Shown: positions 1 to 64,000 of the stretch, one piece after another
Position numbering within the stretch: the first letter of the stretch is position 1
How the letters are laid out: every line of letters starts with the position of its first letter
Source of the DNA: Flavipsychrobacter sp.
GTDB lineage: Bacteria > Bacteroidota > Bacteroidia > Chitinophagales > Chitinophagaceae
Assembly (NCBI GenBank): GCA_016786615.1
Contig: JAEUVX010000010.1
Span: 62,001 to 126,000 of the forward strand
DNA: 64,000 bases
Direction of reading: 5' to 3'
Program-made: the position numbers and the translations under genes
Notes under the pieces: generated by a model
What the model saw: only the letters and a program-made list of their open reading frames with translations
Told to the model about the DNA's origin: nothing
The model's database searches: none

Positions 1-120
1 GCAGATACAAAATACCTTGCCTATCAGACAGGTGGTGCAATCACATACGATAGTACACCTGAGCAGGAATGGGAAGAGATGCGCCTGAAAGCATGGGCAC
101 TGGAGCGTATTTTCAGCTAA
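1..120 (+). CDS. Chorismate-binding enzyme (PabB/TrpE family), C-terminal fragment
   Basis: An open frame enters from the left edge of the window and stops with TAA at 118-120, leaving 39 codons. The visible tail contains GGAITYDS followed by PEQEWEEMRLKA and a final hydrophobic helix. This matches the end of chorismate-binding enzymes (aminodeoxychorismate synthase component I or anthranilate synthase component I), where a GGxIxxDSxPExEyxE segment closes the active site. PabB fits slightly better than TrpE from the motif, but the fragment is too short to decide. The start and catalytic core lie outside the window. Confidence 0.65.
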   Translation, partial: ADTKYLAYQTGGAITYDSTPEQEWEEMRLKAWALERIFS

Positions 121-123
121 GTA

Positions 124-900
124 TTAAAACCTGTATCCGAATCCAACCTCAAACTTGGCAAGCCCTGCATAATCTATCCTGTCTTGTTTTGCCAAATCAG
201 GGTAGTTAACACCGCCACCACCACTTACGGTTAAAAACATGTTGCGGGTAAGGTGTATGTTCACACCAAGTTCTATCATAAATCCCAGGAAACCGGTTGT
301 TTCATTTACAGCGTAAGTCTTCGTTTTGCCGTAATAATCAAGAGAGTCTTTATTGATAGGCCTGTCGCCATAGCCAACAAGCAAGGTAGGGGCAATAAAA
401 GGGCTGGCAATACGTTGACCGAAGGGGTATAGCCTTACAGAAGGTGTAAAATATGCTCCGGGATAGTTAATCATTGCAAAAAATGGCAGCCTGATACCGG
501 TATTGCCTTTGCGGTTGATGTGTTCATAAGATACGCCTAAACCTATACCGTTTGTAAGAAAAGCAATGGGCATTAATGTGACGGTATTCCTTTTATACAC
601 CCTGCGTACTTTCTCGATACGCACTACATCAACACGTTGTTCTGCTTCAGCATTTTTCTCCCAAGCTTTTTCGTTAACCCATAGTACTTTGCCATCTGCA
701 GATGTTATCCTTACAATATCTCTGCGGGGTGCTATGTATGACGGGCCATTGGGGTAGTCCCATATCTTATACTTTACTTTGCCCGGGTTTATTTCTTCCA
801 GTTTCACTACTATTGGCGCTTCTTTCAGATAGTAAATGGTGTCTTGAGCATTTGCGGAAATGCTGCCGCAAAGCAATAAGGAAAACAGAAGGTGTTTCAT
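124..900 (-). CDS. Secreted, probably outer-membrane beta-barrel protein of unknown function
   Basis: A 258-residue protein. The ATG at 898-900 is chosen because it is followed directly by a signal peptide (MKHLLFSLLLCG, cleavage near SANAQ). An upstream in-frame ATG at 925-927 would put nine polar residues before it. Residues 25-75 look like a small N-terminal domain. The rest alternates polar and hydrophobic residues, is rich in Gly and aromatics, and ends in FEVGFGYRF, the terminal aromatic pattern of outer-membrane barrels. It converges with the chorismate enzyme gene, 3 bp from its stop. No family is recognised, and the barrel call rests on composition and the C-terminus. Confidence 0.7.
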   Translation of the reverse strand: MKHLLFSLLLCGSISANAQDTIYYLKEAPIVVKLEEINPGKVKYKIWDYPNGPSYIAPRRDIVRITSADGKVLWVNEKAWEKNAEAEQRVDVVRIEKVRRVYKRNTVTLMPIAFLTNGIGLGVSYEHINRKGNTGIRLPFFAMINYPGAYFTPSVRLYPFGQRIASPFIAPTLLVGYGDRPINKDSLDYYGKTKTYAVNETTGFLGFMIELGVNIHLTRNMFLTVSGGGGVNYPDLAKQDRIDYAGLAKFEVGFGYRF

Positions 901-991
901 AAGTACGTTGGTTAATGATGTGTTCAAACCAAATACTGTGCCGATTTCAAGTTTGGCAAATTATTTGCACTATACATAGAAAGTCCATAGA

Positions 992-1687
992 GTGAAACAG
1001 TTTATACTACTTATTTCAAGCTTGTCAATATTAACCTTGGGTTGTAAAAAGGTCGATTCAAATGACCTTAAAGATACCGTGCCATACTACCAGTCTTATG
1101 GGGTTTATTTTGATAAAGATGCAGGTACTATTGAAGCCTCTGCGGTATTCAGGGTAAGAGATGTAAATGGTACAAAAGTAGAGTTGTCAAATGGTGCAGG
1201 TGTTACAGCCAATGGGGTAGCAGCATCAACCAATTTCATTCTGCCATCAGACTATTTCTGGAATATGATAGGGCTGAAGGATGTGGAGTTCGTGTTGACT
1301 AAAAATTCAGGTAACGTTCTTACCAACAGGGCAAAGCTTTCAGACATCAGCAATATTTCCTTTGCAAATACATTCCCAGCATCTGCATCAAAATCAGGCT
1401 TTAGTTTCGGTTGGGTGGGCGATCCGCTGACGGGCAATGAAACAATGGTTGTAACTATCAGCACCATCGATTCAGCAGGGACTGCTTCTAAAGCATTAGA
1501 TGCCAGCAATAGTGCCACAACTGTCAGCTTCTCTGCAACAGATATGCAATACATGAAAGCAGGCAACAACCTGACGGTAGAAATGACACGCTACAAATCA
1601 ATACCACTGCAAATGGCTGACGGTACTGCTACGGGCAGCATAGCGTTGAGATATAGAACAACAAAAACGATTCCGCTTAATCCATAA
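992..1687 (+). CDS. Predicted lipoprotein of unknown function, paralogue of the next gene
   Basis: 231 residues from a GTG start. The N-terminus MKQFILLISSLSILTLGC is a lipoprotein signal peptide with lipobox LTLGC, followed by the CKK motif common in Bacteroidota surface lipoproteins. The mature part is beta-rich and Ser/Thr/Asn-rich without a recognised catalytic motif. It resembles the neighbour at 1761-2483 in order of elements (a Y-Q-S/N-Y segment after the lipobox, NG-containing strands, a central W-V-G segment), so the two are probably old tandem duplicates. Function unknown; the location is inferred to be the cell envelope. Confidence 0.75.
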   Translation: MKQFILLISSLSILTLGCKKVDSNDLKDTVPYYQSYGVYFDKDAGTIEASAVFRVRDVNGTKVELSNGAGVTANGVAASTNFILPSDYFWNMIGLKDVEFVLTKNSGNVLTNRAKLSDISNISFANTFPASASKSGFSFGWVGDPLTGNETMVVTISTIDSAGTASKALDASNSATTVSFSATDMQYMKAGNNLTVEMTRYKSIPLQMADGTATGSIALRYRTTKTIPLNP

Positions 1688-1760
1688 TGCTATTTTACAC
1701 TTGTATTGCAAAATAATGATTTCGGTATAGTACTTTTATTATCATAAACCTATAAATGAT

Positions 1761-2483
1761 ATGAAAAGACTATTCTTTTACATTACTGCTGCTACGGTAT
1801 TGATAGCTTGCAAAAAAGACGAAAACACTCAACCTAAACAACTGCTTTATACACAGAATTATTCTATTAATTGGAATATGGATGATGATATATCCGTTAT
1901 ATCAGGAAGTATTGGCTCTTCTGAAAATGATTATAAATACCTATCGTCTGATGATAAATCGGTAATAAGCATAAACGGATTAAAATTTACACCTCCTAAA
2001 TATCCGGACTATCACAATAGAGTCGGTACCAGCTTTTTGGGTTTAGTAGGTGCAGATTTCATATTATACAAAAGTGATGGTAGCATGGTAAAGAATAAGG
2101 TAAATGCAAGCGAAGTGAGATATGCAGATTTTGCACCTGATTTTCCTACTATTATCCCCAAAAGTAAAGTGCTAAACATTGAATGGGTCGGACAATTGCC
2201 AATTGACAATGGAGAAAAACTTTCAGTATCCATTTTAGGTGCCAGAACACAGAATGACTCAACAGGGTGGCAACCAACTGCAAGGGTATTAATTGAAGGT
2301 GTTTATAATAGTAATAAAGTAGAAATACCGCAATCTGAACTTGCAAAGTTACCTGAGGGAGATGCAATAGTTAATATAGGTCGTGGCGGAGGCTTTAAGC
2401 AATTAGCCATCAAGGACAATGATATTCCTTCCTATGTTTCTTTTAGTAGTATAGCCACTAGAAAAGTGAAAATAGTCAACTAA
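1761..2483 (+). CDS. Predicted lipoprotein of unknown function
   Basis: 240 residues. MKRLFFYITAATVLIAC is a lipoprotein signal with lipobox LIAC, then KKDENTQ. The mature protein is probably an all-beta domain and contains IEWVGQLP near the middle, matching the WVGDPL segment of its upstream neighbour. The 73-bp gap and shared direction allow cotranscription. Base composition is more AT-rich than the flanking housekeeping genes, with many AAT/ATA codons, as is common for fast-evolving lipoproteins. No function can be assigned. Confidence 0.75.
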   Translation: MKRLFFYITAATVLIACKKDENTQPKQLLYTQNYSINWNMDDDISVISGSIGSSENDYKYLSSDDKSVISINGLKFTPPKYPDYHNRVGTSFLGLVGADFILYKSDGSMVKNKVNASEVRYADFAPDFPTIIPKSKVLNIEWVGQLPIDNGEKLSVSILGARTQNDSTGWQPTARVLIEGVYNSNKVEIPQSELAKLPEGDAIVNIGRGGGFKQLAIKDNDIPSYVSFSSIATRKVKIVN

Positions 2484-2493
2484 TTAAATCCAG

Positions 2494-2515
2494 CGGCAGC
2501 CTGCACAGCCTGCCG
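2494..2515. terminator. Hairpin between convergent lipoprotein genes
   Basis: CGGCAG (2494-2499) can pair with CTGCCG (2510-2515) around a 10-nt loop, followed by TTTCTT on the plus strand. It sits between the convergent genes ending at 2483 and 2520. The stem is short, so this is a moderate call. Confidence 0.45.
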
Positions 2516-2519
2516 TTTC

Positions 2520-2942
2520 TTATGGTATCACTATCGTTGCCTTTCCGCTTTGCTTGCTAACGTGGCAGCAATCGGCACTTATCACAAAAGGTTCATTCAC
2601 CACTTTCACGCCGTTCTTTATACCTATGAAATAGAAAGTGTCTGACTGGTTTTGCATTTTTTGCAGGTAGCCATCGTCTAGCACTATATAACTACTATCG
2701 TACGTTGCCATTGTCTGGTCGGGGCGGTAAACTTCATTATTGCTTTTGCGGCGTGTATATGCCTCATCCAGCAGTATTGTTTTGCCGGTGGCATTTGTCA
2801 CTTTGGTGTTTATCATTACAAACATAGCGGTACACATTGCACCGTCGCATGGGTTGGTATGATGGTCGTGTTTGTTGCATGATGATGAGCTTGTTGTCAG
2901 GTACACTACACCTAATAGTATCCCTAAGAATCCTTTTTTCAT
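2520..2942 (-). CDS. Predicted lipoprotein with His/Cys-rich N-terminus
   Basis: 140 residues. The N-terminal hydrophobic segment GILLGVVYLTT is followed by SSSSC, a lipobox-like site, then NKHDHHTNPCDGAMCT, a short stretch of His and Cys residues that could bind metal. The remainder looks like a small beta domain with further cysteines in ISADCCHVSKQSG near the C-terminus. The clustered His/Cys residues suggest metal binding or disulfides, but this is inference. It is transcribed away from dnaE. No family is recognised. Confidence 0.65.
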   Translation of the reverse strand: MKKGFLGILLGVVYLTTSSSSCNKHDHHTNPCDGAMCTAMFVMINTKVTNATGKTILLDEAYTRRKSNNEVYRPDQTMATYDSSYIVLDDGYLQKMQNQSDTFYFIGIKNGVKVVNEPFVISADCCHVSKQSGKATIVIP

Positions 2943-3378
2943 GATTATTGTTTTTGGTTATATAACAAAATTAATGCCAGTATTTAAATGCTATGTGATG
3001 TGTGTATTTTTATGGATGTTTTTTTGTATATTTGTTATTGATAACGTTCTTTAATTATAACCTAAAGGTTGATAAAATCTTTGTGGGTTCACCTCGAAAC
3101 AAATGTCGATTATTTCATTTTGTTGCATATGCTATATTCAGGAAAAACTGCAACAAAGTGCAACAAAAGTCAGAGTATGTATGTTGATAATCAGCTGTTT
3201 AAGTGGTTTAACTCAAAGGGAGACGCAACAAAATTGTTACATTTTTCCGTAACCGTTCGTAACCATATTGGGTAATTGCATTATGTGTTTTGCCTATTCA
3301 CCTGCTGTGGATAAAACCGCGTGTTCAGGCTGTGCTATTTTCGTTACTTTGTAAGACGCTGTTTGGCTACGTGATACT
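2943..3378. other. 436-bp intergenic region upstream of dnaE
   Basis: No convincing gene is seen. Short open frames on the plus strand lack family character. The stretch is AT-rich with several CAACAAA words around 3150-3230. It holds one perfect DnaA-box-like 9-mer on the minus strand (3306-3314) and ends with TTACTTTG at 3345-3352, a possible variant of the Bacteroidota -7 box, about 26 bp before the dnaE start. Confidence 0.5.
3306..3314 (-). promoter_or_regulatory. Single DnaA-box-like 9-mer (TTATCCACA)
   Basis: The plus strand reads TGTGGATAA, the exact complement of the DnaA box consensus TTATCCACA, 65 bp upstream of the dnaE start codon. A perfect 9-mer is expected by chance about once per 130 kb when both strands are counted, so a role in dnaE control is only a possibility. 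Confidence 0.3.
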
Positions 3379-6300
3379 ATGAAGTTTTCCCATTTACACA
3401 ATCATACGCAGTTCTCTTTATTGGATGGTGCATCATCTATTGGCAGGCTATACGACAAGGCTGCTAAAGATGGTATGCCTGCAATGGCCATTACCGACCA
3501 CGGCAATATGTTTGGCGTGTTCGATTTTGTGTCGCAGGCATGGAAGAACACCAAGGTAGTGGGTAAACGTGATGATGGAAAAGACATTCTTGAACCGGTT
3601 GTAAAGCCTGTAATAGGTTGCGAGTTCTACTTAGTAGAAGACCGTACTAAGCGCCAGTTCAGCCGCGAAGAAAGGGATGTACGTTACCATCAGTTGTTTC
3701 TGGCTAAGGATGAAACAGGTTATCGCAATCTGGTGAAGCTTTGCTCACTTGGCTATATGGAAGGGTTATATGGCAAGTACCCCCGAATTGATAAAGAGCT
3801 GATAGAAATGTATCATGAAGGGTTGATTGCTACTACCTGCTGTCTTGGTGCACAGGTGCCGCGTACCATTCTCAAACATGGCGAAGAAGCTGGTGAAAAA
3901 GTGTTTCAGTGGTGGCACAACCTGTTTGGCGATGACTATTATGTAGAGATGCAGCGTCACGACATTCCCGAGCAGATAAAAGTGAATGAAGTGCTGCTGA
4001 AATTTGCCCGCAAGTACAATGTGCCTATCATAGCATCCAACGACTCGCATTATGTAGAGCAGGAAGACTATAATGCACACGATATCCTGTTATGTATCAA
4101 CACAGGAGAGAAGCAAAGCACACCAACCAACAAAGAGTTTTCTGACGATGACGAAGCAAAACCGAAGAATACACGCTTTGCTTTCTATAACGACCAGTTC
4201 TACTTCAAGAATACCGGAGAGATGACGAAGCTCTTTGGTGATTTGCCCGAGGCCATCGACAATACCAACATGATTGTCGATAAGATAAAACCTATGAAGC
4301 TGGAGCGCGAGATATTGCTGCCTCACTTCAAAGTGCCGCAGGAGTTCAACGACGATCAGGATCATTTCCTTGAACACCTGACATGGGAAGGTGCAAAAGA
4401 ACGATACAAAGAGCTGACACCTGAAATAGAAGAACGTATAAAATTTGAACTCTTTACCATCCGCACAATGGGTTTTGCAGGTTACTTCCTTATCGTGAGT
4501 GACTTCATCAAAGCAGGGCGCGACTTGGGTGTGTTCGTAGGGCCGGGACGTGGTAGTGCGGCGGGTAGTGCAGTTGCTTATTGTATTGGTATTACCAATA
4601 TCGACCCGATAAAATATAACCTGCTGTTCGAGCGTTTCCTGAATCCGGAACGTAAGAGCATGCCCGATATAGATACTGACTTTGATGACGTAGGCCGCCA
4701 GAAGGTGATAGACTATGTGGTAAACAAGTACGGTAAAAATCAGGTAGCGCATATTGTTACCTATGGTACAATGGCGGCCAAAATGAGTATCAAAGATGTA
4801 GCCCGTGCACTCGATTTACCATTGCCCGATAGTAATGCATTGGCAAAGCTAGTGCCTGAAAAACCGGGCATCTCTTTGAAGCGTGTGCTGCATGCACCGC
4901 TTAAAGGGGAGAAGAGCCTAGAGGAAAAAGAAGGCTTAGGTGCAGAAGATTTTGAAGGCGTGAATAAGCTGCGTGAAATATATAATGATGGCAGCTTGCT
5001 GCAAAGCAAAGTACTGCATGAGGCAGAAAAGCTGGAGGGTTCGGTACGTAACACAGGTATACACGCTGCCGGTATCATCATTGCGCCGAAAGACCTTACA
5101 GAGCTGATACCGGTTGCAACTACTAAGGATGTAGACCTGTTGATTACACAGTTTGAAGGGAATATCATTGAGAATGCAGGTGTAATCAAGATGGACTTTC
5201 TGGGGCTTAAAACCCTTACCATCATCAAAGATGCATTGGCACTCATCAAACGCAACTATGGCATTGACATAGATATGGATGCCATACCGCTGGATGACCT
5301 GCAGACGTATGAACTGTACCAACGTGGCGAAACCAATGCTACGTTTCAGTTTGAAAGTCCGGGTATGCAAAAATACCTAAGAGAACTGAAGCCCGATAAG
5401 TTTGATGACCTGATTGCAATGAACGCTTTGTATCGCCCCGGTCCGTTGGAATACATTCCCAACTTCATCAAGCGTAAGCATGGCGAGGAAGAGATTGTGT
5501 ATGACGTGGATGATATGAAGGAATATCTGGAGGAGACCTATGGTATTACCGTGTATCAGGAACAGGTGATGTTGCTATCGCAAAAACTGGCAGGCTTTAG
5601 CAAGGGCGATGCCGACGTACTGCGTAAGGCAATGGGTAAGAAGCAGATTGCAGTACTGAATAAAATGAAAGCACAGTTTGTGGAAGGTGCTACCCAAAAA
5701 GGGCACCCTGCAGACAAGCTTGAAAAAATATGGACGGACTGGGAAGCATTTGCGCAGTACGCGTTCAATAAATCGCACTCTACCTGTTATGCATTTGTAG
5801 CATACCAGACAGCATACCTCAAGGCGCATTATCCGGCAGAGTTTATGGCTGCCGTACTCAATAACCAGGGCAATATTGATAAGATAAAGTTCTACATGGA
5901 AGAGTGCCAGCGTATGGGTCTGCAGGTATTGGGGCCAGATGTGAATGAAAGTTTGAAGGGCTTTTCTGTAAGTAAAGAGAGCGTCATCCGTTTTGGTATG
6001 AATGCCATAAAGGGAGTAGGCGAGGCCGCGGTTGAAGATATTATTGCAGAACGTGAGGCAAACGGGCCATACGCTACTATATATGATTTGATCTCACGCG
6101 TCAACCAGCGTACAGTTAATAAAAAATCGCTCGAAAGCCTGATATTGGCAGGTGCTATGGATAGCTTTAAAGAGCTGCACAGGGCACAGTATTTCTACCT
6201 GCCCCCAACAGACCCTATAAGTGGTTTGGAAAGATTGGTGCGTTTCGGTAATCAGGTGCAGGCAAGTTCATCAATGGCAAGTAACAGCCTTTTTGGCGAA

Positions 6301-6999
6301 GCTACTATGCCCGATATTAAGCCACCTACAATACCGCCTTGCGAACCATGGGGCTTGCCGGAATTGCTTGATAAGGAAAAAGAAGTAGTAGGTATATACC
6401 TGAGTGCGCATCCACTGGATGGTTATAAGTTTGAAATACAGCATTACGGGTTTACGCCTATCAGCGAAATAGAGAAGCTGAAAGGACGTACTGTGCGAAT
6501 AGCAGGCTATGTGACTGATGCAGGCCATATGACCACTAAAAAGGGTAGTAAGTTTGGTAAGATGATATTGAACGACTATTCTGGCAATCAGGAAATTGTG
6601 TTTTGGGAGAATAACTATGTACAGTACAGCAATTATATTGATAACGGCCAGAAGTTGGTAATAACAGGTGTGTATCAGGAACATAAGTATCGCCCGGGAG
6701 TTATGGAATTCCAGATACAAGGTATCAGCCTGCTGGATCAAGTGCGTAAAACAATGACACGTAAGATAAATTTGCATATACCGCTGGATAAGATAGATGA
6801 TATGATGGCACAGTTTCTCTATGAAAATGTGAAACAACACCCAGGTAATGCGGATTTGATTATATCTGTTTCAGATGCTGAGACCGAAATGGCAGTGAAG
6901 CTGCGAAGCAGTAATATGAAAGTGGAGTTGAATGACGGGCTCATACAGTTTATAACACAATCGGATTTTGTAGAGTATAAAGTTGAATTGAATACCTAG
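3379..6999 (+). CDS. dnaE: DNA polymerase III subunit alpha
   Basis: The replicative DNA polymerase catalytic subunit, 1206 residues, a normal length for Bacteroidota DnaE. It opens with the PHP domain (HLHNHTQFSLLDGA near residue 5, further His/Asp motifs to about 240). The C-family polymerase palm carries GPGRGSAAGS near 390 and the catalytic aspartates in PDIDTDF near 432. The fingers region follows with YQEQVM and FNKSHS motifs. A helix-hairpin-helix region near 860-910 and an OB-fold near 1020-1100 (VRIAGYVTDAG) complete the usual order. The absence of an inserted DEDD exonuclease separates it from PolC. The start ATG gives the canonical MKFSHLHNHT N-terminus. It is monocistronic or followed by thioredoxin 105 bp downstream. 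Confidence 0.97.
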   Translation: MKFSHLHNHTQFSLLDGASSIGRLYDKAAKDGMPAMAITDHGNMFGVFDFVSQAWKNTKVVGKRDDGKDILEPVVKPVIGCEFYLVEDRTKRQFSREERDVRYHQLFLAKDETGYRNLVKLCSLGYMEGLYGKYPRIDKELIEMYHEGLIATTCCLGAQVPRTILKHGEEAGEKVFQWWHNLFGDDYYVEMQRHDIPEQIKVNEVLLKFARKYNVPIIASNDSHYVEQEDYNAHDILLCINTGEKQSTPTNKEFSDDDEAKPKNTRFAFYNDQFYFKNTGEMTKLFGDLPEAIDNTNMIVDKIKPMKLEREILLPHFKVPQEFNDDQDHFLEHLTWEGAKERYKELTPEIEERIKFELFTIRTMGFAGYFLIVSDFIKAGRDLGVFVGPGRGSAAGSAVAYCIGITNIDPIKYNLLFERFLNPERKSMPDIDTDFDDVGRQKVIDYVVNKYGKNQVAHIVTYGTMAAKMSIKDVARALDLPLPDSNALAKLVPEKPGISLKRVLHAPLKGEKSLEEKEGLGAEDFEGVNKLREIYNDGSLLQSKVLHEAEKLEGSVRNTGIHAAGIIIAPKDLTELIPVATTKDVDLLITQFEGNIIENAGVIKMDFLGLKTLTIIKDALALIKRNYGIDIDMDAIPLDDLQTYELYQRGETNATFQFESPGMQKYLRELKPDKFDDLIAMNALYRPGPLEYIPNFIKRKHGEEEIVYDVDDMKEYLEETYGITVYQEQVMLLSQKLAGFSKGDADVLRKAMGKKQIAVLNKMKAQFVEGATQKGHPADKLEKIWTDWEAFAQYAFNKSHSTCYAFVAYQTAYLKAHYPAEFMAAVLNNQGNIDKIKFYMEECQRMGLQVLGPDVNESLKGFSVSKESVIRFGMNAIKGVGEAAVEDIIAEREANGPYATIYDLISRVNQRTVNKKSLESLILAGAMDSFKELHRAQYFYLPPTDPISGLERLVRFGNQVQASSSMASNSLFGEATMPDIKPPTIPPCEPWGLPELLDKEKEVVGIYLSAHPLDGYKFEIQHYGFTPISEIEKLKGRTVRIAGYVTDAGHMTTKKGSKFGKMILNDYSGNQEIVFWENNYVQYSNYIDNGQKLVITGVYQEHKYRPGVMEFQIQGISLLDQVRKTMTRKINLHIPLDKIDDMMAQFLYENVKQHPGNADLIISVSDAETEMAVKLRSSNMKVELNDGLIQFITQSDFVEYKVELNT

Positions 7000-7104
7000 T
7001 GGATAAGCTGTTAATTCTTATCTGGATATAAACGTTGCCTATGCGGCAGGCTCAGAAAATGGATTTAAGTTTACAGCCTTTCTAAAATTAAATTATTTCA
7101 CAAA

Positions 7105-7422
7105 ATGGCAGCAGTATATACAGATGCAAACTTTCAGCAGGAAGTGCTGAATTCGGATAAATTAACCGTGGTAGATTTTTGGGCACAATGGTGCGGCCCT
7201 TGTCTGGCACTTGGCCCTACCATAGATGCACTTGCAAAAGATTATGAGGGCAAGGTAAATGTAGGAAAGCTGAATGCGGATGAAAACCCGAATGTGTGTA
7301 TAGACTATGGTGTAACGGGTATGCCGGCTGTCTTGTTCTTCAAAAACGGGCAATTGGTTGATAAACAATTAGGTTTGGCAGCTCGTGGTGTGTTCGAAAA
7401 GAAGATTCAACAGCATATGTAA
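7105..7422 (+). CDS. trxA: Thioredoxin (copy 1)
   Basis: 105 residues, a standard single-domain thioredoxin that reduces protein disulfides in the cytoplasm. The active site WCGPC is at residues 29-33 and the cis-proline loop is TGMPA near 70. The segment after the active site reads LALGPT rather than the more usual kmiaP, and this is shared with copy 2. A third Cys lies in NVCIDYG and is absent from copy 2. No signal peptide is present. It forms a tandem pair with the gene at 7527; the two proteins are clearly paralogous throughout. Confidence 0.93.
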   Translation: MAAVYTDANFQQEVLNSDKLTVVDFWAQWCGPCLALGPTIDALAKDYEGKVNVGKLNADENPNVCIDYGVTGMPAVLFFKNGQLVDKQLGLAARGVFEKKIQQHM

Positions 7423-7440
7423 GCAAGCCTTATATATGTA

Positions 7441-7469
7441 TTTCGGTACTCTATACTACTAAACCGAAA
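7441..7469. repeat. Small hairpin with TATACTACT loop between the two thioredoxin genes
   Basis: TTTCGGT (7441-7447) pairs with ACCGAAA (7463-7469) around a 15-nt loop containing TATACTACT. On the minus strand the loop reads AGTAGTATA, resembling the core of the inverted-word structure at 43046-43098. It lacks a downstream T tract, so it is not an obvious terminator. Confidence 0.4.
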
Positions 7470-7526
7470 ATAGATAGTAAATTTGTACTTCATTTTTATT
7501 TCAATTAATAATTAAACAACTAGAAA

Positions 7527-7844
7527 ATGGCAGCAGTATATACGGATGCAAACTTTGATGCAGAAGTACTGAAAGCAGACAAACTGAGTGTAATTGATTT
7601 CTGGGCTCCATGGTGTGGCCCTTGTTTGGCTTTAGGGCCAACAATTGAAGCATTGGCTACAGAATACGATGGTAAAGTAAACGTGGGTAAAGTAAACGTG
7701 GATGAGAACCCTAATCTGTCTATCAACTACGGTATTACAAGTATCCCTGCTGTACTGTTCATCAAAAATGGCCAGGTTGTAGATAAGCAAGTTGGTGCAG
7801 CACCTAAAAGTGCGTTTGAAAAGAAAATACAGTCGCACCTGTAA
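7527..7844 (+). CDS. trxA: Thioredoxin (copy 2)
   Basis: 105 residues, the same length and start (MAAVYTDANF) as copy 1. The active site WCGPC is at residues 29-33, preceded by DFWAP, which is closer to the classical thioredoxin sequence than the DFWAQ of copy 1. The cis-proline is in TSIPA. It probably serves the general thioredoxin role. The 104-bp gap from copy 1 contains a small hairpin. A strong palindromic terminator follows 27 bp after the stop. The duplication is local, and the two copies have diverged moderately. Confidence 0.93.
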   Translation: MAAVYTDANFDAEVLKADKLSVIDFWAPWCGPCLALGPTIEALATEYDGKVNVGKVNVDENPNLSINYGITSIPAVLFIKNGQVVDKQVGAAPKSAFEKKIQSHL

Positions 7845-7870
7845 TCAATGCGCCTGTTATAGATAAGATT

Positions 7871-7894
7871 AAAGCCCCGCAATTGCGGGGCTTT
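7871..7894. terminator. Bidirectional terminator, 24-nt perfect palindrome
   Basis: AAAGCCCCGCAA is followed immediately by its reverse complement, giving a GC-rich stem flanked by T-rich sequence on both sides. It lies between trxA copy 2 (ends 7844) and the convergent alkB-like gene (ends 7896) and can serve both. Confidence 0.85.
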
Positions 7895-7895
7895 G

Positions 7896-8933
7896 TTATT
7901 TATGCTCTTTGTCAATCTTCTTGTTCATAACCCTGAACCACAATGGTGGTATCATTGCAAGTATCATACTGCCCGGGTAGCCTGTCGGTAGTTGCGGAGA
8001 GTTATCGTGATAGCGAAGCAATTGGTATTTACGGCTTGCGAGGTAATGATGGTCGCTGTGGCGGCTCAGTTCGAAAAGCATGATGCGCCCCAGTATATGG
8101 TCACTATTCCAGCTATGCTCGGGCATGGCGCGTTCGTATTTACCGTCACTAATAGGTTTTCTGAAAAGGCCATAGTGTTCCACATAGTTAACAGTCTCTA
8201 AAAGTAATATACCTATACATGCAGCAATTACGAAGTAGCTCAGTGTTTGTAGTCCCCATACATAACCTATCAGTATCAGGAAAGCGATTTGTATCAACTG
8301 GTAATGCAGCATTTCATTTTGCAGGAAAGACTTTCCTTTCTTTTGCTGTTCATCACCTGCTATTTTCCATGCTGACATATATACACCTGAAATACTTCTT
8401 AACCAGAATGCATACAGAGATTGATTTCGTCTCGCAGTACTCGGGTCATTTGGGGTACCTACGTGTTTGTGATGGCCGCGATTATGTTCTATAAAGAAGT
8501 GCATGTAGAGTGATGTCAGTAATAACATACGCGCCATTGTCTGCTCTGCTCTGTTAACCCGATGCCCAAGTTCATGTCCAACATTTATGCCCATTACACC
8601 GCACATCAGCCCCATGGTCATAATGCGGCCAATGGTGTCTGCTGTCGTTAGGCCGGGGTCATTAATATGTGTAAGGAATTGATAAAGTACAATGTATTGA
8701 ATAGGTACTATACAATACAGTATCCAGTCGTATATGTTGTCATCTTTTGCTATGGCTTCCTCGTTGGCATCCAGATTGCTATGGTCAGGGTTTATCATCA
8801 ATTCTAACAACGGAATGATGACAAAACCGAATATTACAGGCCCCCATGCAATAATTCCTGTGTAGTGGAAACTGCGCCATGCCCCTATATTGAAGAGCAG
8901 CGGGATAGCATATTTCATTACCCTTACATTCAT
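7896..8933 (-). CDS. alkB: AlkB-type membrane di-iron alkane/fatty-acyl hydroxylase
   Basis: 345 residues, integral membrane. All signature motifs of the AlkB alkane 1-monooxygenase family are present: HELGH (120-124), EHNRGHH (149-155, followed by GTPNDPSTAR), NYVEHYGL (249-256) and RHSDHH (291-296). These histidines bind the non-heme di-iron centre that hydroxylates terminal methyl groups using oxygen and electrons from rubredoxin. No rubredoxin or reductase gene is adjacent. It is the last gene of a probable operon with a methyltransferase (53 bp upstream) and a desaturase-like gene, so the natural substrate may be an acyl chain or other lipid rather than an exogenous alkane; that is inference. 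A second possible start, ATG at 8916-8918, would remove five residues. Confidence 0.88.
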   Translation of the reverse strand: MNVRVMKYAIPLLFNIGAWRSFHYTGIIAWGPVIFGFVIIPLLELMINPDHSNLDANEEAIAKDDNIYDWILYCIVPIQYIVLYQFLTHINDPGLTTADTIGRIMTMGLMCGVMGINVGHELGHRVNRAEQTMARMLLLTSLYMHFFIEHNRGHHKHVGTPNDPSTARRNQSLYAFWLRSISGVYMSAWKIAGDEQQKKGKSFLQNEMLHYQLIQIAFLILIGYVWGLQTLSYFVIAACIGILLLETVNYVEHYGLFRKPISDGKYERAMPEHSWNSDHILGRIMLFELSRHSDHHYLASRKYQLLRYHDNSPQLPTGYPGSMILAMIPPLWFRVMNKKIDKEHK

Positions 8934-8986
8934 TCCTGATATTCTAAGTTAAGCGTTGAGGGTTAATTAGTAAAATACGCCAATCT

Positions 8987-9913
8987 TTACTTTTTAGATA
9001 AGATGATAAACATCTGTGATGGTTTACCAAATGGCTTCCTTAATATGTCGAATGCTGCAAATACACCAATGAGTATTTTGTATACCGGATGGTAGAATGC
9101 AGGTCTTGATGCATTAATGTTAACCAGTTTTTTTTGCTTTAAGTAAGCCATTATACTTACCGCCCAAAAGGGGGCACCTTGTGTGTAAGAAAAATGGTTC
9201 ACTTTCAAACCTGCTTTCTCGGCTGCAGTTGTAATGCTTTCTTTAGTGAATAATACCCAATGCCTCGGGCAATGATATCCTCCCCAGTTTTTATGTTTAA
9301 AGATCCTGGCATCTAAAGCATCATAATTAGGTGTTTTTATCAATACAACACCATCTTTAGTGAGGATGCTTTCTATTTTTGAAAGTACTGCTAACGGGTC
9401 TTTTACGTGTTCTATGAGGTTCAGCAGTAGTGCAAAATCAAATTTAACATCGGTATTAAAGTCTTCTATACGGCCGCAAAAATACTGGTGCCCGTTCTGG
9501 ATTGCTAACTTTTCTGCATCAGGGTCAAGATCTACTACATGGGTATAGGTAACCCTGCCGGTAATAGATTTTATAATGTTGAGTAGCCAGCCATTGCCAC
9601 CACCAACATCCAGCAGTTTCAAATCATTCCCCGGCAATTGGTTCAGTATTTTTTTGAATAGCCTTTTGTCAAGCCATTCCTTAATACTGTTCACTAATGA
9701 TTGTTTTTGTGTGGCAAATGAGTAGTAGTTCGGGGGGTATATCTTAGATAATTTATCTTCCGGTACGGGAGCAATTTGCAACAGTTTACAGTTGTTGCAT
9801 TCGTAAAAATCGTAGTGTTCATCAGTAGTGAAGTACTCAACATCTGTAGCGCTGGCATAGTGTGAGAAGTTGGCTTCCCCACAGAGGAAACATTTCTGGG
9901 GCTTTATTTGCAT
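8987..9913 (-). CDS. Class I SAM-dependent methyltransferase with N-terminal zinc ribbon
   Basis: 308 residues. The N-terminus has CFLCGEANF and, about 30 residues later, CNNCKLLQ, a CxxC...CxxC zinc-ribbon-like module found in front of many C- or O-methyltransferases acting on sugars and lipids. The Rossmann fold follows, with motif I LLDVGGGNGWLL near residue 100 and DFALLLNLIEHV near 155 (motif IV/post). The C-terminal part has hydrophobic patches that may touch the membrane. It lies 6 bp after the desaturase-like gene and 53 bp before alkB on the same strand, indicating cotranscription and a shared lipid-related pathway. The substrate is unknown. Confidence 0.8.
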   Translation of the reverse strand: MQIKPQKCFLCGEANFSHYASATDVEYFTTDEHYDFYECNNCKLLQIAPVPEDKLSKIYPPNYYSFATQKQSLVNSIKEWLDKRLFKKILNQLPGNDLKLLDVGGGNGWLLNIIKSITGRVTYTHVVDLDPDAEKLAIQNGHQYFCGRIEDFNTDVKFDFALLLNLIEHVKDPLAVLSKIESILTKDGVVLIKTPNYDALDARIFKHKNWGGYHCPRHWVLFTKESITTAAEKAGLKVNHFSYTQGAPFWAVSIMAYLKQKKLVNINASRPAFYHPVYKILIGVFAAFDILRKPFGKPSQMFIILSKK

Positions 9914-9919
9914 CCCTGA

Positions 9920-10893
9920 TTATTTATTAAACAGTTTGAAAAATGCATTGAAATAGTTGGTACGTGTTTTATTGATAGGGGGGGCTAATTCCGTGTCCAT
10001 TAAAAACTTTTCAAGGTCTTTAAGGCGGGTATATGAAACCTGAAGGTCCCAATGGTGTAATAAATGCCTATTGAAGCCTGCACCCCCTAAAGTTGATGAT
10101 ACAATTCCTTCGCCGAACATTCTGTTTGTTATACCCTGATCTACTTCATTGTAATTAACATTTGCATTTGCATGTTCACCGCGATGTTCCAGAAGCTGGC
10201 GTAGTGCTGCAAAGAAAGGAAACATAACATAACGCCCATGCCTATTAGCCATACCAATGCAATCTGCCAGTTTCCTGTAAGAAATAATGTCAATACTATC
10301 AGGAAGTTGAATAAAGCACCCCTTAAAAGCATGCGTTTGTTACCTGCTAATAATTCGGGGCTGATGTTGTTATTGGTCTTCATTTTTTCATCACGGTTAG
10401 TCATTACTTTTATAACCCTGATACCTGTAAGTGATTCGATAAGGAAACGCCAGTTGAGCCCGTCGAAGTATGTTTTTTCTGTATCTTTTGTTGTACCTAA
10501 ATACCTGTGATGATCGAAATGAATAACCCTGTAGAAGCCAATGTCCATCCCTACAATTAACCCAATGAATATGTTGGCTAATTTATCATTCTGTTTTCTG
10601 TCAGGAGCAATATTGTAATGTGCTGCTTCGTGAATGAACAGATGGATGTACGCGATGATATAACCAATAAGAATTGCAGCTAATGGGATTGTGAGATAGA
10701 AATAAGCAGCATAGTATTGTTGCAAGTACCATACTCCCAATAACGTGGCTATTAATGCCATGTATCCGAGGCTGATATGAAACCAAACGATACTGTAAAC
10801 AGGCTTTAGTGTTGCTTTGAACTCGTTGTACTTTTCACCTTTGCTATTGACGATGGTGCTTTTCTTTATGCTTTCGAATATCGGAAGTTCCAT
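9920..10893 (-). pseudogene. Membrane fatty-acid desaturase/hydroxylase, frameshifted by a 5-bp tandem duplication
   Basis: Two overlapping frames together make one desaturase-superfamily protein of about 320 residues. The N-terminal frame (start ATG at 10891-10893, reaching 10141) carries HEAAH (88-92) and HFDHH (125-129) plus several membrane segments. The C-terminal frame (from about 10252 to 9920) supplies FPFFAALRQLLEHRGEH and the third histidine box HLLHH. Where the frames meet, the coding strand contains TTATG twice in a row (plus-strand CATAA CATAA, 10223-10232). Removing one copy joins GVM directly to FPFFAALRQLLEHR in frame. As read, the first frame ends without the third His box, so the enzyme should be inactive. 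It may be a recent mutation, a slippage-switchable gene or an assembly error. Confidence 0.8.
10223..10232. repeat. 5-bp tandem duplication causing the desaturase frameshift
   Basis: Plus strand CATAACATAA (two copies of CATAA, with a partial third AAC/CAT context on either side). Deleting one copy restores a single open frame through the desaturase-like gene. Confidence 0.8.
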
Positions 10894-10898
10894 GTATG

Positions 10899-10906
10899 CA
10901 AATATA
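10899..10906 (-). promoter_or_regulatory. -7-like box TATATTTG upstream of the desaturase operon
   Basis: The minus strand reads TATATTTG, matching TAnnTTTG, ending 5 bp before the chosen ATG. If used, the transcript would be essentially leaderless. Other positions are possible. Confidence 0.35.
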
Positions 10907-10975
10907 ACCGAAAGCATATATAAATGCTACAGGATGAGTGTATGCCGCTGAGGTGAATGTCATATTTATCAAAAA

Positions 10976-11006
10976 AATAAAGCCCCTGAAATGAAGAGGC
11001 TTTATT
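10976..11006 (-). terminator. Terminator of the small lipoprotein gene
   Basis: AATAAAGCC (10976-10984) pairs with GGCTTTATT (10998-11006). Read on the minus strand the stem is followed by TTTTTTT. It lies 24 bp after the stop of the 11030-11275 gene. Confidence 0.8.
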
Positions 11007-11029
11007 AATATTTATTTGTCAGATAATAT

Positions 11030-11275
11030 TTAGATGCTGCACTTGGTAGTATAACTGAAAGTAAAGCCCATATAGCTTCCGCTTGAGCTGTTTTCATTGG
11101 CTTTACATTTACTTTCGGCATCTTTCTTTTTAGATTTATTAATATCAACTGTAAAAGAGCTGTCTGTAGTACCGAAACCAGGGATAGTAGCAGAACTGGT
11201 ACACTTACATACATAGTCTTTTTTACAAGATGCAATAGCTACTGCGGCTACCATAAATAGGGCGATTTTTTTCAT
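11030..11275 (-). CDS. Small cysteine-containing lipoprotein (CKK-Y-C-C family)
   Basis: 81 residues from the ATG at 11273-11275, chosen because it begins the signal MKKIALFMVAAVAIASC; an upstream in-frame ATG gives 11 extra residues before the signal. After the lipobox Cys comes KKDYVCKC, then a short beta region, a Lys-rich stretch KSKKKDAESKCKANE and a C-terminal Cys. The pattern C-K-[KR]-x-Y-x-C-x-C with a later K/N-x-C recurs in the proteins at 11400-11651 and 23354-23602, defining a local paralogous family. Two or more disulfides in the mature protein are plausible. Function unknown. Confidence 0.7.
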   Translation of the reverse strand: MKKIALFMVAAVAIASCKKDYVCKCTSSATIPGFGTTDSSFTVDINKSKKKDAESKCKANENSSSGSYMGFTFSYTTKCSI

Positions 11276-11342
11276 AAAGGTCAGTTTTTTAAGTGCTGCA
11301 AAATACAAAGAACAAGTGAAATAATTACATGTTTTATGTAAT

Positions 11343-11378
11343 AAGAAAGCCCGTAATATTAATATTACGGGCTTTCTT
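11343..11378 (-). terminator. 36-nt perfect palindrome, terminator of the 83-residue lipoprotein gene
   Basis: AAGAAAGCCCGTAATATT (11343-11360) is followed directly by its exact reverse complement (11361-11378), with T-rich sequence beyond each end. It lies 22 bp after the minus-strand gene ending at 11400 and may also stop transcripts from the other side. Confidence 0.8.
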
Positions 11379-11399
11379 TATTATGATTACAATGATTTC

Positions 11400-11651
11400 T
11401 TAGCGGATTTCGCAATAATGCTGAACTACTGCCTGTTGTGTTGCGTAGTCTTCTTCTGTTTCGAAATAAACACACTGATTTTTAGCATCCCCTTCTGCTA
11501 CTGCCCTGATTGTGTTGCGAGATGTAGTATTTGCTACTACTTTTCCGTTCACTAATGTGTTTATATTGCAAACGCAGTTATACTCTTTTTTGCAAGAGCT
11601 GAATGCTGCCAGAGTTAAAAGGATCAAAGAAAAACTATATATCTTTTTCAC
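11400..11651 (-). CDS. Small cysteine-containing lipoprotein (CKK-Y-C-C family)
   Basis: 83 residues from a GTG start. The signal MKKIYSFSLILLTLAAFSSC is followed by KKEYNCVCNI, the family motif shared with the genes at 11030 and 23354. The mature part has a TTSRN-type strand, an acidic region with KNQCVYFETEED, and ends HYCEIR. Four cysteines besides the lipidated one allow two disulfides. It is adjacent to but separately terminated from the 11030 paralogue. Function unknown, probably envelope. Confidence 0.7.
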   Translation of the reverse strand: MKKIYSFSLILLTLAAFSSCKKEYNCVCNINTLVNGKVVANTTSRNTIRAVAEGDAKNQCVYFETEEDYATQQAVVQHYCEIR

Positions 11652-11716
11652 AAGCTGAAGTTTAAGATTTCAGTAAAAATATCATTCACTATTCAAAAAA
11701 ACAAGATAACCGATGT

Positions 11717-11917
11717 CTAATTACGGCTTTTAATTGCTGCGAGCATTTGTTTGTGCCTTTTTTCTGCTCTTTTATTTTGTAAATCGAGTACTGCCCAAAC
11801 TGCAGCAGGCAGCCAGCCGATAAGTGTTATCTGTAATACAAGGCATAAAATACCACGCAGAATTCGACCCCTGAGAAAGAATGAAAGCCATGGTAAAAGA
11901 ATAGCTATAAGTATCAT
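11717..11917 (-). CDS. Small membrane protein of the YqaE/Pmp3 type
   Basis: 66 residues with two predicted membrane helices: residues 1-14 (ILIAILLPWLSFFL) and 22-45 (GILCLVLQITLIGWLPAAVWAV). The PWLSFFLRG segment and the LIGWLPAAVWAVLDL second helix match the Pmp3/YqaE stress-associated membrane peptide family, followed by a basic tail KRAEKRHKQ. Members are linked to membrane potential or salt tolerance, but the mechanism is not settled. It is divergent from ffh, with the shared upstream region 11918-12005. Confidence 0.75.
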   Translation of the reverse strand: MILIAILLPWLSFFLRGRILRGILCLVLQITLIGWLPAAVWAVLDLQNKRAEKRHKQMLAAIKSRN

Positions 11918-11973
11918 ACAGGCAAAGATAACTAAAGCCCATATTTAAGCTTTCTCCGTATGGTGGTTTTCTT

Positions 11974-11981
11974 TAACTTTG
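11974..11981 (+). promoter_or_regulatory. -7 box TAACTTTG of ffh
   Basis: Matches Bacteroidota TAnnTTTG, 24 bp before the ffh ATG. TTTC at 11951-11954, 19 bp upstream, is a near match to the -33 TTTG element. Confidence 0.7.
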
Positions 11982-12005
11982 CAATCCTTTCAGAAGGGTA
12001 TAAAT

Positions 12006-13346
12006 ATGTTTGAAAATCTCAGTGAGCGCCTCGAAGGTGCGTTTAAGCAGTTAAAAGGTGAAGGCCGTATATCGGAAATAAATGTTGCAACAACTATAAA
12101 AGAGATACGCCGTGCATTGGTTGATGCCGACGTAAACTTTAAAATTGCCAAAGAGTTTACCGACAGGGTAAAGGATAAGGCAATGGGCGAAAAGGTGCTT
12201 ACATCAGTATCTCCGGGCCAGTTGATGGTGAAGATTGTGAAGGATGAATTGGCAGACCTGATGGGCGGTACCGAGGCTGAGATAGACTTGAATAACAAGC
12301 CAACAGTTATACTAATAGCAGGTTTGCAGGGTTCGGGTAAAACAACCTTCAGTGGTAAGCTTGCAAACTTTCTGAAAACTAAAAAAGGCCGTAATCCGTT
12401 ACTGGTAGCTGCAGACATCTATCGTCCGGCAGCGATGGACCAGTTGAAGGTATTGGGTGAACAGATTAAAGTACCTGTTTACAGTGAACCTGAAAACAAA
12501 GATGCAGTAGCTATAGCGCTGAACGCAGTAGCTGAAGCTAAAAAGAATGGTAACAGCGTAGTAATCATAGATACTGCGGGCCGTTTGGCAGTAGATGAGG
12601 CCATGATGGCCGAGGTGGCGAATATCAAGGCCGCAGTGCAGCCGCAGGAAATACTGTTCGTTGTTGACTCAATGACAGGTCAGGATGCTGTAAATACAGC
12701 AAAAGCATTTAATGACAAGCTGGACTTTACGGGTGTTGTACTGACCAAGCTTGATGGTGATACACGTGGTGGTGCGGCACTTACAATCAAATACACAGTA
12801 GATAAGCCCATCAAATTTGTGAGCATGGGCGAAAAGCTGGATACGCTGGATGTTTTCTATCCGGAGCGTATGGCACAGCGTATTTTAGGCATGGGTGATA
12901 TAACCACCCTTGTGGAAAGAGCGCAGGCACAGTTTGATGAAGTGCAGGCAAAAAAGCTTGAAAAGAAGATTCGTGCTAATAAGTTTGATTTTGAAGACTT
13001 TAAAGAGCAGTTGAATCAAATAAAAAAAATGGGCAATATCAAAGACTTGCTTGCCATGATACCAGGGGTAGGGAAGGCAATAAAAGATATTGATATTTCT
13101 GATGATGCGTTTAAGGGTATAGAGGCTATAATAAACTCTATGACACCGTATGAGCGCAATAACCCGGATGTAATAGATGGCAGCCGCCGCAAGCGTATCG
13201 CAAAAGGCTGTGGTAAAGATATATCTGATGTGAATGCCTTTATGAAGCAATTCGACCAAATGCGCCAGATGATGGGGCAAATGAACAAAATGAAAGGTAT
13301 GATGCCGGGTGGAATGGGTATGCCATCGCCATTTGGGAGAAAATAA
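12006..13346 (+). CDS. ffh: Signal recognition particle GTPase Ffh
   Basis: 446 residues, binding 4.5S RNA and signal sequences to deliver nascent membrane proteins to FtsY. The ATG at 12006 begins MFENLSERLEGAF, the canonical N-terminus; an upstream in-frame codon at 11979 would overlap the promoter box. The N domain spans 1-90. The G domain has GLQGSGKT (106-113), DTAGRLAVDEAMM, TKLDGDTRGGAAL and the GMGD linker. The M domain ends in a Met-rich tail (QMRQMMGQMNKMKGMMPGG), preceded by the RRKRIAKGCG RNA-binding helix. It stands alone and is followed by rpsP after a new promoter. No 4.5S RNA gene was recognised in the window. Confidence 0.97.
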   Translation: MFENLSERLEGAFKQLKGEGRISEINVATTIKEIRRALVDADVNFKIAKEFTDRVKDKAMGEKVLTSVSPGQLMVKIVKDELADLMGGTEAEIDLNNKPTVILIAGLQGSGKTTFSGKLANFLKTKKGRNPLLVAADIYRPAAMDQLKVLGEQIKVPVYSEPENKDAVAIALNAVAEAKKNGNSVVIIDTAGRLAVDEAMMAEVANIKAAVQPQEILFVVDSMTGQDAVNTAKAFNDKLDFTGVVLTKLDGDTRGGAALTIKYTVDKPIKFVSMGEKLDTLDVFYPERMAQRILGMGDITTLVERAQAQFDEVQAKKLEKKIRANKFDFEDFKEQLNQIKKMGNIKDLLAMIPGVGKAIKDIDISDDAFKGIEAIINSMTPYERNNPDVIDGSRRKRIAKGCGKDISDVNAFMKQFDQMRQMMGQMNKMKGMMPGGMGMPSPFGRK

Positions 13347-13409
13347 TGGTTTCAGAGATTAAATTTCTATTAATTGAAATTTAATTTTCTAATTATCAGG
13401 ATTTTTGTT

Positions 13410-13417
13410 TAACTTCG
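13410..13417 (+). promoter_or_regulatory. -7 box TAACTTCG of rpsP
   Basis: TAnnTTCG variant of the Bacteroidota box, 45 bp before the rpsP ATG. TTTT at 13385-13388, 21 bp upstream, is a possible -33 element. Confidence 0.6.
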
Positions 13418-13462
13418 CCATCCTTAAAAATTTATTGTTAACACAAATAATTTCTATTATTT

Positions 13463-13981
13463 ATGTCAGTTAAGATTCGTCTTCAACGCCACGGGTCAAA
13501 GAAGCGCCCGTTCTATTTCATCGTAGCTGCAAACAGCGTAGCTCCACGCGATGGTAAATTCATTGAAAAAATAGGTACTTACAACCCATTGACAGTTCCT
13601 GCAACTGTAAGGTTGAGCCGCGAACGCGCATTGTACTGGATGCAAGAAGGTGCACAACCTACAAACACTTGCCGCCGTATCCTGTCGTTCAAAGGTGTAT
13701 TGTACCTGAAACACTTAATGCGTGGTGTAAGCCTGGGCTTATTTGATGAAAAAGCTGCATGGGAAAAATTTGAAAGCTGGAATGCAGACCACGAACAACT
13801 TGTAGCTAAACGCGAAGAGTCTCATCGTCAGCACAAAGCAGAAAAACGTCATGCTGCAATGAGTGAATCAGTACGCAAAGTAGAAGAGAAACTGGCAGCA
13901 AAAGCTGCAGCACAAGTTGCTGAAGCTGAGCAGGATGGTGCAGAAGATGAAGCGCCTGCTACTGAAAATCAAGAAGGATAA
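13463..13981 (+). CDS. rpsP: 30S ribosomal protein S16
   Basis: 172 residues. The first 80 residues are typical S16: [42 protein letters not shown] and the later [19 protein letters not shown]. The C-terminal 90 residues are an extension rich in Ala, Glu and Lys, with a helical, coiled-coil-like character and an acidic end. S16 is about 80-90 residues in E. coli; long low-complexity tails are common in Bacteroidota S16. In E. coli rpsP is followed by rimM-trmD-rplS, but here a terminator follows and those genes are absent. Confidence 0.96.
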
Positions 13982-14018
13982 TCGCATTGCACATAGAATG
14001 TGCTTTGTAAAAAAAATG

Positions 14019-14049
14019 AAGGCAACGTAATAAATACGTTGCCTTTTTT
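14019..14049 (+). terminator. rpsP terminator
   Basis: AAGGCAACGTA (14019-14029) pairs with TACGTTGCCTT (14035-14045) around a 5-nt loop, followed by TTTT. It starts 38 bp after the rpsP stop. Confidence 0.85.
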
Positions 14050-14080
14050 AATGTAAAACATCTTATTTTCGGCATCGCAC

Positions 14081-14833
14081 ATGGATAAAGAGTACGAATC
14101 GTTATATCATACAGAAGAAGACCATAACTGGTGGTTTGTTGCACGCAGGGACATGTTGTTGAAGTTCATGGATAAGTACAGCATAGCTAAAGAGGCTAAA
14201 ATATTAGATATCGGATGCGCAGGTGGTACGTTTATGGCAATCCTGAAAGATAAAGGCTACAGCAATTTATACGCCCTGGATTATAGCCCTGAGGCAATAG
14301 AGCTTACTAAACAGAAAGGGATATCTAATGCTTATGTGATGGATGGGCATAAACCTGAATTTGAACAGAATAGCTTTGACCTTATCATTTCATCAGATTC
14401 ATTAGAGCATCTGGAACATGATGAAACAGCACTGAAAAATTGGTATGGGGTATTAAAACCCGGAGGTATAGGATTTGTATTGGTGCCGGCTTACAACTTT
14501 TTGTGGACAGAACATGATGATATCAATTATCATTTCAGAAGATATACTAAAAAAGGGCTGGCGTTAAAAGCTTTAAAAGCGGGTTTTGAAATAGTATTTA
14601 AGGGGTATAACTATGTATTGTTGTTTATACCTACAGCTATTGTGAGGGTATTGATGAAACTTAAGAAGCCTAAAAAGAAAGCAGCAGCAGACGGGCAAAT
14701 ATTATTATTGCCCGAATGGATTAATAAATTGCTGACGTTAGTTCAAAAGATTGAAAACACGTTGAGTAAGTATATCAGTTTCCCGTTTGGAGTAAGTGCC
14801 TTTGTTGTGATAAGAAAGCCGCAAAACAAGTAG
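14081..14833 (+). CDS. Class I SAM-dependent methyltransferase, envelope-glycan cluster
   Basis: 250 residues. The start gives MDKEYESLYHTEEDHNWWFVARR, an N-terminal WWF-x-ARR motif frequent in Methyltransf_11-type enzymes encoded with glycosyltransferases. Motif I is ILDIGCAGGTF near residue 45, and the post-I region has YALDYSPEAIELT. Further motifs are SDSLEHLEHD and VLKPGG. Residues 175-200 form a hydrophobic helix followed by basic KKPKKKAAADG, suggesting membrane contact. It is followed after 43 bp by a GT39-like transferase gene and then an acyltransferase gene, all in the same direction, so it probably modifies a polyprenol-linked or surface glycan precursor. The substrate is not known. 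Confidence 0.8.
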   Translation: MDKEYESLYHTEEDHNWWFVARRDMLLKFMDKYSIAKEAKILDIGCAGGTFMAILKDKGYSNLYALDYSPEAIELTKQKGISNAYVMDGHKPEFEQNSFDLIISSDSLEHLEHDETALKNWYGVLKPGGIGFVLVPAYNFLWTEHDDINYHFRRYTKKGLALKALKAGFEIVFKGYNYVLLFIPTAIVRVLMKLKKPKKKAAADGQILLLPEWINKLLTLVQKIENTLSKYISFPFGVSAFVVIRKPQNK

Positions 14834-14876
14834 TATTCATTAAATTTATAAGGTTCTAAGAAGTATACATTTTTAT

Positions 14877-16835
14877 ATGACAACATTGCAAGCCTCAGAA
14901 ACATATAAGGAGTCAAAATTGTGGCGACAACTATTTATTGTTATCAGCATTGCGGTATTGATATTGATGCCATTCATCAGTAAAGATTACGGACAGAGTG
15001 GTGACGAATGGTTGCAGATAGAATATGGTACCCATGTATGGAATTATTTTGCGAATGGAGACCAGCAGGCCCTCGACTATACAAACAAACAATTGCAGTA
15101 TTCCAATCAGCAGTTTTACGGTGGATTGTTTGATTATTCGATGGAGGTATTACACAGGGCTATGCCATCAATACCGATCCTTGTACTTCGCCATTTTTTC
15201 AATGCATTGCTGGGTGCATTGATGATGATATTTACAGGCTTACTGGCTCGCAGGCTGACAGGGAAGTGGCAAACTGGCTTAATTGCGTTATTGTTCATCG
15301 TCTTTTCTCCACGCATATTCGGAGAGAGCATGAATAATCCTAAAGACATACCATTTGCTTCCGGTTTTATAATAGCTATTTATTTCCTTGTTTCCATGTT
15401 GCAGGATTTCCCGGCAAAAGCATGGAAGTATGCAATTGGTTTAGCAGTGGGTTTTGGTATAGCGTTTGGTGTACGTGCAGCGGGTGGTATATTATTGTTG
15501 GCTTATTTCGGGCTGTTTTTTGTATTGTTTATGCTTTTGCATAAAGAACAGCGTGCTGTGTGGGTTGCGGACAGTAATAAGCTGTTGAAGAAACTAATAC
15601 TAATATTGACTGTGGGTATTGTTGGCGGATATATCATTGGTTTGCTTGCATGGCCATGGGGGTTGCAAGATCCGATAGGTAATCCGTTAGCATCATTGAA
15701 AGGGATGACGAACAGGGAGGCTTATTTGCGTGTTCTGTTTGACGGGGCATATTATATGAGTAATGCTATGCCGTGGTATTATGAGTTTAAATGGATATTT
15801 ATCTCTAATCCGTTAATCGTAATAGCAGGCTCTCTTTTGTTTGCAGCATTGTTTAACAACATAAAAAAACAATACGGGCTTTTCGTTTTTGTAATTGTAT
15901 TGTTCGGTGCACTGTTTCCGATTGTTTACATGATATACAAACATTCTACAGTGTATGATACATGGAGGCATATATTCTTTGTCTATCCTTTTTGGGTTAT
16001 TGCAGCCGCAATAGGTTGGGATGTAGCAAGTAGTTTTATCAAGAACGAAAAAATAAAATGGATACCTGCAGCAGTAGCAATAGTTGGGCTATTACCCGCA
16101 ATGGTTTGGACGGTGCGCAGTCATCCTAATCAGTATGTATATTTTAATGAAATAGTTGGTGGTGCCAAAAATGCGTACGGCTACTATGATTTGGATTACT
16201 ACCAGAACAGTGGCAAACAGGCTGCAGATTGGATACTGAAAAACGTTAAACCAATACCCGGAAAGAAGATATTTGTAAGGTCGAATATGGTGGGTTTTGA
16301 TAAGTATTTTGCAAAAGATACTAACTGGTTATCATTTGACTATGGCAGGTATACAGAGCGTCATCATATAGAATGGGACTACTACGTAGCTTATCCGAGA
16401 TATATTAGTGCTCAGCTGATGCAGGATGATAAATGGCAATTGCAAAATACTGTACATAAAGTGCTGCTTGACGGAAGGCCATTATGTGTAGTGGTGAAAA
16501 GAACAAGCACTGCGGGTATTGCAGCTAATGAAGCCTACGAGAAAAAAGATTTTGCGACGGCAGCACAGAAGTATGCAGAGTATATTGCAACAGATAATAC
16601 AGATGAGTTTGCATACATCAATTACGGAATATCTTTGGCTTCTATAGGGCAGATAGACCCTGCTATACAGGCAATAGAGAGAGCAACGAAACTGGATCCG
16701 GAAAGGGTAGAGTTTTACGATGTGCTGTCTCAGTTGTATCAAATGAAAGGAAATATACAAGCTGCACAACAAGCACAGGCTACTAAGAATGAAATACTAA
16801 TGCGCCAGCAGGAATTATCCGAGCAGAGCGAATAG
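14877..16835 (+). CDS. GT39/ArnT-like membrane glycosyltransferase with C-terminal TPRs
   Basis: 652 residues. A first membrane helix (about 18-35) is followed by a loop with SKDYGQSGDEW, where the Asp-Glu pair matches the acidic catalytic residues in the first extracytoplasmic loop of dolichyl/undecaprenyl-phosphate sugar transferases (PMT/ArnT superfamily). About ten more hydrophobic segments run to residue 420. A periplasmic region follows, and residues 545-640 form TPR-like helices (YEKKDFATAAQKYAEYIA, then INYGISLASIGQIDPAIQAIERATKLDPE). The fusion to TPRs suggests binding to a protein partner. It lies 12 bp upstream of the acyltransferase gene. The sugar donor and acceptor are unknown. 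Confidence 0.78.
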   Translation: MTTLQASETYKESKLWRQLFIVISIAVLILMPFISKDYGQSGDEWLQIEYGTHVWNYFANGDQQALDYTNKQLQYSNQQFYGGLFDYSMEVLHRAMPSIPILVLRHFFNALLGALMMIFTGLLARRLTGKWQTGLIALLFIVFSPRIFGESMNNPKDIPFASGFIIAIYFLVSMLQDFPAKAWKYAIGLAVGFGIAFGVRAAGGILLLAYFGLFFVLFMLLHKEQRAVWVADSNKLLKKLILILTVGIVGGYIIGLLAWPWGLQDPIGNPLASLKGMTNREAYLRVLFDGAYYMSNAMPWYYEFKWIFISNPLIVIAGSLLFAALFNNIKKQYGLFVFVIVLFGALFPIVYMIYKHSTVYDTWRHIFFVYPFWVIAAAIGWDVASSFIKNEKIKWIPAAVAIVGLLPAMVWTVRSHPNQYVYFNEIVGGAKNAYGYYDLDYYQNSGKQAADWILKNVKPIPGKKIFVRSNMVGFDKYFAKDTNWLSFDYGRYTERHHIEWDYYVAYPRYISAQLMQDDKWQLQNTVHKVLLDGRPLCVVVKRTSTAGIAANEAYEKKDFATAAQKYAEYIATDNTDEFAYINYGISLASIGQIDPAIQAIERATKLDPERVEFYDVLSQLYQMKGNIQAAQQAQATKNEILMRQQELSEQSE

Positions 16836-16847
16836 TAACTATATAGT

Positions 16848-17960
16848 TTGGAAACACCATCAGGTAATATAACATCACAGCAAAGGCATCATTTTCATAC
16901 ATTTGATGCCTTGCGTTTTTTTGCTTGTTTCAAGGTCTTTTTGCACCACCTTCCGATAGTCGCTTTCCCGTGGTTTAATTTTATTAAGAAAGGAGGGGGA
17001 ATCGGAGTACAGTTTTTTTTCGTCTTAAGCGGGTTTCTTATTACGTATATAATATGTGAGGAGAAGCAGACAAATGGTAGTTTAAATCTGAAACACTTTT
17101 TTGCACGAAGGGTATTGCGTATCTGGCCTTTGTTTTATCTGGCAGTATTTATTGCATTTATTACCCCGAGTGTACTCAATATTATTCATCTTAGTAGTTC
17201 AGCTGCAGGATATGAACCCGACTGGTTGGTGTCGGTATTGTTTCTTGAAAACTATAAAATGATAGTTACGCATGATATACCAAATACATCTCCGTTAGGT
17301 GTTATGTGGTCGTTGTGTATAGAGGAGCATTTTTATATTGTATGGGGGCTGTTGTTATATTTTACCGGCATTAAATCATTGCCCAAAACTATTGTAACCT
17401 GTTTAATTGCCGCTATTATTTCAAGGGTATATTTTGTAAAAAACGGGTTATCTACCAGTGATTTGCTTACTAATATCGATTTGTTCGCTTTTGGTGCTAT
17501 TCCAGCATATTTGCTAGTGAACTATAAAGAGCGCTTGCTGGATACGGTTAACAAAATATCTATTGCTACAAAGCGCTGGTATGCTATAGTTGTATTGGTG
17601 GCAGTGATATTATTTTCTCAACTACAGGGAGATGCGCCATTTGTATGGGCTACATGTATACTTGGTGCCATGTTTGCAGTACTTATCATTTTTACATTGC
17701 CTGCAGACACAAAATTCAGGATAAGCGATAGTAGTGTGTTGAGTAAACTGGGCCTGTATACTTATGGTTTTTATATTTATCACACACTTGTGATCAATCT
17801 GCTGAAGCGTGTGTTTGAAAAATTGGATTGGAGCATTGATACAGCCTTGTGGGCTACGTTGTTTGCAATATTGTCATTTGCAATATCAATTTTATGCAGT
17901 ATGCTGTCTTACCATCTTTTCGAAAAGCAATTCCTGAAGCTGAAAAAATATTTCAGATAG
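16848..17960 (+). CDS. Acyltransferase 3 family membrane protein (OafA-like)
   Basis: 370 residues from a TTG codon; no ATG exists between the upstream stop and the conserved core, so TTG is the likely start. The core begins HTFDALRFFACFKVFLHHL, matching the R-F-A and active-site His of the acyltransferase 3 family that O-acetylates surface polysaccharides. GVQFFFVLSGFLITYI follows, then RRVLRIWPLFYL and WSLCIEEHFYIVWGLL, all in the usual order. About ten membrane helices are present. It is the last gene of the 14081-17960 cluster, separated by 12 bp from the glycosyltransferase, so it probably acts on the same surface glycan or lipid. Confidence 0.85.
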   Translation: METPSGNITSQQRHHFHTFDALRFFACFKVFLHHLPIVAFPWFNFIKKGGGIGVQFFFVLSGFLITYIICEEKQTNGSLNLKHFFARRVLRIWPLFYLAVFIAFITPSVLNIIHLSSSAAGYEPDWLVSVLFLENYKMIVTHDIPNTSPLGVMWSLCIEEHFYIVWGLLLYFTGIKSLPKTIVTCLIAAIISRVYFVKNGLSTSDLLTNIDLFAFGAIPAYLLVNYKERLLDTVNKISIATKRWYAIVVLVAVILFSQLQGDAPFVWATCILGAMFAVLIIFTLPADTKFRISDSSVLSKLGLYTYGFYIYHTLVINLLKRVFEKLDWSIDTALWATLFAILSFAISILCSMLSYHLFEKQFLKLKKYFR

Positions 17961-18297
17961 AAGGGTATGCTTATTTCTACTATACAATGAATTGGAAAAG
18001 TAGCTAAACGTATGTGTTAGTTATTTACGGCAATAAACAATCCTATAAGAACATATACCATAACCAGTGCTATCGTCATCCATTTTGACTTTGTGCCTGT
18101 GCGTTTGAGCGGCATTTTGTAAGACATAAGCAATACCTATTAGCGTTAACTCATTTATTGTGCAAGAGCAATATTTTAACATAACGTTTGTATGTGCGGG
18201 ATATTGTGCTGCGACTAAATATTTTCTCTGAAATAGATAAAAACAATTTTCAAGCCAAAAAAGTATGGGTTAGTCCTGTTGATAGATAATGACATTA
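17961..18297. other. Intergenic region, mostly non-coding apart from a 36-codon frame
   Basis: This 337-bp gap between the convergent acyltransferase and MauE/thioredoxin genes contains the small minus-strand frame at 18017-18127. The part from 18128 to 18297 is AT-rich and shows no recognised gene, repeat or terminator. Confidence 0.5.
18017..18127 (-). CDS. Candidate 36-residue single-pass membrane peptide
   Basis: ATG at 18125-18127 opens a frame beginning MSYKMPLKRTGTKSKW and continuing into a hydrophobic segment MTIALVMVYVLIGLFIA, ending VNN and TAA. A basic, positive-inside N-terminus followed by one 19-residue helix is what a small inner-membrane protein would look like. It sits in a region without another gene and reads in the same direction as the genes beyond 18298. 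Small membrane peptides of this form are known in Bacteroidota, but I cannot name a family and no promoter is obvious. Confidence 0.5.
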   Translation of the reverse strand: MSYKMPLKRTGTKSKWMTIALVMVYVLIGLFIAVNN

Positions 18298-19236
18298 TCA
18301 TGGCTTTGCAAGCCATGATTCTATTTCTGATTGGCTCATGGTTACGTAATTTGTTTCAGCCTCTACCCAACCATCTTTCATCAGGTATATAACCGGCCAG
18401 CTGAAGCCAACCATGTTTGTGAAGTCATCTGCCTTGAGTTTTGTATGGGGTATATTCTGTGCTTTTGTTTTGTCAAAGAAATCTTTCAGGTTTTCATCTT
18501 TGCCGGCAAGAACCATAAATAACGGTAAGGAAGGGTTCTTTTGCTTCATGATATGCATTTTGTAAGCTGCGACGCGGCAATGCGGGCACTTCAGGCTAAA
18601 GAAGGCGATTACATGCTTCCCTTTCTTTAAGTCAATTGCCGGGGCATCAGTTTTGCCCGGTTCATAAAGCTTTTGCATATCCAGTTGGAAATGGTCTTTC
18701 AGCAGCCATTGTGGTTTTGTATCGGGTATAGGGTAGTATATGAATGGTGTGATAGTGATACCTATACTTATAGCTGCGGCAAGCCATTGTATTTTGTTGC
18801 TTCCCCATCCCTTGTGGAATTTATTAAGTAGCCATAACGCGATTAATAACCCGCCATTTTTCAATAGTGAGGTAGAGGGGCTCATCCATATCGCATCGCC
18901 AAAACACCCGCAATTGATATTATCGCCGGCATATATCCATAAGTACACCAAATAGATACTGAATACGAGTGTCAGTATCATTGCCAGCTTTATTGCCCAT
19001 TTATTTTTGCCCCATAGGTGGATGGCTATAAGTATACCTAAGGCCATTTCCAGCCCTACAAGAAGCCTTCCTGCTATTGCAGATACAATCCAGGGGAGCT
19101 TCACGTATTCCACTATTGAGTATTGAAAACTTTCAAAGCTCTCGATGGTGTAGATTTTGGTATAAGAAGAGTATATGAATAGTGCACCTACAGCTATCGA
19201 CAGCAATATCAGTAATACGGTAAAAAACTTTTTCAT
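18298..19236 (-). CDS. MauE/DoxX-like membrane protein fused to a thioredoxin-like domain (copy 1)
   Basis: 312 residues from the ATG at 19234-19236; an upstream in-frame codon at 19257 precedes it without adding a recognisable element. Four membrane helices span residues 5-25, 50-75, 80-102 and about 118-140. The motif NCGCFGD (CGCFG 109-113) is characteristic of MauE/DoxX-type redox membrane proteins. A further helix near 152-168 leads to a periplasmic thioredoxin-like domain with CPHC at 217-220 (LKCPHCRVAAYKM). The protein probably passes electrons between the membrane CxC pair and the CPHC site, for disulfide formation or reduction outside the cytoplasm. The partner is unknown. A paralogue is at 22379-23323. 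Confidence 0.75.
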   Translation of the reverse strand: MKKFFTVLLILLSIAVGALFIYSSYTKIYTIESFESFQYSIVEYVKLPWIVSAIAGRLLVGLEMALGILIAIHLWGKNKWAIKLAMILTLVFSIYLVYLWIYAGDNINCGCFGDAIWMSPSTSLLKNGGLLIALWLLNKFHKGWGSNKIQWLAAAISIGITITPFIYYPIPDTKPQWLLKDHFQLDMQKLYEPGKTDAPAIDLKKGKHVIAFFSLKCPHCRVAAYKMHIMKQKNPSLPLFMVLAGKDENLKDFFDKTKAQNIPHTKLKADDFTNMVGFSWPVIYLMKDGWVEAETNYVTMSQSEIESWLAKP

Positions 19237-19275
19237 TATAAGGGGAGACCTTGTCAAAAAATATTGGATAAATAA

Positions 19276-19299
19276 AAAGCCCGGAAAGTTCCGGGCTTT
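19276..19299 (-). terminator. rpsT terminator
   Basis: AAAGCCCGGAA (19276-19286) pairs with TTCCGGGCTTT (19289-19299), with a T-rich tail on the minus strand. It is 22 bp after the rpsT stop. Confidence 0.88.
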
Positions 19300-19321
19300 A
19301 AAAATAACGTAAAAGATATAA

Positions 19322-19576
19322 TTATGCTAAAGCATTCAGCTTATTTACGATACCTGATTTCAGGTTGCTGGCTTTGTTTTTATGAATAACGTTACGCTTT
19401 GCCAGTTTATCTATCATAGATATTACTTTTGGCAACTGCTCAGTAGCTTCTTTTTTATCAGTAATGGCTAAGAGCGTACGGATAGCGTTACGGGTAGTTT
19501 TACCATAATAGCGATTACGGTCACGGCGTTTTTCACTTTGACGTACGTCTTTTTTGGTTGCTTTATGATTTGCCAT
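19322..19576 (-). CDS. rpsT: 30S ribosomal protein S20
   Basis: 84 residues, the usual S20 size. The sequence is very basic and helical: [21 protein letters not shown], then TRNAIRTLL and the C-terminal [17 protein letters not shown] followed by INKLNALA-type residues (here VNKLNALA), matching S20, which binds the 5' domain of 16S rRNA. It has its own promoter (box at 19605-19612) and terminator (19276-19299), so it is a single-gene unit. Confidence 0.95.
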
Positions 19577-19604
19577 TTAATTACTTATTTATTTTTAAGG
19601 ACTG

Positions 19605-19612
19605 CAAAGGTA
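19605..19612 (-). promoter_or_regulatory. -7 box TACCTTTG of rpsT
   Basis: The minus strand reads TACCTTTGC, a full match to TAnnTTTG, 28 bp before the rpsT start codon. Confidence 0.75.
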
Positions 19613-19652
19613 AGGGAAAATTATATAACCCAAAAATATTTTCAGGAAAATA

Positions 19653-20771
19653 TTACATGTTTTGGGCGCTAAATACTTGTTTTGACCTTTTATACAGGTA
19701 TTCTTTCTTGGTAATAAAGGTTTCCAGTTTTTCTTTAGGTAGCCTCAGGTTATATGTTTCTTCGGGATATATGTTGTATTCAAACATATCATAATCCTCA
19801 TTCCACTTTTCCATCGTGCTTTTATCCAAGCCCAACTCGTGGATGAGCAAATCCATGCTCATCGGTTCTTCGAGCCTTACTATAGCCATAGCTTTCAGTT
19901 CATCAGCAGTGAAGCGCGGCTTAGCCGGGAGAGCCTGTTTGTCTGTACCGATTGACGCAGATAGAGCAGTATTGTCTGTTGGACTTACGAATTTTCCGAT
20001 GTTTTCAAATATTGTGGCTGTAGCTATAAAAGCCAATACATGCCCTTGTGTTTCTTTAGGCAGGTATTGCTTAATATCCCAGAAGTTGCGGCTGCCTGTG
20101 CGTTCTATTGCCCTTTTTACAGGGGTAGGGCCACTATTATATGCTGCAACAACTAACAACCAGTCATTCAAATCATCATATAGGTTAACAAGATACTTGG
20201 CAGCTGCGTTCGTAGATTTATACCAGTCTGTACGGTCGTCTCTGCCTTTACCTACCTTTAATCCCATTAATCGTGCAGTAGGGGCCATTAATTGCCATGG
20301 ACCAACTGCCCCGGCACGAGATACTGCTTTATTGTTGAGTGCAGATTCAATAACAGCCAGATATTTAAGTTCTTTAGGTATTTCATGCTTCTGCAGTACG
20401 TTTTCCATTAACGGGAATGGTGTATTACTACGGCCATGAACAACGTTTATAGTCCTGTTGTGTGTCCTTGAATATTTACTAACAAAATCGTTAATAAACC
20501 CACTCATAGAGCCATAGTATTCTTTTTCATGAGCCAATGGAACATGTTTATACACCTTAGGTTTGGCTTTCATAGCCTTAGGCATTGCAATAGCAATAGG
20601 TAATGCCGGTGTATTGCCATGTTTAGAATGCATAACATTTGCATTGCGTGTAATGATAGTATCGGCCTTTACTTCTCTTTTATGAGAAGAGCCTATACGC
20701 ACCATTTGTGCAGATACAGATGCTGAAAACAGCATGAAAACAGACGCAAATACAAATGTTTTATTGAGCAT
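19653..20771 (-). CDS. Lytic transglycosylase, MltD-like, without LysM domains
   Basis: 372 residues. The signal peptide is MLNKTFVFASVFMLFSASVSAQ. The SLT (GH23) domain spans about 115-270: LKYLAVIESALNNKAVSRAGAVGPW contains the catalytic Glu in VIES, then QLMAPTARLMGL, the DDR-DWYKSTNAAAKYL region and WLLVVAAYNSGP. This is the order seen in membrane-bound transglycosylase D, which cleaves peptidoglycan to give 1,6-anhydro ends. E. coli MltD carries C-terminal LysM repeats; here only a short region after 290 (VRLEEPMSMDLLIHELGLD) precedes the end, so cell-wall binding must come from elsewhere. It is in a minus-strand run with tatA and rpsT. Confidence 0.88.
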   Translation of the reverse strand: MLNKTFVFASVFMLFSASVSAQMVRIGSSHKREVKADTIITRNANVMHSKHGNTPALPIAIAMPKAMKAKPKVYKHVPLAHEKEYYGSMSGFINDFVSKYSRTHNRTINVVHGRSNTPFPLMENVLQKHEIPKELKYLAVIESALNNKAVSRAGAVGPWQLMAPTARLMGLKVGKGRDDRTDWYKSTNAAAKYLVNLYDDLNDWLLVVAAYNSGPTPVKRAIERTGSRNFWDIKQYLPKETQGHVLAFIATATIFENIGKFVSPTDNTALSASIGTDKQALPAKPRFTADELKAMAIVRLEEPMSMDLLIHELGLDKSTMEKWNEDYDMFEYNIYPEETYNLRLPKEKLETFITKKEYLYKRSKQVFSAQNM

Positions 20772-20870
20772 TTATTTTGTATCGGTTTTTTAGCGATTAA
20801 GAAATGCACCCTTACATGTGAGGTGTAAGAAATACTATACTATGATTCGGATAAAATGAGAAGAAAGGCC

Positions 20871-21086
20871 TTATTCAGCTTTCTTTTCCTTGATGCCGGC
20901 TTCAATCTCGTTCTTTACGCCTTCTTTGGCATCATTGAACTCGCGGATACCTTTACCAATACCACGTGCCAGCTCGGGGATTTTCTTTCCGCCAAAAAAT
21001 ATAACGACAACAAGTAATATTATTATCCACTCCGCACCACTGGGCATCGAAATCAATAACTGTGGATTAATCGCTGATAAAAACAT
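20871..21086 (-). CDS. tatA: Twin-arginine translocase subunit TatA/E
   Basis: 71 residues. The N-terminal helix contains MPSGAEWIIILLVVVIFFGGKKIPELARGIGKG, the single transmembrane segment followed by the FGGKKIPELA hinge and amphipathic helix that define TatA. The charged C-terminus (EIEAGIKEKKAE) is typical. TatA oligomers form the passage for folded proteins across the inner membrane. No tatC is adjacent, which is usual where tat genes are dispersed. It lies between rluD and the transglycosylase gene. Confidence 0.93.
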   Translation of the reverse strand: MFLSAINPQLLISMPSGAEWIIILLVVVIFFGGKKIPELARGIGKGIREFNDAKEGVKNEIEAGIKEKKAE

Positions 21087-21245
21087 AATCAGATGTTTTA
21101 TGTAATTAAACTATTCGTACAAAATTAAGGTTAAATCATGATTAACTGTTGTTAAATTATGTATTGCCTTACTTTGTATGGTGTCAAATTAGTGATTTTA
21201 CGTTTGAAAAACGAATTATTAATTAAAATGACAATGTATGTCTGT

Positions 21246-22346
21246 TTATATCCCGTCGAGGCTGTTTTTAAGTTGCGGTGTCATTCCACCGGTGTATGTC
21301 TGCCATCGTTCAATGACTTGTTTCATCTCATCCGGTAATTCAGAATTGAACTGTATCCATTCTCCTGTAGCGGGGTGTGTAAAGCCAAGTTCTTTGGCAT
21401 GAAGCGCATGGCGGGGAAGTATTTTAAAGCAATTTTCTACAAATTGTTTGTATTTCGTGAAAACTGTACCTTTTACTATATAATCGCCACCATATGTAGC
21501 ATCGTTGAATAGCGGATGCCCGATAGATTTCATGTGTACACGTATCTGATGGGTGCGCCCTGTCTCAAGCCTTAATTCTATTAATGTAACATAATTGAAA
21601 CGCTGGAGCACTTTATAATGTGTGATAGCTTCTTTACCATAATCGCCCTCCGGGAAGGTGTCCATTATTTTGCGGAAACGCAGGTTGCGCCCCACATGTA
21701 CGTTAACGGTGCCTTCATCTTCTTCAAAATTTCCCCACACTAATGCTATGTACCTGCGGTGAACGGTATGTTTTTTGAATTGTGCAGACAGATTGCTCAT
21801 GGCCTGATCTGTTTTTGCAATAACCAATAGCCCGCTTGTGTCTTTATCTATGCGATGCACAAGGCCCACACGGGGGAGTGCACTGTTTTCAATGTCTTCT
21901 ACATGCAGATACCACGCCAGTCCGTTTACCAATGTACCGGTATAATTGCCGCATCCCGGATGTACTACCATGCCATCCGGCTTGTTGATTATCATCAAGT
22001 GGTCATCTTCGTATACGATGTTCAGCGGCATTTTTTCGGGTATCACCTCTTCCGATATTTCCCCGCGGCTATCGAATACTATGATTTCGTCGTTGGTGCG
22101 TATTTTATAGTTCGACTTTGTGGGCTGTCCGTTTACAGTTATCAAACCATCTTCTATTGCCTGTTGTATTTTGTTGCGGGTAGCACCCTCCACACGTATC
22201 ATCAGATACTTATCTATACGCATGCTTTCCTGCCCGCGTGTTATACTGAGGCGCATCCTTTCTACAGGGATTATTTCACCATCCTGTTCACTTTTTTCGG
22301 GGTCATCGTCATCCCATATTTCTTCCAGTTCGTTGTCGGTTGCCAT
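21246..22346 (-). CDS. rluD: RluD-family 23S rRNA pseudouridine synthase
   Basis: 366 residues. An acidic N-terminal tail (1-25, including WDDDDPEKSEQDGE) precedes an S4 RNA-binding domain at about 40-95 (MRIDKYLMIRVEGATRNKIQ). The catalytic domain has the RluA/RluD signature GLVHRIDKDTSG with catalytic Asp167, followed by LVIAKTD, YIALVWG and RLETGRTHQIRVH. The family isomerises uridines in helix 69 of 23S rRNA (RluD) or similar sites; the domain layout favours RluD. It starts 33 bp after the stop of the MauE/thioredoxin gene and has its own promoter box. Confidence 0.92.
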   Translation of the reverse strand: MATDNELEEIWDDDDPEKSEQDGEIIPVERMRLSITRGQESMRIDKYLMIRVEGATRNKIQQAIEDGLITVNGQPTKSNYKIRTNDEIIVFDSRGEISEEVIPEKMPLNIVYEDDHLMIINKPDGMVVHPGCGNYTGTLVNGLAWYLHVEDIENSALPRVGLVHRIDKDTSGLLVIAKTDQAMSNLSAQFKKHTVHRRYIALVWGNFEEDEGTVNVHVGRNLRFRKIMDTFPEGDYGKEAITHYKVLQRFNYVTLIELRLETGRTHQIRVHMKSIGHPLFNDATYGGDYIVKGTVFTKYKQFVENCFKILPRHALHAKELGFTHPATGEWIQFNSELPDEMKQVIERWQTYTGGMTPQLKNSLDGI

Positions 22347-22373
22347 CAGTTATGTTATTTCAGAAAAGAATTG

Positions 22374-22381
22374 CGAAGTTA
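22374..22381 (-). promoter_or_regulatory. -7 box TAACTTCG of rluD
   Basis: Minus strand TAACTTCG, TAnnTTYG type, 27 bp before the rluD ATG. It overlaps the stop codon of the upstream MauE/thioredoxin gene. Confidence 0.6.
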
Positions 22382-23323
22382 CTGTTTAAGCCAGTCTTTT
22401 ATATCAGCAGGGTCTAATTGCAGATAAGTACTCTCTTTTTCAATAATGCCATTGTTTATCCAGTAAATTGCCGGCACACCGTCTCCTGCCATTTCGGTAA
22501 ATGAAGCCATGTCTTTGTATAGTATAAATGGAAGGTCGTCTGCTTTTGTTTCTTCAAAAAAAGCATCACGGTTAGATGAGTGCCCGCTTATTACAAGATA
22601 TACAGGTATTTCAGGGTTCTTTTGTTTGAGTACATGCAGCAGATAGGCTGCTTTTTTGCAATGCGGGCATGTAAGGCTCATATACGCAATTATGTGTTTG
22701 CCATTGCGCAATTCTTTTTCAGGCATATTAGTACTATCGGCGTACAAGAGGTTCAGGTTAACAAGTCTGTTAACTACTGTAGGCTTGTTATCAACATGCA
22801 GTGGTGCAATAATGAAAGTGCTTACCAGAGCAGCCATAGCCAATAAAGCAGAGAACCATTCCTGATTTTTATAAGGCTTAATCGGGTAAAAACGTAATAA
22901 AACAAAGCAGGCTGCAATCATTGCCAGATTCTTCCAGATAGCCTGCAGCGGGTTCATATATATCCAGTCGCCAAAGCATCCGCAATTGCCGGTATTGCCT
23001 TGCTGGATAATCAATACACCCAGATACATTGTCAGTATTGCAAGGAAGCCAATAGTTACGGGGTAGGTAACCTCTTTGAGATAGATATGAAACAAAAGAA
23101 AAAGGCCTAATAAAAATTCAATGCCGATGAATAGGTGCGCTATAACAGATGCCCATAACATGCTGCCGATACCAAAGCTTATAAATGTCCATTGAAATGG
23201 TTCAATGTCGCTTAGTTTGCTGTATGCAGATATAAAAAAAACTGCTGCTAATGAAAGCAGCAGTAGTAAGCTTGTAATGCGTTTTATATAAAAAAAAGCG
23301 TTGTTGCTATTTGTCTGTGCCAT
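22379..23323 (-). CDS. MauE/DoxX-like membrane protein fused to a thioredoxin-like domain (copy 2)
   Basis: 314 residues, a paralogue of 18298-19236 over its full length. Membrane helices lie near 14-34, 55-80, 88-108 and 125-145. GNCGCFGDW (CGCFG 114-118) is the MauE-type pair, and SLTCPHCKKAAYLLH (CPHC 219-222) is the thioredoxin-like site. It follows the Cys-rich lipoprotein gene at 23354-23602 by 30 bp on the same strand and is probably cotranscribed with it. That suggests the lipoprotein could be a substrate or redox partner, which is inference. Confidence 0.75.
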   Translation of the reverse strand: MAQTNSNNAFFYIKRITSLLLLLSLAAVFFISAYSKLSDIEPFQWTFISFGIGSMLWASVIAHLFIGIEFLLGLFLLFHIYLKEVTYPVTIGFLAILTMYLGVLIIQQGNTGNCGCFGDWIYMNPLQAIWKNLAMIAACFVLLRFYPIKPYKNQEWFSALLAMAALVSTFIIAPLHVDNKPTVVNRLVNLNLLYADSTNMPEKELRNGKHIIAYMSLTCPHCKKAAYLLHVLKQKNPEIPVYLVISGHSSNRDAFFEETKADDLPFILYKDMASFTEMAGDGVPAIYWINNGIIEKESTYLQLDPADIKDWLKQ

Positions 23324-23353
23324 ATTGTTGATGGCAAAAATAATGATTTAAGA

Positions 23354-23602
23354 CTAGTAGAGTTTGCAGGTTTCTACAGCTTTGATACCATCTTTTTCTG
23401 TTGTTGAAGAATTTTCTTCGCATACAGATTTCGCTTTGGTCTTGGTATTGCTCACCTTATATTCTTTAACGAGCGTATCTGGAAGGCCAGCCTGACCGGA
23501 ATATGCAATAGTGCATTGGCATATATATTCACGTTTGCAAGAGCCTAATCCTAACGTAATTAATATAGCTAAAGCCAGTAGAGTACCGGTGCGAAATTTC
23601 AT
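23354..23602 (-). CDS. Small cysteine-containing lipoprotein (CKK-Y-C-C family)
   Basis: 82 residues. The signal MKFRTGTLLALAILITLGLGSC is followed by KREYICQCTIA, the family motif also present at 11030 and 11400. A later KAKSVCEEN and a C-terminal VETCKLY give four cysteines in the mature part besides the lipidated one. It is the first gene of a probable two-gene unit with the MauE/thioredoxin fusion 30 bp downstream. Function unknown; a disulfide-containing envelope protein is the best guess. Confidence 0.7.
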   Translation of the reverse strand: MKFRTGTLLALAILITLGLGSCKREYICQCTIAYSGQAGLPDTLVKEYKVSNTKTKAKSVCEENSSTTEKDGIKAVETCKLY

Positions 23603-23750
23603 GTAACTGTATTTTTAACGGTTGAAGATAAAAGTAAAAATTCAATTGCACAACTCATAACAACTTAATTGCATGAGATTTTTTAGCAAAGATTTATTTT
23701 CTGCAGCTTTGTTTTAGGTATAACTTTATGATATTGCCTTTGATAGATAC

Positions 23751-24656
23751 ATGACGATAACACAACACACCCTTGCCGATAATTTGGAATTAATAGCCAG
23801 ACAGGTAGTAGAGGGGTTTATAATTGGATTGCATAAAAGCCCGTTTCATGGTTTTTCCGTTGAATTTGCCGAACACAGGCTGTATAATCAAGGAGATGCA
23901 CTGAGGCATGTGGACTGGAAGGTTTACGGGCGTACAGATAAGCTTTTTGTAAAGAAATACGAAGAAGAGACCAACTTACGGTGTTGTCTGGTAGTAGATA
24001 CATCTGCGTCCATGCAATTTGCAGAGCAGGAGGGAAAACTTAGAAAAATAGATTTCGCATGCCTTGCGGCGGCAGGGCTTATTCAATTATTGAAGCGCCA
24101 ATTGGATGCGTCGGCATTAGCTTTTTTTAACAATGAGTTAAATTATCTATCCGATTGCCGGAGTTCACATACGCATTACAGGATGCTGATGCATGAACTT
24201 GAAAAGCAATTGACTGCAAAGCCCGTACCTGGAACTACTAATGCAGCAAAAGCGCTACATGATGTGGCTGAGCAAATGCACAGGAGGTCGCTGATAGTTG
24301 TGTTTAGCGATATGATGGATGATGCAGGGCAAATTGATGAGTTGTTTGCAGCATTGCAACACCTGAAATACAATAAACATGAGGTGATTTTATTCCATAT
24401 TATGGAGGGCAATAAAGAAGTGTCTTTTAATTATGACAACAGGCCTTATGAATTTGTTGATATGGAGACCGGGGATAAGCTGAAGCTGCAACCCAATCAG
24501 GTAAAAGAACAATATACTGTACAGATGGAGGCATTCAGAAAAGAAGTAGAAAATAAGTGCCATCAGTATCACATCGATATGGTTTCTGTAGATCTGAGTC
24601 AACCTGTAGAGCAGGTGTTGTATGCCTTTTTGCTGAAAAGAAATAAAATGCTGTAA
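23751..24656 (+). CDS. DUF58 domain protein with vWA-like fold
   Basis: 301 residues. The DUF58 signature appears early: KSPFHGFSVEFAEHRLYNQGD followed by ALRHVDWKVYGRTDKLFVK. A vWA-like region then opens with LVVDTSASM near residue 82, a D-x-S-x-S metal-dependent adhesion site. Proteins of this family are usually encoded next to MoxR-type AAA ATPases and membrane vWA proteins (the BatA-like operon), but neither is adjacent here. It is transcribed divergently from the lipoprotein at 23354. The role is probably in protein or cofactor maturation; no substrate can be given. Confidence 0.85.
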   Translation: MTITQHTLADNLELIARQVVEGFIIGLHKSPFHGFSVEFAEHRLYNQGDALRHVDWKVYGRTDKLFVKKYEEETNLRCCLVVDTSASMQFAEQEGKLRKIDFACLAAAGLIQLLKRQLDASALAFFNNELNYLSDCRSSHTHYRMLMHELEKQLTAKPVPGTTNAAKALHDVAEQMHRRSLIVVFSDMMDDAGQIDELFAALQHLKYNKHEVILFHIMEGNKEVSFNYDNRPYEFVDMETGDKLKLQPNQVKEQYTVQMEAFRKEVENKCHQYHIDMVSVDLSQPVEQVLYAFLLKRNKML

Positions 24657-24672
24657 AAATCAATAAATTTGC

Positions 24673-24680
24673 TACCTTTG
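24673..24680 (+). promoter_or_regulatory. -7 box TACCTTTG of the DUF177-rpmF-plsX operon
   Basis: Full match to TAnnTTTG, 137 bp before the first start codon, implying a leader of about 130 nt. The leader contains two TTGATTTATA-like repeats (about 24735-24755) but no recognised riboswitch. Confidence 0.65.
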
Positions 24681-24817
24681 CACCCCATTGAAGTTTTTTG
24701 ACAGGGAACTGATATAGGTGTTTTCTTAACTTATTGATTTATATTGATTTATAAATTTCTGTTGATTGACATTTATAGAAGTAGGGTAGCTGATAGATAA
24801 AAATCGGAAGAGCTAAG

Positions 24818-25384
24818 ATGAAACATAATCGTGAATTTGAGATAGCATGGCAAGGGTTAAAGCCCGGTGTTCATACGTTTCAGTACGAGCTCACCGACAA
24901 ATTTATTCAGGAAAAAGGCAAGGAAGATGCAGATTTTAAAGATCTGGACGCATTGGTAACATTGCGTTTCGATAAAAAAAACAATTTCTTTCTATGCCAT
25001 TTCGATATTGACGGTAGTGTAACTGTAGCTTGCGACAGGTGCGGAGATGAATTCAAAATGAGGCTTTGGGACGAGTTTGACCTTGTAATAAAGCTGACAG
25101 GAACTGAAGACGCAGAGGAGATTGATGAAGACGCAGATGTGGTTTTTGTGCCACGAAGCGAAACTGTGATAGACATCAGTAACTGGATATATGAATTTGT
25201 AATGCTGAGCATACCATTACAACGGCTGCATCCTGATAAGGCCGATGGAGAACCGGGTTGTAATCCTGACGTGTTGAAGCTGCTGAATAAGCTTGCTGAA
25301 CCGGAAGAAGCACCTAAAAATGATATTTGGAAAGGCCTGGAGGCTTTGAAAGATAAGACAAACAATAATCGTAAAACGAAGTAA
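24818..25384 (+). CDS. DUF177 (YceD-like) protein upstream of rpmF
   Basis: 188 residues. The mid-region has VACDRCGDEF (a conserved C-x-R-C pair) and, near residue 140, CNPDVLKLL, matching DUF177/YceD. In plants and E. coli this family is linked to 23S rRNA accumulation. It is rich in acidic residues with an amphipathic beta region. The stop is 12 bp before rpmF, and rpmF is followed by plsX, an order conserved across many bacteria. The ATG at 24818 is used; the region before it lacks other in-frame starts. Confidence 0.88.
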   Translation: MKHNREFEIAWQGLKPGVHTFQYELTDKFIQEKGKEDADFKDLDALVTLRFDKKNNFFLCHFDIDGSVTVACDRCGDEFKMRLWDEFDLVIKLTGTEDAEEIDEDADVVFVPRSETVIDISNWIYEFVMLSIPLQRLHPDKADGEPGCNPDVLKLLNKLAEPEEAPKNDIWKGLEALKDKTNNNRKTK

Positions 25385-25396
25385 AATTTAGATACA

Positions 25397-25609
25397 ATGC
25401 CAAATCCTAAAAGACGTCACTCTCAACAACGCGGTGCAAAACGTCGTACACACTACAAAGCGACTGCAGAAACGTGGAGTGTAGATTCAGCAACAGGTGA
25501 AACTCACTTGCGCCATCGTGCACATTGGGTAGAAGGTAAGTTGTACTATCGCGGTAATGTAGTGATAGACAAAACTCCTGCAACAGCTGAGGGCGAACAA
25601 AATCAATAA
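25397..25609 (+). CDS. rpmF: 50S ribosomal protein L32
   Basis: 70 residues, starting [20 protein letters not shown], the standard L32 N-terminus. The [20 protein letters not shown] segment corresponds to the part that in many species carries the zinc CxxC pairs; here no cysteine is present at all, so this is the zinc-free (C-minus) type. It is cotranscribed between DUF177 and plsX with gaps of 12 and 17 bp. Confidence 0.95.
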
Positions 25610-25626
25610 TTAACTCAGGTCTTTGA

Positions 25627-26583
25627 ATGAAGATAGGGTTTGATATCATGGGGGGAGACTATGCCCCCGAAGAAGCCATAAAAGGCGTACAACTTTACTT
25701 TCAGCAGGAAACAGATCCGTCTGTACACCTCTTGCTGATAGGTGATGCACAAGCTGTATCGCCTTATATTTCTTTGTTAGAACCCTTCAAGGGACGCTAC
25801 ACGCTTATACCTTCAACAGAAGTGATAGGCATGCACGAGCACCCTACCAAAGCACTGAAAGAAAAACCAAACTCCAGCATTGCTATCGGGTTTGGTTTGC
25901 TGCAATTGCAGAAAGCCGATGGTTTTTGCAGTGCAGGTAATACAGGTGCTATGATGGTTGGTGCTATGTACAGTGTTAAAACCATTGAGGGTATATTGAG
26001 GCCTACTATAGCATCTCCTATACCAAGGTCGGACGGCAAGTTCAACTTGCTATTGGACGTAGGTATTAATGCCGACTGTAAACCGGAAAACCTGGTGCAG
26101 TTTGCGGAAATGGGTTCGCTGTATGTAAATAAGGTTTTCAATGTAGAGAACCCTAAAGTAGGGCTATTGAATCTTGGCGAAGAAGAAGGTAAAGGAAATA
26201 TACTGGCTCAGACAACGTTTCCGATGCTGAAGGAACATAAAGACATCAACTTCCATGGTAACATAGAAGGTCGTGATGTGTTTATGAACAAAGCAGACGT
26301 AATAGTTTGTGAAGGCTTTGTGGGTAATGTAGTACTGAAAACAGCAGAGAGTATCTATACCATCTTCAAAGAAGAAAGAAAGGTAGAAGATTCTTTACTG
26401 GACAATTACAATTTTGAAATATATGGTGGTACACCAATATTGGGTGTTAATAGCCCTGTAGTAATAGGTCACGGCATTTCTCATGCACTTGCTTTCAAAA
26501 ACATGATAGATGTAACACGTAAGATAATTGCATCTGACCTTGTAGGTGCTTTTAAATCTCATTTTGCACCTACTGTAGCATAA
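25627..26583 (+). CDS. plsX: Phosphate acyltransferase PlsX
   Basis: 318 residues. PlsX converts acyl-ACP and phosphate to acyl-phosphate for phospholipid synthesis. The start MKIGFDIMGGDYAPEEA matches the family N-terminus (D-x-M-G-G-D). SAGNTGAMM near 100, LLDVGINADCKPENL near 145 and CEGFVGNVVLKTAE near 230 are the conserved motifs. It lies 17 bp after rpmF. fabH, which commonly follows plsX, is absent here; a terminator comes instead. PlsX acts at the inner face of the membrane and depends on PlsY, which is not in this window. Confidence 0.95.
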   Translation: MKIGFDIMGGDYAPEEAIKGVQLYFQQETDPSVHLLLIGDAQAVSPYISLLEPFKGRYTLIPSTEVIGMHEHPTKALKEKPNSSIAIGFGLLQLQKADGFCSAGNTGAMMVGAMYSVKTIEGILRPTIASPIPRSDGKFNLLLDVGINADCKPENLVQFAEMGSLYVNKVFNVENPKVGLLNLGEEEGKGNILAQTTFPMLKEHKDINFHGNIEGRDVFMNKADVIVCEGFVGNVVLKTAESIYTIFKEERKVEDSLLDNYNFEIYGGTPILGVNSPVVIGHGISHALAFKNMIDVTRKIIASDLVGAFKSHFAPTVA

Positions 26584-26603
26584 TAAGATTATTTACAATA
26601 TTC

Positions 26604-26632
26604 AATGCCTCGCAATTGCGGGGCATTTTTAT
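26604..26632 (+). terminator. plsX operon terminator
   Basis: AATGCC (26604-26609) and CGC (26611-26613) pair with GCG (26618-26620) and GGCATT (26622-26627) with one wobble, followed by TTTTT. It is 20 bp after the plsX stop. Confidence 0.8.
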
Positions 26633-26670
26633 TTATGTGCTATCCTTAACTTTAGTATGGTTTAGGGTTT

Positions 26671-27327
26671 ATGAAAAAAATATATTGTCTCAGCGGGTTG
26701 GGTGCAGATGAACGGATATTTGCCAACCTGAGAATTGATGGTGCAGAGCTGGTACACCTGCCGTGGCCGGAGTATGATGAACATGACGAACTGCCGTGCT
26801 ATGCACAAAAAATGTCTGCATTGATAAAAGATGAAAACCCGATACTGTTGGGTGTGTCATTTGGTGGTATGCTTGCAGTGGAAATTGCAAAAATCAGGAA
26901 GGTAGAAAAAGTCATAATAGTATCCAGCGCTAAAACTAAAGAAGAGATACCTCATTTTGGCAGGTTTATGAAATTCATAGTAACGAAGCAAGTAGTACCT
27001 GCAGTGTTTTTTACATGGCCGAATAGATTTGTGATGCAGATGTTTGGTGCAGCTATAGATATAGAGAAGGAGATGCTGAAAGGTGTGTTCCGTGCTACAG
27101 ATGGCTACCTTGTACGTTGGGCGATGAAGGCCATTCAGCTTTGGAGGAATAGCACATATCCCGAACCGATAGTGCATATACATGGTGATGCAGACAAAAT
27201 AATAACACCGGAATATATTCATGCTGATTACTGGATAAAAGGTGGTTCGCATATTATGATATATAATAAGGCTGAAGAAATAAATACTATCATCAACAAA
27301 GAATTGAAAAATGGCAATCGTCTATAA
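26671..27327 (+). CDS. Alpha/beta hydrolase
   Basis: 218 residues. The short N-terminal strand IYCLSGLGADERIF precedes the nucleophile elbow LLGVSFGGMLAVEIA near residue 70, with catalytic Ser in G-V-S-F-G. IHGDADKIITPEY supplies the acid Asp and GGSHIMIYNKA the His, giving a full Ser-Asp-His triad. There is no signal peptide. The gene overlaps the start of the following alkyltransferase gene by 17 bp (27311-27327), so translation is probably coupled. The substrate is unknown. Confidence 0.8.
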   Translation: MKKIYCLSGLGADERIFANLRIDGAELVHLPWPEYDEHDELPCYAQKMSALIKDENPILLGVSFGGMLAVEIAKIRKVEKVIIVSSAKTKEEIPHFGRFMKFIVTKQVVPAVFFTWPNRFVMQMFGAAIDIEKEMLKGVFRATDGYLVRWAMKAIQLWRNSTYPEPIVHIHGDADKIITPEYIHADYWIKGGSHIMIYNKAEEINTIINKELKNGNRL

Positions 27328-27847
27328 ATACTTTAATACACCACTGGGCAAAATGATGGGTGCAGCCACAGATGATGGTGTGTGCCTTTTTGAATTTGAA
27401 TACAGGCGCAGCCTCTCTAAAATACAGCAGCGGATACAAGATGCATTGCAAATGGAATATGAAGAAGGGGAGCATCCGTTGCTGGACCAATTGGGAAAAG
27501 AAGCAAAGGAATATTTTGCAGGTGAGCGGGTGGTGTTTGATGTACCATTGAACATGATAGGTACTGATTTTCAGAAGCGTGTATGGAAAGGTTTGCTAGA
27601 TATACCTTTCGGAGAAACACGTTCTTACAAAAAGCAATCGATATATCTGGGCGATGTGAAAGCAATACGTGCCGTTGCAACTGCTAACGGGCAAAATGGT
27701 ATTGCTATAATTATACCTTGCCATAGAGTGATAGGAGATAATGGTAGCCTTGTGGGTTATGGTGGCGGATTGCCCAAAAAGAAATGGCTGCTGGAGCATG
27801 AAGCTAAGCATAGTGGTAAGGATTTGCAGATGGGATTGTTTGAATAA
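27311..27847 (+). CDS. ogt: Methylated-DNA-protein cysteine methyltransferase
   Basis: 178 residues. The suicide DNA-repair protein that removes alkyl groups from O6-alkylguanine. The active-site motif IPCHRVIG carries acceptor Cys137; TDFQKRVWKGLLDIPFGETRSY is the helix-turn-helix and RAVATANGQN the arginine-finger/Asn hinge of the family. The N-terminal domain is of Ogt type and no AraC-like Ada domain is present. It overlaps the upstream hydrolase by 17 bp, and 29 bp separate it from the GH5 gene. Confidence 0.93.
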   Translation: MAIVYKYFNTPLGKMMGAATDDGVCLFEFEYRRSLSKIQQRIQDALQMEYEEGEHPLLDQLGKEAKEYFAGERVVFDVPLNMIGTDFQKRVWKGLLDIPFGETRSYKKQSIYLGDVKAIRAVATANGQNGIAIIIPCHRVIGDNGSLVGYGGGLPKKKWLLEHEAKHSGKDLQMGLFE

Positions 27848-27876
27848 AATAGATTGAGGTATCTTTCACTGCGATT

Positions 27877-28935
27877 ATGAAGAAAGGGATATTACTGATA
27901 GCTTGTTTAGTGTGTTCTTTATTAGCAACAGCTAATGATAACATAAGCTTTTATACAGATAGTTCGCCACGTATGCGTGGTATGATGGTGCCAACATTTC
28001 TGGATGAAGCAGGCGTGCGTGAATTGGGTAAGTGGGGAGCTAACCATATACGCTGGCAGCTTACGTGGGGCGGGTTTCCTCATTCGCCTGCAGATAAGGC
28101 AAATAAAGAAGAGTTTCGTAATTGGTTGTATGGTGCATTAGCGCATGTAGATAAAATGCTACCTGTTTGTAAGGAACAGGGTATAAAAGTGCTGATAGAC
28201 CTGCATACGCTACCAGGTGGACGTATGGAAGACTACAACCACCGCATGTTTACAGACAAAGCATGGCAGGATGAGTTTACGAGTATCTGGAAGGAAATAG
28301 CTAACAGGTACAAAGATAACCCTACGGTATGGGGCTATGATGTAGCAAATGAACCACAAGACGGCAGGGTAGAAGGCGGTGCCGTTAACTGGCCCACATT
28401 AGCATCTGTTGTAGCGCACGAAATACGTGCTATAGATGCAAACCATCCGATAATTGTAGAAGCACGTGGTGGAGATGTTGGTACATTGGCAAGGTTTCAG
28501 ACAATAGATGTCCCGGGCATTGTTTACAGCTTTCACATGTATGTGCCGCATAGTTTTACGCACCAGAATATAAGTGGAAGGAAACGGACATTTCGCTATC
28601 CCGGCTTTGTGGGTTTGAGGCGATGGAATAAAGATGCCGTGCGCAAAGTGCTGGATGAGATAAAAGACTGGCAGGCAAAAAACAATGCACAGATATATGT
28701 AGGTGAGTTTAGCGCAATACGCTGGGCACCCGGCGATGATGCTTACAACTACCTGAAAGACTGCATCGATATTTTTGAAGAATATAACTGGAGCTGGGCC
28801 TACCACGCATTCCGGGAATATCATGGCTGGAGCGTGGAGCATGGGAATGCGAAAGAAGATGAAACCCCCGCTAAAAATACAACTACCCGCCAGCAATTGT
28901 TTATAGATGCGTTTAAACGTAATGCAAAGTTATAG
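27877..28935 (+). CDS. Secreted glycoside hydrolase family 5 (cellulase-like) enzyme
   Basis: 352 residues. The signal peptide is MKKGILLIACLVCSLLATAN. The catalytic barrel shows HIRWQLTWGGFPHS near 58, VLIDLHTLPGG (GH5 strand 3) near 105, WGYDVANEPQDG with acid/base Glu159, and QIYVGEFSAIRW with nucleophile Glu277. WSWAYHAFREYHGWSVEH near the end is the substrate-binding tryptophan region. This supports a GH5 endo-beta-glycosidase; mannan or glucan specificity cannot be read from the sequence. It lacks a T9SS C-terminal domain and a carbohydrate-binding module, so it may stay periplasmic. No polysaccharide-utilisation genes (SusC/D) are near. Confidence 0.85.
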   Translation: MKKGILLIACLVCSLLATANDNISFYTDSSPRMRGMMVPTFLDEAGVRELGKWGANHIRWQLTWGGFPHSPADKANKEEFRNWLYGALAHVDKMLPVCKEQGIKVLIDLHTLPGGRMEDYNHRMFTDKAWQDEFTSIWKEIANRYKDNPTVWGYDVANEPQDGRVEGGAVNWPTLASVVAHEIRAIDANHPIIVEARGGDVGTLARFQTIDVPGIVYSFHMYVPHSFTHQNISGRKRTFRYPGFVGLRRWNKDAVRKVLDEIKDWQAKNNAQIYVGEFSAIRWAPGDDAYNYLKDCIDIFEEYNWSWAYHAFREYHGWSVEHGNAKEDETPAKNTTTRQQLFIDAFKRNAKL

Positions 28936-29008
28936 AAATGTGCATGCTACGTTAAATTTCATCCAGGCAAACTATTACACATCTTTTTTTCGTTAATTTT
29001 GTATTCAA

Positions 29009-29370
29009 CTACAAGCCGGGTTATCGCTTTTGCATAAGCAGGGGAGGAAAGTCCGGACAGTGAAGAGCAGCGCACCACCTAACGGGTGGGGTCTTGCGAA
29101 AGCGGGATACAGACAGTGCCACAGAGAATAACCGCCTTTAGCAATAAGGGTAAGGGTGAAAACGTAGAGTAAGAGCCTACGCATTGTGTTGGCAACAATA
29201 TGATGGGGTAAACCTTGCGCACTGAAATGCCAAATAGGCGTACGTTTGAGGGCTGCTCGTCCGATGTACGCGGGTTGGCAGCTACAGGTGATGTGTGAGC
29301 AGCATCGCAGATAAATGATAACCGTCCCGGGACCATACGGGATTACAGAATCCGGCTTACAGGTTTGTAG
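29009..29370 (+). ncRNA. rnpB: RNase P RNA
   Basis: The catalytic RNA that cleaves 5' leaders from pre-tRNAs. The 5' end CTACAAGCCGG pairs with CCGGCTT...TTGTAG at 29352-29370 to form helix P1. The conserved core GAGGAAAGTCCGGAC (29042-29056) corresponds to the CR-I/P4 region, and ACAGAATCCGGCTTA (29345-29359) gives the 3' side of P4/P1. Internal blocks CAGTGCCACAGAGA and GGGTAAACC fit helices P10-12 and P15. The overall length near 360 nt suits a bacterial type A RNA. The exact ends are inferred from the P1 stem. Confidence 0.93.
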
Positions 29371-29386
29371 TTGTTTTGGTTAAATG

Positions 29387-29427
29387 CAGAACGCCAGGTT
29401 TACAAAAGCCCGGCGTTCTGTCTATTT
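29387..29427 (+). terminator. Terminator-like hairpin after rnpB
   Basis: CAGAACGCC (29387-29395) pairs with GGCGTTCTG (29412-29420), followed by TCTATTTATA. It is 16 bp beyond the end of RNase P RNA. Confidence 0.75.
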
Positions 29428-29480
29428 ATAATAAGTGCGTTAATAATAGCTTGTTCTGCTTACAGAGCGGGATAAGATAT

Positions 29481-29488
29481 TATCTTTG
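29481..29488 (+). promoter_or_regulatory. -7 box TATCTTTG of valS
   Basis: Full match to TAnnTTTG, 31 bp before the valS ATG at 29520. Confidence 0.7.
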
Positions 29489-29519
29489 CACTCTTATTTT
29501 TTTAGTATTACAAGCATAC

Positions 29520-32153
29520 ATGGAGCTCAGTAAGAATTTTCAGCATCAGGAATCGGAAAAACATTGGTACGAACATTGGAACAATGCAGGTTACTTCAAC
29601 TCGAAACCGGACGGACGTGAGGCATACACTATAGTCATGCCGCCACCAAATGTAACAGGTGTCTTGCACATGGGCCATGCACTGAATAATACCGTACAGG
29701 ATGTACTGATACGCCGTGCTAAAATGCTGGGCTATAATACTACATGGGTGCCTGGTACAGACCACGCAAGTATTGCTACGGAAGCAAAAGTAGTAGGTAT
29801 GCTGCGCGAACAGGGTATTGATAAAAATAAACTGAGCCGCGACGAGTTTTTGAAATATGCATGGGAGTGGAAAGAAAAGTATGGTGGCATCATCCTGAAG
29901 CAATTGAAAAAACTGGGATGCTCTTTGGATTGGGAGCGTACGGCTTTTACGATGGATGATAATTACTACGCGGCAGTAATGCGTGTGTTTACAGAGCTGT
30001 ATAACAAAGGCTACATCTACCGTGGTGTAAAGATGATTAACTGGGATCCTAAGGCTAAAACAGCGCTTAGCGATGAAGAGGTAATCTTTAAACAGACCAA
30101 TTCAAAACTGTATCATGTACGCTACAAGCTGGATACAGAAGGTGAAGAATACATTACAATAGCAACAGTTCGTCCTGAAACAATACTGGGTGATACTGCA
30201 ATATGTGTACACCCTGATGACCCGCGCTATGCACACTTGAAAGGGAAGTTTGCGTTTGTACCGCTAATCAATCGCCGTATACCTATCATATTCGATGATT
30301 ACATTGATATAGAATTTGGTACAGGTGCATTGAAAGTAACACCTGCGCACGATTTGAATGACTATAATCTGGGGCAGAAGCACAAACTACAGGTTGTAGA
30401 TACGTTGAACGAGGATGGTACAATGAGCGAAGCTGCGCAACTGTATATTGGCGAAGACCGCTTTGCAGTGCGTAAGAAGATAATAGAAGACCTGAAAGCA
30501 TCAGGCAATTTTGTAAAAGACGAAGAATACAGCAATCAGGTAGGGTATAGCGAGCGTACAGATGTTGTGATAGAACCACGCCTGAGCATGCAGTGGTGGT
30601 GCAATATGCAGGAGCTTGCAAAGCCTGCGTTGGAGAACGTATTGAACGACAATATAGAATTCCACCCGGCTAAGTTTAAGAACCTGTATCGCCACTGGAT
30701 GGAAAACATCAAAGACTGGTGTATAAGCCGCCAGCTGTGGTGGGGACAGCGCATACCTGCGTGGTATGATGTTGAGGGTAATATCTACGTAGCAGAAACA
30801 GAAGCAGGTGCTTACGAACAGTACAAAGAAAAGAACCCTGCATTGGCTGCAAGTAACCCTACGCTGAAACAGGAAGAAGATGTACTAGATACATGGTTCA
30901 GTAGCTGGTTGTGGCCGATGGAAGTATTTGACTGGAATAAAAATCCGAACAACGAAGAACTGAAATATTACTATCCTACCAATACATTGGTGACTGCACC
31001 TGAAATTATCTTCTTCTGGGTAGCGAGGATGATTATGGCGGGTTATGAGTTTTTGGGAGATAAGCCGTTTGATAAGGTTTACTTCACAGGTATCGTGCGC
31101 GATAAGCAGGGCAGGAAGATGAGTAAATCTTTGGGCAACTCTCCGGACTTGCTGCAACTGATAGAAGACAATGGCGCAGATGCAGTACGCTTTAGTGTAA
31201 TGATATCTTCACCGGCGGGTAATGACTTGTTGTTTGATGAGTCTCAACTGGAACAGGGACGTAACTTCTGCAATAAAATGTGGAATGCCCTGAAACTGGT
31301 TAAGAGTTGGGAAGGCCGTGTAGCAGATAATGTAAGTGATGCTGAAGTACGCTTTGCGATAGACTGGATGGAGAACCGTATGGCGCAAGCATCTGAAGAA
31401 GTAGCAGAATTGATGAAAGATTTCCGACTGAGCGAAGGACTGAAAACAATCTACTCGCTGATATGGAATGATTTCTGCTCGTGGTACCTGGAGTGGGTGA
31501 AGCCCGGTTTTGAGCAACCGATATCGCAGCATGTATATGAACGCACTGTAGGAATATATGAGCAGTTGTTGCAATTGCTGCATCCGTATATGCCATTTAT
31601 TACAGAGGAAATGTATCACCTGCTGCGCAACAGAGAGGCAGGTAATGATTTGATTATAAAAGAACTACCTGTATATCAAGCTGCAGATACTGTAATATTA
31701 AAGCAAGGTGCATTATTGCAAGAGTTAATCACTGCAATACGCGATACACGTAATAAGAACCAGCTTAAACCCAAAGACACCATTAAACTTTGGATAGATA
31801 CACAGGATAGTGCATTGTACGGAAAAGTGAAAGATATACTTGGCAAACAGATAAATGCCGATGAGATAGGCTATACGCAAGAAGCAAAGCAGGGTAGTAT
31901 ATCTATAGTAGTACAAACAGATAAACTGTATATAGAAACAGCGTCTGCTAATGTAAATACAGATGCACAGCGTGAGCAAATGCAGAAAGAACTGGAGTAC
32001 TTGCAAGGCTTCTTATTGAGCGTAGAAAAGAAACTTAGTAATGAGCGTTTTGTACAAAATGCCAAAGCAGAGGTTGTAGATGCAGAAAAGAAAAAGCAAA
32101 GCGATGCACAGGCTAAGATAAAAGCTATTGAAGAAAGCCTTAGTTTATTGTAA
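29520..32153 (+). CDS. valS: Valyl-tRNA synthetase
   Basis: 877 residues, the expected ValRS size. The ATG at 29520 gives MELSKNFQHQ; the frame stays open further upstream but that overlaps the promoter box and rnpB terminator. Class I motifs are HMGHA at 50-54 (in PPPNVTGVLHMGHA) and KMSKS at 533-537 (GRKMSKSLGNSPD). The editing domain includes ATVRPETILGDTA near 220, and the CISRQLWWGQRIPAW segment is typical for ValRS. The C-terminal 60 residues form the tRNA-binding coiled coil (KELEYLQGFLLSVEKKLSNERF...AEVVDAEKKK). It is 11 bp upstream of a secreted protein gene. Confidence 0.97.
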   Translation: MELSKNFQHQESEKHWYEHWNNAGYFNSKPDGREAYTIVMPPPNVTGVLHMGHALNNTVQDVLIRRAKMLGYNTTWVPGTDHASIATEAKVVGMLREQGIDKNKLSRDEFLKYAWEWKEKYGGIILKQLKKLGCSLDWERTAFTMDDNYYAAVMRVFTELYNKGYIYRGVKMINWDPKAKTALSDEEVIFKQTNSKLYHVRYKLDTEGEEYITIATVRPETILGDTAICVHPDDPRYAHLKGKFAFVPLINRRIPIIFDDYIDIEFGTGALKVTPAHDLNDYNLGQKHKLQVVDTLNEDGTMSEAAQLYIGEDRFAVRKKIIEDLKASGNFVKDEEYSNQVGYSERTDVVIEPRLSMQWWCNMQELAKPALENVLNDNIEFHPAKFKNLYRHWMENIKDWCISRQLWWGQRIPAWYDVEGNIYVAETEAGAYEQYKEKNPALAASNPTLKQEEDVLDTWFSSWLWPMEVFDWNKNPNNEELKYYYPTNTLVTAPEIIFFWVARMIMAGYEFLGDKPFDKVYFTGIVRDKQGRKMSKSLGNSPDLLQLIEDNGADAVRFSVMISSPAGNDLLFDESQLEQGRNFCNKMWNALKLVKSWEGRVADNVSDAEVRFAIDWMENRMAQASEEVAELMKDFRLSEGLKTIYSLIWNDFCSWYLEWVKPGFEQPISQHVYERTVGIYEQLLQLLHPYMPFITEEMYHLLRNREAGNDLIIKELPVYQAADTVILKQGALLQELITAIRDTRNKNQLKPKDTIKLWIDTQDSALYGKVKDILGKQINADEIGYTQEAKQGSISIVVQTDKLYIETASANVNTDAQREQMQKELEYLQGFLLSVEKKLSNERFVQNAKAEVVDAEKKKQSDAQAKIKAIEESLSLL

Positions 32154-32164
32154 CTTTAGTAACT

Positions 32165-32662
32165 ATGAAGCTGAAATCGAAACTGATACTCACTACTGTT
32201 TTTGTGGCGGCGACACTTTCTTTGGTGGCGCAGTCTCAGAATAAGGACGCTAAAAGTAATGATAAGGCAAAGGCAAAAACGAAACCCAAGCCTAAACCAA
32301 TACCTGTTTATCTAGGTAAAAGCGATAAAGATGGTGGGGTGATTTCGAAGAACATGTTTGACTCTTTATTGTTGCAAGGACTCACATCAAGAGATTCTGC
32401 AGGAAGGGAACATAAAGTAACCAGTTTTATCATCAACTATGGCGAGCGAAACCTGTATGAAGATTCGGTAGGTAATTTTATGGTTATTACAGACTATCTG
32501 GCAGAGAGCTTACAGGGAGATACACTGAGTACGTTTCTCAAGGGCAACATTACAGAACGTTCAAAGCCGGGAGATACCTGCTATTTTGAACAGATATATG
32601 TACAAGCACCTGAAGGATATGCTGCACAAGGCAAGAGTATGAAGTTTGTATTGACTAAATAG
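32165..32662 (+). CDS. Secreted protein, C-terminal part resembling a GldM-like domain (tentative)
   Basis: 165 residues. The signal peptide is MKLKSKLILTTVFVAATLSLVAQ, then a low-complexity Lys/Pro linker (KAKTKPKPKPIPVYL). The remaining domain has GGVISKNMFDSLL, VTSFIINYGERNLYEDSVGN and PGDTCYFEQIYVQAPEGY. A pattern of an I-S-K strand, S-F strand and G-D-x-x-Y-F-E-x-I-x-x-x-x-P-[DE]-G resembles the C-terminal beta domains of GldM, the periplasmic gliding/T9SS protein, but the match is short and unverified. It follows valS after 11 bp and precedes a terminator. Confidence 0.55.
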   Translation: MKLKSKLILTTVFVAATLSLVAQSQNKDAKSNDKAKAKTKPKPKPIPVYLGKSDKDGGVISKNMFDSLLLQGLTSRDSAGREHKVTSFIINYGERNLYEDSVGNFMVITDYLAESLQGDTLSTFLKGNITERSKPGDTCYFEQIYVQAPEGYAAQGKSMKFVLTK

Positions 32663-32671
32663 ATTTAATAA

Positions 32672-32699
32672 ATAAAGGCGGTGTCACTACCGCCTTTAT
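32672..32699. terminator. Bidirectional terminator between the secreted protein and arginase genes
   Basis: ATAAAGGCGGT (32672-32682) pairs with ACCGCCTTTAT (32689-32699), perfect over 11 bp with a 6-nt loop. It lies between the convergent genes ending at 32662 and 32720. Confidence 0.88.
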
Positions 32700-32719
32700 C
32701 ATTGCAATAAATATAGTTT

Positions 32720-33667
32720 TTAGTTTATCAACAGAATGTTTACGCTACGTTGCAGTACGTTGAAGGCTATTTCAGCCATCAGGTTTTCTTTATCCAGTGT
32801 CGGGTTTACTTCTGTTACTTCAAAGCAGCATATCTTATGGTTTTGCATAAAGGATGCCATCAAATCTTCTGCCTCACGTTCTTTCAGCCCATTACTTACC
32901 GGTGTTCCCGTGCCACGAGAAATAGAACTATCGAGGCTGTCCACATCGAATGATACGTAAATATCATCGCATCCGCTGAGGTGCAGCAATGTTTGTCTTA
33001 CAACATTCTCTACACCTTTACGGCGGACTTCCTGTACAGGTATTACTTTGATGCCATGTTTCTTTATCAGGAATTCTTCTTCTTTTTCAAAGTCCCTCAG
33101 AGCGATGTAAACAATGTCTTCCGGGTGTATTTTGGGTTGAATCTTACCTATGTTTTTCAGTTTATTCCAGATGTCGATAGTTGTGGCATCGGGTTGGTGT
33201 ACCTGATTTTCAGTATTGTCTAATGCCAATGCAGTTGCCAATGGCATACCGTGCATATTGCCACTTGGGGTAGTGTAAGGGGTGTGTATATCGGCATGAG
33301 CATCTATCCATATTACACCCAACCTGTTTTTTGGTTTAGCCATCTTGATGCCTGCTATGGTACCACCTGCAGAGCTATGGTCTCCGGCTAATACGAGTGG
33401 GAATAAACCTGACTTTAATGTTTCTGATACAGACTTAGCTACACGTTCGTACATCGTATGTATGCCTTGTATCCTCTTGGCGTAGGGCGATGCTACCGGT
33501 TCGTAGAGCAGTTTATTTTCGTTTTCAATTTGTTCTGTAGGAAAGTTTACGAAGAAGCTGCTCATAAAGTCAAGCGCTGCTATTTTTATAGCATCGATAC
33601 CTAAACTTGCACCTCTTGTGCCAGCACCAATTTCTGAACGTACTTCAATTATCTTGATGTTTCGCAT
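32720..33667 (-). CDS. Arginase/agmatinase family ureohydrolase
   Basis: 315 residues from the ATG at 33665-33667, giving MRNIKIIEVRSEIGAGTRGASLG, the usual N-terminus; an ATG at 33701-33703 would add 12 residues and is the alternative. Manganese-binding motifs are GDHSSAGGTIAG near residue 105, DAHADIHTP near 133 and SFDVDSLDSSIS near 235, all with the expected Asp/His residues. The motifs suit arginase, which hydrolyses arginine to ornithine and urea, but agmatinase or formiminoglutamase activity cannot be excluded. It is just downstream of tamL (6-42 bp gap depending on the start). Confidence 0.85.
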   Translation of the reverse strand: MRNIKIIEVRSEIGAGTRGASLGIDAIKIAALDFMSSFFVNFPTEQIENENKLLYEPVASPYAKRIQGIHTMYERVAKSVSETLKSGLFPLVLAGDHSSAGGTIAGIKMAKPKNRLGVIWIDAHADIHTPYTTPSGNMHGMPLATALALDNTENQVHQPDATTIDIWNKLKNIGKIQPKIHPEDIVYIALRDFEKEEEFLIKKHGIKVIPVQEVRRKGVENVVRQTLLHLSGCDDIYVSFDVDSLDSSISRGTGTPVSNGLKEREAEDLMASFMQNHKICCFEVTEVNPTLDKENLMAEIAFNVLQRSVNILLIN

Positions 33668-33709
33668 ATCGTCAAAGGTATTAAAAGCACTTGTGATGCC
33701 CAAACAGGC

Positions 33710-36121
33710 TTAGAATGGATAGCCTATTGCGAAGTTGATAACCCAATCGTTTTTACGAACCTGATCCCACAGATGGTCAATGTCTTTTATCTTCCAGTTG
33801 CCGGTACCATCTGTATAATTGGGTTGTTTAACAGGTGTTGCAAAGTCGAAGCGTGCTACGAGGAAACCTGCATCCAGCCTTATACCCAGCCCGCCATCTA
33901 TAGCAAGGTCATTACCCAATCTGTTGAATGCGAACTTGCCTTCAGGGTAGCTGTTTGTAGGGTCTTTGTACAACCATATATTACCCATATCTGTAAACAA
34001 TGCACCATTAAGTTTGATAGCACCTGCAAATAACTTAACAATATCAAAACGGTATTCTGTAGTAAACTCAATTTTTATATCACCGGTACGATCTATAATA
34101 TTACCAGCTACCAGTGGTGTTGCACTCTTGTAACTGCCAGGGCCGAGTGTACGTATCCTGAACCCTCTGAGGCTATAGGCGCCACCTACAAAATACTGTT
34201 TGATGTATGGCAGCGCAACAGATTCGTCGTATGGAATACCGATACCTGTTTGAAAACGGAATGCAAGTGTAGCATGTCTGCGTGTCAGGAATTTCTGTGC
34301 ATCTATGTCAAACTTCAGGTATTGCGCATAAGAAGATTGCAGCGAGTTAAATACCTGGTTAAGCCCGTTCATTACAATGCCTGCTTCTTCGGCACTTACT
34401 TTCAGGAAGTTGTAATTGATACCTCTTCTTTTTTCTTTATCGCTGAATGTATAGGAAATGCTTTCTCCTTCAATAAAAGTAGGGCTGTAGGTTTTTTTAA
34501 GGTATTCATTTCCCTCAAGTCTGCGTTTGAATGTGTCTGTGAGGGTAGGTATAATTTTATTAACGAAAATAGGTGCAATCTCCCAATACTTTGTGCTTGT
34601 TTCTCTCCACTTATACATCAGGTTGGTAGATATATTCACCATTGTAAACAGGTTGATACGTTCTACAAGGCCTATACCAACACCCACTGATGTACGTGGT
34701 GTATTATGGCTGCTTATCTTACTCTGTTTTATCGGAAATAAAAACTTTGGGAAATCGAGGCTGGTATTAAAACCAATACTACGGGATAACAGGTCTATTC
34801 TTTTATTCACAGTATCGTTATAGCTTTCAAGCCCTCCTGTGAGTGACATAGTAAGCAGGTTGGCACCGCGTGCTACGTTTTTGTTGCGCAGGCTAAGTGT
34901 AAGGTTGGTACCTGCCAGGTATGTTGTACCGTTTGATAATTCGAGGCTGGTGTTATAATCGTATTTATCATTTGGGGACATGATGATGGCACAGTTCAGC
35001 CAGTAACCATTATATGCACCATCTACTGTGTCTTCTCTGAAAGATATGCGTACTGTCTGAAATACGCCGAGCTCATTTAATTTGTTTATAGTTTCATCAT
35101 ATTCCAACTGTGAGTAGTATCTGCCGGGTAGTATTACAAGGTGGTTTTTAATTACTTTTTCGCGGATATACTTGTTGTGATACTTAAACTGTACACCATC
35201 GAAGTTTGTTTGTATCATGGTAATACTATCACGAAAGTCGCTATTGTCTCTGAAATCGGGGAATACCCTTACACGCCTTATTCCATATCGCCTGTACGCT
35301 TCCCGTCTTTCATCTTCCGAACGCAGTATTACACGAATATCAAGTGTGGGCTTCTTCTGGTTTTTCTGTAATGAAATGAAGTTGACAGCACTTTCAAACG
35401 GATTTTCAGCATCTTTAAAGAATTGCTTGTTGAAAGTATCCAGTTCGAAGCTTATATTTTCGTGTGTGAATTTATAATAGCCTATGTTTCGCAGTATAGT
35501 GGTGATACGGCTCTTCTCGGCTTCAAGCATATCATAGTTGAAATCAATACCTTTCTTTAATAGAGTATTATGCTGTTCTGCAGATACTACTGCTAATGCC
35601 GCACTATCGTCTATATCCAGCTTTACATTGTTTATCAGGTAATTAATACCTGTTTCTACATTGTAGGTAACGTAGGCTTTTCTGTTCTTATATTTCGTTG
35701 TATCTGTGATGGTAGCATAGAAAAAGCCTTTGTTGAACAAATACGTACGTATGTTGGAGGCTGATTTCTTTTTCAGTGTACTGTCGTATATAACAGGGGG
35801 TTCTACCGATTTTGTTTTGAGTTGATAGTTCTTCGGGTCTTTCTGGTATTTTTCATATCGTAGATTGTAACGATATAATTTTATAGGCAAGTTGCCTATC
35901 AGCGAATATGTGTTTGGTTTCTGTGCTACAAGGCTGCCGAGGTTCTCTTTCAATTCTCCCTTCTGTGTCAGGGGTACAGTAGCTTTCAGCTTTATTTCAT
36001 TACTGCGCAGCAGGTATTTATCTTTCGGTACATACTTGGTAGCATCGCAGCCGGTGAGTACTAAAAAAACCATGCATGTCCCTAATGCAAATATGGTGTT
36101 TACAAATCTTCTGCAATTCAT
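33710..36121 (-). CDS. tamL: TamL-type lipoprotein of the BamA/TamA outer-membrane family
   Basis: 803 residues. The signal MNCRRFVNTIFALGTCMVFLVLTGC has a lipobox (LTGC), then DATKYVPKDKYLLRSNEIKLKA, the N-terminal TamL signature in Bacteroidota. POTRA-like domains fill roughly 45-370 (for example IRTYLFNKGFFYATI and NELGVFQTVRISF). The C-terminal half is a 16-strand-type barrel ending IDHLWDQVRKNDWVINFAIGYPF, with the conserved RGF motif in AYSLRGFRIR and FTDMGNIW. The family works with TamB-like proteins in outer-membrane or lipid transport. It is transcribed divergently from the rRNA methyltransferase gene. Confidence 0.88.
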   Translation of the reverse strand: MNCRRFVNTIFALGTCMVFLVLTGCDATKYVPKDKYLLRSNEIKLKATVPLTQKGELKENLGSLVAQKPNTYSLIGNLPIKLYRYNLRYEKYQKDPKNYQLKTKSVEPPVIYDSTLKKKSASNIRTYLFNKGFFYATITDTTKYKNRKAYVTYNVETGINYLINNVKLDIDDSAALAVVSAEQHNTLLKKGIDFNYDMLEAEKSRITTILRNIGYYKFTHENISFELDTFNKQFFKDAENPFESAVNFISLQKNQKKPTLDIRVILRSEDERREAYRRYGIRRVRVFPDFRDNSDFRDSITMIQTNFDGVQFKYHNKYIREKVIKNHLVILPGRYYSQLEYDETINKLNELGVFQTVRISFREDTVDGAYNGYWLNCAIIMSPNDKYDYNTSLELSNGTTYLAGTNLTLSLRNKNVARGANLLTMSLTGGLESYNDTVNKRIDLLSRSIGFNTSLDFPKFLFPIKQSKISSHNTPRTSVGVGIGLVERINLFTMVNISTNLMYKWRETSTKYWEIAPIFVNKIIPTLTDTFKRRLEGNEYLKKTYSPTFIEGESISYTFSDKEKRRGINYNFLKVSAEEAGIVMNGLNQVFNSLQSSYAQYLKFDIDAQKFLTRRHATLAFRFQTGIGIPYDESVALPYIKQYFVGGAYSLRGFRIRTLGPGSYKSATPLVAGNIIDRTGDIKIEFTTEYRFDIVKLFAGAIKLNGALFTDMGNIWLYKDPTNSYPEGKFAFNRLGNDLAIDGGLGIRLDAGFLVARFDFATPVKQPNYTDGTGNWKIKDIDHLWDQVRKNDWVINFAIGYPF

Positions 36122-36157
36122 ATATCAGGTTGGGACAATTAATTAGTTTTGCCGGGT

Positions 36158-36898
36158 ATGTTATCCAAAGCACAAAATAAATATATTCGGTCATTATCGC
36201 AGCAAAAATATAGGGCAGAGCATGGTGTTTTTGTAGTAGAAGGCGATAAAATAGCCCGTGAATGGTTGCTGACAGGCAGTAAAATACAGCATATTGTGGC
36301 TACAGCCTCTTGGTTGCAACACAATGTTAAACTTACAGATAAGCACCCTGATGCCGTCATATCAGAGGTTTCCGTAGATGAATTACAAACGGTATCGCAA
36401 TTGCAGACGGCTAATGAAGTCTTGCTGGTGGTACATAAAAATAATGATAATACAATTCTGCCGACAGATGAATGGTGCATTGCGGTAGATACCCTGCAAG
36501 ACCCGGGTAATATGGGTACTATCATTCGTATTGCAGACTGGTTTGGCATCAATCATATTGTTGCTACTGCCGATAGTGTAGATTATTACAATCCTAAAGT
36601 GATACAGGCAGCGATGGGCGGGCACCTGCGTGTGCAATTGCATACTACAGATTTATCGAAGTTTATAGATAATACAGCAATGCCCGTATATGCCGCAGCA
36701 CTGGACGGCGAGGATGTTTACAGCCTGAAGAATATAACACCCGGCGTACTGATAATAGGCAATGAGTCGAAAGGTATATCTGAACACATCATGCAAAAAG
36801 CTAGAAGAAAGATAACCATACCACGCAGGGGAGGAGCAGAGTCTCTGAATGCTGCAGTAAGTGCAGGTATATTATGTGCCTTGTTAATAAAGCCTTAA
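36158..36898 (+). CDS. TrmH/SpoU-family RNA 2'-O-methyltransferase
   Basis: 246 residues from the ATG at 36158; an in-frame TTG at 36149 lies three codons upstream. The N-terminal substrate-binding domain begins MLSKAQNKYIRSL and contains FVVEGDKIAREWL. The SPOUT domain has VDTLQDPGNMGTIIRIADWFG, then IGNESKGIS and ITIPRRGGAESLNAAVSAGIL, the three SpoU motifs forming the knotted SAM site. The target may be 23S rRNA or tRNA; family members such as RlmB act on G2251. A gap of 36 bp separates it from the divergent tamL start. Confidence 0.9.
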   Translation: MLSKAQNKYIRSLSQQKYRAEHGVFVVEGDKIAREWLLTGSKIQHIVATASWLQHNVKLTDKHPDAVISEVSVDELQTVSQLQTANEVLLVVHKNNDNTILPTDEWCIAVDTLQDPGNMGTIIRIADWFGINHIVATADSVDYYNPKVIQAAMGGHLRVQLHTTDLSKFIDNTAMPVYAAALDGEDVYSLKNITPGVLIIGNESKGISEHIMQKARRKITIPRRGGAESLNAAVSAGILCALLIKP

Positions 36899-36977
36899 AG
36901 TGATAATCATTCAGGTACAATGCATAGTTTTGGCATAGCTGTTGAATCTGGTATATCAACAATCTAATCCGTTAATT

Positions 36978-37721
36978 ATGAAAAAACTACTATTCACATT
37001 GATATTGATGGCTGTAACCGTTGCAAATCTTTTTGCACAATCGAGGCGCAGCATCATTAAAGTAAGGCTCAGCGATAACAGCCGCCTTGCAGTTTCTATC
37101 AACGACAGGTATTACGACAAACAGGGTACATCTATTACCATTGGAGATTTGCCTGCCGGCCGTCACTACATCAAAATATACAGGTATGTACCTTATGCTA
37201 CAGGCAGGGGTGGTAAGGCGAGGGTAGTGTATAGTGGTGGTATCAGGCTGTCTGAAGGGACGATTTCTGAATTTACCTACGATGTACGGCGCAATGAGAT
37301 ATATGCTACTACAGAGTTTATAGACGATACTTATGATGACAGGCGCGATGACCGCAGAGACGACCGTTATGACGACCGCAGGGATGACAGGTATGAGGAG
37401 CGTGATGATATTTATAATAACAGGCGCGGACGTGTATGGACACAGCAGGATATGAGCGACCTGAAAAAACGTGTGGATGACCGCATGATGGATGGAGAGA
37501 AACAAAAGCTGATGCAAAGTGTATTACAAGACAGGCGCTATACTACAGAGCAAATGCGTACGATGCTTAACTGGCTGAGCTTTGAAAGTACTAAAGTAGA
37601 AGTAGCTAAATGGGGATATGATAATGTGAGCGATAAGCAAAACTACTGGAAGCTGGAAAGCGAGTTTACATTCAGCAGCAGTAAGGATGAATTCAATAAC
37701 TACATTAACGGACGGAGGTAA
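36978..37721 (+). CDS. Secreted DUF4476 protein with Arg/Asp-rich repeat
   Basis: 247 residues from the ATG at 36978, which opens the signal MKKLLFTLILMAVTVANLFAQ; an earlier ATG at 36942 would add a polar leader before it. Residues 25-110 form a beta domain with RVVYSGGIRLSEG. Residues about 120-148 are a repeat of D-D-R-[RY] units. The C-terminal 95 residues (MSDLKKRVDDRMMDGEKQKLMQS, LMQSVLQDRRYTTEQMRTML, NWLSFESTKVEVAKWGYD) match DUF4476. The stop codon overlaps the convergent PAP2 gene by 17 bp. Function unknown. Confidence 0.78.
   Translation: MKKLLFTLILMAVTVANLFAQSRRSIIKVRLSDNSRLAVSINDRYYDKQGTSITIGDLPAGRHYIKIYRYVPYATGRGGKARVVYSGGIRLSEGTISEFTYDVRRNEIYATTEFIDDTYDDRRDDRRDDRYDDRRDDRYEERDDIYNNRRGRVWTQQDMSDLKKRVDDRMMDGEKQKLMQSVLQDRRYTTEQMRTMLNWLSFESTKVEVAKWGYDNVSDKQNYWKLESEFTFSSSKDEFNNYINGRR
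37336..37410 (+). repeat. Imperfect repeats encoding the DDRR/DDRY tract
   Basis: Repeated GA(C/T)GACCGC-like 9-12-bp units encode alternating Asp and Arg residues in the DUF4476 protein. Such repeats can vary in number by slippage or recombination. Confidence 0.6.
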
Positions 37722-38310
37722 CAGCCTCCGTTTCTTTTTTGGATAACCCGTAAACACGGTTGTAAACCTTGCCAGTAATATATCCTGCAGCCATGCCCAG
37801 CAATCCGCCGCAAAGTACATCCAACGGGAAGTGTACACCAACATATACCTGTGCATAAGCCACACTCGCAGCCCATAATAATGCAGCAGGCCATATCCAT
37901 CTGCCATGCCGTTGCCATGTGATAGCACCGAATACCGCTAATGCAAAGTGATTGGCAGCATGTGATGAAGGAAAACTATAACCACTGCCGCATGGTACCA
38001 ATAAGTGTACAAACTGTTGCAGGTATGGGTTGTTGCATGGGCGCAGGCGATGTACATAGGGCTTTATAACCGTAGCACTCAACTGGTCGGATAATGCAAA
38101 AGTGAGCAGGAAGAACACACACCACATCCATCCCTTTCTGCCGAAGTTGATGGTCATAAACAATAACAGGAACAGGTAGAGTGGTGCCCATGTCCACTGA
38201 TTGCGCAGGTAAGGTACTATTGCATCCAGCACATCGTTCTGCCACATAGTATTCAGGTAGTACCATGCTGCATAATCCCATGCTATCAGTGTTTCCAGTA
38301 TCTTTTGCAA
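37705..38310 (-). CDS. PAP2-family membrane phosphatase
   Basis: 201 residues from a TTG start. Phosphatidic acid phosphatase motifs are present in order: KPYVHRLRPC (K-x6-RP), PSSHA in GYSFPSSHAANHF, and SVAYAQVYVGVHFPLDVLCG (R/S-x5-H-x3-D). Six membrane helices are predicted. Members dephosphorylate undecaprenyl pyrophosphate or lipid phosphates at the outer face of the membrane. The final codons overlap the convergent DUF4476 gene by 17 bp. It is 7 bp downstream of the methyltransferase on the same strand, so cotranscription is likely. An undecaprenyl-diphosphatase role is possible but unproved. Confidence 0.85.
   Translation of the reverse strand: MQKILETLIAWDYAAWYYLNTMWQNDVLDAIVPYLRNQWTWAPLYLFLLLFMTINFGRKGWMWCVFFLLTFALSDQLSATVIKPYVHRLRPCNNPYLQQFVHLLVPCGSGYSFPSSHAANHFALAVFGAITWQRHGRWIWPAALLWAASVAYAQVYVGVHFPLDVLCGGLLGMAAGYITGKVYNRVYGLSKKETEAVTSVR
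37712..37740 (+). terminator. Terminator overlapping the end of the DUF4476 gene
   Basis: ACGGAGG (37712-37718) pairs with CCTCCGT (37725-37731), followed by TTCTTTTTT. The stem includes the last codons of the DUF4476 gene and the 3' codons of the opposite PAP2 gene. Confidence 0.8.
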
Positions 38311-38317
38311 CAGTTGT

Positions 38318-39052
38318 TTATTTCTTGAATATCATAATAAGCCTTGGCGACTCTGCCGGGTTGTATTCATTCAATCCGTAATCGCCGAAAGTAGCTACTA
38401 AAGATAAGCCTGCAGTTTTAAACATCTTCATAAAATCTGCCAGTGCAAATGCAGCCACACTCTCGGTATAATGACGTGGTTTGTTATCGGCATCCTGAAA
38501 GCGGATGTCTTTCATAAAATGATTACGTTCCAGCCTGCGGTTGATGTGGAAGGTATAGCTGCCACGTACTACAGTATCTGTTGGTACAAGGTTTCGGGCT
38601 ATGTTTTCTGCATTCAGGTAGTCTATTACCAATATGCCACCTTTCTTTAATGCACCTGCAAAAGATTTAGCGGCCAGCAGATGGTCTCTGTCGTGAGCAA
38701 AGTAGCCAAAGCTGGTAAAGAAATTGAACGCGTAATCGTAGTAATTGATATAAGCAGGCATACGCATATCATGCACATAAAAATGCAGGTTGTCAGCCTC
38801 ATATTCCTTAGCTATTTCTATACTGTGATGCGAGAGGTCTATACCCGTTACATCAAAGCCATGCCCTGCAAGCTGGCGAGCATAGCGGCCATCACCACAG
38901 GCAATATCCAGCATACGGCTATCGGGCAGTGGTTGCAGATAGTCAATCAGTTTTTCGATAAATGCCTGAGCTTCGGGTTCGTCTCTGTGCTTATACAGTA
39001 TTTTGTAATACGGCGAACCAAACCAGGTCTCAAACCAGTCTTTTTGTTCCAT
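38318..39052 (-). CDS. Class I SAM-dependent methyltransferase
   Basis: 244 residues from the ATG at 39050-39052 (MEQKDWFETWFGSPYYKILY); an ATG at 39071-39073 would lie inside the promoter box. Motif I is MLDIACGDGRYARQLAG near 43 and GIDLSHHSIEIAKE is the post-I acid. AYINYYDYAFNFFTSFGYF and GGILVIDYLNAE follow. The F-x-S-F-G-Y-F segment is typical of a Methyltransf_25-like clade. The PAP2 gene follows after 7 bp. The substrate cannot be inferred. Confidence 0.8.
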   Translation of the reverse strand: MEQKDWFETWFGSPYYKILYKHRDEPEAQAFIEKLIDYLQPLPDSRMLDIACGDGRYARQLAGHGFDVTGIDLSHHSIEIAKEYEADNLHFYVHDMRMPAYINYYDYAFNFFTSFGYFAHDRDHLLAAKSFAGALKKGGILVIDYLNAENIARNLVPTDTVVRGSYTFHINRRLERNHFMKDIRFQDADNKPRHYTESVAAFALADFMKMFKTAGLSLVATFGDYGLNEYNPAESPRLIMIFKK

Positions 39053-39070
39053 AGATATTGTGCGCAACTG

Positions 39071-39078
39071 CAAATGTA
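39071..39078 (-). promoter_or_regulatory. -7 box TACATTTG of the methyltransferase-PAP2 unit
   Basis: Minus strand TACATTTG, full match to TAnnTTTG, 18 bp before the chosen ATG. This supports the 39052 start over the longer one. Confidence 0.65.
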
Positions 39079-39093
39079 ATTGATAATGCGCAA

Positions 39094-40131
39094 CTACTTC
39101 TTTTTCCTGAGTATTACATAAAGCATCATTCTATCCGATGTTTTTGTAGATGGCAGGTAGTGAACCATCCAAATATCGCCTCGAATTTTTTTAGGGCAAG
39201 AAAGTGATAGCTCGTGCATGAAATAGCTTACAGGCCCGCCGTCTTTATTGCCCATCATCGATTTTTCCTTGTTCCACCATCCTTCGTGTTTACTGTTCTT
39301 TGCCGATGCTTCATATACAAGCAGCACTTCTATATCCGGGCAATACTGTTTTATAACTTTCTTCATACGTTCAAGGTTTCCGGGTACGGTATTAGAAATC
39401 AGTGTGCTGACATCGAAGGAAAACTTTACCGATGTGTCGAGTCTTTGTTGTAATGCTTCATACGTTTCATAGCCTTGTGCTTTATACATCATAAGCCTGA
39501 GCGGTTCAAGAGGTAATTGCCCGTTCAGGATGGCTTGTTTGATTAAAGGAATATAATGTGCTTTGTGCGAGCCATCATGTGTGGCTATAATTGTTGCATA
39601 TAACGAACCGTCTGCTGTGCCTGGCCAGCCGTTAGCGAGTGTATATTGGTATAGTTGTGTGAAGTTGGTAGAGTCAACCATTCGCATTTTCCTATTAATC
39701 AAAGCACAGGTAAAACTATCACCGCATGTTTCCGACTTCCTGCGTATATCCTGATCTGCATCACGCATTTTTTTCATCATCATGTAGGCTTCTGTCCTCG
39801 GGGTATTAAGCACTGCAAGGTATTTTTCTTTATACGCAGCCTTTACCTCAGCAGACAATCGGTATCTTCTGAAGATGGTATCGGTATTAGCTGTTTCGCC
39901 ATATATCCAGAAAAAATAATACGGGTCTATCTTCATAAACCACTCACCGGTATGCAGGGTGTCTTTCCTAGCTGAAAAGCTATCGGCCATATACAGGGCA
40001 CCGAAACTACCTTTCATAAGGCCTGCTTCCAGTTGCTGTATTTCGGCAGTGGTAAGGGTATCTGTATGTGACGGGGCAGCAGTTGTAATGTTGCAAAACA
40101 AAATACATAGCAATATGATGTATAGCTTCAT
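39094..40131 (-). CDS. Secreted protein of unknown function with DUF6624-like segment
   Basis: 345 residues from the ATG at 40129-40131, which begins a signal peptide (MKLYIILLCILFCNITTAA); the open frame extends upstream through less likely starts. The mature part is alpha-helical: residues 30-120 are rich in charged and aromatic residues, and SLYATIIATHDGSHKAHYIPL near 210 resembles the conserved H-D/A-x(n)-Y-x-P-L-I-K-x-A pattern of DUF6624 proteins. The C-terminal 100 residues (KKVIKQYCPDIEVLLVYEASAK) look like a separate alpha/beta region. There is no recognised catalytic motif. It is divergent from the TPR gene at 40248. Confidence 0.6.
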   Translation of the reverse strand: MKLYIILLCILFCNITTAAPSHTDTLTTAEIQQLEAGLMKGSFGALYMADSFSARKDTLHTGEWFMKIDPYYFFWIYGETANTDTIFRRYRLSAEVKAAYKEKYLAVLNTPRTEAYMMMKKMRDADQDIRRKSETCGDSFTCALINRKMRMVDSTNFTQLYQYTLANGWPGTADGSLYATIIATHDGSHKAHYIPLIKQAILNGQLPLEPLRLMMYKAQGYETYEALQQRLDTSVKFSFDVSTLISNTVPGNLERMKKVIKQYCPDIEVLLVYEASAKNSKHEGWWNKEKSMMGNKDGGPVSYFMHELSLSCPKKIRGDIWMVHYLPSTKTSDRMMLYVILRKKK

Positions 40132-40218
40132 AGGAGTTTGCTTGAGGTAACAGGTAATAATATACAGGTTTTTCATCTCATTTGCAAGGAAACAGCACAG
40201 CCATTGCTCAATAATATT

Positions 40219-40226
40219 TAACTTCG
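40219..40226 (+). promoter_or_regulatory. -7 box TAACTTCG of the TPR membrane protein gene
   Basis: TAnnTTYG type, 21 bp before the ATG at 40248. Confidence 0.6.
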
Positions 40227-40247
40227 CACCCTCGATACAAAATAGAT

Positions 40248-40904
40248 ATGAAAAGTACATTGCGCCGTTTTGTTGTTAATAACCGTCTGCTGCTGGCTGT
40301 TGTGCTGATAGGCTTGGGTATATGGGTAGGTATGGAAGTAACGTGGTGGATAGGGTGGATACCTATGCTGGTAGCTATACTGATGGTAGTTGCCCATTTT
40401 ATGATAGGGCCTATGACGCTGATACAGAAATACATAGAGGATGGTGATATGGAAGGTGCACAAAAACTGCTGGATGGTGTAAAATACCCCAACCTGCTGT
40501 ACAAGCCTGTACGTTCATCTTACTATATGCTGCGTGCCAACTTCAGCACTATGGGCGAAGACCTTGACAAAGCAGAGAGCGACCTGCGTAAAGGGCTTGC
40601 TGCCGGTATGCCCGAGAAAGAGTACGAAGGCACTGCTTACCTGCAACTGGGTAGTATAGCATACAAAAAGGGTAATAAGAAAGAGGCTCTGGAAAACATG
40701 CGCAAAGCTATAAAAGTAGGTTTGCCTGATGAGGATAGCAAAGCAACTGCCTACCTGCAATTGAGCAGCCTGCTGCTGGAACGCCGCGACTTTAAAAGTG
40801 CTAAGATGTATTTTGCAAAAGCAAAAGCATGCAAGGCAACCAACGACCAGATTGTAAGCCAGGTAAAAGAAATGGCTAAATACATGGCTCGCATACCGGG
40901 GTAA
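40248..40904 (+). CDS. Membrane-anchored TPR protein
   Basis: 218 residues. Two N-terminal membrane helices (about 13-30 LLLAVVLIGLGIWVGM and 33-55 WIGWIPMLVAILMVVAHFMIG) are followed by a cytoplasmic or periplasmic helical region. TPR units run from 65: AQKLLDGVKYPNLLYK, then AYLQLGSIAYKKGNKKEALENMRKAI and AYLQLSSLLLERRDFKSAKMYFAKA. The TPRs suggest a scaffold in an envelope complex. It has its own promoter and a terminator 30 bp after the stop. The partner is unknown. Confidence 0.75.
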   Translation: MKSTLRRFVVNNRLLLAVVLIGLGIWVGMEVTWWIGWIPMLVAILMVVAHFMIGPMTLIQKYIEDGDMEGAQKLLDGVKYPNLLYKPVRSSYYMLRANFSTMGEDLDKAESDLRKGLAAGMPEKEYEGTAYLQLGSIAYKKGNKKEALENMRKAIKVGLPDEDSKATAYLQLSSLLLERRDFKSAKMYFAKAKACKATNDQIVSQVKEMAKYMARIPG

Positions 40905-40933
40905 TTATTAAACAACTTATAAGTAACATAAAT

Positions 40934-40974
40934 AAAGCTGTCGGGTGTATGAGATGCCCGGCAGCTTTTATTTT
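40934..40974 (+). terminator. Terminator of the TPR gene
   Basis: AAAGCTG (40934-40940) and CGGG (40942-40945) pair with CCCG (40957-40960) and CAGCTTT (40962-40968), followed by TATTTT. It starts 30 bp after the TPR gene stop and may also act for the convergent EGF-like gene. Confidence 0.82.
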
Positions 40975-40992
40975 AGGGGGTGATTACTATTT

Positions 40993-41421
40993 TTATTTTG
41001 TACACCAATACTCCATAGCACTGCATGATATCAGTACCGGTGTGCTTGGTGTGCAGGCTTCTGAACCTGAATTTGCAATTTTAAATACCAATGTATGCTG
41101 CCCTGCCGCTACGGTATAGTAGTCGGATGTAGCACCTGCACCAAGTGTTGTGATAACACTGCCGTCCCACACTACACTATATGCCTGACTGGTACCCGAT
41201 TTGTTCATAAAACGTACTTGTGCTGTTTTGTTGGCTTCGCAGGTGCGTGTTTCGCAGCGTGTACCCGTATAGCCGCTTGGGCATTTACATACACCGTCTT
41301 TGCAGGAGCCGCCATTCAGGCAGCTTACATCATCACACTTGTCTTTTACACAACTGCTGTAGGTAACAATACCGAATGCGCCAATCGTCAATGCCGCAGA
41401 TAATAATACAGAACGTAGCAT
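40993..41421 (-). CDS. Lipoprotein/secreted protein with one EGF-like domain
   Basis: 142 residues. The N-terminal hydrophobic segment (LSAALTIGAFGIVTYSSC) resembles a lipoprotein signal with Cys at the end, followed by VKDKCDDVSC. Residues about 28-58 form a complete EGF-like module: CDDVSCLNGGSCKDG, then VCKCPSGYTGTRCE, with six cysteines in the C-x4-C-x5-C-x4-C-x-C-x8-C spacing. The last 80 residues look like a beta-sandwich and include two more Cys. EGF domains are rare outside animals but do occur in some Bacteroidota surface proteins. The role may be in adhesion, which is inference. Confidence 0.75.
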   Translation of the reverse strand: MLRSVLLSAALTIGAFGIVTYSSCVKDKCDDVSCLNGGSCKDGVCKCPSGYTGTRCETRTCEANKTAQVRFMNKSGTSQAYSVVWDGSVITTLGAGATSDYYTVAAGQHTLVFKIANSGSEACTPSTPVLISCSAMEYWCTK

Positions 41422-41583
41422 AGTAGTTTGCTTTAATTGTAAACGATACTACAAAGCTATTACAGCGTGTTTCCGTATAATATGAGCAAGGTCATAAAAC
41501 AGGCTGATTTATCTTAGTATTAACTGATACTTATTCTTTTTTACAGATAATGATTTTGGCAATGTTTTTGCTTGCAAAGTAGT

Positions 41584-42210
41584 ATGAAAATCACCCTTAC
41601 CACACTTGCAGGTGTTGCCTTATTGCTGTTAAGCAGTTGCGACCCCGAACCCGATGTGCGATACCTATACATCCAACCCGAATCTGTTGTATATGATATT
41701 GCAACAGGCAAAGAAGCTGATAACAACGAAGTACCGTTTAATGATTTGCTGGTGCATATAAAAACACCCTTCAGCCAGCAAACGGTAAGTGTACCAACTG
41801 CACTGCCTTTTGTTACCAAAAGCTATGCTATGCACAAGGATATGAGTAAGGCATATACGGTAGAAAAAATGACAGGCATACGTGTAGTGACAGTGAAAGA
41901 CTATGACGCAACGCATCTTGCAGGAAGCGACATCACTGATTTGTGTATGTTTTACAACGTTAAGAAAAATGCGGATACTAATAAGTTGAACCCTGTATTT
42001 GCAGAGGGTGTAAGCCTGCAACGTGTGGTACAGGATATGAATGTAAACAGCGAGTATGGTTATGGCGGTATAGGTCCGCGTGCCGAGTTCGGAATAAAGC
42101 TATTGCAAGTGCCTGCCACTGCATCGCAGCAGCAATTCAAGATAGAGTTTGAAACGGCAACGCCTTCAAAATTCAGTACTACCACCAAACCATTCATCCT
42201 GAAACCATAA
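41584..42210 (+). CDS. Predicted lipoprotein, paired with a downstream envelope protein
   Basis: 208 residues from the ATG at 41584 (MKITLTTLAGVALLLLSSC), a lipoprotein signal with lipobox LLSSC. The mature part starts DPEPDVRYLYIQPESVVYD and contains beta-rich segments including LVHIKTPFSQQTVSVP. It ends in TTKPFILKP. The stop is 3 bp before the next ATG, so translation of the two proteins is probably coupled and they may act together at the outer membrane. No family is recognised. Confidence 0.68.
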   Translation: MKITLTTLAGVALLLLSSCDPEPDVRYLYIQPESVVYDIATGKEADNNEVPFNDLLVHIKTPFSQQTVSVPTALPFVTKSYAMHKDMSKAYTVEKMTGIRVVTVKDYDATHLAGSDITDLCMFYNVKKNADTNKLNPVFAEGVSLQRVVQDMNVNSEYGYGGIGPRAEFGIKLLQVPATASQQQFKIEFETATPSKFSTTTKPFILKP

Positions 42211-42213
42211 GCC

Positions 42214-43032
42214 ATGAAGAAGATATTACTCTGTATAGCAGCTACCATATTATTTGCCGATAGCCATGCCCAGATAAGGGGCTCTTGGGGAAAACGTGGT
42301 TCGTTTCACATATTCACTAACCTTACTGCCGATTATCACATCAATAATTGGGATGTAAAGAAAGATGCCGATGCGCCCAAAGATGCTATGGTATCTGCCA
42401 ATAAAATAGGTACACGTATTGGTTTTGATATGGAGCGCATTACCCGCCACAGGATATTCATTGCTATGGGTTTCGATTTCAGGTTCGAGCCGCAGCAACT
42501 AAACCTGAAGTATGATGCACGGCAGATGGGTTTTACCAATACAAACTATGTATATACCGAAGAAAAGACATTTACCAACCGTAATATGGAACTGCACGGG
42601 GCTATCGGCTATAGTATAGCAATGGGCAATAATGCACTGGATATAGCCATTGGCATACGTTTGAGCATGCCTGTAAACGGCAGGGCAGACTCTGCTTATA
42701 CATCCTTCAGAGATATGGGTAATGGCTATAAAGAGCCTGTATATTCTATAAAAAGCGGGTGGGGTACACAGCGTGCCGAAGTAAATGCACAGGGCGATGA
42801 CCCGAATATGCTTGCAGGATTTCAGTTTACGGCCGCATACCGTTTGTTGCAGCCTGCTATCTTCAACGACCGTGCTGTGCGTATAGGTTTCAATGCCTGT
42901 TTTGTACCCGGTGCCAGGTATGCCAATCGTGCCGAGCTGATAACTTACGGAGCTAACAGGGGGAATGTATATAAATACAGTTACAACGATTTACACCTTT
43001 CTGCTGCACTGTTTCTTGGAGTAGAGTTGTAG
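42214..43032 (+). CDS. Secreted, probably outer-membrane beta-barrel protein
   Basis: 272 residues. The signal peptide is MKKILLCIAATILFADSHAQ. The mature protein is Gly/aromatic-rich with repeating amphipathic strands (LTADYHINNWDVKK, RIFIAMGFDFRFEPQ, AIGYSIAMGNNALDIAIGIRL) and a C-terminus LSAALFLGVEL, consistent with an outer-membrane barrel. It is translated immediately after the lipoprotein at 41584 with a 3-bp gap. The pair might form a lipoprotein/barrel complex, which is inference. Confidence 0.65.
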   Translation: MKKILLCIAATILFADSHAQIRGSWGKRGSFHIFTNLTADYHINNWDVKKDADAPKDAMVSANKIGTRIGFDMERITRHRIFIAMGFDFRFEPQQLNLKYDARQMGFTNTNYVYTEEKTFTNRNMELHGAIGYSIAMGNNALDIAIGIRLSMPVNGRADSAYTSFRDMGNGYKEPVYSIKSGWGTQRAEVNAQGDDPNMLAGFQFTAAYRLLQPAIFNDRAVRIGFNACFVPGARYANRAELITYGANRGNVYKYSYNDLHLSAALFLGVEL

Positions 43033-43045
43033 CTTCTGACCAAGT

Positions 43046-43098
43046 GTGCCCATTCTGCCCTTTTGCCCAAGTTGTAGTATAAATGGGCACGTGGGCAG
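43046..43098. repeat. Inverted-word structure with GCCC words around a GTAGTATA core
   Basis: GTGCCCATT (43046-43054) is complemented exactly by AATGGGCAC (43082-43090), and CTGCCC (43055-43060) by GGGCAG (43093-43098). Between the arms lie TTTTGCCC and AAGTTGTAGTATA. It lies between the 42214 gene and a separate terminator, so it is not needed for termination. The arrangement (short word repeated, ATAGTA-like core, inverted words) resembles the arms of the GIY-YIG element at 57286-58126, with a different word. Confidence 0.6.
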
Positions 43099-43106
43099 GA
43101 AATAAT

Positions 43107-43132
43107 AAAGCCATCCCGAAGGATGGCTTTTA
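43107..43132. terminator. Bidirectional terminator between the 42214 gene and phoH
   Basis: AAAGCCATCC (43107-43116) pairs with GGATGGCTTT (43121-43130) with a CGAA tetraloop. It lies between convergent genes ending at 43032 and 43142. Confidence 0.88.
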
Positions 43133-43141
43133 TGTTGTTAC

Positions 43142-44167
43142 TTACTGTTGTTTATTTTCTCCCAGCTTTCTGTATTTCTCGCGGTTCTCTTCCTCGCGTT
43201 GCTCTTCTGCTACCTGCTCTTTGTCGTATGCACGTATGATGTGCTTTACCAACCTGTGGCGCACAACGTCTGCCTCGTCCAGTTGTATGTGTGCAATGCC
43301 TTCAATGCCCTGCAATATGCGCTTGGCTTTCATCAGGCCGCTCTTCTGGTTCTTCGGTAAATCCACCTGCGACAGGTCGCCCGTAATGATGGCTTTCGCA
43401 CTAGGCCCTATACGCGTCAGGAACATCTTCAGCTGCAGGTCGGTAGTGTTTTGTGCCTCATCCAGTATTATGAAAGAGTTATCCAGCGTACGTCCGCGCA
43501 TATATGCCAGCGGTGCTATCTCTATGATACGGTTTGCCATATAATAATTCAGCTTATCGGCAGGTATCATATCGTCCAGCGCATCGTATAGCGGGCGCAG
43601 ATACGGGTCTATCTTCTCTTTCAAATCACCCGGCAGGAAACCGAGGCTTTCACCGGCTTCTACCGCAGGGCGTGTGAGGATGATTTTACGAACGGCTTTG
43701 TTTTTCAGTGCACGTACTGCCAGTGCTACCGCGGTGTAGGTTTTACCCGTACCCGCAGGGCCCATTGCAAATATGATATCGTTCTTCTCGCTTACCTGTG
43801 CCATCAGCTTCTGGTTAGCGGTTTTGGCACGTATCACCTTGCCATTGGGGCCAAACACCAGTATATCGTTATTGGCTTCGTTTTCTACTACTACAGTGTT
43901 GCTTTCTCCGTTTTCATCATCACCCAGTATTTCTGCAAAGTAGTTTTCGGAAAGATGCCCGTTTCGTTCCAGGTATTTTACCAGCTGGCCTATGCGTGTT
44001 TGTGCATTGGCTACTTCTGTTGGTTGCCCCGACAGCTTTATTTGTGAGCCGCGAGACAGGATTTTGAGCAACGGAAACTTACGCTTCAGGATGTCGAACT
44101 TACTGTTGTTAACGCCGAAAAATTCAATTGGGTTAACTGTGTCGAGATTAATAATCGCTTCAGTCAA
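43142..44167 (-). CDS. PhoH-like ATPase with N-terminal KH-type domain
   Basis: 341 residues from a TTG start (no ATG is available before the conserved core). Residues about 20-75 resemble a KH RNA-binding domain (LLKILSRGSQIKLSGQ, then VANAQTRIGQLVKYLE). The ATPase has Walker A GPAGTGKT (136-143), PAVEAGESLGFLPGDLKEKI and Walker B IILDEAQNT near 245, then KAIITGDLSQVDLP, all in PhoH order. PhoH proteins are predicted RNA helicases or ATPases; the E. coli protein belongs to the Pho regulon, but the broader role is not defined. The C-terminus is highly charged (KEQVAEEQREEENREK). It converges with the 42214 gene. Confidence 0.9.
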   Translation of the reverse strand: MTEAIINLDTVNPIEFFGVNNSKFDILKRKFPLLKILSRGSQIKLSGQPTEVANAQTRIGQLVKYLERNGHLSENYFAEILGDDENGESNTVVVENEANNDILVFGPNGKVIRAKTANQKLMAQVSEKNDIIFAMGPAGTGKTYTAVALAVRALKNKAVRKIILTRPAVEAGESLGFLPGDLKEKIDPYLRPLYDALDDMIPADKLNYYMANRIIEIAPLAYMRGRTLDNSFIILDEAQNTTDLQLKMFLTRIGPSAKAIITGDLSQVDLPKNQKSGLMKAKRILQGIEGIAHIQLDEADVVRHRLVKHIIRAYDKEQVAEEQREEENREKYRKLGENKQQ

Positions 44168-44242
44168 ATTGTTGTGTGGGTTTAAATCTATTAACGCCTG
44201 TAAGTTTACGCAAACCGAATTATATCGGTTGTTAAGTAATTA

Positions 44243-44698
44243 TCAAATCCGGTATCCTTCGTTCTTGAATGCTTCTACACGCTCAGCAATTTTCGCATCG
44301 CTGAGAGCGAAGATACGCGCCGCCAATACAGCCGCGTTACGAGCACCTGCTTTACCAACTGCCAGCGTACCTACCGGTAAGCCCGCAGGCATTTGTACGA
44401 TGCTATATAATGCATCCACACCACCCGGCAAGCCACCATCCAATGGTACGCCCAGTACCGGCAGCGATGTGTAGGCAGCGCATACACCCGGCAGGGCAGC
44501 AGCCATACCTGCAGCAGCTACTATGGCACCGTATCCGTTTTCTTTAGCGGTAACCATCAGTTCGCGTACCTTATCGGGGTTGCGGTGTGCAGATGCAACA
44601 ATCATATTGTTTTCGATTCCAAACCAATTGAGCCACTTCTGGCATTCACTCATTACGGCTTCGTCTGTAGCGGAGCCCATGATAATCATTACTTTCAT
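44243..44698 (-). CDS. purE: 5-(carboxyamino)imidazole ribonucleotide mutase PurE
   Basis: 151 residues. Class I PurE converts N5-CAIR to CAIR in purine synthesis. The N-terminus MKVMIIMGSATDEAVM has the nucleotide-binding GSxSD-like loop (here GSATD). VASAHRNPDKV carries the catalytic His, and VAAAGMAAALPGVCAAYTSLPVLGVPLDGGLPGGVDAL is the conserved central block. The length is normal. No purK is adjacent; phoH lies 75 bp downstream on the same strand. Confidence 0.94.
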   Translation of the reverse strand: MKVMIIMGSATDEAVMSECQKWLNWFGIENNMIVASAHRNPDKVRELMVTAKENGYGAIVAAAGMAAALPGVCAAYTSLPVLGVPLDGGLPGGVDALYSIVQMPAGLPVGTLAVGKAGARNAAVLAARIFALSDAKIAERVEAFKNEGYRI

Positions 44699-44866
44699 TC
44701 AGAGTACTTGTTTAGTGAAAATATAAATTAGAAATGGGATTAACAGCTTTATGCTTGTATAGTTTATCAACCTTTGTGCATATCTTTTTAGTATGTATAA
44801 GTGTTGTTTTAGTTATCATATAAATACTTGTGTTCAAGCCTTAACTTTACCTCTTCATAGTTATAT

Positions 44867-45679
44867 ATGTATTCTCTCAAAGATAAAGTTGTAGTCATCA
44901 CTGGTGCCTCATCGGGCATCGGAAAAGCATTAGCCATCGACGCACTGAGCCGTGGCGCAAAAATAGCAGTTTGTGCCCGAAATGAAGCCAAACTAAGGGA
45001 GGCAATTGGCACAGAAAATACTAACATTTTATACGCAGCCGTGGATGTAAGTAAGGAGGCTGATTGTCAGCGATTTATGGAGGCTACTTTAAAAAAATGG
45101 GGCAAGATTGATGTACTTATCAACAATGCGGGTATCAGTATGCGTGCATTATTTGAATATGCAGACCTGCAAGTAATACGTGAGTTAATGGATATAAACT
45201 TCTGGGGTGCAGTGTATTGTACAAAATTTTCTGTAAAATCTATCAGAGAGAATAAAGGTGTGATAGTAGGTGTATCTTCCATTGCAGGATTCAGGGGCTT
45301 ACCGGCACGTACCGGTTATTCCGCATCCAAATTTGCCATGCAGGGTTTCCTCGAAGCATTGAGAACGGAACTGTATAATACAGGAGCGCATGTTATGTGG
45401 GTATCTCCGGGGTTTACGGCCAGCAACATCCGCAATGTAGCCCGCAGTGCCGATGGCAGTGCGCAGGGAGAAACACCGCTTGACGAAGGTAAACTGATGA
45501 CAGCTGAGCAATGTGCTGCCATCATACTGGATGGTGTAGAAAAGCGAAAACGCACTATTGTAATGACAGGACAGGGCAAACTGACGGTATGGTTGAACAA
45601 GCTATTTCCGGGGTTGGCAGATAAGTTGGTTTTTAATCACTTTTTAACTGAACCTAACTCACCATTGAAGGGTTATTAA
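44867..45679 (+). CDS. Short-chain dehydrogenase/reductase
   Basis: 270 residues. The classical SDR fold has the cofactor motif VVITGASSGIGKALA near residue 8, LINNAGISMRALFE (NNAG) near 85, VSSIAGFRGLPARTGYSASKFAMQGF with catalytic Ser, Tyr and Lys (Y-S-A-S-K) near 137-160, and LRTELYNTGAHVMWVSPGFTASNI after it. NADP preference is possible because of a basic residue after the second strand (ARNEAK). The C-terminal 40 residues (LTVWLNKLFPGLADKLVFNHFL) are hydrophobic and may touch the membrane, as in DHRS7-like SDRs. The substrate is unknown. A possible -7 box TAACTTTA lies at 44842-44849. Confidence 0.85.
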   Translation: MYSLKDKVVVITGASSGIGKALAIDALSRGAKIAVCARNEAKLREAIGTENTNILYAAVDVSKEADCQRFMEATLKKWGKIDVLINNAGISMRALFEYADLQVIRELMDINFWGAVYCTKFSVKSIRENKGVIVGVSSIAGFRGLPARTGYSASKFAMQGFLEALRTELYNTGAHVMWVSPGFTASNIRNVARSADGSAQGETPLDEGKLMTAEQCAAIILDGVEKRKRTIVMTGQGKLTVWLNKLFPGLADKLVFNHFLTEPNSPLKGY

Positions 45680-45764
45680 CTGTCTGTATAAGTGACCAAT
45701 GTCACAATTTTTGTATTAATATTTTACCTAAATTCATACATCCATTACCCTTTAAAACAGATTT

Positions 45765-48017
45765 ATGAGACTGAAAAATCTAATACTTACAACCCTGGTG
45801 TGTTTGGGAATACAGCAAACAAATGCACAATTAGCACCCGGACAGATATACCTGCCAGATGCTACACCACCGGATGTTTTTGTAAACGGCAGCAAACAGT
45901 CACTTGCATGGAGTGGTGGTTTCAACAACCCGCAACTTGCTACTGCCGACCTTAATAAAGATGCTACCAACGACCTTGTAATATTCGACCCTGCAGGTGG
46001 TATCCGTACCTTCCTGAATGAAAGCACTATACCGGGGAATCCGAAGTATATCTATCACCCGGAGTTTGCACTGAATTTCCCGAAGGTGAATGATTATATG
46101 AAAATGCTCGATTACAACAGGGATGGCATACCCGATTTGTTTCACAGGGGTTTTGCAGGTGTCAGCATATATCGTGGTTACTACAATGCGCAAAATCAGC
46201 TTTGCTTTAATCATTACAGAGAGCTGTATTATTATATGGCAGGTTCAGGTATGGTTAATGCTTACGTTGCACCGCTGGATATACCTGCAATAGCGGATGT
46301 GGACAATGATGGCGATTACGACCTGTTATCGTACGATATATTCGGTACTACACTTACTTATTACCGCAACTGCGAAAAAGAAGACGGCTTGCCGAAAGAC
46401 AGCTTCAGGGTGTGTGTAAAAGATGTATGCTGGGGGCGCTCTACTCAATACTATGAAAGGGCGCTGAAGCTTGGTTTGCCATGTGTGCAATGGGGGCTTA
46501 CCTGCAAATCAACAGAAAGCGCGGGCAAAGCTACACACTCGGGTAATACAGTACTGATGTTTGACTATGATGGTGATGGAGACTATGATATGCTGAATGG
46601 TAATGTATCATTCTCAGATATCCAGTTCCTGAAAAACGGCAGGGTAGAATTGAGTACGGCTATTGATAGCTTTTACTGGCAAGATACAACATGGGGTGGT
46701 GCTAACGGCAAAATAATGCACGTAGCATCTATGCCTAATGCACACTATCTGGATATAGATAATGATGGTAAAAAAGACCTTGTATTCACACCTCGTAATG
46801 AGAATACAGAAAACCTGCTGTGTATGGTGTATTATAAAAACACAGGCACGCCAACAGTACCGAGTTTCTCATACGTTACAGATACACTCTTTATAAAAGA
46901 CATGATAGATGCAGGTACAGGCGCACGCCCTATACTGTATGACTATAACAAAGATGGTAAGCCCGATATGTTTGTAGGTAACGAAGGTTACTATCAGGCA
47001 AATGGTACATTCCGTACACGCATAGCCTACTACGAAAACGTATCATCAGGTACCAACAGGGCATTTGAGTTGAAGAACCCTGACTTCCTTGGTTTATGGT
47101 CTGCCAATTCAAGAGGCAGTTACCCGATAATAGGAGATTTGGATGGTGACGGGCTGGATGATTTACTGATTGGTAAATATGACGGTACGATAACCTATTA
47201 CAGAAACCTTGCAGCATCTGCAACCGTACAGCCGGTTTGGGTGGCAGGTTTTACCCTCAACGACCAGAATGGCACATTGGATGTTGGTGATAATGCAACA
47301 CCATTCATGTATGATATCAACGGAGATGGCAAAAAAGATATTGTTGTAGGTTCTCAACTGGGTAATATCACTTATTACAGAAACCAGAGTAGTGGTGGCT
47401 CGCCGATGCTAGTTAAGGTGACTGACTCTTTGGGTGGTGTTAAGATAGAAGAATATGGAAACCTGTACACGTACACAACACCTTTCATAGGTAAGATAGA
47501 TAATACAGGTAAAGACTACCTGCTGGTTGGCAGCAAAAACGGTGTGATATATAAATACGATAGCGTTGTAAGCACAAACCTTACAAAATACAAACGTATA
47601 GACTCATTCTACAGCCGTATCAGCGGCTACGACAGGGCTACACCATTTGTTTCAGACTTTGATAACGATGGCAAGTATGATATGTTTATAGGAACAGGCA
47701 CAGGTGGAGTAGTGCTATACAAGCAATACTTCAATGTAGGTATTTCAGAAAACATGTTGTCTCAGCGCAATGTGGTTGTGTACCCGAATCCTGCAAAAAA
47801 CAGCATCAGCATCAGTTGGGTAAATGGCTACGGCAATGATGCAAATATTCAGGCGAAATTAGTATCTGTAACAGGCCAGTTATTGCAGCAGATGGAAGTA
47901 AAAGATAAAGTACAAACAGTACAGATGGATGTTTCGGCACTGGCGCAAGGTATGTACTATTGCATCGTTACATCCGGCAGTAATCAGACGGTTGTACCGG
48001 TTAGCATCATCAGGTAA
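45765..48017 (+). CDS. FG-GAP/VCBS repeat protein with T9SS C-terminal sorting domain
   Basis: 750 residues. The signal peptide is MRLKNLILTTLVCLGIQQTNAQ. The body consists of at least eight FG-GAP-like repeats with calcium-binding D-x-D-x-D-G loops: DYNRDGIPDLF, DVDNDGDYDLL, DYDGDGDYDML, DIDNDGKKDLV, DYNKDGKPDMF, DLDGDGLDDLL, DINGDGKKDIV and DFDNDGKYDMF. These build a beta-propeller or extended calcium-stabilised array. The final 80 residues (VVVYPNPAKNSISISW to VVPVSIIR, with DVSALAQGMYYCIV) are a type A sorting domain, so the protein is likely exported by the type IX secretion system and attached to the surface. The binding target is unknown. Confidence 0.88.
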   Translation: MRLKNLILTTLVCLGIQQTNAQLAPGQIYLPDATPPDVFVNGSKQSLAWSGGFNNPQLATADLNKDATNDLVIFDPAGGIRTFLNESTIPGNPKYIYHPEFALNFPKVNDYMKMLDYNRDGIPDLFHRGFAGVSIYRGYYNAQNQLCFNHYRELYYYMAGSGMVNAYVAPLDIPAIADVDNDGDYDLLSYDIFGTTLTYYRNCEKEDGLPKDSFRVCVKDVCWGRSTQYYERALKLGLPCVQWGLTCKSTESAGKATHSGNTVLMFDYDGDGDYDMLNGNVSFSDIQFLKNGRVELSTAIDSFYWQDTTWGGANGKIMHVASMPNAHYLDIDNDGKKDLVFTPRNENTENLLCMVYYKNTGTPTVPSFSYVTDTLFIKDMIDAGTGARPILYDYNKDGKPDMFVGNEGYYQANGTFRTRIAYYENVSSGTNRAFELKNPDFLGLWSANSRGSYPIIGDLDGDGLDDLLIGKYDGTITYYRNLAASATVQPVWVAGFTLNDQNGTLDVGDNATPFMYDINGDGKKDIVVGSQLGNITYYRNQSSGGSPMLVKVTDSLGGVKIEEYGNLYTYTTPFIGKIDNTGKDYLLVGSKNGVIYKYDSVVSTNLTKYKRIDSFYSRISGYDRATPFVSDFDNDGKYDMFIGTGTGGVVLYKQYFNVGISENMLSQRNVVVYPNPAKNSISISWVNGYGNDANIQAKLVSVTGQLLQQMEVKDKVQTVQMDVSALAQGMYYCIVTSGSNQTVVPVSIIR

Positions 48018-48041
48018 CCATAACAGGAATCATAAAATAGA

Positions 48042-48072
48042 AAATCCCCGATTGATAACCAATCGGGGATTT
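48042..48072. terminator. Bidirectional terminator between the FG-GAP gene and rplY
   Basis: AAATCCCCGATTG (48042-48054) pairs with CAATCGGGGATTT (48060-48072) around ATAAC, perfect over 13 bp. It lies between convergent genes ending at 48017 and 48094. Confidence 0.92.
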
Positions 48073-48093
48073 ATTATTTAAATTAGCTAAGGC

Positions 48094-48681
48094 TTATTTT
48101 TTACCAGCTTTAGCATCTGTGCTTTCAGCTTGTTTCAGCGCACGTGTCATTACTACCGATGCGATAGGAATACGTGGAGAGTTCATGATTTCCATGTTGT
48201 CAGCTACTACATCCTGTACACGTACGTTGCCGTTCAGTTCAAGAGTTTCGATGTTTACCTCGATGTTCTCTCTCAAGAACTTAGGTAGTACACGTACTTT
48301 CAGGCTTTTTACTTTTACCTCAAGACGTCCACCTGCTTTTACACCCGCCGGCTGACCAACGAATTTCAATGGTAGGTTAGCTACTACTTTCTTATCATCA
48401 ACCAGTTCCAGCAAATCTACGTGACTCAGTTCGTCAGTCAGTACATCAAACTGCAGGTCTTTCATGATGCAAGTATGCGTTTTACCATTCACAGTTACTT
48501 CAGCAAGCTGGAAGTCCGGTGTGTACACCAACGGACGGAAAGCCAGTTGTGATGCACTGAAATGGATTGTTTCTTTACCGCCGTATATTACAGCAGGTAC
48601 ATTACCTTCAGAACGAACAAGGCGAGTTGATTTCTTGCCATAATCGCTTCTGCTGTTACCTTCAATTTTTACACTTTTCAT
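48094..48681 (-). CDS. rplY: 50S ribosomal protein L25 (Ctc form)
   Basis: 195 residues, the long L25/general stress protein Ctc type. The N-terminal 5S rRNA-binding domain (MKSVKIEGNSRSDYGKKSTRLVR, then GNVPAVIYGG) is followed by the C-terminal beta domain (LPLKFVGQPAGVKAGGRLE, then RIPIASVVMTRALKQ) and a short charged tail. It lies 155 bp after prs on the same strand, a common pairing. The 48682-48836 gap holds no recognised promoter box, so cotranscription with prs is possible. Confidence 0.95.
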   Translation of the reverse strand: MKSVKIEGNSRSDYGKKSTRLVRSEGNVPAVIYGGKETIHFSASQLAFRPLVYTPDFQLAEVTVNGKTHTCIMKDLQFDVLTDELSHVDLLELVDDKKVVANLPLKFVGQPAGVKAGGRLEVKVKSLKVRVLPKFLRENIEVNIETLELNGNVRVQDVVADNMEIMNSPRIPIASVVMTRALKQAESTDAKAGKK

Positions 48682-48836
48682 TTTTAAGCGTTTTGTATTT
48701 CAACACCGTGCGAATACCCGTCAAACATACGGACGTTGAAATGGTAGTTAACTAAATGATGTACGCCATTGATTCGGCGGACAGGTTTTTTTGTTTAAAC
48801 AGTCGTTATAAATAAATACTGAGAGTTACCTCAATA

Positions 48837-49784
48837 CTACTTTTTGCCATGAATAAATAAAGAGCTTATTGATTTGTTCTCAAACGTATTGCGTATAGCC
48901 ACTGCAAATAGCTCTGCTGTAGGTAATACTTTTATTTTAGAACATTCTCCTTTCAGCGGTATGGTATCGCAAACAACCAGTTCTTCCAATTCAGAATTCT
49001 GTATGTTTTCATATGCTTTACCACTCAGTACCGGATGTGTACAGAAAGCCCGTACCGATAATGCACCTTTCTCCTTCAGTATCGCTGCCGATTTGCTGAG
49101 TGTACCTGCTGTATCACAAATATCATCTATCAATACTACATGCCTGCCGCTTACATCCCCAATCACCGTCATTGCAGCTACCTCATTGGCACGTTTACGT
49201 TGCTTGTCGCAGATAACCATATCCATCTCAAAATACTTGGCAACTTCACGTACCCTGTTGGTGCTACCAACGTCGGGGGCCGCAAAGATAATGTTTTCCA
49301 TCTTAAGATTTTCAATATATGGGATAAAAATCGCCGAACTATCGAGGTGATCCACCGGTATATCAAAAAAACCTTGTATTTGAGGAGCGTGCAGGTCCAT
49401 TGTCATAACCCTGTTGGCACCGGCTGTAGTCAGCAAATTAGCTACCAGCTTCGATGCTATCGCAACACGTGGCTTATCTTTCCTGTCTTGCCTGGCGTAG
49501 CCAAAGTAGGGGATAACTGCTGTAATATAGCCTGCAGAAGCCCTGCGTGCAGCGTCTATCATCATCAAAAGCTCCATCAGATTGTCTGACGGGGCAAAAG
49601 TTGACTGAACAAGGAAAACATAATCGCCACGTATAGATTCGTTGAATACGGGCTGAAACTCACCATCACTGAACTTCTGGATAGTGAGATTACCTAATTT
49701 TTTACCAAAAGAACTGGCAATTTGCTCCGCAAGGTAGGTAGAACCTGTGCCGGAGAATATCTTAACAGATGGCTGCATGAACAT
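48837..49784 (-). CDS. prs: Ribose-phosphate pyrophosphokinase
   Basis: 315 residues. Prs makes PRPP from ribose 5-phosphate and ATP. SVKIFSGTGSTYLAEQIA begins the first domain. IPYFGYARQDRKDKPR and MTMDLHAPQIQGFFDIPVDHL carry the ATP/ribose-phosphate sites, and VVLIDDICDTAGTLSKSA near 220 is the PRPP-binding loop. The start at 49784 (MFMQPSVK) is used; ATG at 49776-49778 two codons later is equally plausible. The box at 49802-49809 lies 17 bp upstream. It precedes rplY. Confidence 0.96.
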   Translation of the reverse strand: MFMQPSVKIFSGTGSTYLAEQIASSFGKKLGNLTIQKFSDGEFQPVFNESIRGDYVFLVQSTFAPSDNLMELLMMIDAARRASAGYITAVIPYFGYARQDRKDKPRVAIASKLVANLLTTAGANRVMTMDLHAPQIQGFFDIPVDHLDSSAIFIPYIENLKMENIIFAAPDVGSTNRVREVAKYFEMDMVICDKQRKRANEVAAMTVIGDVSGRHVVLIDDICDTAGTLSKSAAILKEKGALSVRAFCTHPVLSGKAYENIQNSELEELVVCDTIPLKGECSKIKVLPTAELFAVAIRNTFENKSISSLFIHGKK

Positions 49785-49801
49785 TGTATCAGAATGGAGT
49801 G

Positions 49802-49809
49802 CAAAGGTA
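49802..49809 (-). promoter_or_regulatory. -7 box TACCTTTG of prs
   Basis: Minus strand TACCTTTGC, full match to TAnnTTTG, 17 bp before the first prs start codon and 23 bp before the second. Confidence 0.72.
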
Positions 49810-49903
49810 AATAAAGGATGTGGTTATTTAAAAGCTGTTTTTTTATTTGTGCAGGTTTCTAAATATTTACAAAAACTTTATACCTACACTGTCTGCTCAT
49901 GCT

Positions 49904-49911
49904 TACCTTTG
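49904..49911 (+). promoter_or_regulatory. -7 box TACCTTTG of osmC
   Basis: Full match to TAnnTTTG, 20 bp before the osmC ATG. Confidence 0.72.
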
Positions 49912-49931
49912 AACCCTAAAATAAAACCATT

Positions 49932-50345
49932 ATGACTAGCAATGCAACTGCCGTATGGCATGGTTCTGGTAAAGAAGGCAAAGGAACTTTATCTACAAAA
50001 AGCAATGTGCTGAACAATGCACATTATTCTTTCAAAACCCGCTTTGAAGGCAGCGAACCGGGCACAACACCGGAAGAACTGATGGCTGCTGCACATGCAG
50101 GTTGTTTCAGTATGAAATTGTCTTTTGTACTTGGTGCAGCTGGCTTTACACCCGATGAAATAGAAACAGGATGTGCTGTAACAATAGCTGATGGTGTAAT
50201 TACCAAGAGCGAGCTGACTATGAAGGCGAAAGTACCCGGTATTACACCTGAAAAATTTCAGGAGTGTGCTGCAGAAGCAAAAGCAAACTGCCCTGTATCT
50301 AAAGCATATAATTGCGAAATAACACTGGACGCTACACTGCTTTAA
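49932..50345 (+). CDS. osmC: OsmC-type peroxiredoxin
   Basis: 137 residues. Members reduce organic hydroperoxides with two cysteines. The N-terminus ATAVWHGSGKEGKGTLSTKS leads to GTTPEELMAAAHAGCFSMKLSF, which holds the peroxidatic Cys and matches the OsmC N-P-E-E-L-x-A-A-A-H-A-G-C-F-S-M motif. The resolving Cys is in EAKANCPVSKAYNC. Length and order match OsmC rather than Ohr, which has different flanking residues. It is monocistronic, with a terminator 23 bp after the stop. Confidence 0.93.
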   Translation: MTSNATAVWHGSGKEGKGTLSTKSNVLNNAHYSFKTRFEGSEPGTTPEELMAAAHAGCFSMKLSFVLGAAGFTPDEIETGCAVTIADGVITKSELTMKAKVPGITPEKFQECAAEAKANCPVSKAYNCEITLDATLL

Positions 50346-50368
50346 TCAGAATACTATAATAACAAATG

Positions 50369-50400
50369 AAGGGTATATGTTTTACATATACCCTTTGTTA
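50369..50400. terminator. Terminator between osmC and the LutA-like gene
   Basis: AAGGGTATATGT (50369-50380) pairs with ACATATACCCTT (50384-50395) around TTT, followed by TGTTATTT. It may serve both convergent genes. Confidence 0.82.
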
Positions 50401-50421
50401 TTTCTACATAATAATAAATAG

Positions 50422-51144
50422 TTACCAGCCACTTGCAAGTACGTCTGCAATATGCATAGTTTGTATCGGCAGGTTGTTCTTTTCAATATAACCCTGTACA
50501 TGCATCATACACGATACATCGGTTGTTATCATGTACTTAGCACCTGTTTCCAGTGCACTCTGTACTTTGGTTTGTGCCATACCCAGTGATATGGCTTCAT
50601 ACTTAACTGCAAATGTACCACCAAAACCGCAGCAGGTTTCGCACTCTTTCATCTCTACCATTTCCAGCCCCTTTACATGGCGCAGCAGTTGACGAGGACC
50701 TTGTTTTATACCACATTCGCGTAGCGCACCACATGCATCATGATAAGTAGCTTTACCTTCCAGTGTAGCGCCTAAGTCTTCTATCTTCAATACCTGTGTC
50801 AGAAACTCTGTAAACTCGTACATATTGCTGCGAACTTTGTTGCTCAGCAGGTGCTCGGCACTGTTCTCCAGCATCTTATCGTAGTAGTTGCGTACAAAAC
50901 CTGTACATGAGCCACTGGGGCCTACTACATAACCTTCACCTTCAAAATCGTGCAGGAATTTTTTAGCTACGGCTTTTGTCTCATCCCAATAACCCGCGTT
51001 GAAAGCCGGTTGTCCGCAGCATGTTTGTTTTGTATTATAAGACACTTCGCATCCCAGCTTTTCTAATACCTTCACCATATTCATTCCGGTCTGTGGGTAT
51101 AGCTGATCTACAAAGCAAGGTATGAAGAGTTGTACTTTTGTCAT
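50422..51144 (-). CDS. LutA/YkgE-like (Fe-S)-binding protein with two CCG domains
   Basis: 240 residues from the ATG at 51142-51144 (MTKVQLFIPCFVDQLYP); an ATG at 51195 upstream would add 17 residues of unrelated character. Two cysteine-rich CCG segments are present: SYNTKQTCCGQPAFNAGYWD near 45 and ECETCCGFGGTFAVKY near 170, with further PCF and YHDACGALRE cysteines, matching LutA, part of the lactate oxidation complex LutABC. No lutB or lutC is adjacent; ribH is upstream on the same strand. It may act with partners encoded elsewhere. Confidence 0.85.
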   Translation of the reverse strand: MTKVQLFIPCFVDQLYPQTGMNMVKVLEKLGCEVSYNTKQTCCGQPAFNAGYWDETKAVAKKFLHDFEGEGYVVGPSGSCTGFVRNYYDKMLENSAEHLLSNKVRSNMYEFTEFLTQVLKIEDLGATLEGKATYHDACGALRECGIKQGPRQLLRHVKGLEMVEMKECETCCGFGGTFAVKYEAISLGMAQTKVQSALETGAKYMITTDVSCMMHVQGYIEKNNLPIQTMHIADVLASGW

Positions 51145-51175
51145 GTAATGGTTCGTCTTTTCAGTATAAATATAA

Positions 51176-51688
51176 TCAGTTTGCAGGGTTGGCAAGCATT
51201 CTGCTGTTCTTAATCATTTTCAGGGCTGTAATGGCTGCTTCTTCACCTTTGTGGCCATGTATGCCTCCCAGCCTTTCCCATGCCTGTTGTTCATTATCCA
51301 GTGTCAGTACGCCGAATATTGTTGGTATCGGTAAGTCGAGGTTCAGTTGTGTAATGCCTTCTGTTACTGCTTTACATACATACTCGAAGTGGGGTGTACC
51401 TCCGCGTATCACAGTACCGAATGCTATAATGGCTTCGGGGGCATCATCGTGCAGTACACTTGTTTCCCATATCTGTTTGCAGGCAAAGGGTAGCTCAAAA
51501 GCACCCGGTACAGCTATGTCGTGTGTAATTGTAGCATTGTATTGAGACAAGATGCTTTTGCATCCGTCCCTTAATGCTGTGATAATTGTGTCATTCCATT
51601 CTGTATATACAATAGCCACTTTTGCATTGGCAAGTGATTGCAGTGCTGATGTATCTAATAATGATGTGCTGTGTGCCGATTGTGCCAT
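51176..51688 (-). CDS. ribH: 6,7-dimethyl-8-ribityllumazine synthase
   Basis: 170 residues. RibH condenses the pyrimidine and butanone phosphate precursors of riboflavin and assembles into pentamers or capsids. Motifs are VPGAFELPFACKQI near 60, IAFGTVIRGGTPHFEYVCKAVTEG near 88-110 with the catalytic His, and GHKGEEAA near 145. The length is slightly above the usual 150-160 because of a short N-terminal leader (MAQSAHSTSLLDTS). It lies downstream of the TPR gene on the same strand, but a terminator with an embedded promoter box separates the two. Confidence 0.95.
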   Translation of the reverse strand: MAQSAHSTSLLDTSALQSLANAKVAIVYTEWNDTIITALRDGCKSILSQYNATITHDIAVPGAFELPFACKQIWETSVLHDDAPEAIIAFGTVIRGGTPHFEYVCKAVTEGITQLNLDLPIPTIFGVLTLDNEQQAWERLGGIHGHKGEEAAITALKMIKNSRMLANPAN

Positions 51689-51699
51689 AATAGAAAAAA

Positions 51700-51729
51700 C
51701 CCCTTTTCGCCGTCAAAGGTAAAAAGGGG
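51700..51729 (-). terminator. Terminator of the TPR gene overlapping the ribH promoter
   Basis: CCCCTTTT (51700-51707) pairs with AAAAGGGG (51722-51729). Read on the minus strand the stem is followed by TTTTTT. The loop contains the ribH -7 box at 51714-51721. It follows the TPR gene end at 51753. Confidence 0.75.
51714..51721 (-). promoter_or_regulatory. -7 box TACCTTTG of ribH, inside the upstream terminator loop
   Basis: Minus strand TACCTTTG, full match to TAnnTTTG, 25 bp before the ribH ATG. It lies in the loop of the 51700-51729 hairpin. Confidence 0.7.
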
Positions 51730-51752
51730 AGTTTAAAAAACGTTGTAAAATA

Positions 51753-52448
51753 TTAGTCGTGTTCACCAAGGCGGCCAAGGTATTTTTCTACTTCACGTGC
51801 TTGCTCGCTTTGCGGGTACTCATCTTTAATAGTCTGATAATATTTCTTAGCTTCTTCTGTTTTGTTCGACATCTCATAAACAGTAGCCAGTCGGTACATA
51901 TAGATAGGCGTTAAGATGTTGTCATTTGTATTTTCAACAGCCTTCTTGTATGCATCAATCGCTTTGCTGCTATTGTTGTTTTCCATGTATGCATCGCCCA
52001 GTGCGCCTGCTGCTGCAAATCTTACCTGTGTACCGCTACCGTTAAAGTCTTCGAGGTATTTGATAGCGTTTTTAAAGTCGCCCTTGTGCAGGTAGCAGAT
52101 ACCGGCATAGTAGTTACAAAGATTGCCTGCAGTAGTGCCGCTGTATTTCTTCAACACTTTCAGGAAACCCTGGTGTTGTCCGTCGCCGTTCAGTGCTTTA
52201 TCTACCGAGTCTGCTTCGAAGTAGCGTTGTGCAAAAGCCATTGCGGTAGCAGCCTTGCTTTCACGAGGTTCGCTGTATAATTTGTCGTAAGCAAAATAAC
52301 CTACAACAGCAGCCAATACTACCGTTACGATTGTATTAATGCGTTTTTTGTTGCTTTCATATTTAGTCATCAGGTTATCAAGAACCTTCACTTCTTCAAC
52401 ATCAGTTATTTGTTCAGCACCCGGTTTATTTCTAGCTGTGTTTGCCAT
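51753..52448 (-). CDS. Membrane-anchored TPR protein
   Basis: 231 residues. A cytoplasmic N-terminus (1-35) precedes one membrane helix at 36-56 (RINTIVTVVLAAVVGYFAYDKL). TPR-like pairs follow from about 95: LCNYYAGICYLHKGDFKNAIKYLEDF, AAGALGDAYMENNNSSKAIDAYKKAVE and YMYRLATVYEMSNKTEEAKKYYQTI. The layout resembles YfgM-type tetratricopeptide proteins that work with periplasmic chaperones, but the match is general. It lies 47 bp downstream of pdhA on the same strand. Confidence 0.75.
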   Translation of the reverse strand: MANTARNKPGAEQITDVEEVKVLDNLMTKYESNKKRINTIVTVVLAAVVGYFAYDKLYSEPRESKAATAMAFAQRYFEADSVDKALNGDGQHQGFLKVLKKYSGTTAGNLCNYYAGICYLHKGDFKNAIKYLEDFNGSGTQVRFAAAGALGDAYMENNNSSKAIDAYKKAVENTNDNILTPIYMYRLATVYEMSNKTEEAKKYYQTIKDEYPQSEQAREVEKYLGRLGEHD

Positions 52449-52495
52449 TTAATTATATAGAATTTGAAATATTAATACTTGGTTTCTGGTTCAGA

Positions 52496-53488
52496 TTAAT
52501 CCGTAATATAAGGATAGTTTTCGTCTACGTAAATATCCTTGTACAGTTCGCTGTCATCAGGCCATGGGCTTTCTTCGGCAAAACGTACACTTTCTTCAAC
52601 TTCCAGCCTTATTTTCTCATTAATTGCCTCTATTTCTTCCTCTGTAGCCCATTTGTTGTCCATAATGGTTTTCAGTACCTGATTGATAGGGTCTTTTTCT
52701 TTATACTCTTCCACTTCTTCTTTACTACGATACTTAGCCGGGTCGCTCATAGAGTGGCCACGGTAGCGGTATGTTTTGATTTCGAGGAAAGTAGGGCCGC
52801 CTTTTTCACGTGCACGCCTAACAGCACGCTCCATTGCCCTGTGTACTTCTTCGCAGCTCATACCATCCACACTGTCGCCCGGCATGTCGTATGCATCGGC
52901 AAGGCGGTATATATCCAGTGTTTTAGATGTACGCTCTATAGATGTACCCATAGCATAGTAGTTGTTTTCGCAAACAAATACTACAGGCAGGTTCCATAGC
53001 ATGGCCATGTTAAAGCTTTCGTGCAGCAAACCCTGACGGGCAGCGCCATCACCGAAATAACATATTGTAACCCTGTCGTTATTGTTATAGTTATCTGCAA
53101 AGGCGATACCTGCACCCAAGCCTATCTGGCCACCAACGATACCGTGGCCGCCAAAAAAGCGTTTCTCCTTGCTGAAGAAGTGCATACTGCCACCTTTACC
53201 CTTTGTACAGCCTGTAGCTTTACCGTAAAGCTCTGCCATACATTCTTTAGGGCTCATGCCTTTAGCTATTGCAAGGCCGTGGTCGCGGTAGGCGGTAATC
53301 ATGTTATCGTCATCGCGTATAGCAGTCATGGTACCTGCTGCTACGGCTTCCTGACCTATGTACAGGTGACAGAAACCGCGTATTTTCTGCATACCATACA
53401 GTTGTCCCGTCTTTTCTTCAAAGCGGCGGAGCAACAGCATGATCTCGTACCAGTATAGATATGTTTCTTTTCCGAAAGTAGTCTGCAC
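52496..53488 (-). CDS. pdhA: Pyruvate dehydrogenase E1 component, alpha subunit
   Basis: 330 residues from a GTG start (MQTTFGKETYLYWYEIM). E1-alpha binds thiamine diphosphate and decarboxylates pyruvate. RGFCHLYIGQEAVAAG near 37, ITAYRDHGLAIAKG near 68, GGSMHFFSKEKRFFGGHGIVG near 100 and the ThDP motif CYFGDGAARQGLLHESFNMA followed by PVVFVCENNYYAMGTS are all typical. The phosphorylation-loop region YRYRGHSMSDPAKYR near 240 is present. The E1-beta and E2 genes are not adjacent. A -7 box lies 18 bp upstream. recF is divergent. Confidence 0.93.
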   Translation of the reverse strand: MQTTFGKETYLYWYEIMLLLRRFEEKTGQLYGMQKIRGFCHLYIGQEAVAAGTMTAIRDDDNMITAYRDHGLAIAKGMSPKECMAELYGKATGCTKGKGGSMHFFSKEKRFFGGHGIVGGQIGLGAGIAFADNYNNNDRVTICYFGDGAARQGLLHESFNMAMLWNLPVVFVCENNYYAMGTSIERTSKTLDIYRLADAYDMPGDSVDGMSCEEVHRAMERAVRRAREKGGPTFLEIKTYRYRGHSMSDPAKYRSKEEVEEYKEKDPINQVLKTIMDNKWATEEEIEAINEKIRLEVEESVRFAEESPWPDDSELYKDIYVDENYPYITD

Positions 53489-53506
53489 TGTTTTTTTAAA
53501 TTTGTG

Positions 53507-53514
53507 CGAAAATA
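53507..53514 (-). promoter_or_regulatory. -7 box TATTTTCG of pdhA
   Basis: Minus strand TATTTTCG, TAnnTTYG type, 18 bp before the pdhA GTG. Confidence 0.55.
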
Positions 53515-53539
53515 TAAAAACTTTCGCTGCTTTTTTCGC

Positions 53540-54616
53540 TTGGCTACAATTAAGAAGATAACATTAGTACAATTTCGCAACTATTCGTCCGGTACGTTTC
53601 AGTTCGATGCCGCTATAACCTGCATTACAGGCGCTAATGGCAGCGGTAAAACCAACCTGCTGGACGGGGTGTATTACCTGTGTTATACCAAAAGTTACTT
53701 CACAGCCTACCAGCAAAACTGTGTAAAGATGGGCTTGGATGGTTTTCGGGTGGAGGGCGTGTTTAACAATGGGTTAAAGAATGAAACCATAGCCTGCAAA
53801 TGGCTACAGGGCAAAAAGGAGCTTAAAGCTGATGGTGCGGAGTATGAAAAACCTACAGACCATATAGGTAAATACGCAGCCGTAATGGTAGCGCCGGATG
53901 ATTTGGAACTGATAAACGACGGCAGTGAACCCCGAAGAAAGTGGATAGACAGCATCCTCAGCCAGACAGACAAGGGATATCTGGAATGCCTGATGCGATA
54001 CCAGAGGGTGCTGCAACAACGCAATGCATGGCTGAAGCTGCATGGCAATACTGCTAATCCAAACTATACCGAACTGGAGTATTACGATGCACAACTGGCT
54101 GCTGATGGTACATATATATATGGCAAGAGAAATGTATTTGTAGGGCAGTTTTTACCATACCTGCAAGCATACTATCAGCAATTGACAGATGGGAAAGAAG
54201 TAGTACATATCGATTATCAGAGCGATATGCACCAACAATCGCTGTCTGCATGGCTGCAACAGAGCCTGCAACACGATATGCGCCTGCAACGTACACTGAG
54301 AGGTATTCACAAAGACGACCTTGTATTTCTCTTGAATGATACATCTGTAAAGGGTTTTGGCTCGCAGGGGCAGAAGAAGAGCTTTTTGTTTGCACTGAAA
54401 CTGGCACAGTACAAGTACCTGAGTGGCGTACTTGGGTTTAAACCGATACTACTGCTGGATGATGTTTTTGAAAAGCTGGACCAGCAACGTATGGAAGCCC
54501 TGTTGCGCATCATTCGCGGTGCAGACTTCGGGCAGGTGATACTGACGGATACACATTGCGAAAGGGTGAAAAATGCCTTTGGTGATGGGGTGGAAGTAGG
54601 TATGATAACATTATAA
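53540..54616 (+). CDS. recF: DNA replication and repair protein RecF
   Basis: 358 residues from the TTG at 53540, giving MATIKKITLVQFRNYSSGTF, the expected RecF N-terminus; a GTG at 53504 would add 12 residues overlapping the pdhA promoter. Walker A GANGSGKT is at 31-38, the ABC signature is near FGSQGQKKSFLFALKLAQ, and Walker B is ILLLDDVFEKLDQQRM near 310. RecF loads RecA at single-strand gaps. Unlike in many bacteria, it is not beside dnaA-dnaN but between pdhA and gltA. Confidence 0.94.
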   Translation: MATIKKITLVQFRNYSSGTFQFDAAITCITGANGSGKTNLLDGVYYLCYTKSYFTAYQQNCVKMGLDGFRVEGVFNNGLKNETIACKWLQGKKELKADGAEYEKPTDHIGKYAAVMVAPDDLELINDGSEPRRKWIDSILSQTDKGYLECLMRYQRVLQQRNAWLKLHGNTANPNYTELEYYDAQLAADGTYIYGKRNVFVGQFLPYLQAYYQQLTDGKEVVHIDYQSDMHQQSLSAWLQQSLQHDMRLQRTLRGIHKDDLVFLLNDTSVKGFGSQGQKKSFLFALKLAQYKYLSGVLGFKPILLLDDVFEKLDQQRMEALLRIIRGADFGQVILTDTHCERVKNAFGDGVEVGMITL

Positions 54617-54725
54617 CAAAACCTTAATACCCGCTTAATTGTTGTATTTCAGATATATACATTTTGCCACTATCGGGTATGGTATAATTTATTTATTTGT
54701 TGCACGAAAAATAGTCTGCATTCAT

Positions 54726-54733
54726 TACCTTTG
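54726..54733 (+). promoter_or_regulatory. -7 box TACCTTTG of gltA
   Basis: Full match to TAnnTTTG, 40 bp before the gltA ATG. TTTG at 54696-54699 is a possible but distant -33 element. Confidence 0.68.
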
Positions 54734-54773
54734 GTGGCGTTTAAAAACAGGTAAATACAGCTTCTAAATAAAT

Positions 54774-56093
54774 ATGGGTTACGTAAAAGATAAGTTCAAA
54801 GCGGTTGCTGACGAACAAGCGAAAGAAATCAAGAACATCATTGCAGAACATGGTGAAATGGTATTGGATAAGGTAACGATAGCACAGGCATATCAAGGTA
54901 TGCGTGGTATCCCCGGCCTTATTACAGAAACATCATTGTTAGATTCTAACGAGGGTATCCGTTTCCGTGGTTATTCTATTCCTGAACTGAGAGAGAAACT
55001 GCCACATGCGGAAGGTGGTAGTGAACCATTGCCAGAAGGATTATTTTACCTGATGCTGACAGGTGTTGTGCCAACACAGGAAGATACAGAACACATCTCT
55101 GCTACATGGGCTCGCCGTTCTCACGTACCCAATCACGTATTTGCTTCTATCGAGGCATTACCTGTTTCTACACACCCTATGACACAGTTTTGCATAGCGG
55201 TACTGGCATTACAAACAGAATCTAAATTTGCGAAAGCATACGAAGAGGGCATCAGCAAAAAAGAATATTGGGATTATGTGTATGAAGATACAATGACCCT
55301 GATAGCTCGCCTGCCACGTATTGCAGCATACATCTATCGCCGCAAATATAAAAACGGTGAACACATACAGCCTGATGGTATGCTTGACTGGAGTGCAAAC
55401 TTTGCACACATGCTGGGCTACGATAACGATAGCTTTAAAGAACTGATGCGTTTGTACCTAACGATACATGCCGACCATGAAGGTGGTAACGTATCTGCAC
55501 ATGCAACACATCTTGTTGGTTCTGCACTGAGTGATCCTTACTTGTCTTTCACAGCAGGTATGACAGGCCTTGCAGGCCCCCTGCACGGCTTAGCTAATCA
55601 GGAAGTTATACGCTGGATAGAAGAACTGCAAGAGAACCTGGGCACGCTGGAACCTACAAAAGAACAGATTGCAACGTATATCAAAGATACATTAACAGCA
55701 GGTAAAGTTGTTCCGGGTTACGGACATGCTGTATTGCGTAAAACAGACCCTCGCTTCACTGCACAGATGGAGTTTGCAAAAACACACTGCCCTGAAGACC
55801 CTACTGTAAAAACAGTTTGGAACGTGTATGAAGTAGCACCTGCTATATTGGAAAGCACAGGTAAAATCAAAAACCCATGGCCTAACGTAGATGCGCATTC
55901 AGGTGCATTGCTGAAACATTACGGTCTGGTGGAAGAAGATTTCTATACGGTATTGTTTGGTGTTAGCCGTGCATTGGGCGTACTGGCAAGCCTTTGTTGG
56001 GACAGAGCACTGGGCTTCGCTATCGAACGTCCGAAGTCTATGACTACAGAATGGATTCAGAAATTCATCGCTAAGAGCCAGGCAACTGCTTAA
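54774..56093 (+). CDS. gltA: Citrate synthase, mitochondrial-like type
   Basis: 439 residues. The enzyme condenses acetyl-CoA and oxaloacetate. [24 protein letters not shown], then [11 protein letters not shown], shows the eukaryote-like N-terminus. The catalytic segments include [41 protein letters not shown] and [15 protein letters not shown], with active-site His residues and later Asp ([13 protein letters not shown]). The N-terminal sequence and GMRG motif are closer to the mitochondrial citrate synthase clade than to the hexameric E. coli type, a recurrent feature in Bacteroidota. It has its own promoter and terminator. Confidence 0.94.
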
Positions 56094-56117
56094 TTAGCTT
56101 AGTAAGTTTATATATAG

Positions 56118-56149
56118 AAAGCAGACAGTGTAACGCTGTCTGCTTTTTT
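56118..56149 (+). terminator. gltA terminator
   Basis: AAAGCAGACAG (56118-56128) pairs with CTGTCTGCTTT (56136-56146), followed by TTTG. It starts 25 bp after the gltA stop. Confidence 0.88.
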
Positions 56150-56200
56150 GTTTATACTATTTTAATAGCTGATGTGCGGGGATAGTTGCTATTAATAAAT

Positions 56201-56208
56201 TATCTTTG
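56201..56208 (+). promoter_or_regulatory. -7 box TATCTTTG of the deoxyhypusine synthase-like gene
   Basis: Full match to TAnnTTTG, 44 bp before the ATG at 56253. Confidence 0.68.
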
Positions 56209-56252
56209 CGCTCCATTATACTTATATCAAATCATAATTAATTTAATCAGTA

Positions 56253-57230
56253 ATGAGCAATAAGGGTCCTGTTTCACAGTTTATACAACACCACTACCGC
56301 CACTTCAACGCGGCTGCGCTGGTAGATGCTGCAAAAGGTTACGAAACACATTTGCTGGAAGGTGGTAAAATGCTGGTATCGCTGGCGGGTGCTATGAGTA
56401 CCGCAGAATTGGGTATTTCATTGGCAGAAATGATACGCCAGGATAAGATAGCTATCATCAGCTGTACAGGTGCAAACCTTGAAGAGGATATCATGAACCT
56501 TGTAGCACATACACACTACAAGCGTGTACCTAACTACCGCGACCTGAGCCCGCAGGAAGAGTGGGAACTGCTGGAAGGTGGTTTCAACCGTGTAACGGAT
56601 ACATGTATTCCTGAAGAAGAAGCATTTCGCCGCATACAGCGCCACATCGTTAAGATATGGAAAGATGCAGAGGCGAAAGGTGAACGTTACTTCCCGCACG
56701 AGTTTATGTACAAACTGTTACTGAGCGAAGTAATGAAGCCTGATTATGAAATAGACCCTAAACACAGCTGGATGATTGCAGCTGCTGAAAAGAACCTGCC
56801 TATCATAGTACCGGGTTGGGAAGACAGCACCATGGGCAACATCTTTGCTTCTTACTGCATTAAAGGTGAGCTGAAAGCTAGTACCATGAAGAGCGGTATT
56901 GAATACATGATGTGGCTGACTGACTGGTACCGTGCAAACTCAGGCGGTAAAGGTGTTGGTTTCTTCCAGATAGGTGGTGGTATAGCGGGCGACTTCCCGA
57001 TATGTGTAGTGCCTATGATGTATCAGGATCTTGAATGGCACGATGTTCCGTTCTGGAGCTATTTCTGCCAGATAAGCGATAGTACTACATCTTATGGTTC
57101 TTATAGTGGTGCAGTACCTAATGAAAAAATCACTTGGGGTAAACTGGATATCCACACACCTAAATACATTGTTGAGAGCGATGCTACCATCGTTGCTCCG
57201 TTGATATTTGCGTATTTGCTGGGTTGGTAA
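56253..57230 (+). CDS. Deoxyhypusine synthase-like protein lacking the catalytic lysine
   Basis: 325 residues. The fold is that of deoxyhypusine synthase: AGAMSTAELGISLAEMIRQD near 45, IISCTGANLEEDI near 68, HYKRVPNYRDLSP, and the C-terminal WGKLDIHTPKYIVESDATIVAP. The eukaryotic enzyme uses a Lys in a GGG-x-x-K-H segment to form the imine intermediate. Here the equivalent is GGGIAGDF (241-248), with Gly in place of Lys. Bacteria also lack hypusinated eIF5A. The protein therefore probably has another NAD- or polyamine-linked role. It is monocistronic, between gltA and the inverted-repeat element. Confidence 0.85.
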   Translation: MSNKGPVSQFIQHHYRHFNAAALVDAAKGYETHLLEGGKMLVSLAGAMSTAELGISLAEMIRQDKIAIISCTGANLEEDIMNLVAHTHYKRVPNYRDLSPQEEWELLEGGFNRVTDTCIPEEEAFRRIQRHIVKIWKDAEAKGERYFPHEFMYKLLLSEVMKPDYEIDPKHSWMIAAAEKNLPIIVPGWEDSTMGNIFASYCIKGELKASTMKSGIEYMMWLTDWYRANSGGKGVGFFQIGGGIAGDFPICVVPMMYQDLEWHDVPFWSYFCQISDSTTSYGSYSGAVPNEKITWGKLDIHTPKYIVESDATIVAPLIFAYLLGW

Positions 57231-57252
57231 TTTTGTTGACAATAGATATTAC

Positions 57253-57284
57253 AAAGCGGTGGCTATGGCTACCGCTTTTTTTGT
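57253..57284 (+). terminator. Terminator of the deoxyhypusine synthase-like gene
   Basis: AAAGCGGT (57253-57260) pairs with ACCGCTTT (57271-57278), followed by TTTTTG. It ends 2 bp before the inverted-repeat element begins. Confidence 0.85.
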
Positions 57285-57285
57285 T

Positions 57286-57346
57286 TGCTCCATTTTGCTC
57301 CGGTGCTCCAATTATAGTAGTCTGGATTTGTGGAGCAAGTGGAGCA
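57286..57346. repeat. Left TGCTCC-word structure around AATTATAGTAG core
   Basis: TGCTCC occurs at 57286, 57296 and 57304; after the core AATTATAGTAGTCTGGATTTG the inverse GGAGCA occurs at 57332 and 57341. The words can pair in several registers. Confidence 0.75.
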
Positions 57347-57351
57347 GACTG

Positions 57352-57406
57352 TTTCATTTCATCCATTTCACAACTGGTGAAATGAAATGGTGAAATGAGT
57401 GAAATA
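57352..57406. repeat. Left TTTCA/GTGAAAT-word structure
   Basis: Repeated TTTCA words (57352, 57357, 57366) turn at CATTTCACAACTGGTGAAATG into repeated GAAAT words up to 57406. The centre gives an 8-bp perfect stem (CATTTCAC/GTGAAATG). Confidence 0.75.
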
Positions 57407-57419
57407 GAACCACTCGCCT

Positions 57420-57442
57420 CATTGCGAGGAACGAAGCAACTC
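57420..57442 (+). repeat. CATTGCGAGGA-ACGAAGCAAC repeat, copy A
   Basis: CATTGCGAGGAACGAAGC then AACTC. Similar attgcgagg...cgaagcaa words are known as dispersed intergenic repeats in several bacterial groups. Copies B and C lie at 57848 and 57950. Confidence 0.75.
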
Positions 57443-57518
57443 TTTTCATGGAGCGTAGCGGAATAATCTCACGAAATAAGCATATATATCAGTAGGTATT
57501 TTTTATCAATAGAGATAA

Positions 57519-57812
57519 TCAAAACAACTGTTCTGTTAAATCAATCCAATTGATATTCATACTTTCAACAAGTAATATCTTTTTCTTTCTGCTACCTCCT
57601 TTAATACGCTTTTCTTCTGCAATAGCCATTTCAATAGTATCAAAATATTGATAGTACACTAACAATACACAATTGTATTTAGCAGTAAAACTATTGATAT
57701 ATACTTTACTCTTGTGTTCGTATATTCTCTTAGGTAAATCAGACGTAACACCTGTATATAATGCAGTTTTATCAGGTGATGACATGATGTAGACTGCTCC
57801 TCCTTTATACAT
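57519..57812 (-). CDS. Small GIY-YIG family nuclease
   Basis: 97 residues. The GIY-YIG core is at the N-terminus: GAVYIMSSPDKTALYTGVTSDL, where VYI and YTG stand for the GIY and YIG motifs, followed by RIYEHKSKVY with the conserved Arg and His. The end has a charged IKGGSRKKKILLVESMNINWIDL segment typical of the short UvrC-like GIY-YIG proteins found in many copies in Bacteroidota. There is no extra DNA-binding domain. It is centred between the inverted arms of the 57286-58126 element, oriented minus. It may nick or cut DNA to mobilise or maintain these repeats, which is inference. Confidence 0.88.
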   Translation of the reverse strand: MYKGGAVYIMSSPDKTALYTGVTSDLPKRIYEHKSKVYINSFTAKYNCVLLVYYQYFDTIEMAIAEEKRIKGGSRKKKILLVESMNINWIDLTEQLF

Positions 57813-57847
57813 ATACTCAATATACTATAACACAATAATAAAACATC

Positions 57848-57898
57848 CGTCATTGCGAGGAAGTATTTGCGTATGCAAATATGTACGAAGCAACCTCG
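57848..57898 (+). repeat. CATTGCGAGGA-ACGAAGCAAC repeat, copy B, with a palindromic insert
   Basis: CGTCATTGCGAGGA and ACGAAGCAACCTCG are separated by an insert containing TATTTGC-GTAT-GCAAATA, a 7-bp hairpin. Copy B pairs with copy C to make a long hairpin. Confidence 0.75.
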
Positions 57899-57949
57899 AG
57901 ATATAAGTGTTGCTTGTACAATATCTATATAATGATACTTATCTGTATG

Positions 57950-57987
57950 TTGCGAGGTTGCTTCGTCGTTACCTCCTCGCAATGACG
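57950..57987 (-). repeat. CATTGCGAGGA-ACGAAGCAAC repeat, copy C (inverse)
   Basis: On the minus strand: CGTCATTGCGAGGA, a GGTAACG insert, then ACGAAGCAACCTCGC. Together with copy B it forms a long hairpin (57848-57987) whose loop also contains inverted ATAAGT/ACTTAT. It also has an internal TTGCGAGG/CCTCGCAA 8-bp stem. Confidence 0.75.
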
Positions 57988-58000
57988 CGAGTTGGGGGTA

Positions 58001-58060
58001 TTTCACTCATTTCACTATTTCACCATTTCAGGAGATAGTAATGTGAAATGATGAAATGAA
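58001..58060. repeat. Right TTTCAC/GTGAAAT-word structure around GATAGTAAT
   Basis: Repeated TTTCA(C) words on the left, the centre GGAGATAGTAAT, then GTGAAATGATGAAATGAA. It is the inverse counterpart of 57352-57406, but with an ATAGTA-like centre. Confidence 0.7.
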
Positions 58061-58065
58061 ACGCT

Positions 58066-58126
58066 TACTCCGATGCTCCATTTGCTCCAATCCTCCAGAC
58101 TACTATAGTTGGAGCAAGGTGGAGCA
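58066..58126. repeat. Right TGCTCC-word structure around ACTACTATAGTT
   Basis: TACTCC, then TGCTCC at 58074 and 58083, then TCCTCC, the core AGACTACTATAGTT (58097-58110), then GGAGCA at 58111 and 58121. The minus-strand core AACTATAGTAGTCT matches the left arm core at 57310. Confidence 0.75.
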
Positions 58127-58134
58127 TAATTGTT

Positions 58135-59649
58135 TTACCCCTTCACCCTCCCCAACAAATACTCCATGCCTACCAACTCTGCGCATGTAGCAATCGATGT
58201 GATGCTTACGCCGAGTACGCCGTGCAGATTTACGTTCTGTCCAGTTAGTAGCAGGTTGGGTATTTTGGTGCGGGTGGCTATGTTTGTTTCCGCAGGTTTA
58301 TTGATGTCTTTGAGGATGCCATATAGTGAGCCTTTGGGTGTAGCTGTATAGTCTCGGTAGGTGAGGGGGGTAGCAGTACTTTGTGCAACTATGTTCCCTT
58401 TCAGTTGGGGTATGCGCTGGTATAGTTTATCCAGCAACAGCTCTGCACGTATCTCTTTAAATGCTGCGTAGGCATCGCCCCTGTCTTGCTCGTGTCCTGT
58501 ACGGTTTATGATGTGTTCAAAAGGTGCTACCTCGCTGTAGTGCATATAGCTGAGTATAGATATGCTTTCGGCATAGCCGGGGTGCTGTGCATCTTCAGTA
58601 AAGAAAGCTGCATAGTTAGCAGGCCATTGCCCTGGATGGTAGTTTACAGCATCCCAAGCGTTGTTGTTTGCATGCCAGTAGATGTTGTAGTTGCGCATTG
58701 GTACCGTACCGGGTTTCAATACCACATTCAGCATAAAGGTAGAGGTGGTTTGTTCCAGTCCTTTTACACGCTTGCGGTATGCGGTACGGAATAGCGGGCT
58801 GTCAACCATATCAAGCAAAACTTCAGGTGCTACATTGGCTATAAATTGCTTGCCATAGTATCGTTGCCCGTCTGCGGCCTCTGCATAGGTGATGCTGCCG
58901 TTTTCTTCTGCAAGTTTTGTAACAGTTGTATTGCGATACACTTCTCCGCCATGTGCCTGTAGTTCCTGCCACAGATACTTAGATAACTGGCTGCAACCCG
59001 GCATCACTTTGTGGCTGCTGTGTATATAGCTCTCTGTAACCAATGCGTGTAGATAGAATGGTGTACGCTCTGCCACACCAGCATACAACAGGTTGTTACC
59101 TGCCAGTACGTTTTGCAGTTTTGTATTACTTGTTATGTCACGAAGCGTTTGTGTTACACCCCAATTACTTACAGCAGCTTTTTCATCTGCACTGCCATGC
59201 CTTAAACGATATAACGGAAAATGGTCGCCTATTTTGGTAACGGTCTTTACGTATTTCTCCAATGTCTCACGCTCGTCGGGGAAGTAGGGTAGCAATTGCT
59301 CTACAAAATTATCCAACCCCTGTGCATGTGGGTACATCACCTCCTCATCGCCAAAAGCTATCTTATCAAATGCGTTGTTATCATAAGCCTTCAGCGATAA
59401 CTTATCCATCACACCTGCATATTGCAGTATGGTGTGCAGTGTGTGCCCTTCGCCAAGCCCGCCTATATAGTGTACGCAGCTGTCAAATACTTTTTTGTGC
59501 AGCGAAAATGTTTGCAGGCAGCCACCTATCTGTTTATCACGCTCCAGTACACATACTTTCATGCCTTCTTTGGCAAGTATTACTGCACTGAGCATTCCGC
59601 CCAATCCTCCACCCGCTATTACTACATCGTATGTGTTTGGTGCAGACAA
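58135..59649 (-). CDS. CrtI/RetSat-like FAD-dependent oxidoreductase
   Basis: 504 residues from a TTG start just after the glmM stop (4-bp gap); no in-frame ATG precedes the FAD motif. The N-terminal FAD-binding site is YDVVIAGGGLGGMLSAVILAK with KVCVLERD, then QIGGCLQTFS. The region around GYAESISILSYMHYSEVAPFE is typical for the family. At the C-terminus LLTGQNVNLHGVLGVSITSIATCAELVG is the second FAD contact. The architecture is that of phytoene desaturase/all-trans-retinol saturase-like enzymes. A carotenoid role is possible but no other carotenoid gene is near, so the substrate is open. It is cotranscribed with glmM. Confidence 0.85.
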   Translation of the reverse strand: MSAPNTYDVVIAGGGLGGMLSAVILAKEGMKVCVLERDKQIGGCLQTFSLHKKVFDSCVHYIGGLGEGHTLHTILQYAGVMDKLSLKAYDNNAFDKIAFGDEEVMYPHAQGLDNFVEQLLPYFPDERETLEKYVKTVTKIGDHFPLYRLRHGSADEKAAVSNWGVTQTLRDITSNTKLQNVLAGNNLLYAGVAERTPFYLHALVTESYIHSSHKVMPGCSQLSKYLWQELQAHGGEVYRNTTVTKLAEENGSITYAEAADGQRYYGKQFIANVAPEVLLDMVDSPLFRTAYRKRVKGLEQTTSTFMLNVVLKPGTVPMRNYNIYWHANNNAWDAVNYHPGQWPANYAAFFTEDAQHPGYAESISILSYMHYSEVAPFEHIINRTGHEQDRGDAYAAFKEIRAELLLDKLYQRIPQLKGNIVAQSTATPLTYRDYTATPKGSLYGILKDINKPAETNIATRTKIPNLLLTGQNVNLHGVLGVSITSIATCAELVGMEYLLGRVKG

Positions 59650-59653
59650 TACA

Positions 59654-61045
59654 TTAAGCTTGGCTGAACATCATTTCCTTTATATCGGCCATGATGCGTT
59701 TGGCTACATTGTTGGCAGTTGTTTCGTTCGTGCTTTCAGCGTATATGCGTATGATGGGTTCTGTGTTGGATGTACGCAGGTGTACCCAGTCACTGTCAAA
59801 ATCTATACGCAGGCCATCTTCGGTATTAATTGGCTGCTTTTTGTATTTCTTTTTTATCTGTTCGAATATGTGTTTTACATCCACAGTTTCGTTCAGTTCT
59901 ATTTTGTTTTTGGATATGAAATAGTCCGGGTAGGTACCACGTAATGTTTTAATGCTCTTACCGAATTTTGCAAGATGTGTCAGGAACAGTGCGATACCTA
60001 TCAGTGCGTCACGTCCGTAGTGCAGTTCGGGTACTATTACACCACCATTACCTTCGCCACCTATTACGGCATTCACTTCTTTCATTTTCTTTACCACATT
60101 CACCTCTCCTACAGCACTTGGGTAGTATTCACCACCATGTTTTTCAGTAACATCTCTCAATGCCCTTGTAGATGACAGGTTCGATACCGTATTCCCTTTC
60201 TTATGGCTCAATACATAGTCGGCTATAGCTACCAGTGTATATTCTTCGCCAAACAAGCTGCCGTCGTCACATACAAAGCACAGGCGGTCAACATCTGGGT
60301 CAACAGCTATGCCGAGGCTTGCATTTTTCTTAGCAACCGTACTGCAAAGTTCCCTCAGGTTCTCAGGCAGTGGTTCGGGGTTATGTGCAAAGCGTCCTGT
60401 TACTTCTTCATTTATTACGGTAATGTTTTCTACACCCAATGCACGCAGCAGTTGTGGTACAGATAATGCACCTGTAGAGTTTACAGGGTCTACCACCACA
60501 CTGAATTTCTTTGCTTTTATAGCAGCAACATCTACTAACGGATGCGCCAATATTACGTCTATGTGTTTTTGTATATAGCTATCGTCAAGCCTCAGGCTAC
60601 CCAGATGGTTTACATCTGCATAATCAGGTTCTGTGTCATTTACATAATCCAGTATCCATTGCCCGTCTGCTGCACTCAGAAATTCGCCCTCGTTGTTCAG
60701 TAGTTTCAGTGCATTCCATTCTTTAGGGTTGTGGCTTGCTGTCAGTATGATGCCGCCTGCTGCATTTTCCATTTTCACAGCCATTTCTACCGTTGGGGTA
60801 GTACTCAGTCCCAAATCTACCACATCAATACCACAGCCTTGCAGAGTAGCAGTTACCAGGTTGCGCACCATTTCTCCCGATATACGTCCGTCACGTCCTA
60901 CAAGTACTTTTTTGCCTTTTCCCTGCGCAGTTATCCATGCCGCGTATGCAGTGCTGTACTTTACTACGTCCAATGGCGAAAGCCCTTTACCCGGTTTCCC
61001 GCCTATTGTACCCCTGATGCCCGATATCGATTTAATGAGTGCCAT
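59654..61045 (-). CDS. glmM: Phosphoglucosamine mutase
   Basis: 463 residues. GlmM converts glucosamine 6-phosphate to glucosamine 1-phosphate for peptidoglycan precursors. The start is MALIKSISGIRGTIGGKPG. The active serine loop is GIILTASHNPKEWNALKLL near 100. Metal-binding DPDVDRLCFV is near 245, sugar-binding GEGNGG follows near 330, and the phosphate site RTSNTEPIIRIYAES lies near the C-terminus. All four conserved regions of the alpha-D-phosphohexomutase family are present; a phosphomannomutase or phosphoglucomutase activity is the alternative. A -7 box is 27 bp upstream. Confidence 0.88.
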   Translation of the reverse strand: MALIKSISGIRGTIGGKPGKGLSPLDVVKYSTAYAAWITAQGKGKKVLVGRDGRISGEMVRNLVTATLQGCGIDVVDLGLSTTPTVEMAVKMENAAGGIILTASHNPKEWNALKLLNNEGEFLSAADGQWILDYVNDTEPDYADVNHLGSLRLDDSYIQKHIDVILAHPLVDVAAIKAKKFSVVVDPVNSTGALSVPQLLRALGVENITVINEEVTGRFAHNPEPLPENLRELCSTVAKKNASLGIAVDPDVDRLCFVCDDGSLFGEEYTLVAIADYVLSHKKGNTVSNLSSTRALRDVTEKHGGEYYPSAVGEVNVVKKMKEVNAVIGGEGNGGVIVPELHYGRDALIGIALFLTHLAKFGKSIKTLRGTYPDYFISKNKIELNETVDVKHIFEQIKKKYKKQPINTEDGLRIDFDSDWVHLRTSNTEPIIRIYAESTNETTANNVAKRIMADIKEMMFSQA

Positions 61046-61072
61046 GCTGTATGCTTACTGTGTTTTATTCTG

Positions 61073-61080
61073 CGAAGATA
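61073..61080 (-). promoter_or_regulatory. -7 box TATCTTCG of glmM
   Basis: Minus strand TATCTTCG, TAnnTTYG type, 27 bp before the glmM ATG. Confidence 0.6.
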
Positions 61081-61094
61081 AGTGTTTAGTTATC

Positions 61095-61134
61095 GCCTGA
61101 AAATGATAAGGTTAACTTATTTATCATTTAAGGC
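61095..61134. promoter_or_regulatory. Palindrome between divergent glmM and the M16 peptidase gene
   Basis: AAATGATAA (61101-61109) is complemented by TTATCATTT (61121-61129), and GCCT (61095-61098) by AGGC (61131-61134). The loop contains GTTAAC. It lacks a T tract and lies in a divergent promoter region, so an operator site is possible. Confidence 0.35.
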
Positions 61135-61227
61135 ACATAAGGTATAACATTTTTTTAGCAATTAATTCTTCTGTACACTGAAATATGACACAGTATTTTA
61201 TTTCTTTTGTTTCCTCAATCTCTTATT

Positions 61228-64000
61228 ATGCAACCTATATTAAGCAATTTCAAAAGCAGGGTGGTGGCAATAGCCATTATTACTGCAGGTGCATTCAACA
61301 CCCATGCACAAGACCTGAACGCGAAACTACCTGTGGACACTAAGGTGACGAAGGGTAAGTTTGCCAACGGGCTAACCTATTACATACGTCCCAACTCGAA
61401 ACCGGAGAAGAAAGTAGAACTGCGCCTTGTAGTAAATGCAGGCTCGGTACTGGAAGATGACGACCAGCAGGGGTTGGCGCACTTTATGGAACACATGAAC
61501 TTCAACGGCAGTAAAAACTTCCCGAAGAATGAATTGGTAAGCTACCTGCAGTCTATAGGTGTAGAGTTTGGTGCCGATCTGAACGCATATACAAGCTTCG
61601 ATGAAACAGTATATATCCTACCTGTGCCTACAGACAAACCAGGCAATCTTGATAAAGGTTTCCAGATAATAGAAGATTGGGCGCACAATGCATTGCTTAC
61701 GGATAAAGACATTGATGATGAACGTGGTGTAGTACTGGAAGAAAGCCGTATGGGTAAAGGTGCAGATATGCGTATGCTGGACAAATACCTGCCTACATTG
61801 ATGACAGGTTCTAAATACGCAAGCCGCCTGCCTATCGGTAAAGACGATATCCTGAAGAACTTTAAGTACGATGTGGTTCGCCGTTTCTATCGCGAATGGT
61901 ACAGGCCAAGCCTGATGGCAGTAGCTATTGTAGGCGATATAGATGAAGCAACTGCAATGAAATACCTGAAAAAGCATTTTGAAGGTATGAAGAACCCTGC
62001 TAAAGAACGTAGCCGCGATGCATTTCCTGTACCGGCACGCACTTCATCCGAAGCTATGGTGCTGACAGATAAAGAAGCTACCAACTTTCAGTTGCAAATC
62101 ATCTTCCCGTCTGTAACAAAAGGTGATGAAAGTACACTTGGCGGTTATCGTGATAATATTAAACAAGCATTGGTAACACAAATGTGGAATCAACGCCTGA
62201 GCGACCTTGCACGCAGCAGCAATCCTCCTTATCCGTATGCGGCAGTAGGTTTTGATGGTTGGGCTCGTGGTTACGAAAGCCTTTCGGCATTTGCATTGTT
62301 TGGTGCAGATGGCCCTGAGAAAGCAATGAATGCATTGACGGCAGAATTGACAAGGGCTAAGGAATATGGCTTTACAAACAGCGAACTGGAAATAGCCAAG
62401 AAGGGTATGGTGAGTTTTATAGAGAAAGCATACAACGAGCGTAATACTACAGAAAGCGGTTCGCTGGTAGATGAATATGTACGCAACTTCCTGGAGGCTG
62501 AACCAATACCGGGTATTGAAAAAGAATATGAATACTACAAGCAATTGATGCCGGGTATTACCGTAGAAGAACTGAATAAGGATGTAAAAGGCTGGATGAG
62601 TAATATGAATACTTTCTCGCTGATAACAGGCCCGCAGCAAGCTGCCGATAAACTACCTACCAATGCACAGCTACTGGCTATGACTAAGAAAGGTTTTGAG
62701 CAGAAGGTGACGGCTATGGAAGAAAAAACAGTAGCTGAAAACCTGCTGGATAAAAAACCAACACCGGGCAAAGTAGTATCTAAAAATGATGATAAAGACT
62801 TTGGTGCTACTACATATACACTGAGCAATGGTGTGAAAGTAACTATCAAATCTACCAGCTTTAAGAGCGATGAAATACTTGTAAAGGGTATTAAAAAAGG
62901 TGGTACGGGCAGCTATGGGCTTGGCGATAAATACAGTGCGCAATATGCTACACAAGTGGCAGGTGCTATGGGTTATGGCAACTTTACGCCTACCGACCTT
63001 GAAAAAGCCATTGCAGGTAAAACAATCAAAGCGAGTGGTGCTATCGGCGATATACAGAACTCTGTTACTGCAAGCAGTACTATCAAAGATTTTGAATCGA
63101 TGCTGCAACTGATGTACCTGAAACTGACACAACCACGCAAAGATGATGCACTGTTCAAAGCATTCATCGATAAGCAGAAGATGCAATTACAATTCATATC
63201 TGCCAATCCGCAGGCTGCTTTCTTCGATACGATGTACACAGTGTTATATAATAAAAACCCGTTAGCACCATCTGCTGTTCCTAAAGCTGCACACTACGAT
63301 GCTATCAATCTCAACAGGGCTTTGGAGATATATAATACAGAGCTGGGTAATGCAGATGGTATGGAGTTTTATATAACAGGTAATGTAGATGCTGCAACAG
63401 CCATTCCGCTTATAGAAACATATATTGGTGGTTTGCCGACGACGGGTAAAAAGCCTTCGTTCAAAGACAATGGTGTGCGCCCTGTAGCTGGTGTGCAGAA
63501 GTTTACCTACAAGAAAGGTACTGAAAAACAAAGCCTGATATTTGGTTTATATACCGGTGAAACCAAGTACTCCGAAGACCTGAACCTGAAAGCACAGGCA
63601 TTATCAGAGATACTGAATATTAAAGTGATAGAAGAACTGAGGGAGAAGCTGGGAGGTATATATGGTGGTGGTTATAATGCAGGTGTAAGCCAGTATCCGT
63701 ACGAACGCTATAATGTTAGTTTGTACCTGCCTTGCGGACCTGAAAATGTAGATAAGCTGATAGCTGCTGCAAACGAAGTGGTGGCAAGCATTAAGAAGAA
63801 CGGCCCTGATGCGAAAGACCTTGATAAAGTAAAAGCACAATGGCACGAACAACGCCGCGATAAGATGAAAGAAAATGGCTTCTGGAATGAGAAGATGGAG
63901 CAGGTAATGTTCTGGGGTAGAGACAGGAAGAATGTTTTTGACTACGATAGTTGGATAGATAAATTAACGACCAACGATATTAAAGATATAGCCAATCAGT
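61228..64000 (+). CDS. M16-family zinc metallopeptidase (pitrilysin-like), 5' part
   Basis: At least 924 residues; the frame runs off the right edge. The signal peptide is MQPILSNFKSRVVAIAIITA, then GAFNTHAQ. The first M16 domain carries the inverted zinc motif HFMEH (85-89, in GLAHFMEHMNF) and the downstream ERGVVLEE Glu, so this copy is catalytic. Later regions (about 185-420 and 500-760) correspond to the structural M16_C and the second, usually non-catalytic, half. The combination of signal peptide and about 930 residues fits the secreted Bacteroidota M16 proteases related to pitrilysin. Its role is probably degrading peptides in the periplasm. The C-terminus is missing. Confidence 0.92.
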   Translation, partial: MQPILSNFKSRVVAIAIITAGAFNTHAQDLNAKLPVDTKVTKGKFANGLTYYIRPNSKPEKKVELRLVVNAGSVLEDDDQQGLAHFMEHMNFNGSKNFPKNELVSYLQSIGVEFGADLNAYTSFDETVYILPVPTDKPGNLDKGFQIIEDWAHNALLTDKDIDDERGVVLEESRMGKGADMRMLDKYLPTLMTGSKYASRLPIGKDDILKNFKYDVVRRFYREWYRPSLMAVAIVGDIDEATAMKYLKKHFEGMKNPAKERSRDAFPVPARTSSEAMVLTDKEATNFQLQIIFPSVTKGDESTLGGYRDNIKQALVTQMWNQRLSDLARSSNPPYPYAAVGFDGWARGYESLSAFALFGADGPEKAMNALTAELTRAKEYGFTNSELEIAKKGMVSFIEKAYNERNTTESGSLVDEYVRNFLEAEPIPGIEKEYEYYKQLMPGITVEELNKDVKGWMSNMNTFSLITGPQQAADKLPTNAQLLAMTKKGFEQKVTAMEEKTVAENLLDKKPTPGKVVSKNDDKDFGATTYTLSNGVKVTIKSTSFKSDEILVKGIKKGGTGSYGLGDKYSAQYATQVAGAMGYGNFTPTDLEKAIAGKTIKASGAIGDIQNSVTASSTIKDFESMLQLMYLKLTQPRKDDALFKAFIDKQKMQLQFISANPQAAFFDTMYTVLYNKNPLAPSAVPKAAHYDAINLNRALEIYNTELGNADGMEFYITGNVDAATAIPLIETYIGGLPTTGKKPSFKDNGVRPVAGVQKFTYKKGTEKQSLIFGLYTGETKYSEDLNLKAQALSEILNIKVIEELREKLGGIYGGGYNAGVSQYPYERYNVSLYLPCGPENVDKLIAAANEVVASIKKNGPDAKDLDKVKAQWHEQRRDKMKENGFWNEKMEQVMFWGRDRKNVFDYDSWIDKLTTNDIKDIANQ

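Follow-up and report, generated by a model that had tools for sequence, protein, structure and literature searches.

The CGTC REPs were defined by Di Nocera et al. (2013, PMC3733652), and in the passages of that census used here they are widespread in bacteria, include the Neisseria dRS3 and the Rickettsia RPE-4 and RPE-6 repeats, and are apparently without a dedicated transposase. They are described there by a (C/T)GTC or CCTC tag, a stem that starts from A, a short tail and an arrangement in inverted dimers, and they are stated there to lack association with transposase genes; the term GIY-YIG has 0 occurrences in PMC3733652. No publication linking GIY-YIG to REP repeats was found in the part of the open-licence PMC literature that was covered, preprints being outside this scope. 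The tagged palindromes reported here are like the CGTC REPs in tag, stem start, tail and dimers, and the Rhizobiaceae, Sphingobium and neisserial arms also fit the published stem and loop lengths, whereas the REP type of the locus analysed here, with a 5-bp stem and a longer loop, lies outside the four families as these are described in the passages used (PMC3733652). The unit that carries them resembles the REPtron/REPIN system (RAYT, or TnpA-REP, with GTAG REPs; passages of PMC8266576) in its small nuclease gene with tagged palindromes on either side, its dispersed non-autonomous inverted REP pairs, a 5′ tetranucleotide tag and a low gene copy number, and probably also in the specificity of the enzyme for its REPs, which is suggested here by cognate stems. 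It differs from that system in that the nuclease is a GIY-YIG protein instead of an HUH tyrosine transposase, CGTC takes the place of GTAG as the tag, the gene is ~0.29 kb long and both REPs form a near-symmetric terminal pair. With the MITEs and the IS200-IS605 elements the unit shares an autonomous form accompanied by gene-less terminal-repeat derivatives, but it carries no DDE or HUH transposase and no target duplication was seen. I-TevI and the Seg proteins are free-standing GIY-YIG homing endonucleases, to which the present family is similar in its GIY-YIG catalytic domain and its apparently selfish spread, and from which it differs in a protein of ~95 aa without a separate DNA-binding domain, flanked by its own palindromes.

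The window, a stretch of 64,000 nucleotides, covers positions 62001-126000 of contig C11 in a genome of 2.96 Mb and 15 contigs. A GIY-YIG nuclease gene encoding 97 aa is located on the minus strand at 57519-57812, among inverted palindromic modules, and the locus is bounded by a DHS-like gene, whose stop at 57230 is followed by a terminator-like hairpin recognised by eye, and by a CrtI-like gene on the minus strand with its stop at 58135; the tight fit between a terminator and the stop of the next gene, pointed out in the initial annotation, is therefore borne out. The encoded protein (P0001) matched the Pfam GIY-YIG model PF01541 with an E of 2.5e-13 and no other Pfam model at E ≤ 0.001, that of the HUH tyrosine transposases (Y1_Tnp) included. 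Residues Y8, Y19, G21, R29 and E67 are invariant in 26 aligned sequences and N86 is present in at least 90% of them, and these six are what we take to be the catalytic set of the GIY-YIG family; the window protein has both the domain and the catalytic Tyr, Tyr, Arg, Glu and Asn by which the superfamily is recognised. Homing-endonuclease family models left P0001 unmatched and gave its relatives only sub-cut-off matches, and P0001 was likewise unmatched in 50,697 phage records (E ≤ 1e-4), searched for a phage origin, and among defence families (E ≤ 0.1). With PHROGs, one of four proteins searched, that of S. meliloti, gave a weak homing-endonuclease match (E 3.1e-5), and the S. meliloti relative had weak matches only to defence families, the best with an E of 0.0049. 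In the interval 57200-58200, eight matches to known structured RNAs were obtained at E ≤ 1, all far under the gathering scores of the families.

Three pairs of inverted arms enclose the gene, namely 57304-57346 with 58074-58116 (43 nt, 86% complementary), 57383-57406 with 57999-58022 (24 nt, 96%) and 57412-57430 with 57974-57992 (19 nt, 95%), and the module order is the same in both arms, which confirms what had been read from the sequence at the outset. Most of these modules are self-palindromic, so that each arm consists of three kinds of repeat placed in series and is no single long terminal repeat. Two types are word-array hairpins, each a separate repeat without assigned strand, recognised from the inverted repeat, from orthologous loci and from single-strand DNA folding, in which the four hairpins gave z = -3.6 to -4.5: the TGCTCC hairpin, with its left copy at 57286-57346 and its right copy at 58064-58126, and the TTTCAC hairpin, at 57351-57407 and 57999-58061, respectively. 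The inner repeat, (C)GTCATTGCGAGG...GAAGCAATCTC, is a CGTC-tagged REP-like hairpin. The copy nearest the gene on the left is a REP on the plus strand at 57418-57442 with a degenerate CCTC tag (CTCATTGCGAGGAACGAAGCAACTC), found from the sequence and the inverted-repeat search and folding weakly alone (57418-57445, z = -0.31 only). On the right, a complete REP(+)..REP(-) dimer at 57848-57987 folds with z = -10.4, and consists of a plus-strand REP with intact CGTC tag (57848-57898) and a minus-strand REP (57951-57987, from inverted-repeat search and fold) ending ...CTCGCAATGACG. The window copy, with a dimer to the right and a lone REP to the left, is therefore less tidy than the copies of its relatives, and it is a rearranged member nested in further unrelated palindromic repeats. 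CGTC at 57848 and at 57987 (minus strand) and CCTC at the left REP are terminal motifs of the CGTC superfamily (CGTC or TGTC/CCTC), and the variants AGTC or GGTC occur in some arms from the list of the detector described below. Since the window-type arms have a 5-bp ATTGC stem and loops of at least 10 nt, in place of the 8-9 bp stem from AT and the 4-5 nt loop of that superfamily, the window REP is called CGTC-like here and not a member of the four CGTC families.

In the window, CATTGCGAGGA has three copies at 0 mismatches, all at this locus (57420 and 57851 on the plus strand, 57974 on the minus strand). The inner repeat (CATTGCGAGG...GAAGCAATC) is dispersed beyond it: the own genome contains TCATTGCGAGGA seven times without mismatch, and only three of these copies belong to the window locus, which for the inner repeat removes the suspicion of confinement to a single place. 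For the outer TGCTCC and TTTCA modules, arm searches found no copies elsewhere in the own genome. At the orthologous locus of G009, TGCTCC and TTTCA hairpins together with one REP surround a different ORF, and there is no GIY-YIG gene; G006 and G007 have TGCTCC hairpins, and G004 a REP and one TGCTCC-like hairpin, all three without the gene, while the orthologous stretches read in G011, G012 and G005 contain none of the three modules. As the outer modules are present at gene-less orthologous loci, they are independent repeats outside the GIY-YIG element, and one long terminal inverted repeat, as the arms had been understood in the initial annotation, is ruled out; only the inner REP-like repeat is retained as part of the element, the outer modules being gene-less at the G009 locus and TGCTCC also occurring at those of G006, G007 and G004.

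Relatives of the window protein at E ≤ 1e-10 were detected in 26 of 59 related genomes (the own included) and in 13 of 14 congeners, with one to four copies of the gene per genome. The typical unit in these relatives is REP > gene < REP, ~0.42 kb long and with the tags outermost, and the tag-to-tag length has a median of 418 bp with quartiles of 394-472 (n = 58 units whose two stems are the same). At E ≤ 1e-25, where three of 19 loci at contig ends were left out, inward REPs (≤ 2 mismatches) are present in 13 of 16 loci and a strong inverted repeat in 12 of 16, compared with 0/16 for either feature at a distance of 800 bp from the same loci. The relatives usually adjoin such repeats, so the prior doubt that GIY-YIG genes might never stand beside them falls away, and these loci demonstrate both the association and the structure of the unit. 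Nine locus pairs were compared. The three pairs formed by L042 (G004), L046 (G006) and L062 (G002), which are unrelated loci, give alignments of 396-416 columns that span the unit from one tag to the other and extend past it by no more than about a dozen bases, and in these three unlinked pairs terminal inverted repeats bound the homologous unit, as is expected of IS elements and transposons. The alignment of L038/L061 (both G008) also spans both tags and continues for ~25 bp beyond the one on the right, the other pairs are too diverged to show such a boundary, and L039/L041 are one orthologous locus. The remaining four pairs count against the explanation preferred below, because they align little beyond the gene (L044/L048, L038/L046 and L040/L061) or off the unit ends (L037/L060, whose alignment starts at a neighbouring REP and stops just before the right tag). 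The dN/dS ranges between 0.036 and 0.126 in five of nine gene pairs (dS was absent in three, and one showed no differences), and the gene is under purifying selection.

Exact GTCATTGCGAGG matches number at least nine in all 15 genomes that have a relative at E ≤ 1e-25 and at most six in the other 44 of the 59 genomes, with 13 of these 15 genomes belonging to one genus and so not being independent events, and G054 and G055 to other families; this phylogenetic clustering of the co-occurrence of REP and gene also weighs against the preferred explanation. Exceptions are G034, which has six REP matches and no relative at E ≤ 1e-10, and G049 (57% complete), in which a relative at 2.9e-25 is unaccompanied by REP matches. 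The 62 REP matches of G055 form 19 adjacent pairs within 300 bp, against a random expectation of 0.28, and 18 of these pairs are 160-220 apart; the listed pairs are mostly plus followed by minus, which in this one genome is the inverted-dimer arrangement of the CGTC superfamily.

The REP stems on the two sides of a gene agree well beyond chance. In 58 of 78 cases the stems of the nearest arms are identical (permuted mean 28.1, maximum 37 in 2000 permutations), and non-ATTGC stems are identical on both sides in 17 cases, against a permuted mean of 1.0 and a maximum of 6. Paralogues within one genome carry different REPs in G013, G004 and G055 and partly in G010 (L401 is clean, L395 and L063 are not); in G004, for example, CGTCATTTCGACTGCAAGGAGAAATCTCC lies beside one gene and the ATGGC-stem type beside the other. 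Ten paralogue loci were read, among which L394 and L395 are not clean pairs. As paralogues of one genome have different REPs, phylogeny offers no explanation for the stem pairing there. On the protein tree the stem type is clustered, with 12 changes versus a shuffled mean of 16.8 and none of 200 shuffles as low, and strict co-divergence of gene and stem is not claimed, since ATTGC alone needs eight changes and few forks are supported. The REPtron arrangement of a nuclease gene flanked by cognate tagged palindromes is thus found here with the tag CGTC, not GTAG, and the putative partnership between enzyme and repeat is well supported.

The association extends beyond the phylum. A tblastn search of plasmids matched 20 records, and 8 of the 11 loci examined show, by eye, a cognate inverted tagged-palindrome pair immediately around the gene. 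The palindrome is CGTCATCCTCGGGCTTGACCCGAGGATCCA and its variants in the Rhizobiaceae (L095, L096, L097, L099 and L101, with L096 and L101 being one locus in two Shinella), CGTCACCCCGGGCTTGACCCGGGGTCCC in Sphingobium (L098 and L104, one locus) and CGTCGCCCCGTGCTTGACACGGGG in Novosphingobium (L102). Planktothrix (L094, TGTCATTCTGAG...GAAGAATCTC) and N. gonorrhoeae (L100, CGTCATTCCCGCGCAGGCGGGAATCTA) have cognate REP clusters in both orientations on both sides, and L103 has palindromes on both sides with no clean inward pair. The Rhizobiaceae and Neisseria arms have the stem and loop lengths of the CGTC superfamily, e.g., ATCCTCGGG/CTTGA/CCCGAGGAT. A scan of the genome collection confirmed at least 576 relatives, of which 80 were kept, belonging by their titles to Bacteroidota, Alpha- and Gammaproteobacteria, Cyanobacteriota, Spirochaetes, Acidobacteria, Omnitrophota, Armatimonadetes and others. 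Among the 75 loci with full flanks, GTCATTGCGAG (≤ 1 mismatch) points inward on both sides in 51, compared with 0/67, 0/66, 0/66 and 0/65 at control distances of 700, 1100, 1500 and 1900 bp, respectively, and outward on both sides in 19. The ATTGC-type pair is missing from 24 of the 75, of which 11 are positive for another or a diverged tagged pair, such as CGTCACCCTGAATTTATTTCAGGGTCT in L132 and L153, and the remaining 13 comprise one-sided, outward and too diverged cases and some with no pair visible by eye (e.g., L140 and L149).

A motif-free detector was also applied, which takes GTC, a 5-bp stem from A, a loop of 3-70, the complementary stem and C or T, and requires such a hairpin to point inward within 300 bp of the gene on each side; it was run on 126 loci, one of which had too short a flank, and L035, L036, L049, L058 and L060 were not included. 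It was positive at 78 of 125 loci, versus 0/103 at a distance of 900 bp and 0/125 after shuffling, where the loci are partly dependent (L113/L047 and L120/L061 are identical loci; L045/L046, L096/L101 and L098/L104 are orthologous or near copies) and the distance controls are not matched for intergenic position. Outward pairs were found at 23 of 125 loci, a 6-bp stem left only 10 positive inward, and ten stem types occur among the detected tagged hairpins. A cross-locus inverted-repeat control at a score ≥ 20 gave 74/473, against 50/79 observed and 0/67 at distance, and is an unclean null because the REP motif is common to the loci, so the distance controls were used instead. Slx1 needs Slx4 and acts in repair, and the UPF0213/Slx1 nucleases differ from the present family in that the other GIY-YIG genes of related genomes have this REP at 0/16 loci (31 were looked at, nine with short flanks and six being P0001-like); one of the 16, L234, has a strong inverted repeat, GTCACCCTGAGCCTGTCGAAGGG, which is itself a tagged palindrome. 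The six P0001-like control loci have an inward ATTGC REP in 0/6 and a strong inverted repeat in 3/6, and the more distant relatives L050-L059 have an inverted repeat in 5/10, e.g., TGTCATCCCGAGGAACGAGGGATCTG in L056. The pattern is genuine and general, and it departs strongly from randomness.

Most of the orthologous sites examined have no unit. A GIY-YIG gene within 1.5 kb of the orthologous DHS gene was found by tblastn in 1 of 14 genomes, the window's own, so the arrangement is not one that all relatives share, an outcome that the initial annotation had held open. The unit is present at 2 of 8 close cupin loci (10 were searched, two being distant paralogues) and at 2 of 14 pruA loci, where G001 is cut at a contig end. 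At pruA, the two species G002 and G006 share a stretch of 434 bp of the unit without any difference, and this stretch has its two ends inside REPs, although the flanks diverge by ~4% and pruA itself differs at 38 of 900 positions (862/900 the same). Between uvrA and cupin, G012 carries the unit and G011 another ORF, with flanks ~93-94% identical, and the comparison of these two genomes, over 1.21 Mb of the ~3.3 Mb of G012, gave one presence/absence site and differing numbers of REP dimers. At the fnrL-response regulator site of Sphingobium, seven records have the unit (the gene is frameshifted in TYG73), TYG74 and TYG64 have one double-tagged palindrome in its place, and TYG72 and TYG65 have other palindromes. 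Shinella WSC3-e and HZN7 contain the unit and the gene is in 0 of 4 relatives read; by eye, tagged palindromes are absent from the gene-less sites of H4-D48, S. oryzae and S. zoogloeoides, and that of PSBB067 has a different palindrome. S. meliloti harbors, next to a full unit, an internal-deletion derivative that joins the first 45 bp directly to the last 121 bp (93-95% identity), and Sinorhizobium K101 has at the S. meliloti site a solo palindrome with one tag degenerate. Gene-less orthologous sites thus have a solo palindrome in some cases and none seen in others. No clean empty site or target duplication was found among the Sphingobium, Shinella, Sinorhizobium, window-locus and uvrA-cupin comparisons, the pairs being too distant or unclean. 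The mobility of the unit is well supported.

We consider it likely, at roughly two in three, that the GIY-YIG gene and the (C)GTC-tagged hairpins are two halves of one selfish system with the nuclease as its spreader. The autonomous form would be the ~0.4 kb unit, REP > GIY-YIG gene < REP with the tags outermost, and the gene-less REP dimers and solo REPs would be non-autonomous or decayed forms. The protein, whose catalytic set is intact, is likely to recognise the tagged hairpin, which might be present as an extruded cruciform or on single-stranded lagging-strand template, and may nick it close to or at the tag. Template switching during replication, repair by the host or recombination between REPs might then copy the unit to new sites, or might alternatively convert REP sites into gene-bearing ones. 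The GIY-YIG protein would thus cut its REPs, and this cutting may be what drives their spread. GIY-YIG enzymes are hydrolytic nucleases, so the joining step would need host help, which is a point against this explanation, as is the low copy number (1-4 per genome), which is that of a domesticated gene. Also against it are the lack of a clean empty site with a target duplication in the comparisons above, the loci without an ATTGC-type pair, the outward pairs, the rarity of this REP in more distant relatives, the exceptions G034 and G049, and the untidy window copy. A RAYT-like role for the GIY-YIG protein had been supposed in the initial annotation, and this core supposition gains from the cross-phylum association, the cognate stems, the unit-sized homology and the presence/absence differences. 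By analogy, we propose that this nuclease, which has the Slx1/UPF0213 fold, is the dedicated enzyme for CGTC REPs, as RAYT is for GTAG REPs.

It is also conceivable, though unlikely, that the REPs spread otherwise and that a free-standing GIY-YIG homing endonuclease cuts REP sites and is copied in by recombination between REP arms. The double-tagged solo palindromes are explained equally well as deletion products between palindromic stems, and a homing passenger does not fit the units for which no tagged palindrome could be seen by eye at the orthologous loci (those of Shinella H4-D48, S. oryzae and S. zoogloeoides, and of G011, G012 and G005) or the three pairs in which the REP-gene leader and both REPs travel as one block. 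A quite improbable reading is that the gene serves a domesticated host function in genome maintenance or transcription, for which its product processes hairpins or cruciforms of REPs, and lies near REPs without mobility; low copy number, purifying selection and the Slx1-like fold all suit it, but the gene is patchy at orthologous loci and has different insertion sites, an internal-deletion derivative and an interspecies identical tract. That RAYT or IS200-like transposases mobilise these REPs, with the GIY-YIG gene as cargo, is very improbable: Y1_Tnp proteins do occur in 42 of 59 genomes, the own included with one weak match, yet the unit-bearing genomes G002, G005, G006 and G012 (98-100% complete) have no Y1_Tnp match at E ≤ 0.001 and hold 22, 17, 25 and 24 REP matches, respectively, so RAYT is disfavoured as the mobiliser. 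A cargo role would also leave the stem-specific pairing unexplained, and the passages of Di Nocera et al. (PMC3733652) used here record no tyrosine transposase gene flanked by CGTC repeats. Coincidence or an annotation artefact, the repeats being simply frequent between genes, could appeal to the wide occurrence of the ATTGC-type REP, and it is extremely improbable and largely refuted by the distance and gene-family controls (0 of 65-67 at four control distances, 0/103 for the motif-free detector and 0/16 for other GIY-YIG genes).

Beyond the two-part selfish system preferred here, we regard it as evenly balanced whether the unit represents a new class of ~0.4 kb autonomous bacterial mobile element, with a GIY-YIG protein as its only enzyme, that mobilises the whole CGTC-like REP superfamily across Bacteroidota, Pseudomonadota, Cyanobacteriota and other phyla. 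If this is true, some of the most frequent palindromes in bacterial intergenic regions, Neisseria dRS3 included, would have their source in it, and the unit would be among the smallest self-mobile elements. A nuclease fold of repair and homing would then have come independently into the role that HUH transposases have for GTAG REPs, and the stem of a REP would predict which paralogue should cut it.

The GIY-YIG unit, in which a GIY-YIG gene is enclosed by two inverted REPs (CGTC-tagged or CGTC-like hairpin repeats), was found beside pruA in the related genomes G002 and G006, where it is 100% identical over 434 bp (locus L220, 913-1346, versus L221), a stretch that starts and stops within REPs; in the adjacent pruA, 38 of 900 positions differ. 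This 434-bp identity points to recent transfer or conversion. At the uvrA-cupin locus (L213, L214), genome G012 carries the unit, whereas G011 has a small unrelated ORF between flanks that are about 93-94% identical. An ORF similar to the latter was also observed in G002.

In Sinorhizobium meliloti (L099), a full unit immediately adjoins an internal-deletion derivative (1670-1831), in which the left REP and leader are joined to the 3' end of the GIY-YIG gene and the right REP. REP matches were clustered in G011 (contigs C12, C75, C53 and C11), and some clusters surround GIY-YIG genes (C12:667, C75:5098), resembling the REP clustering around some RAYT genes, the mobilisers of GTAG REPs, reported in PMC8266576.

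Word-array hairpins, which adjoin REPs in the sites seen, occur at 57286-57346, 57351-57407, 57999-58061 and 58064-58126 in the window, and were also detected in L026 (1380-1690), upstream of the GIY-YIG gene in L062, and in L275 and L363. Their stems reiterate one 5-6 bp word with spacers of 2-3 bp; this format is constant, while the word (TGCTCC, TTTCAC, TGTTCAGG, TGTCCCAC, TGTACAC, TGTCCATT or TGTAACA) varies from locus to locus and genome to genome. In the DHS-like/CrtI-like interval of G009 (L187), a different ORF, flanked by the same word-array hairpins, replaces the GIY-YIG gene.

Other gene contexts were also observed. In a defence region of Planktothrix agardhii plasmid p1 (L094), the GIY-YIG gene has a restriction gene of the MmeI type on one side and DISARM drmA on the other. 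A 966-residue open frame in L058/L242 (G042:C2) has a GIY-YIG domain at its N-terminus and, by eye, helicase-like sequence. Inverted GTCACCCTGAGCCTGTCGAAGGG palindromes enclose a different, UPF0213-like GIY-YIG gene in L234 (1280-1940; G055:C21). Since this gene is also palindrome-flanked, the GIY-YIG/REP partnership may reach beyond the window-type GIY-YIG subfamily.
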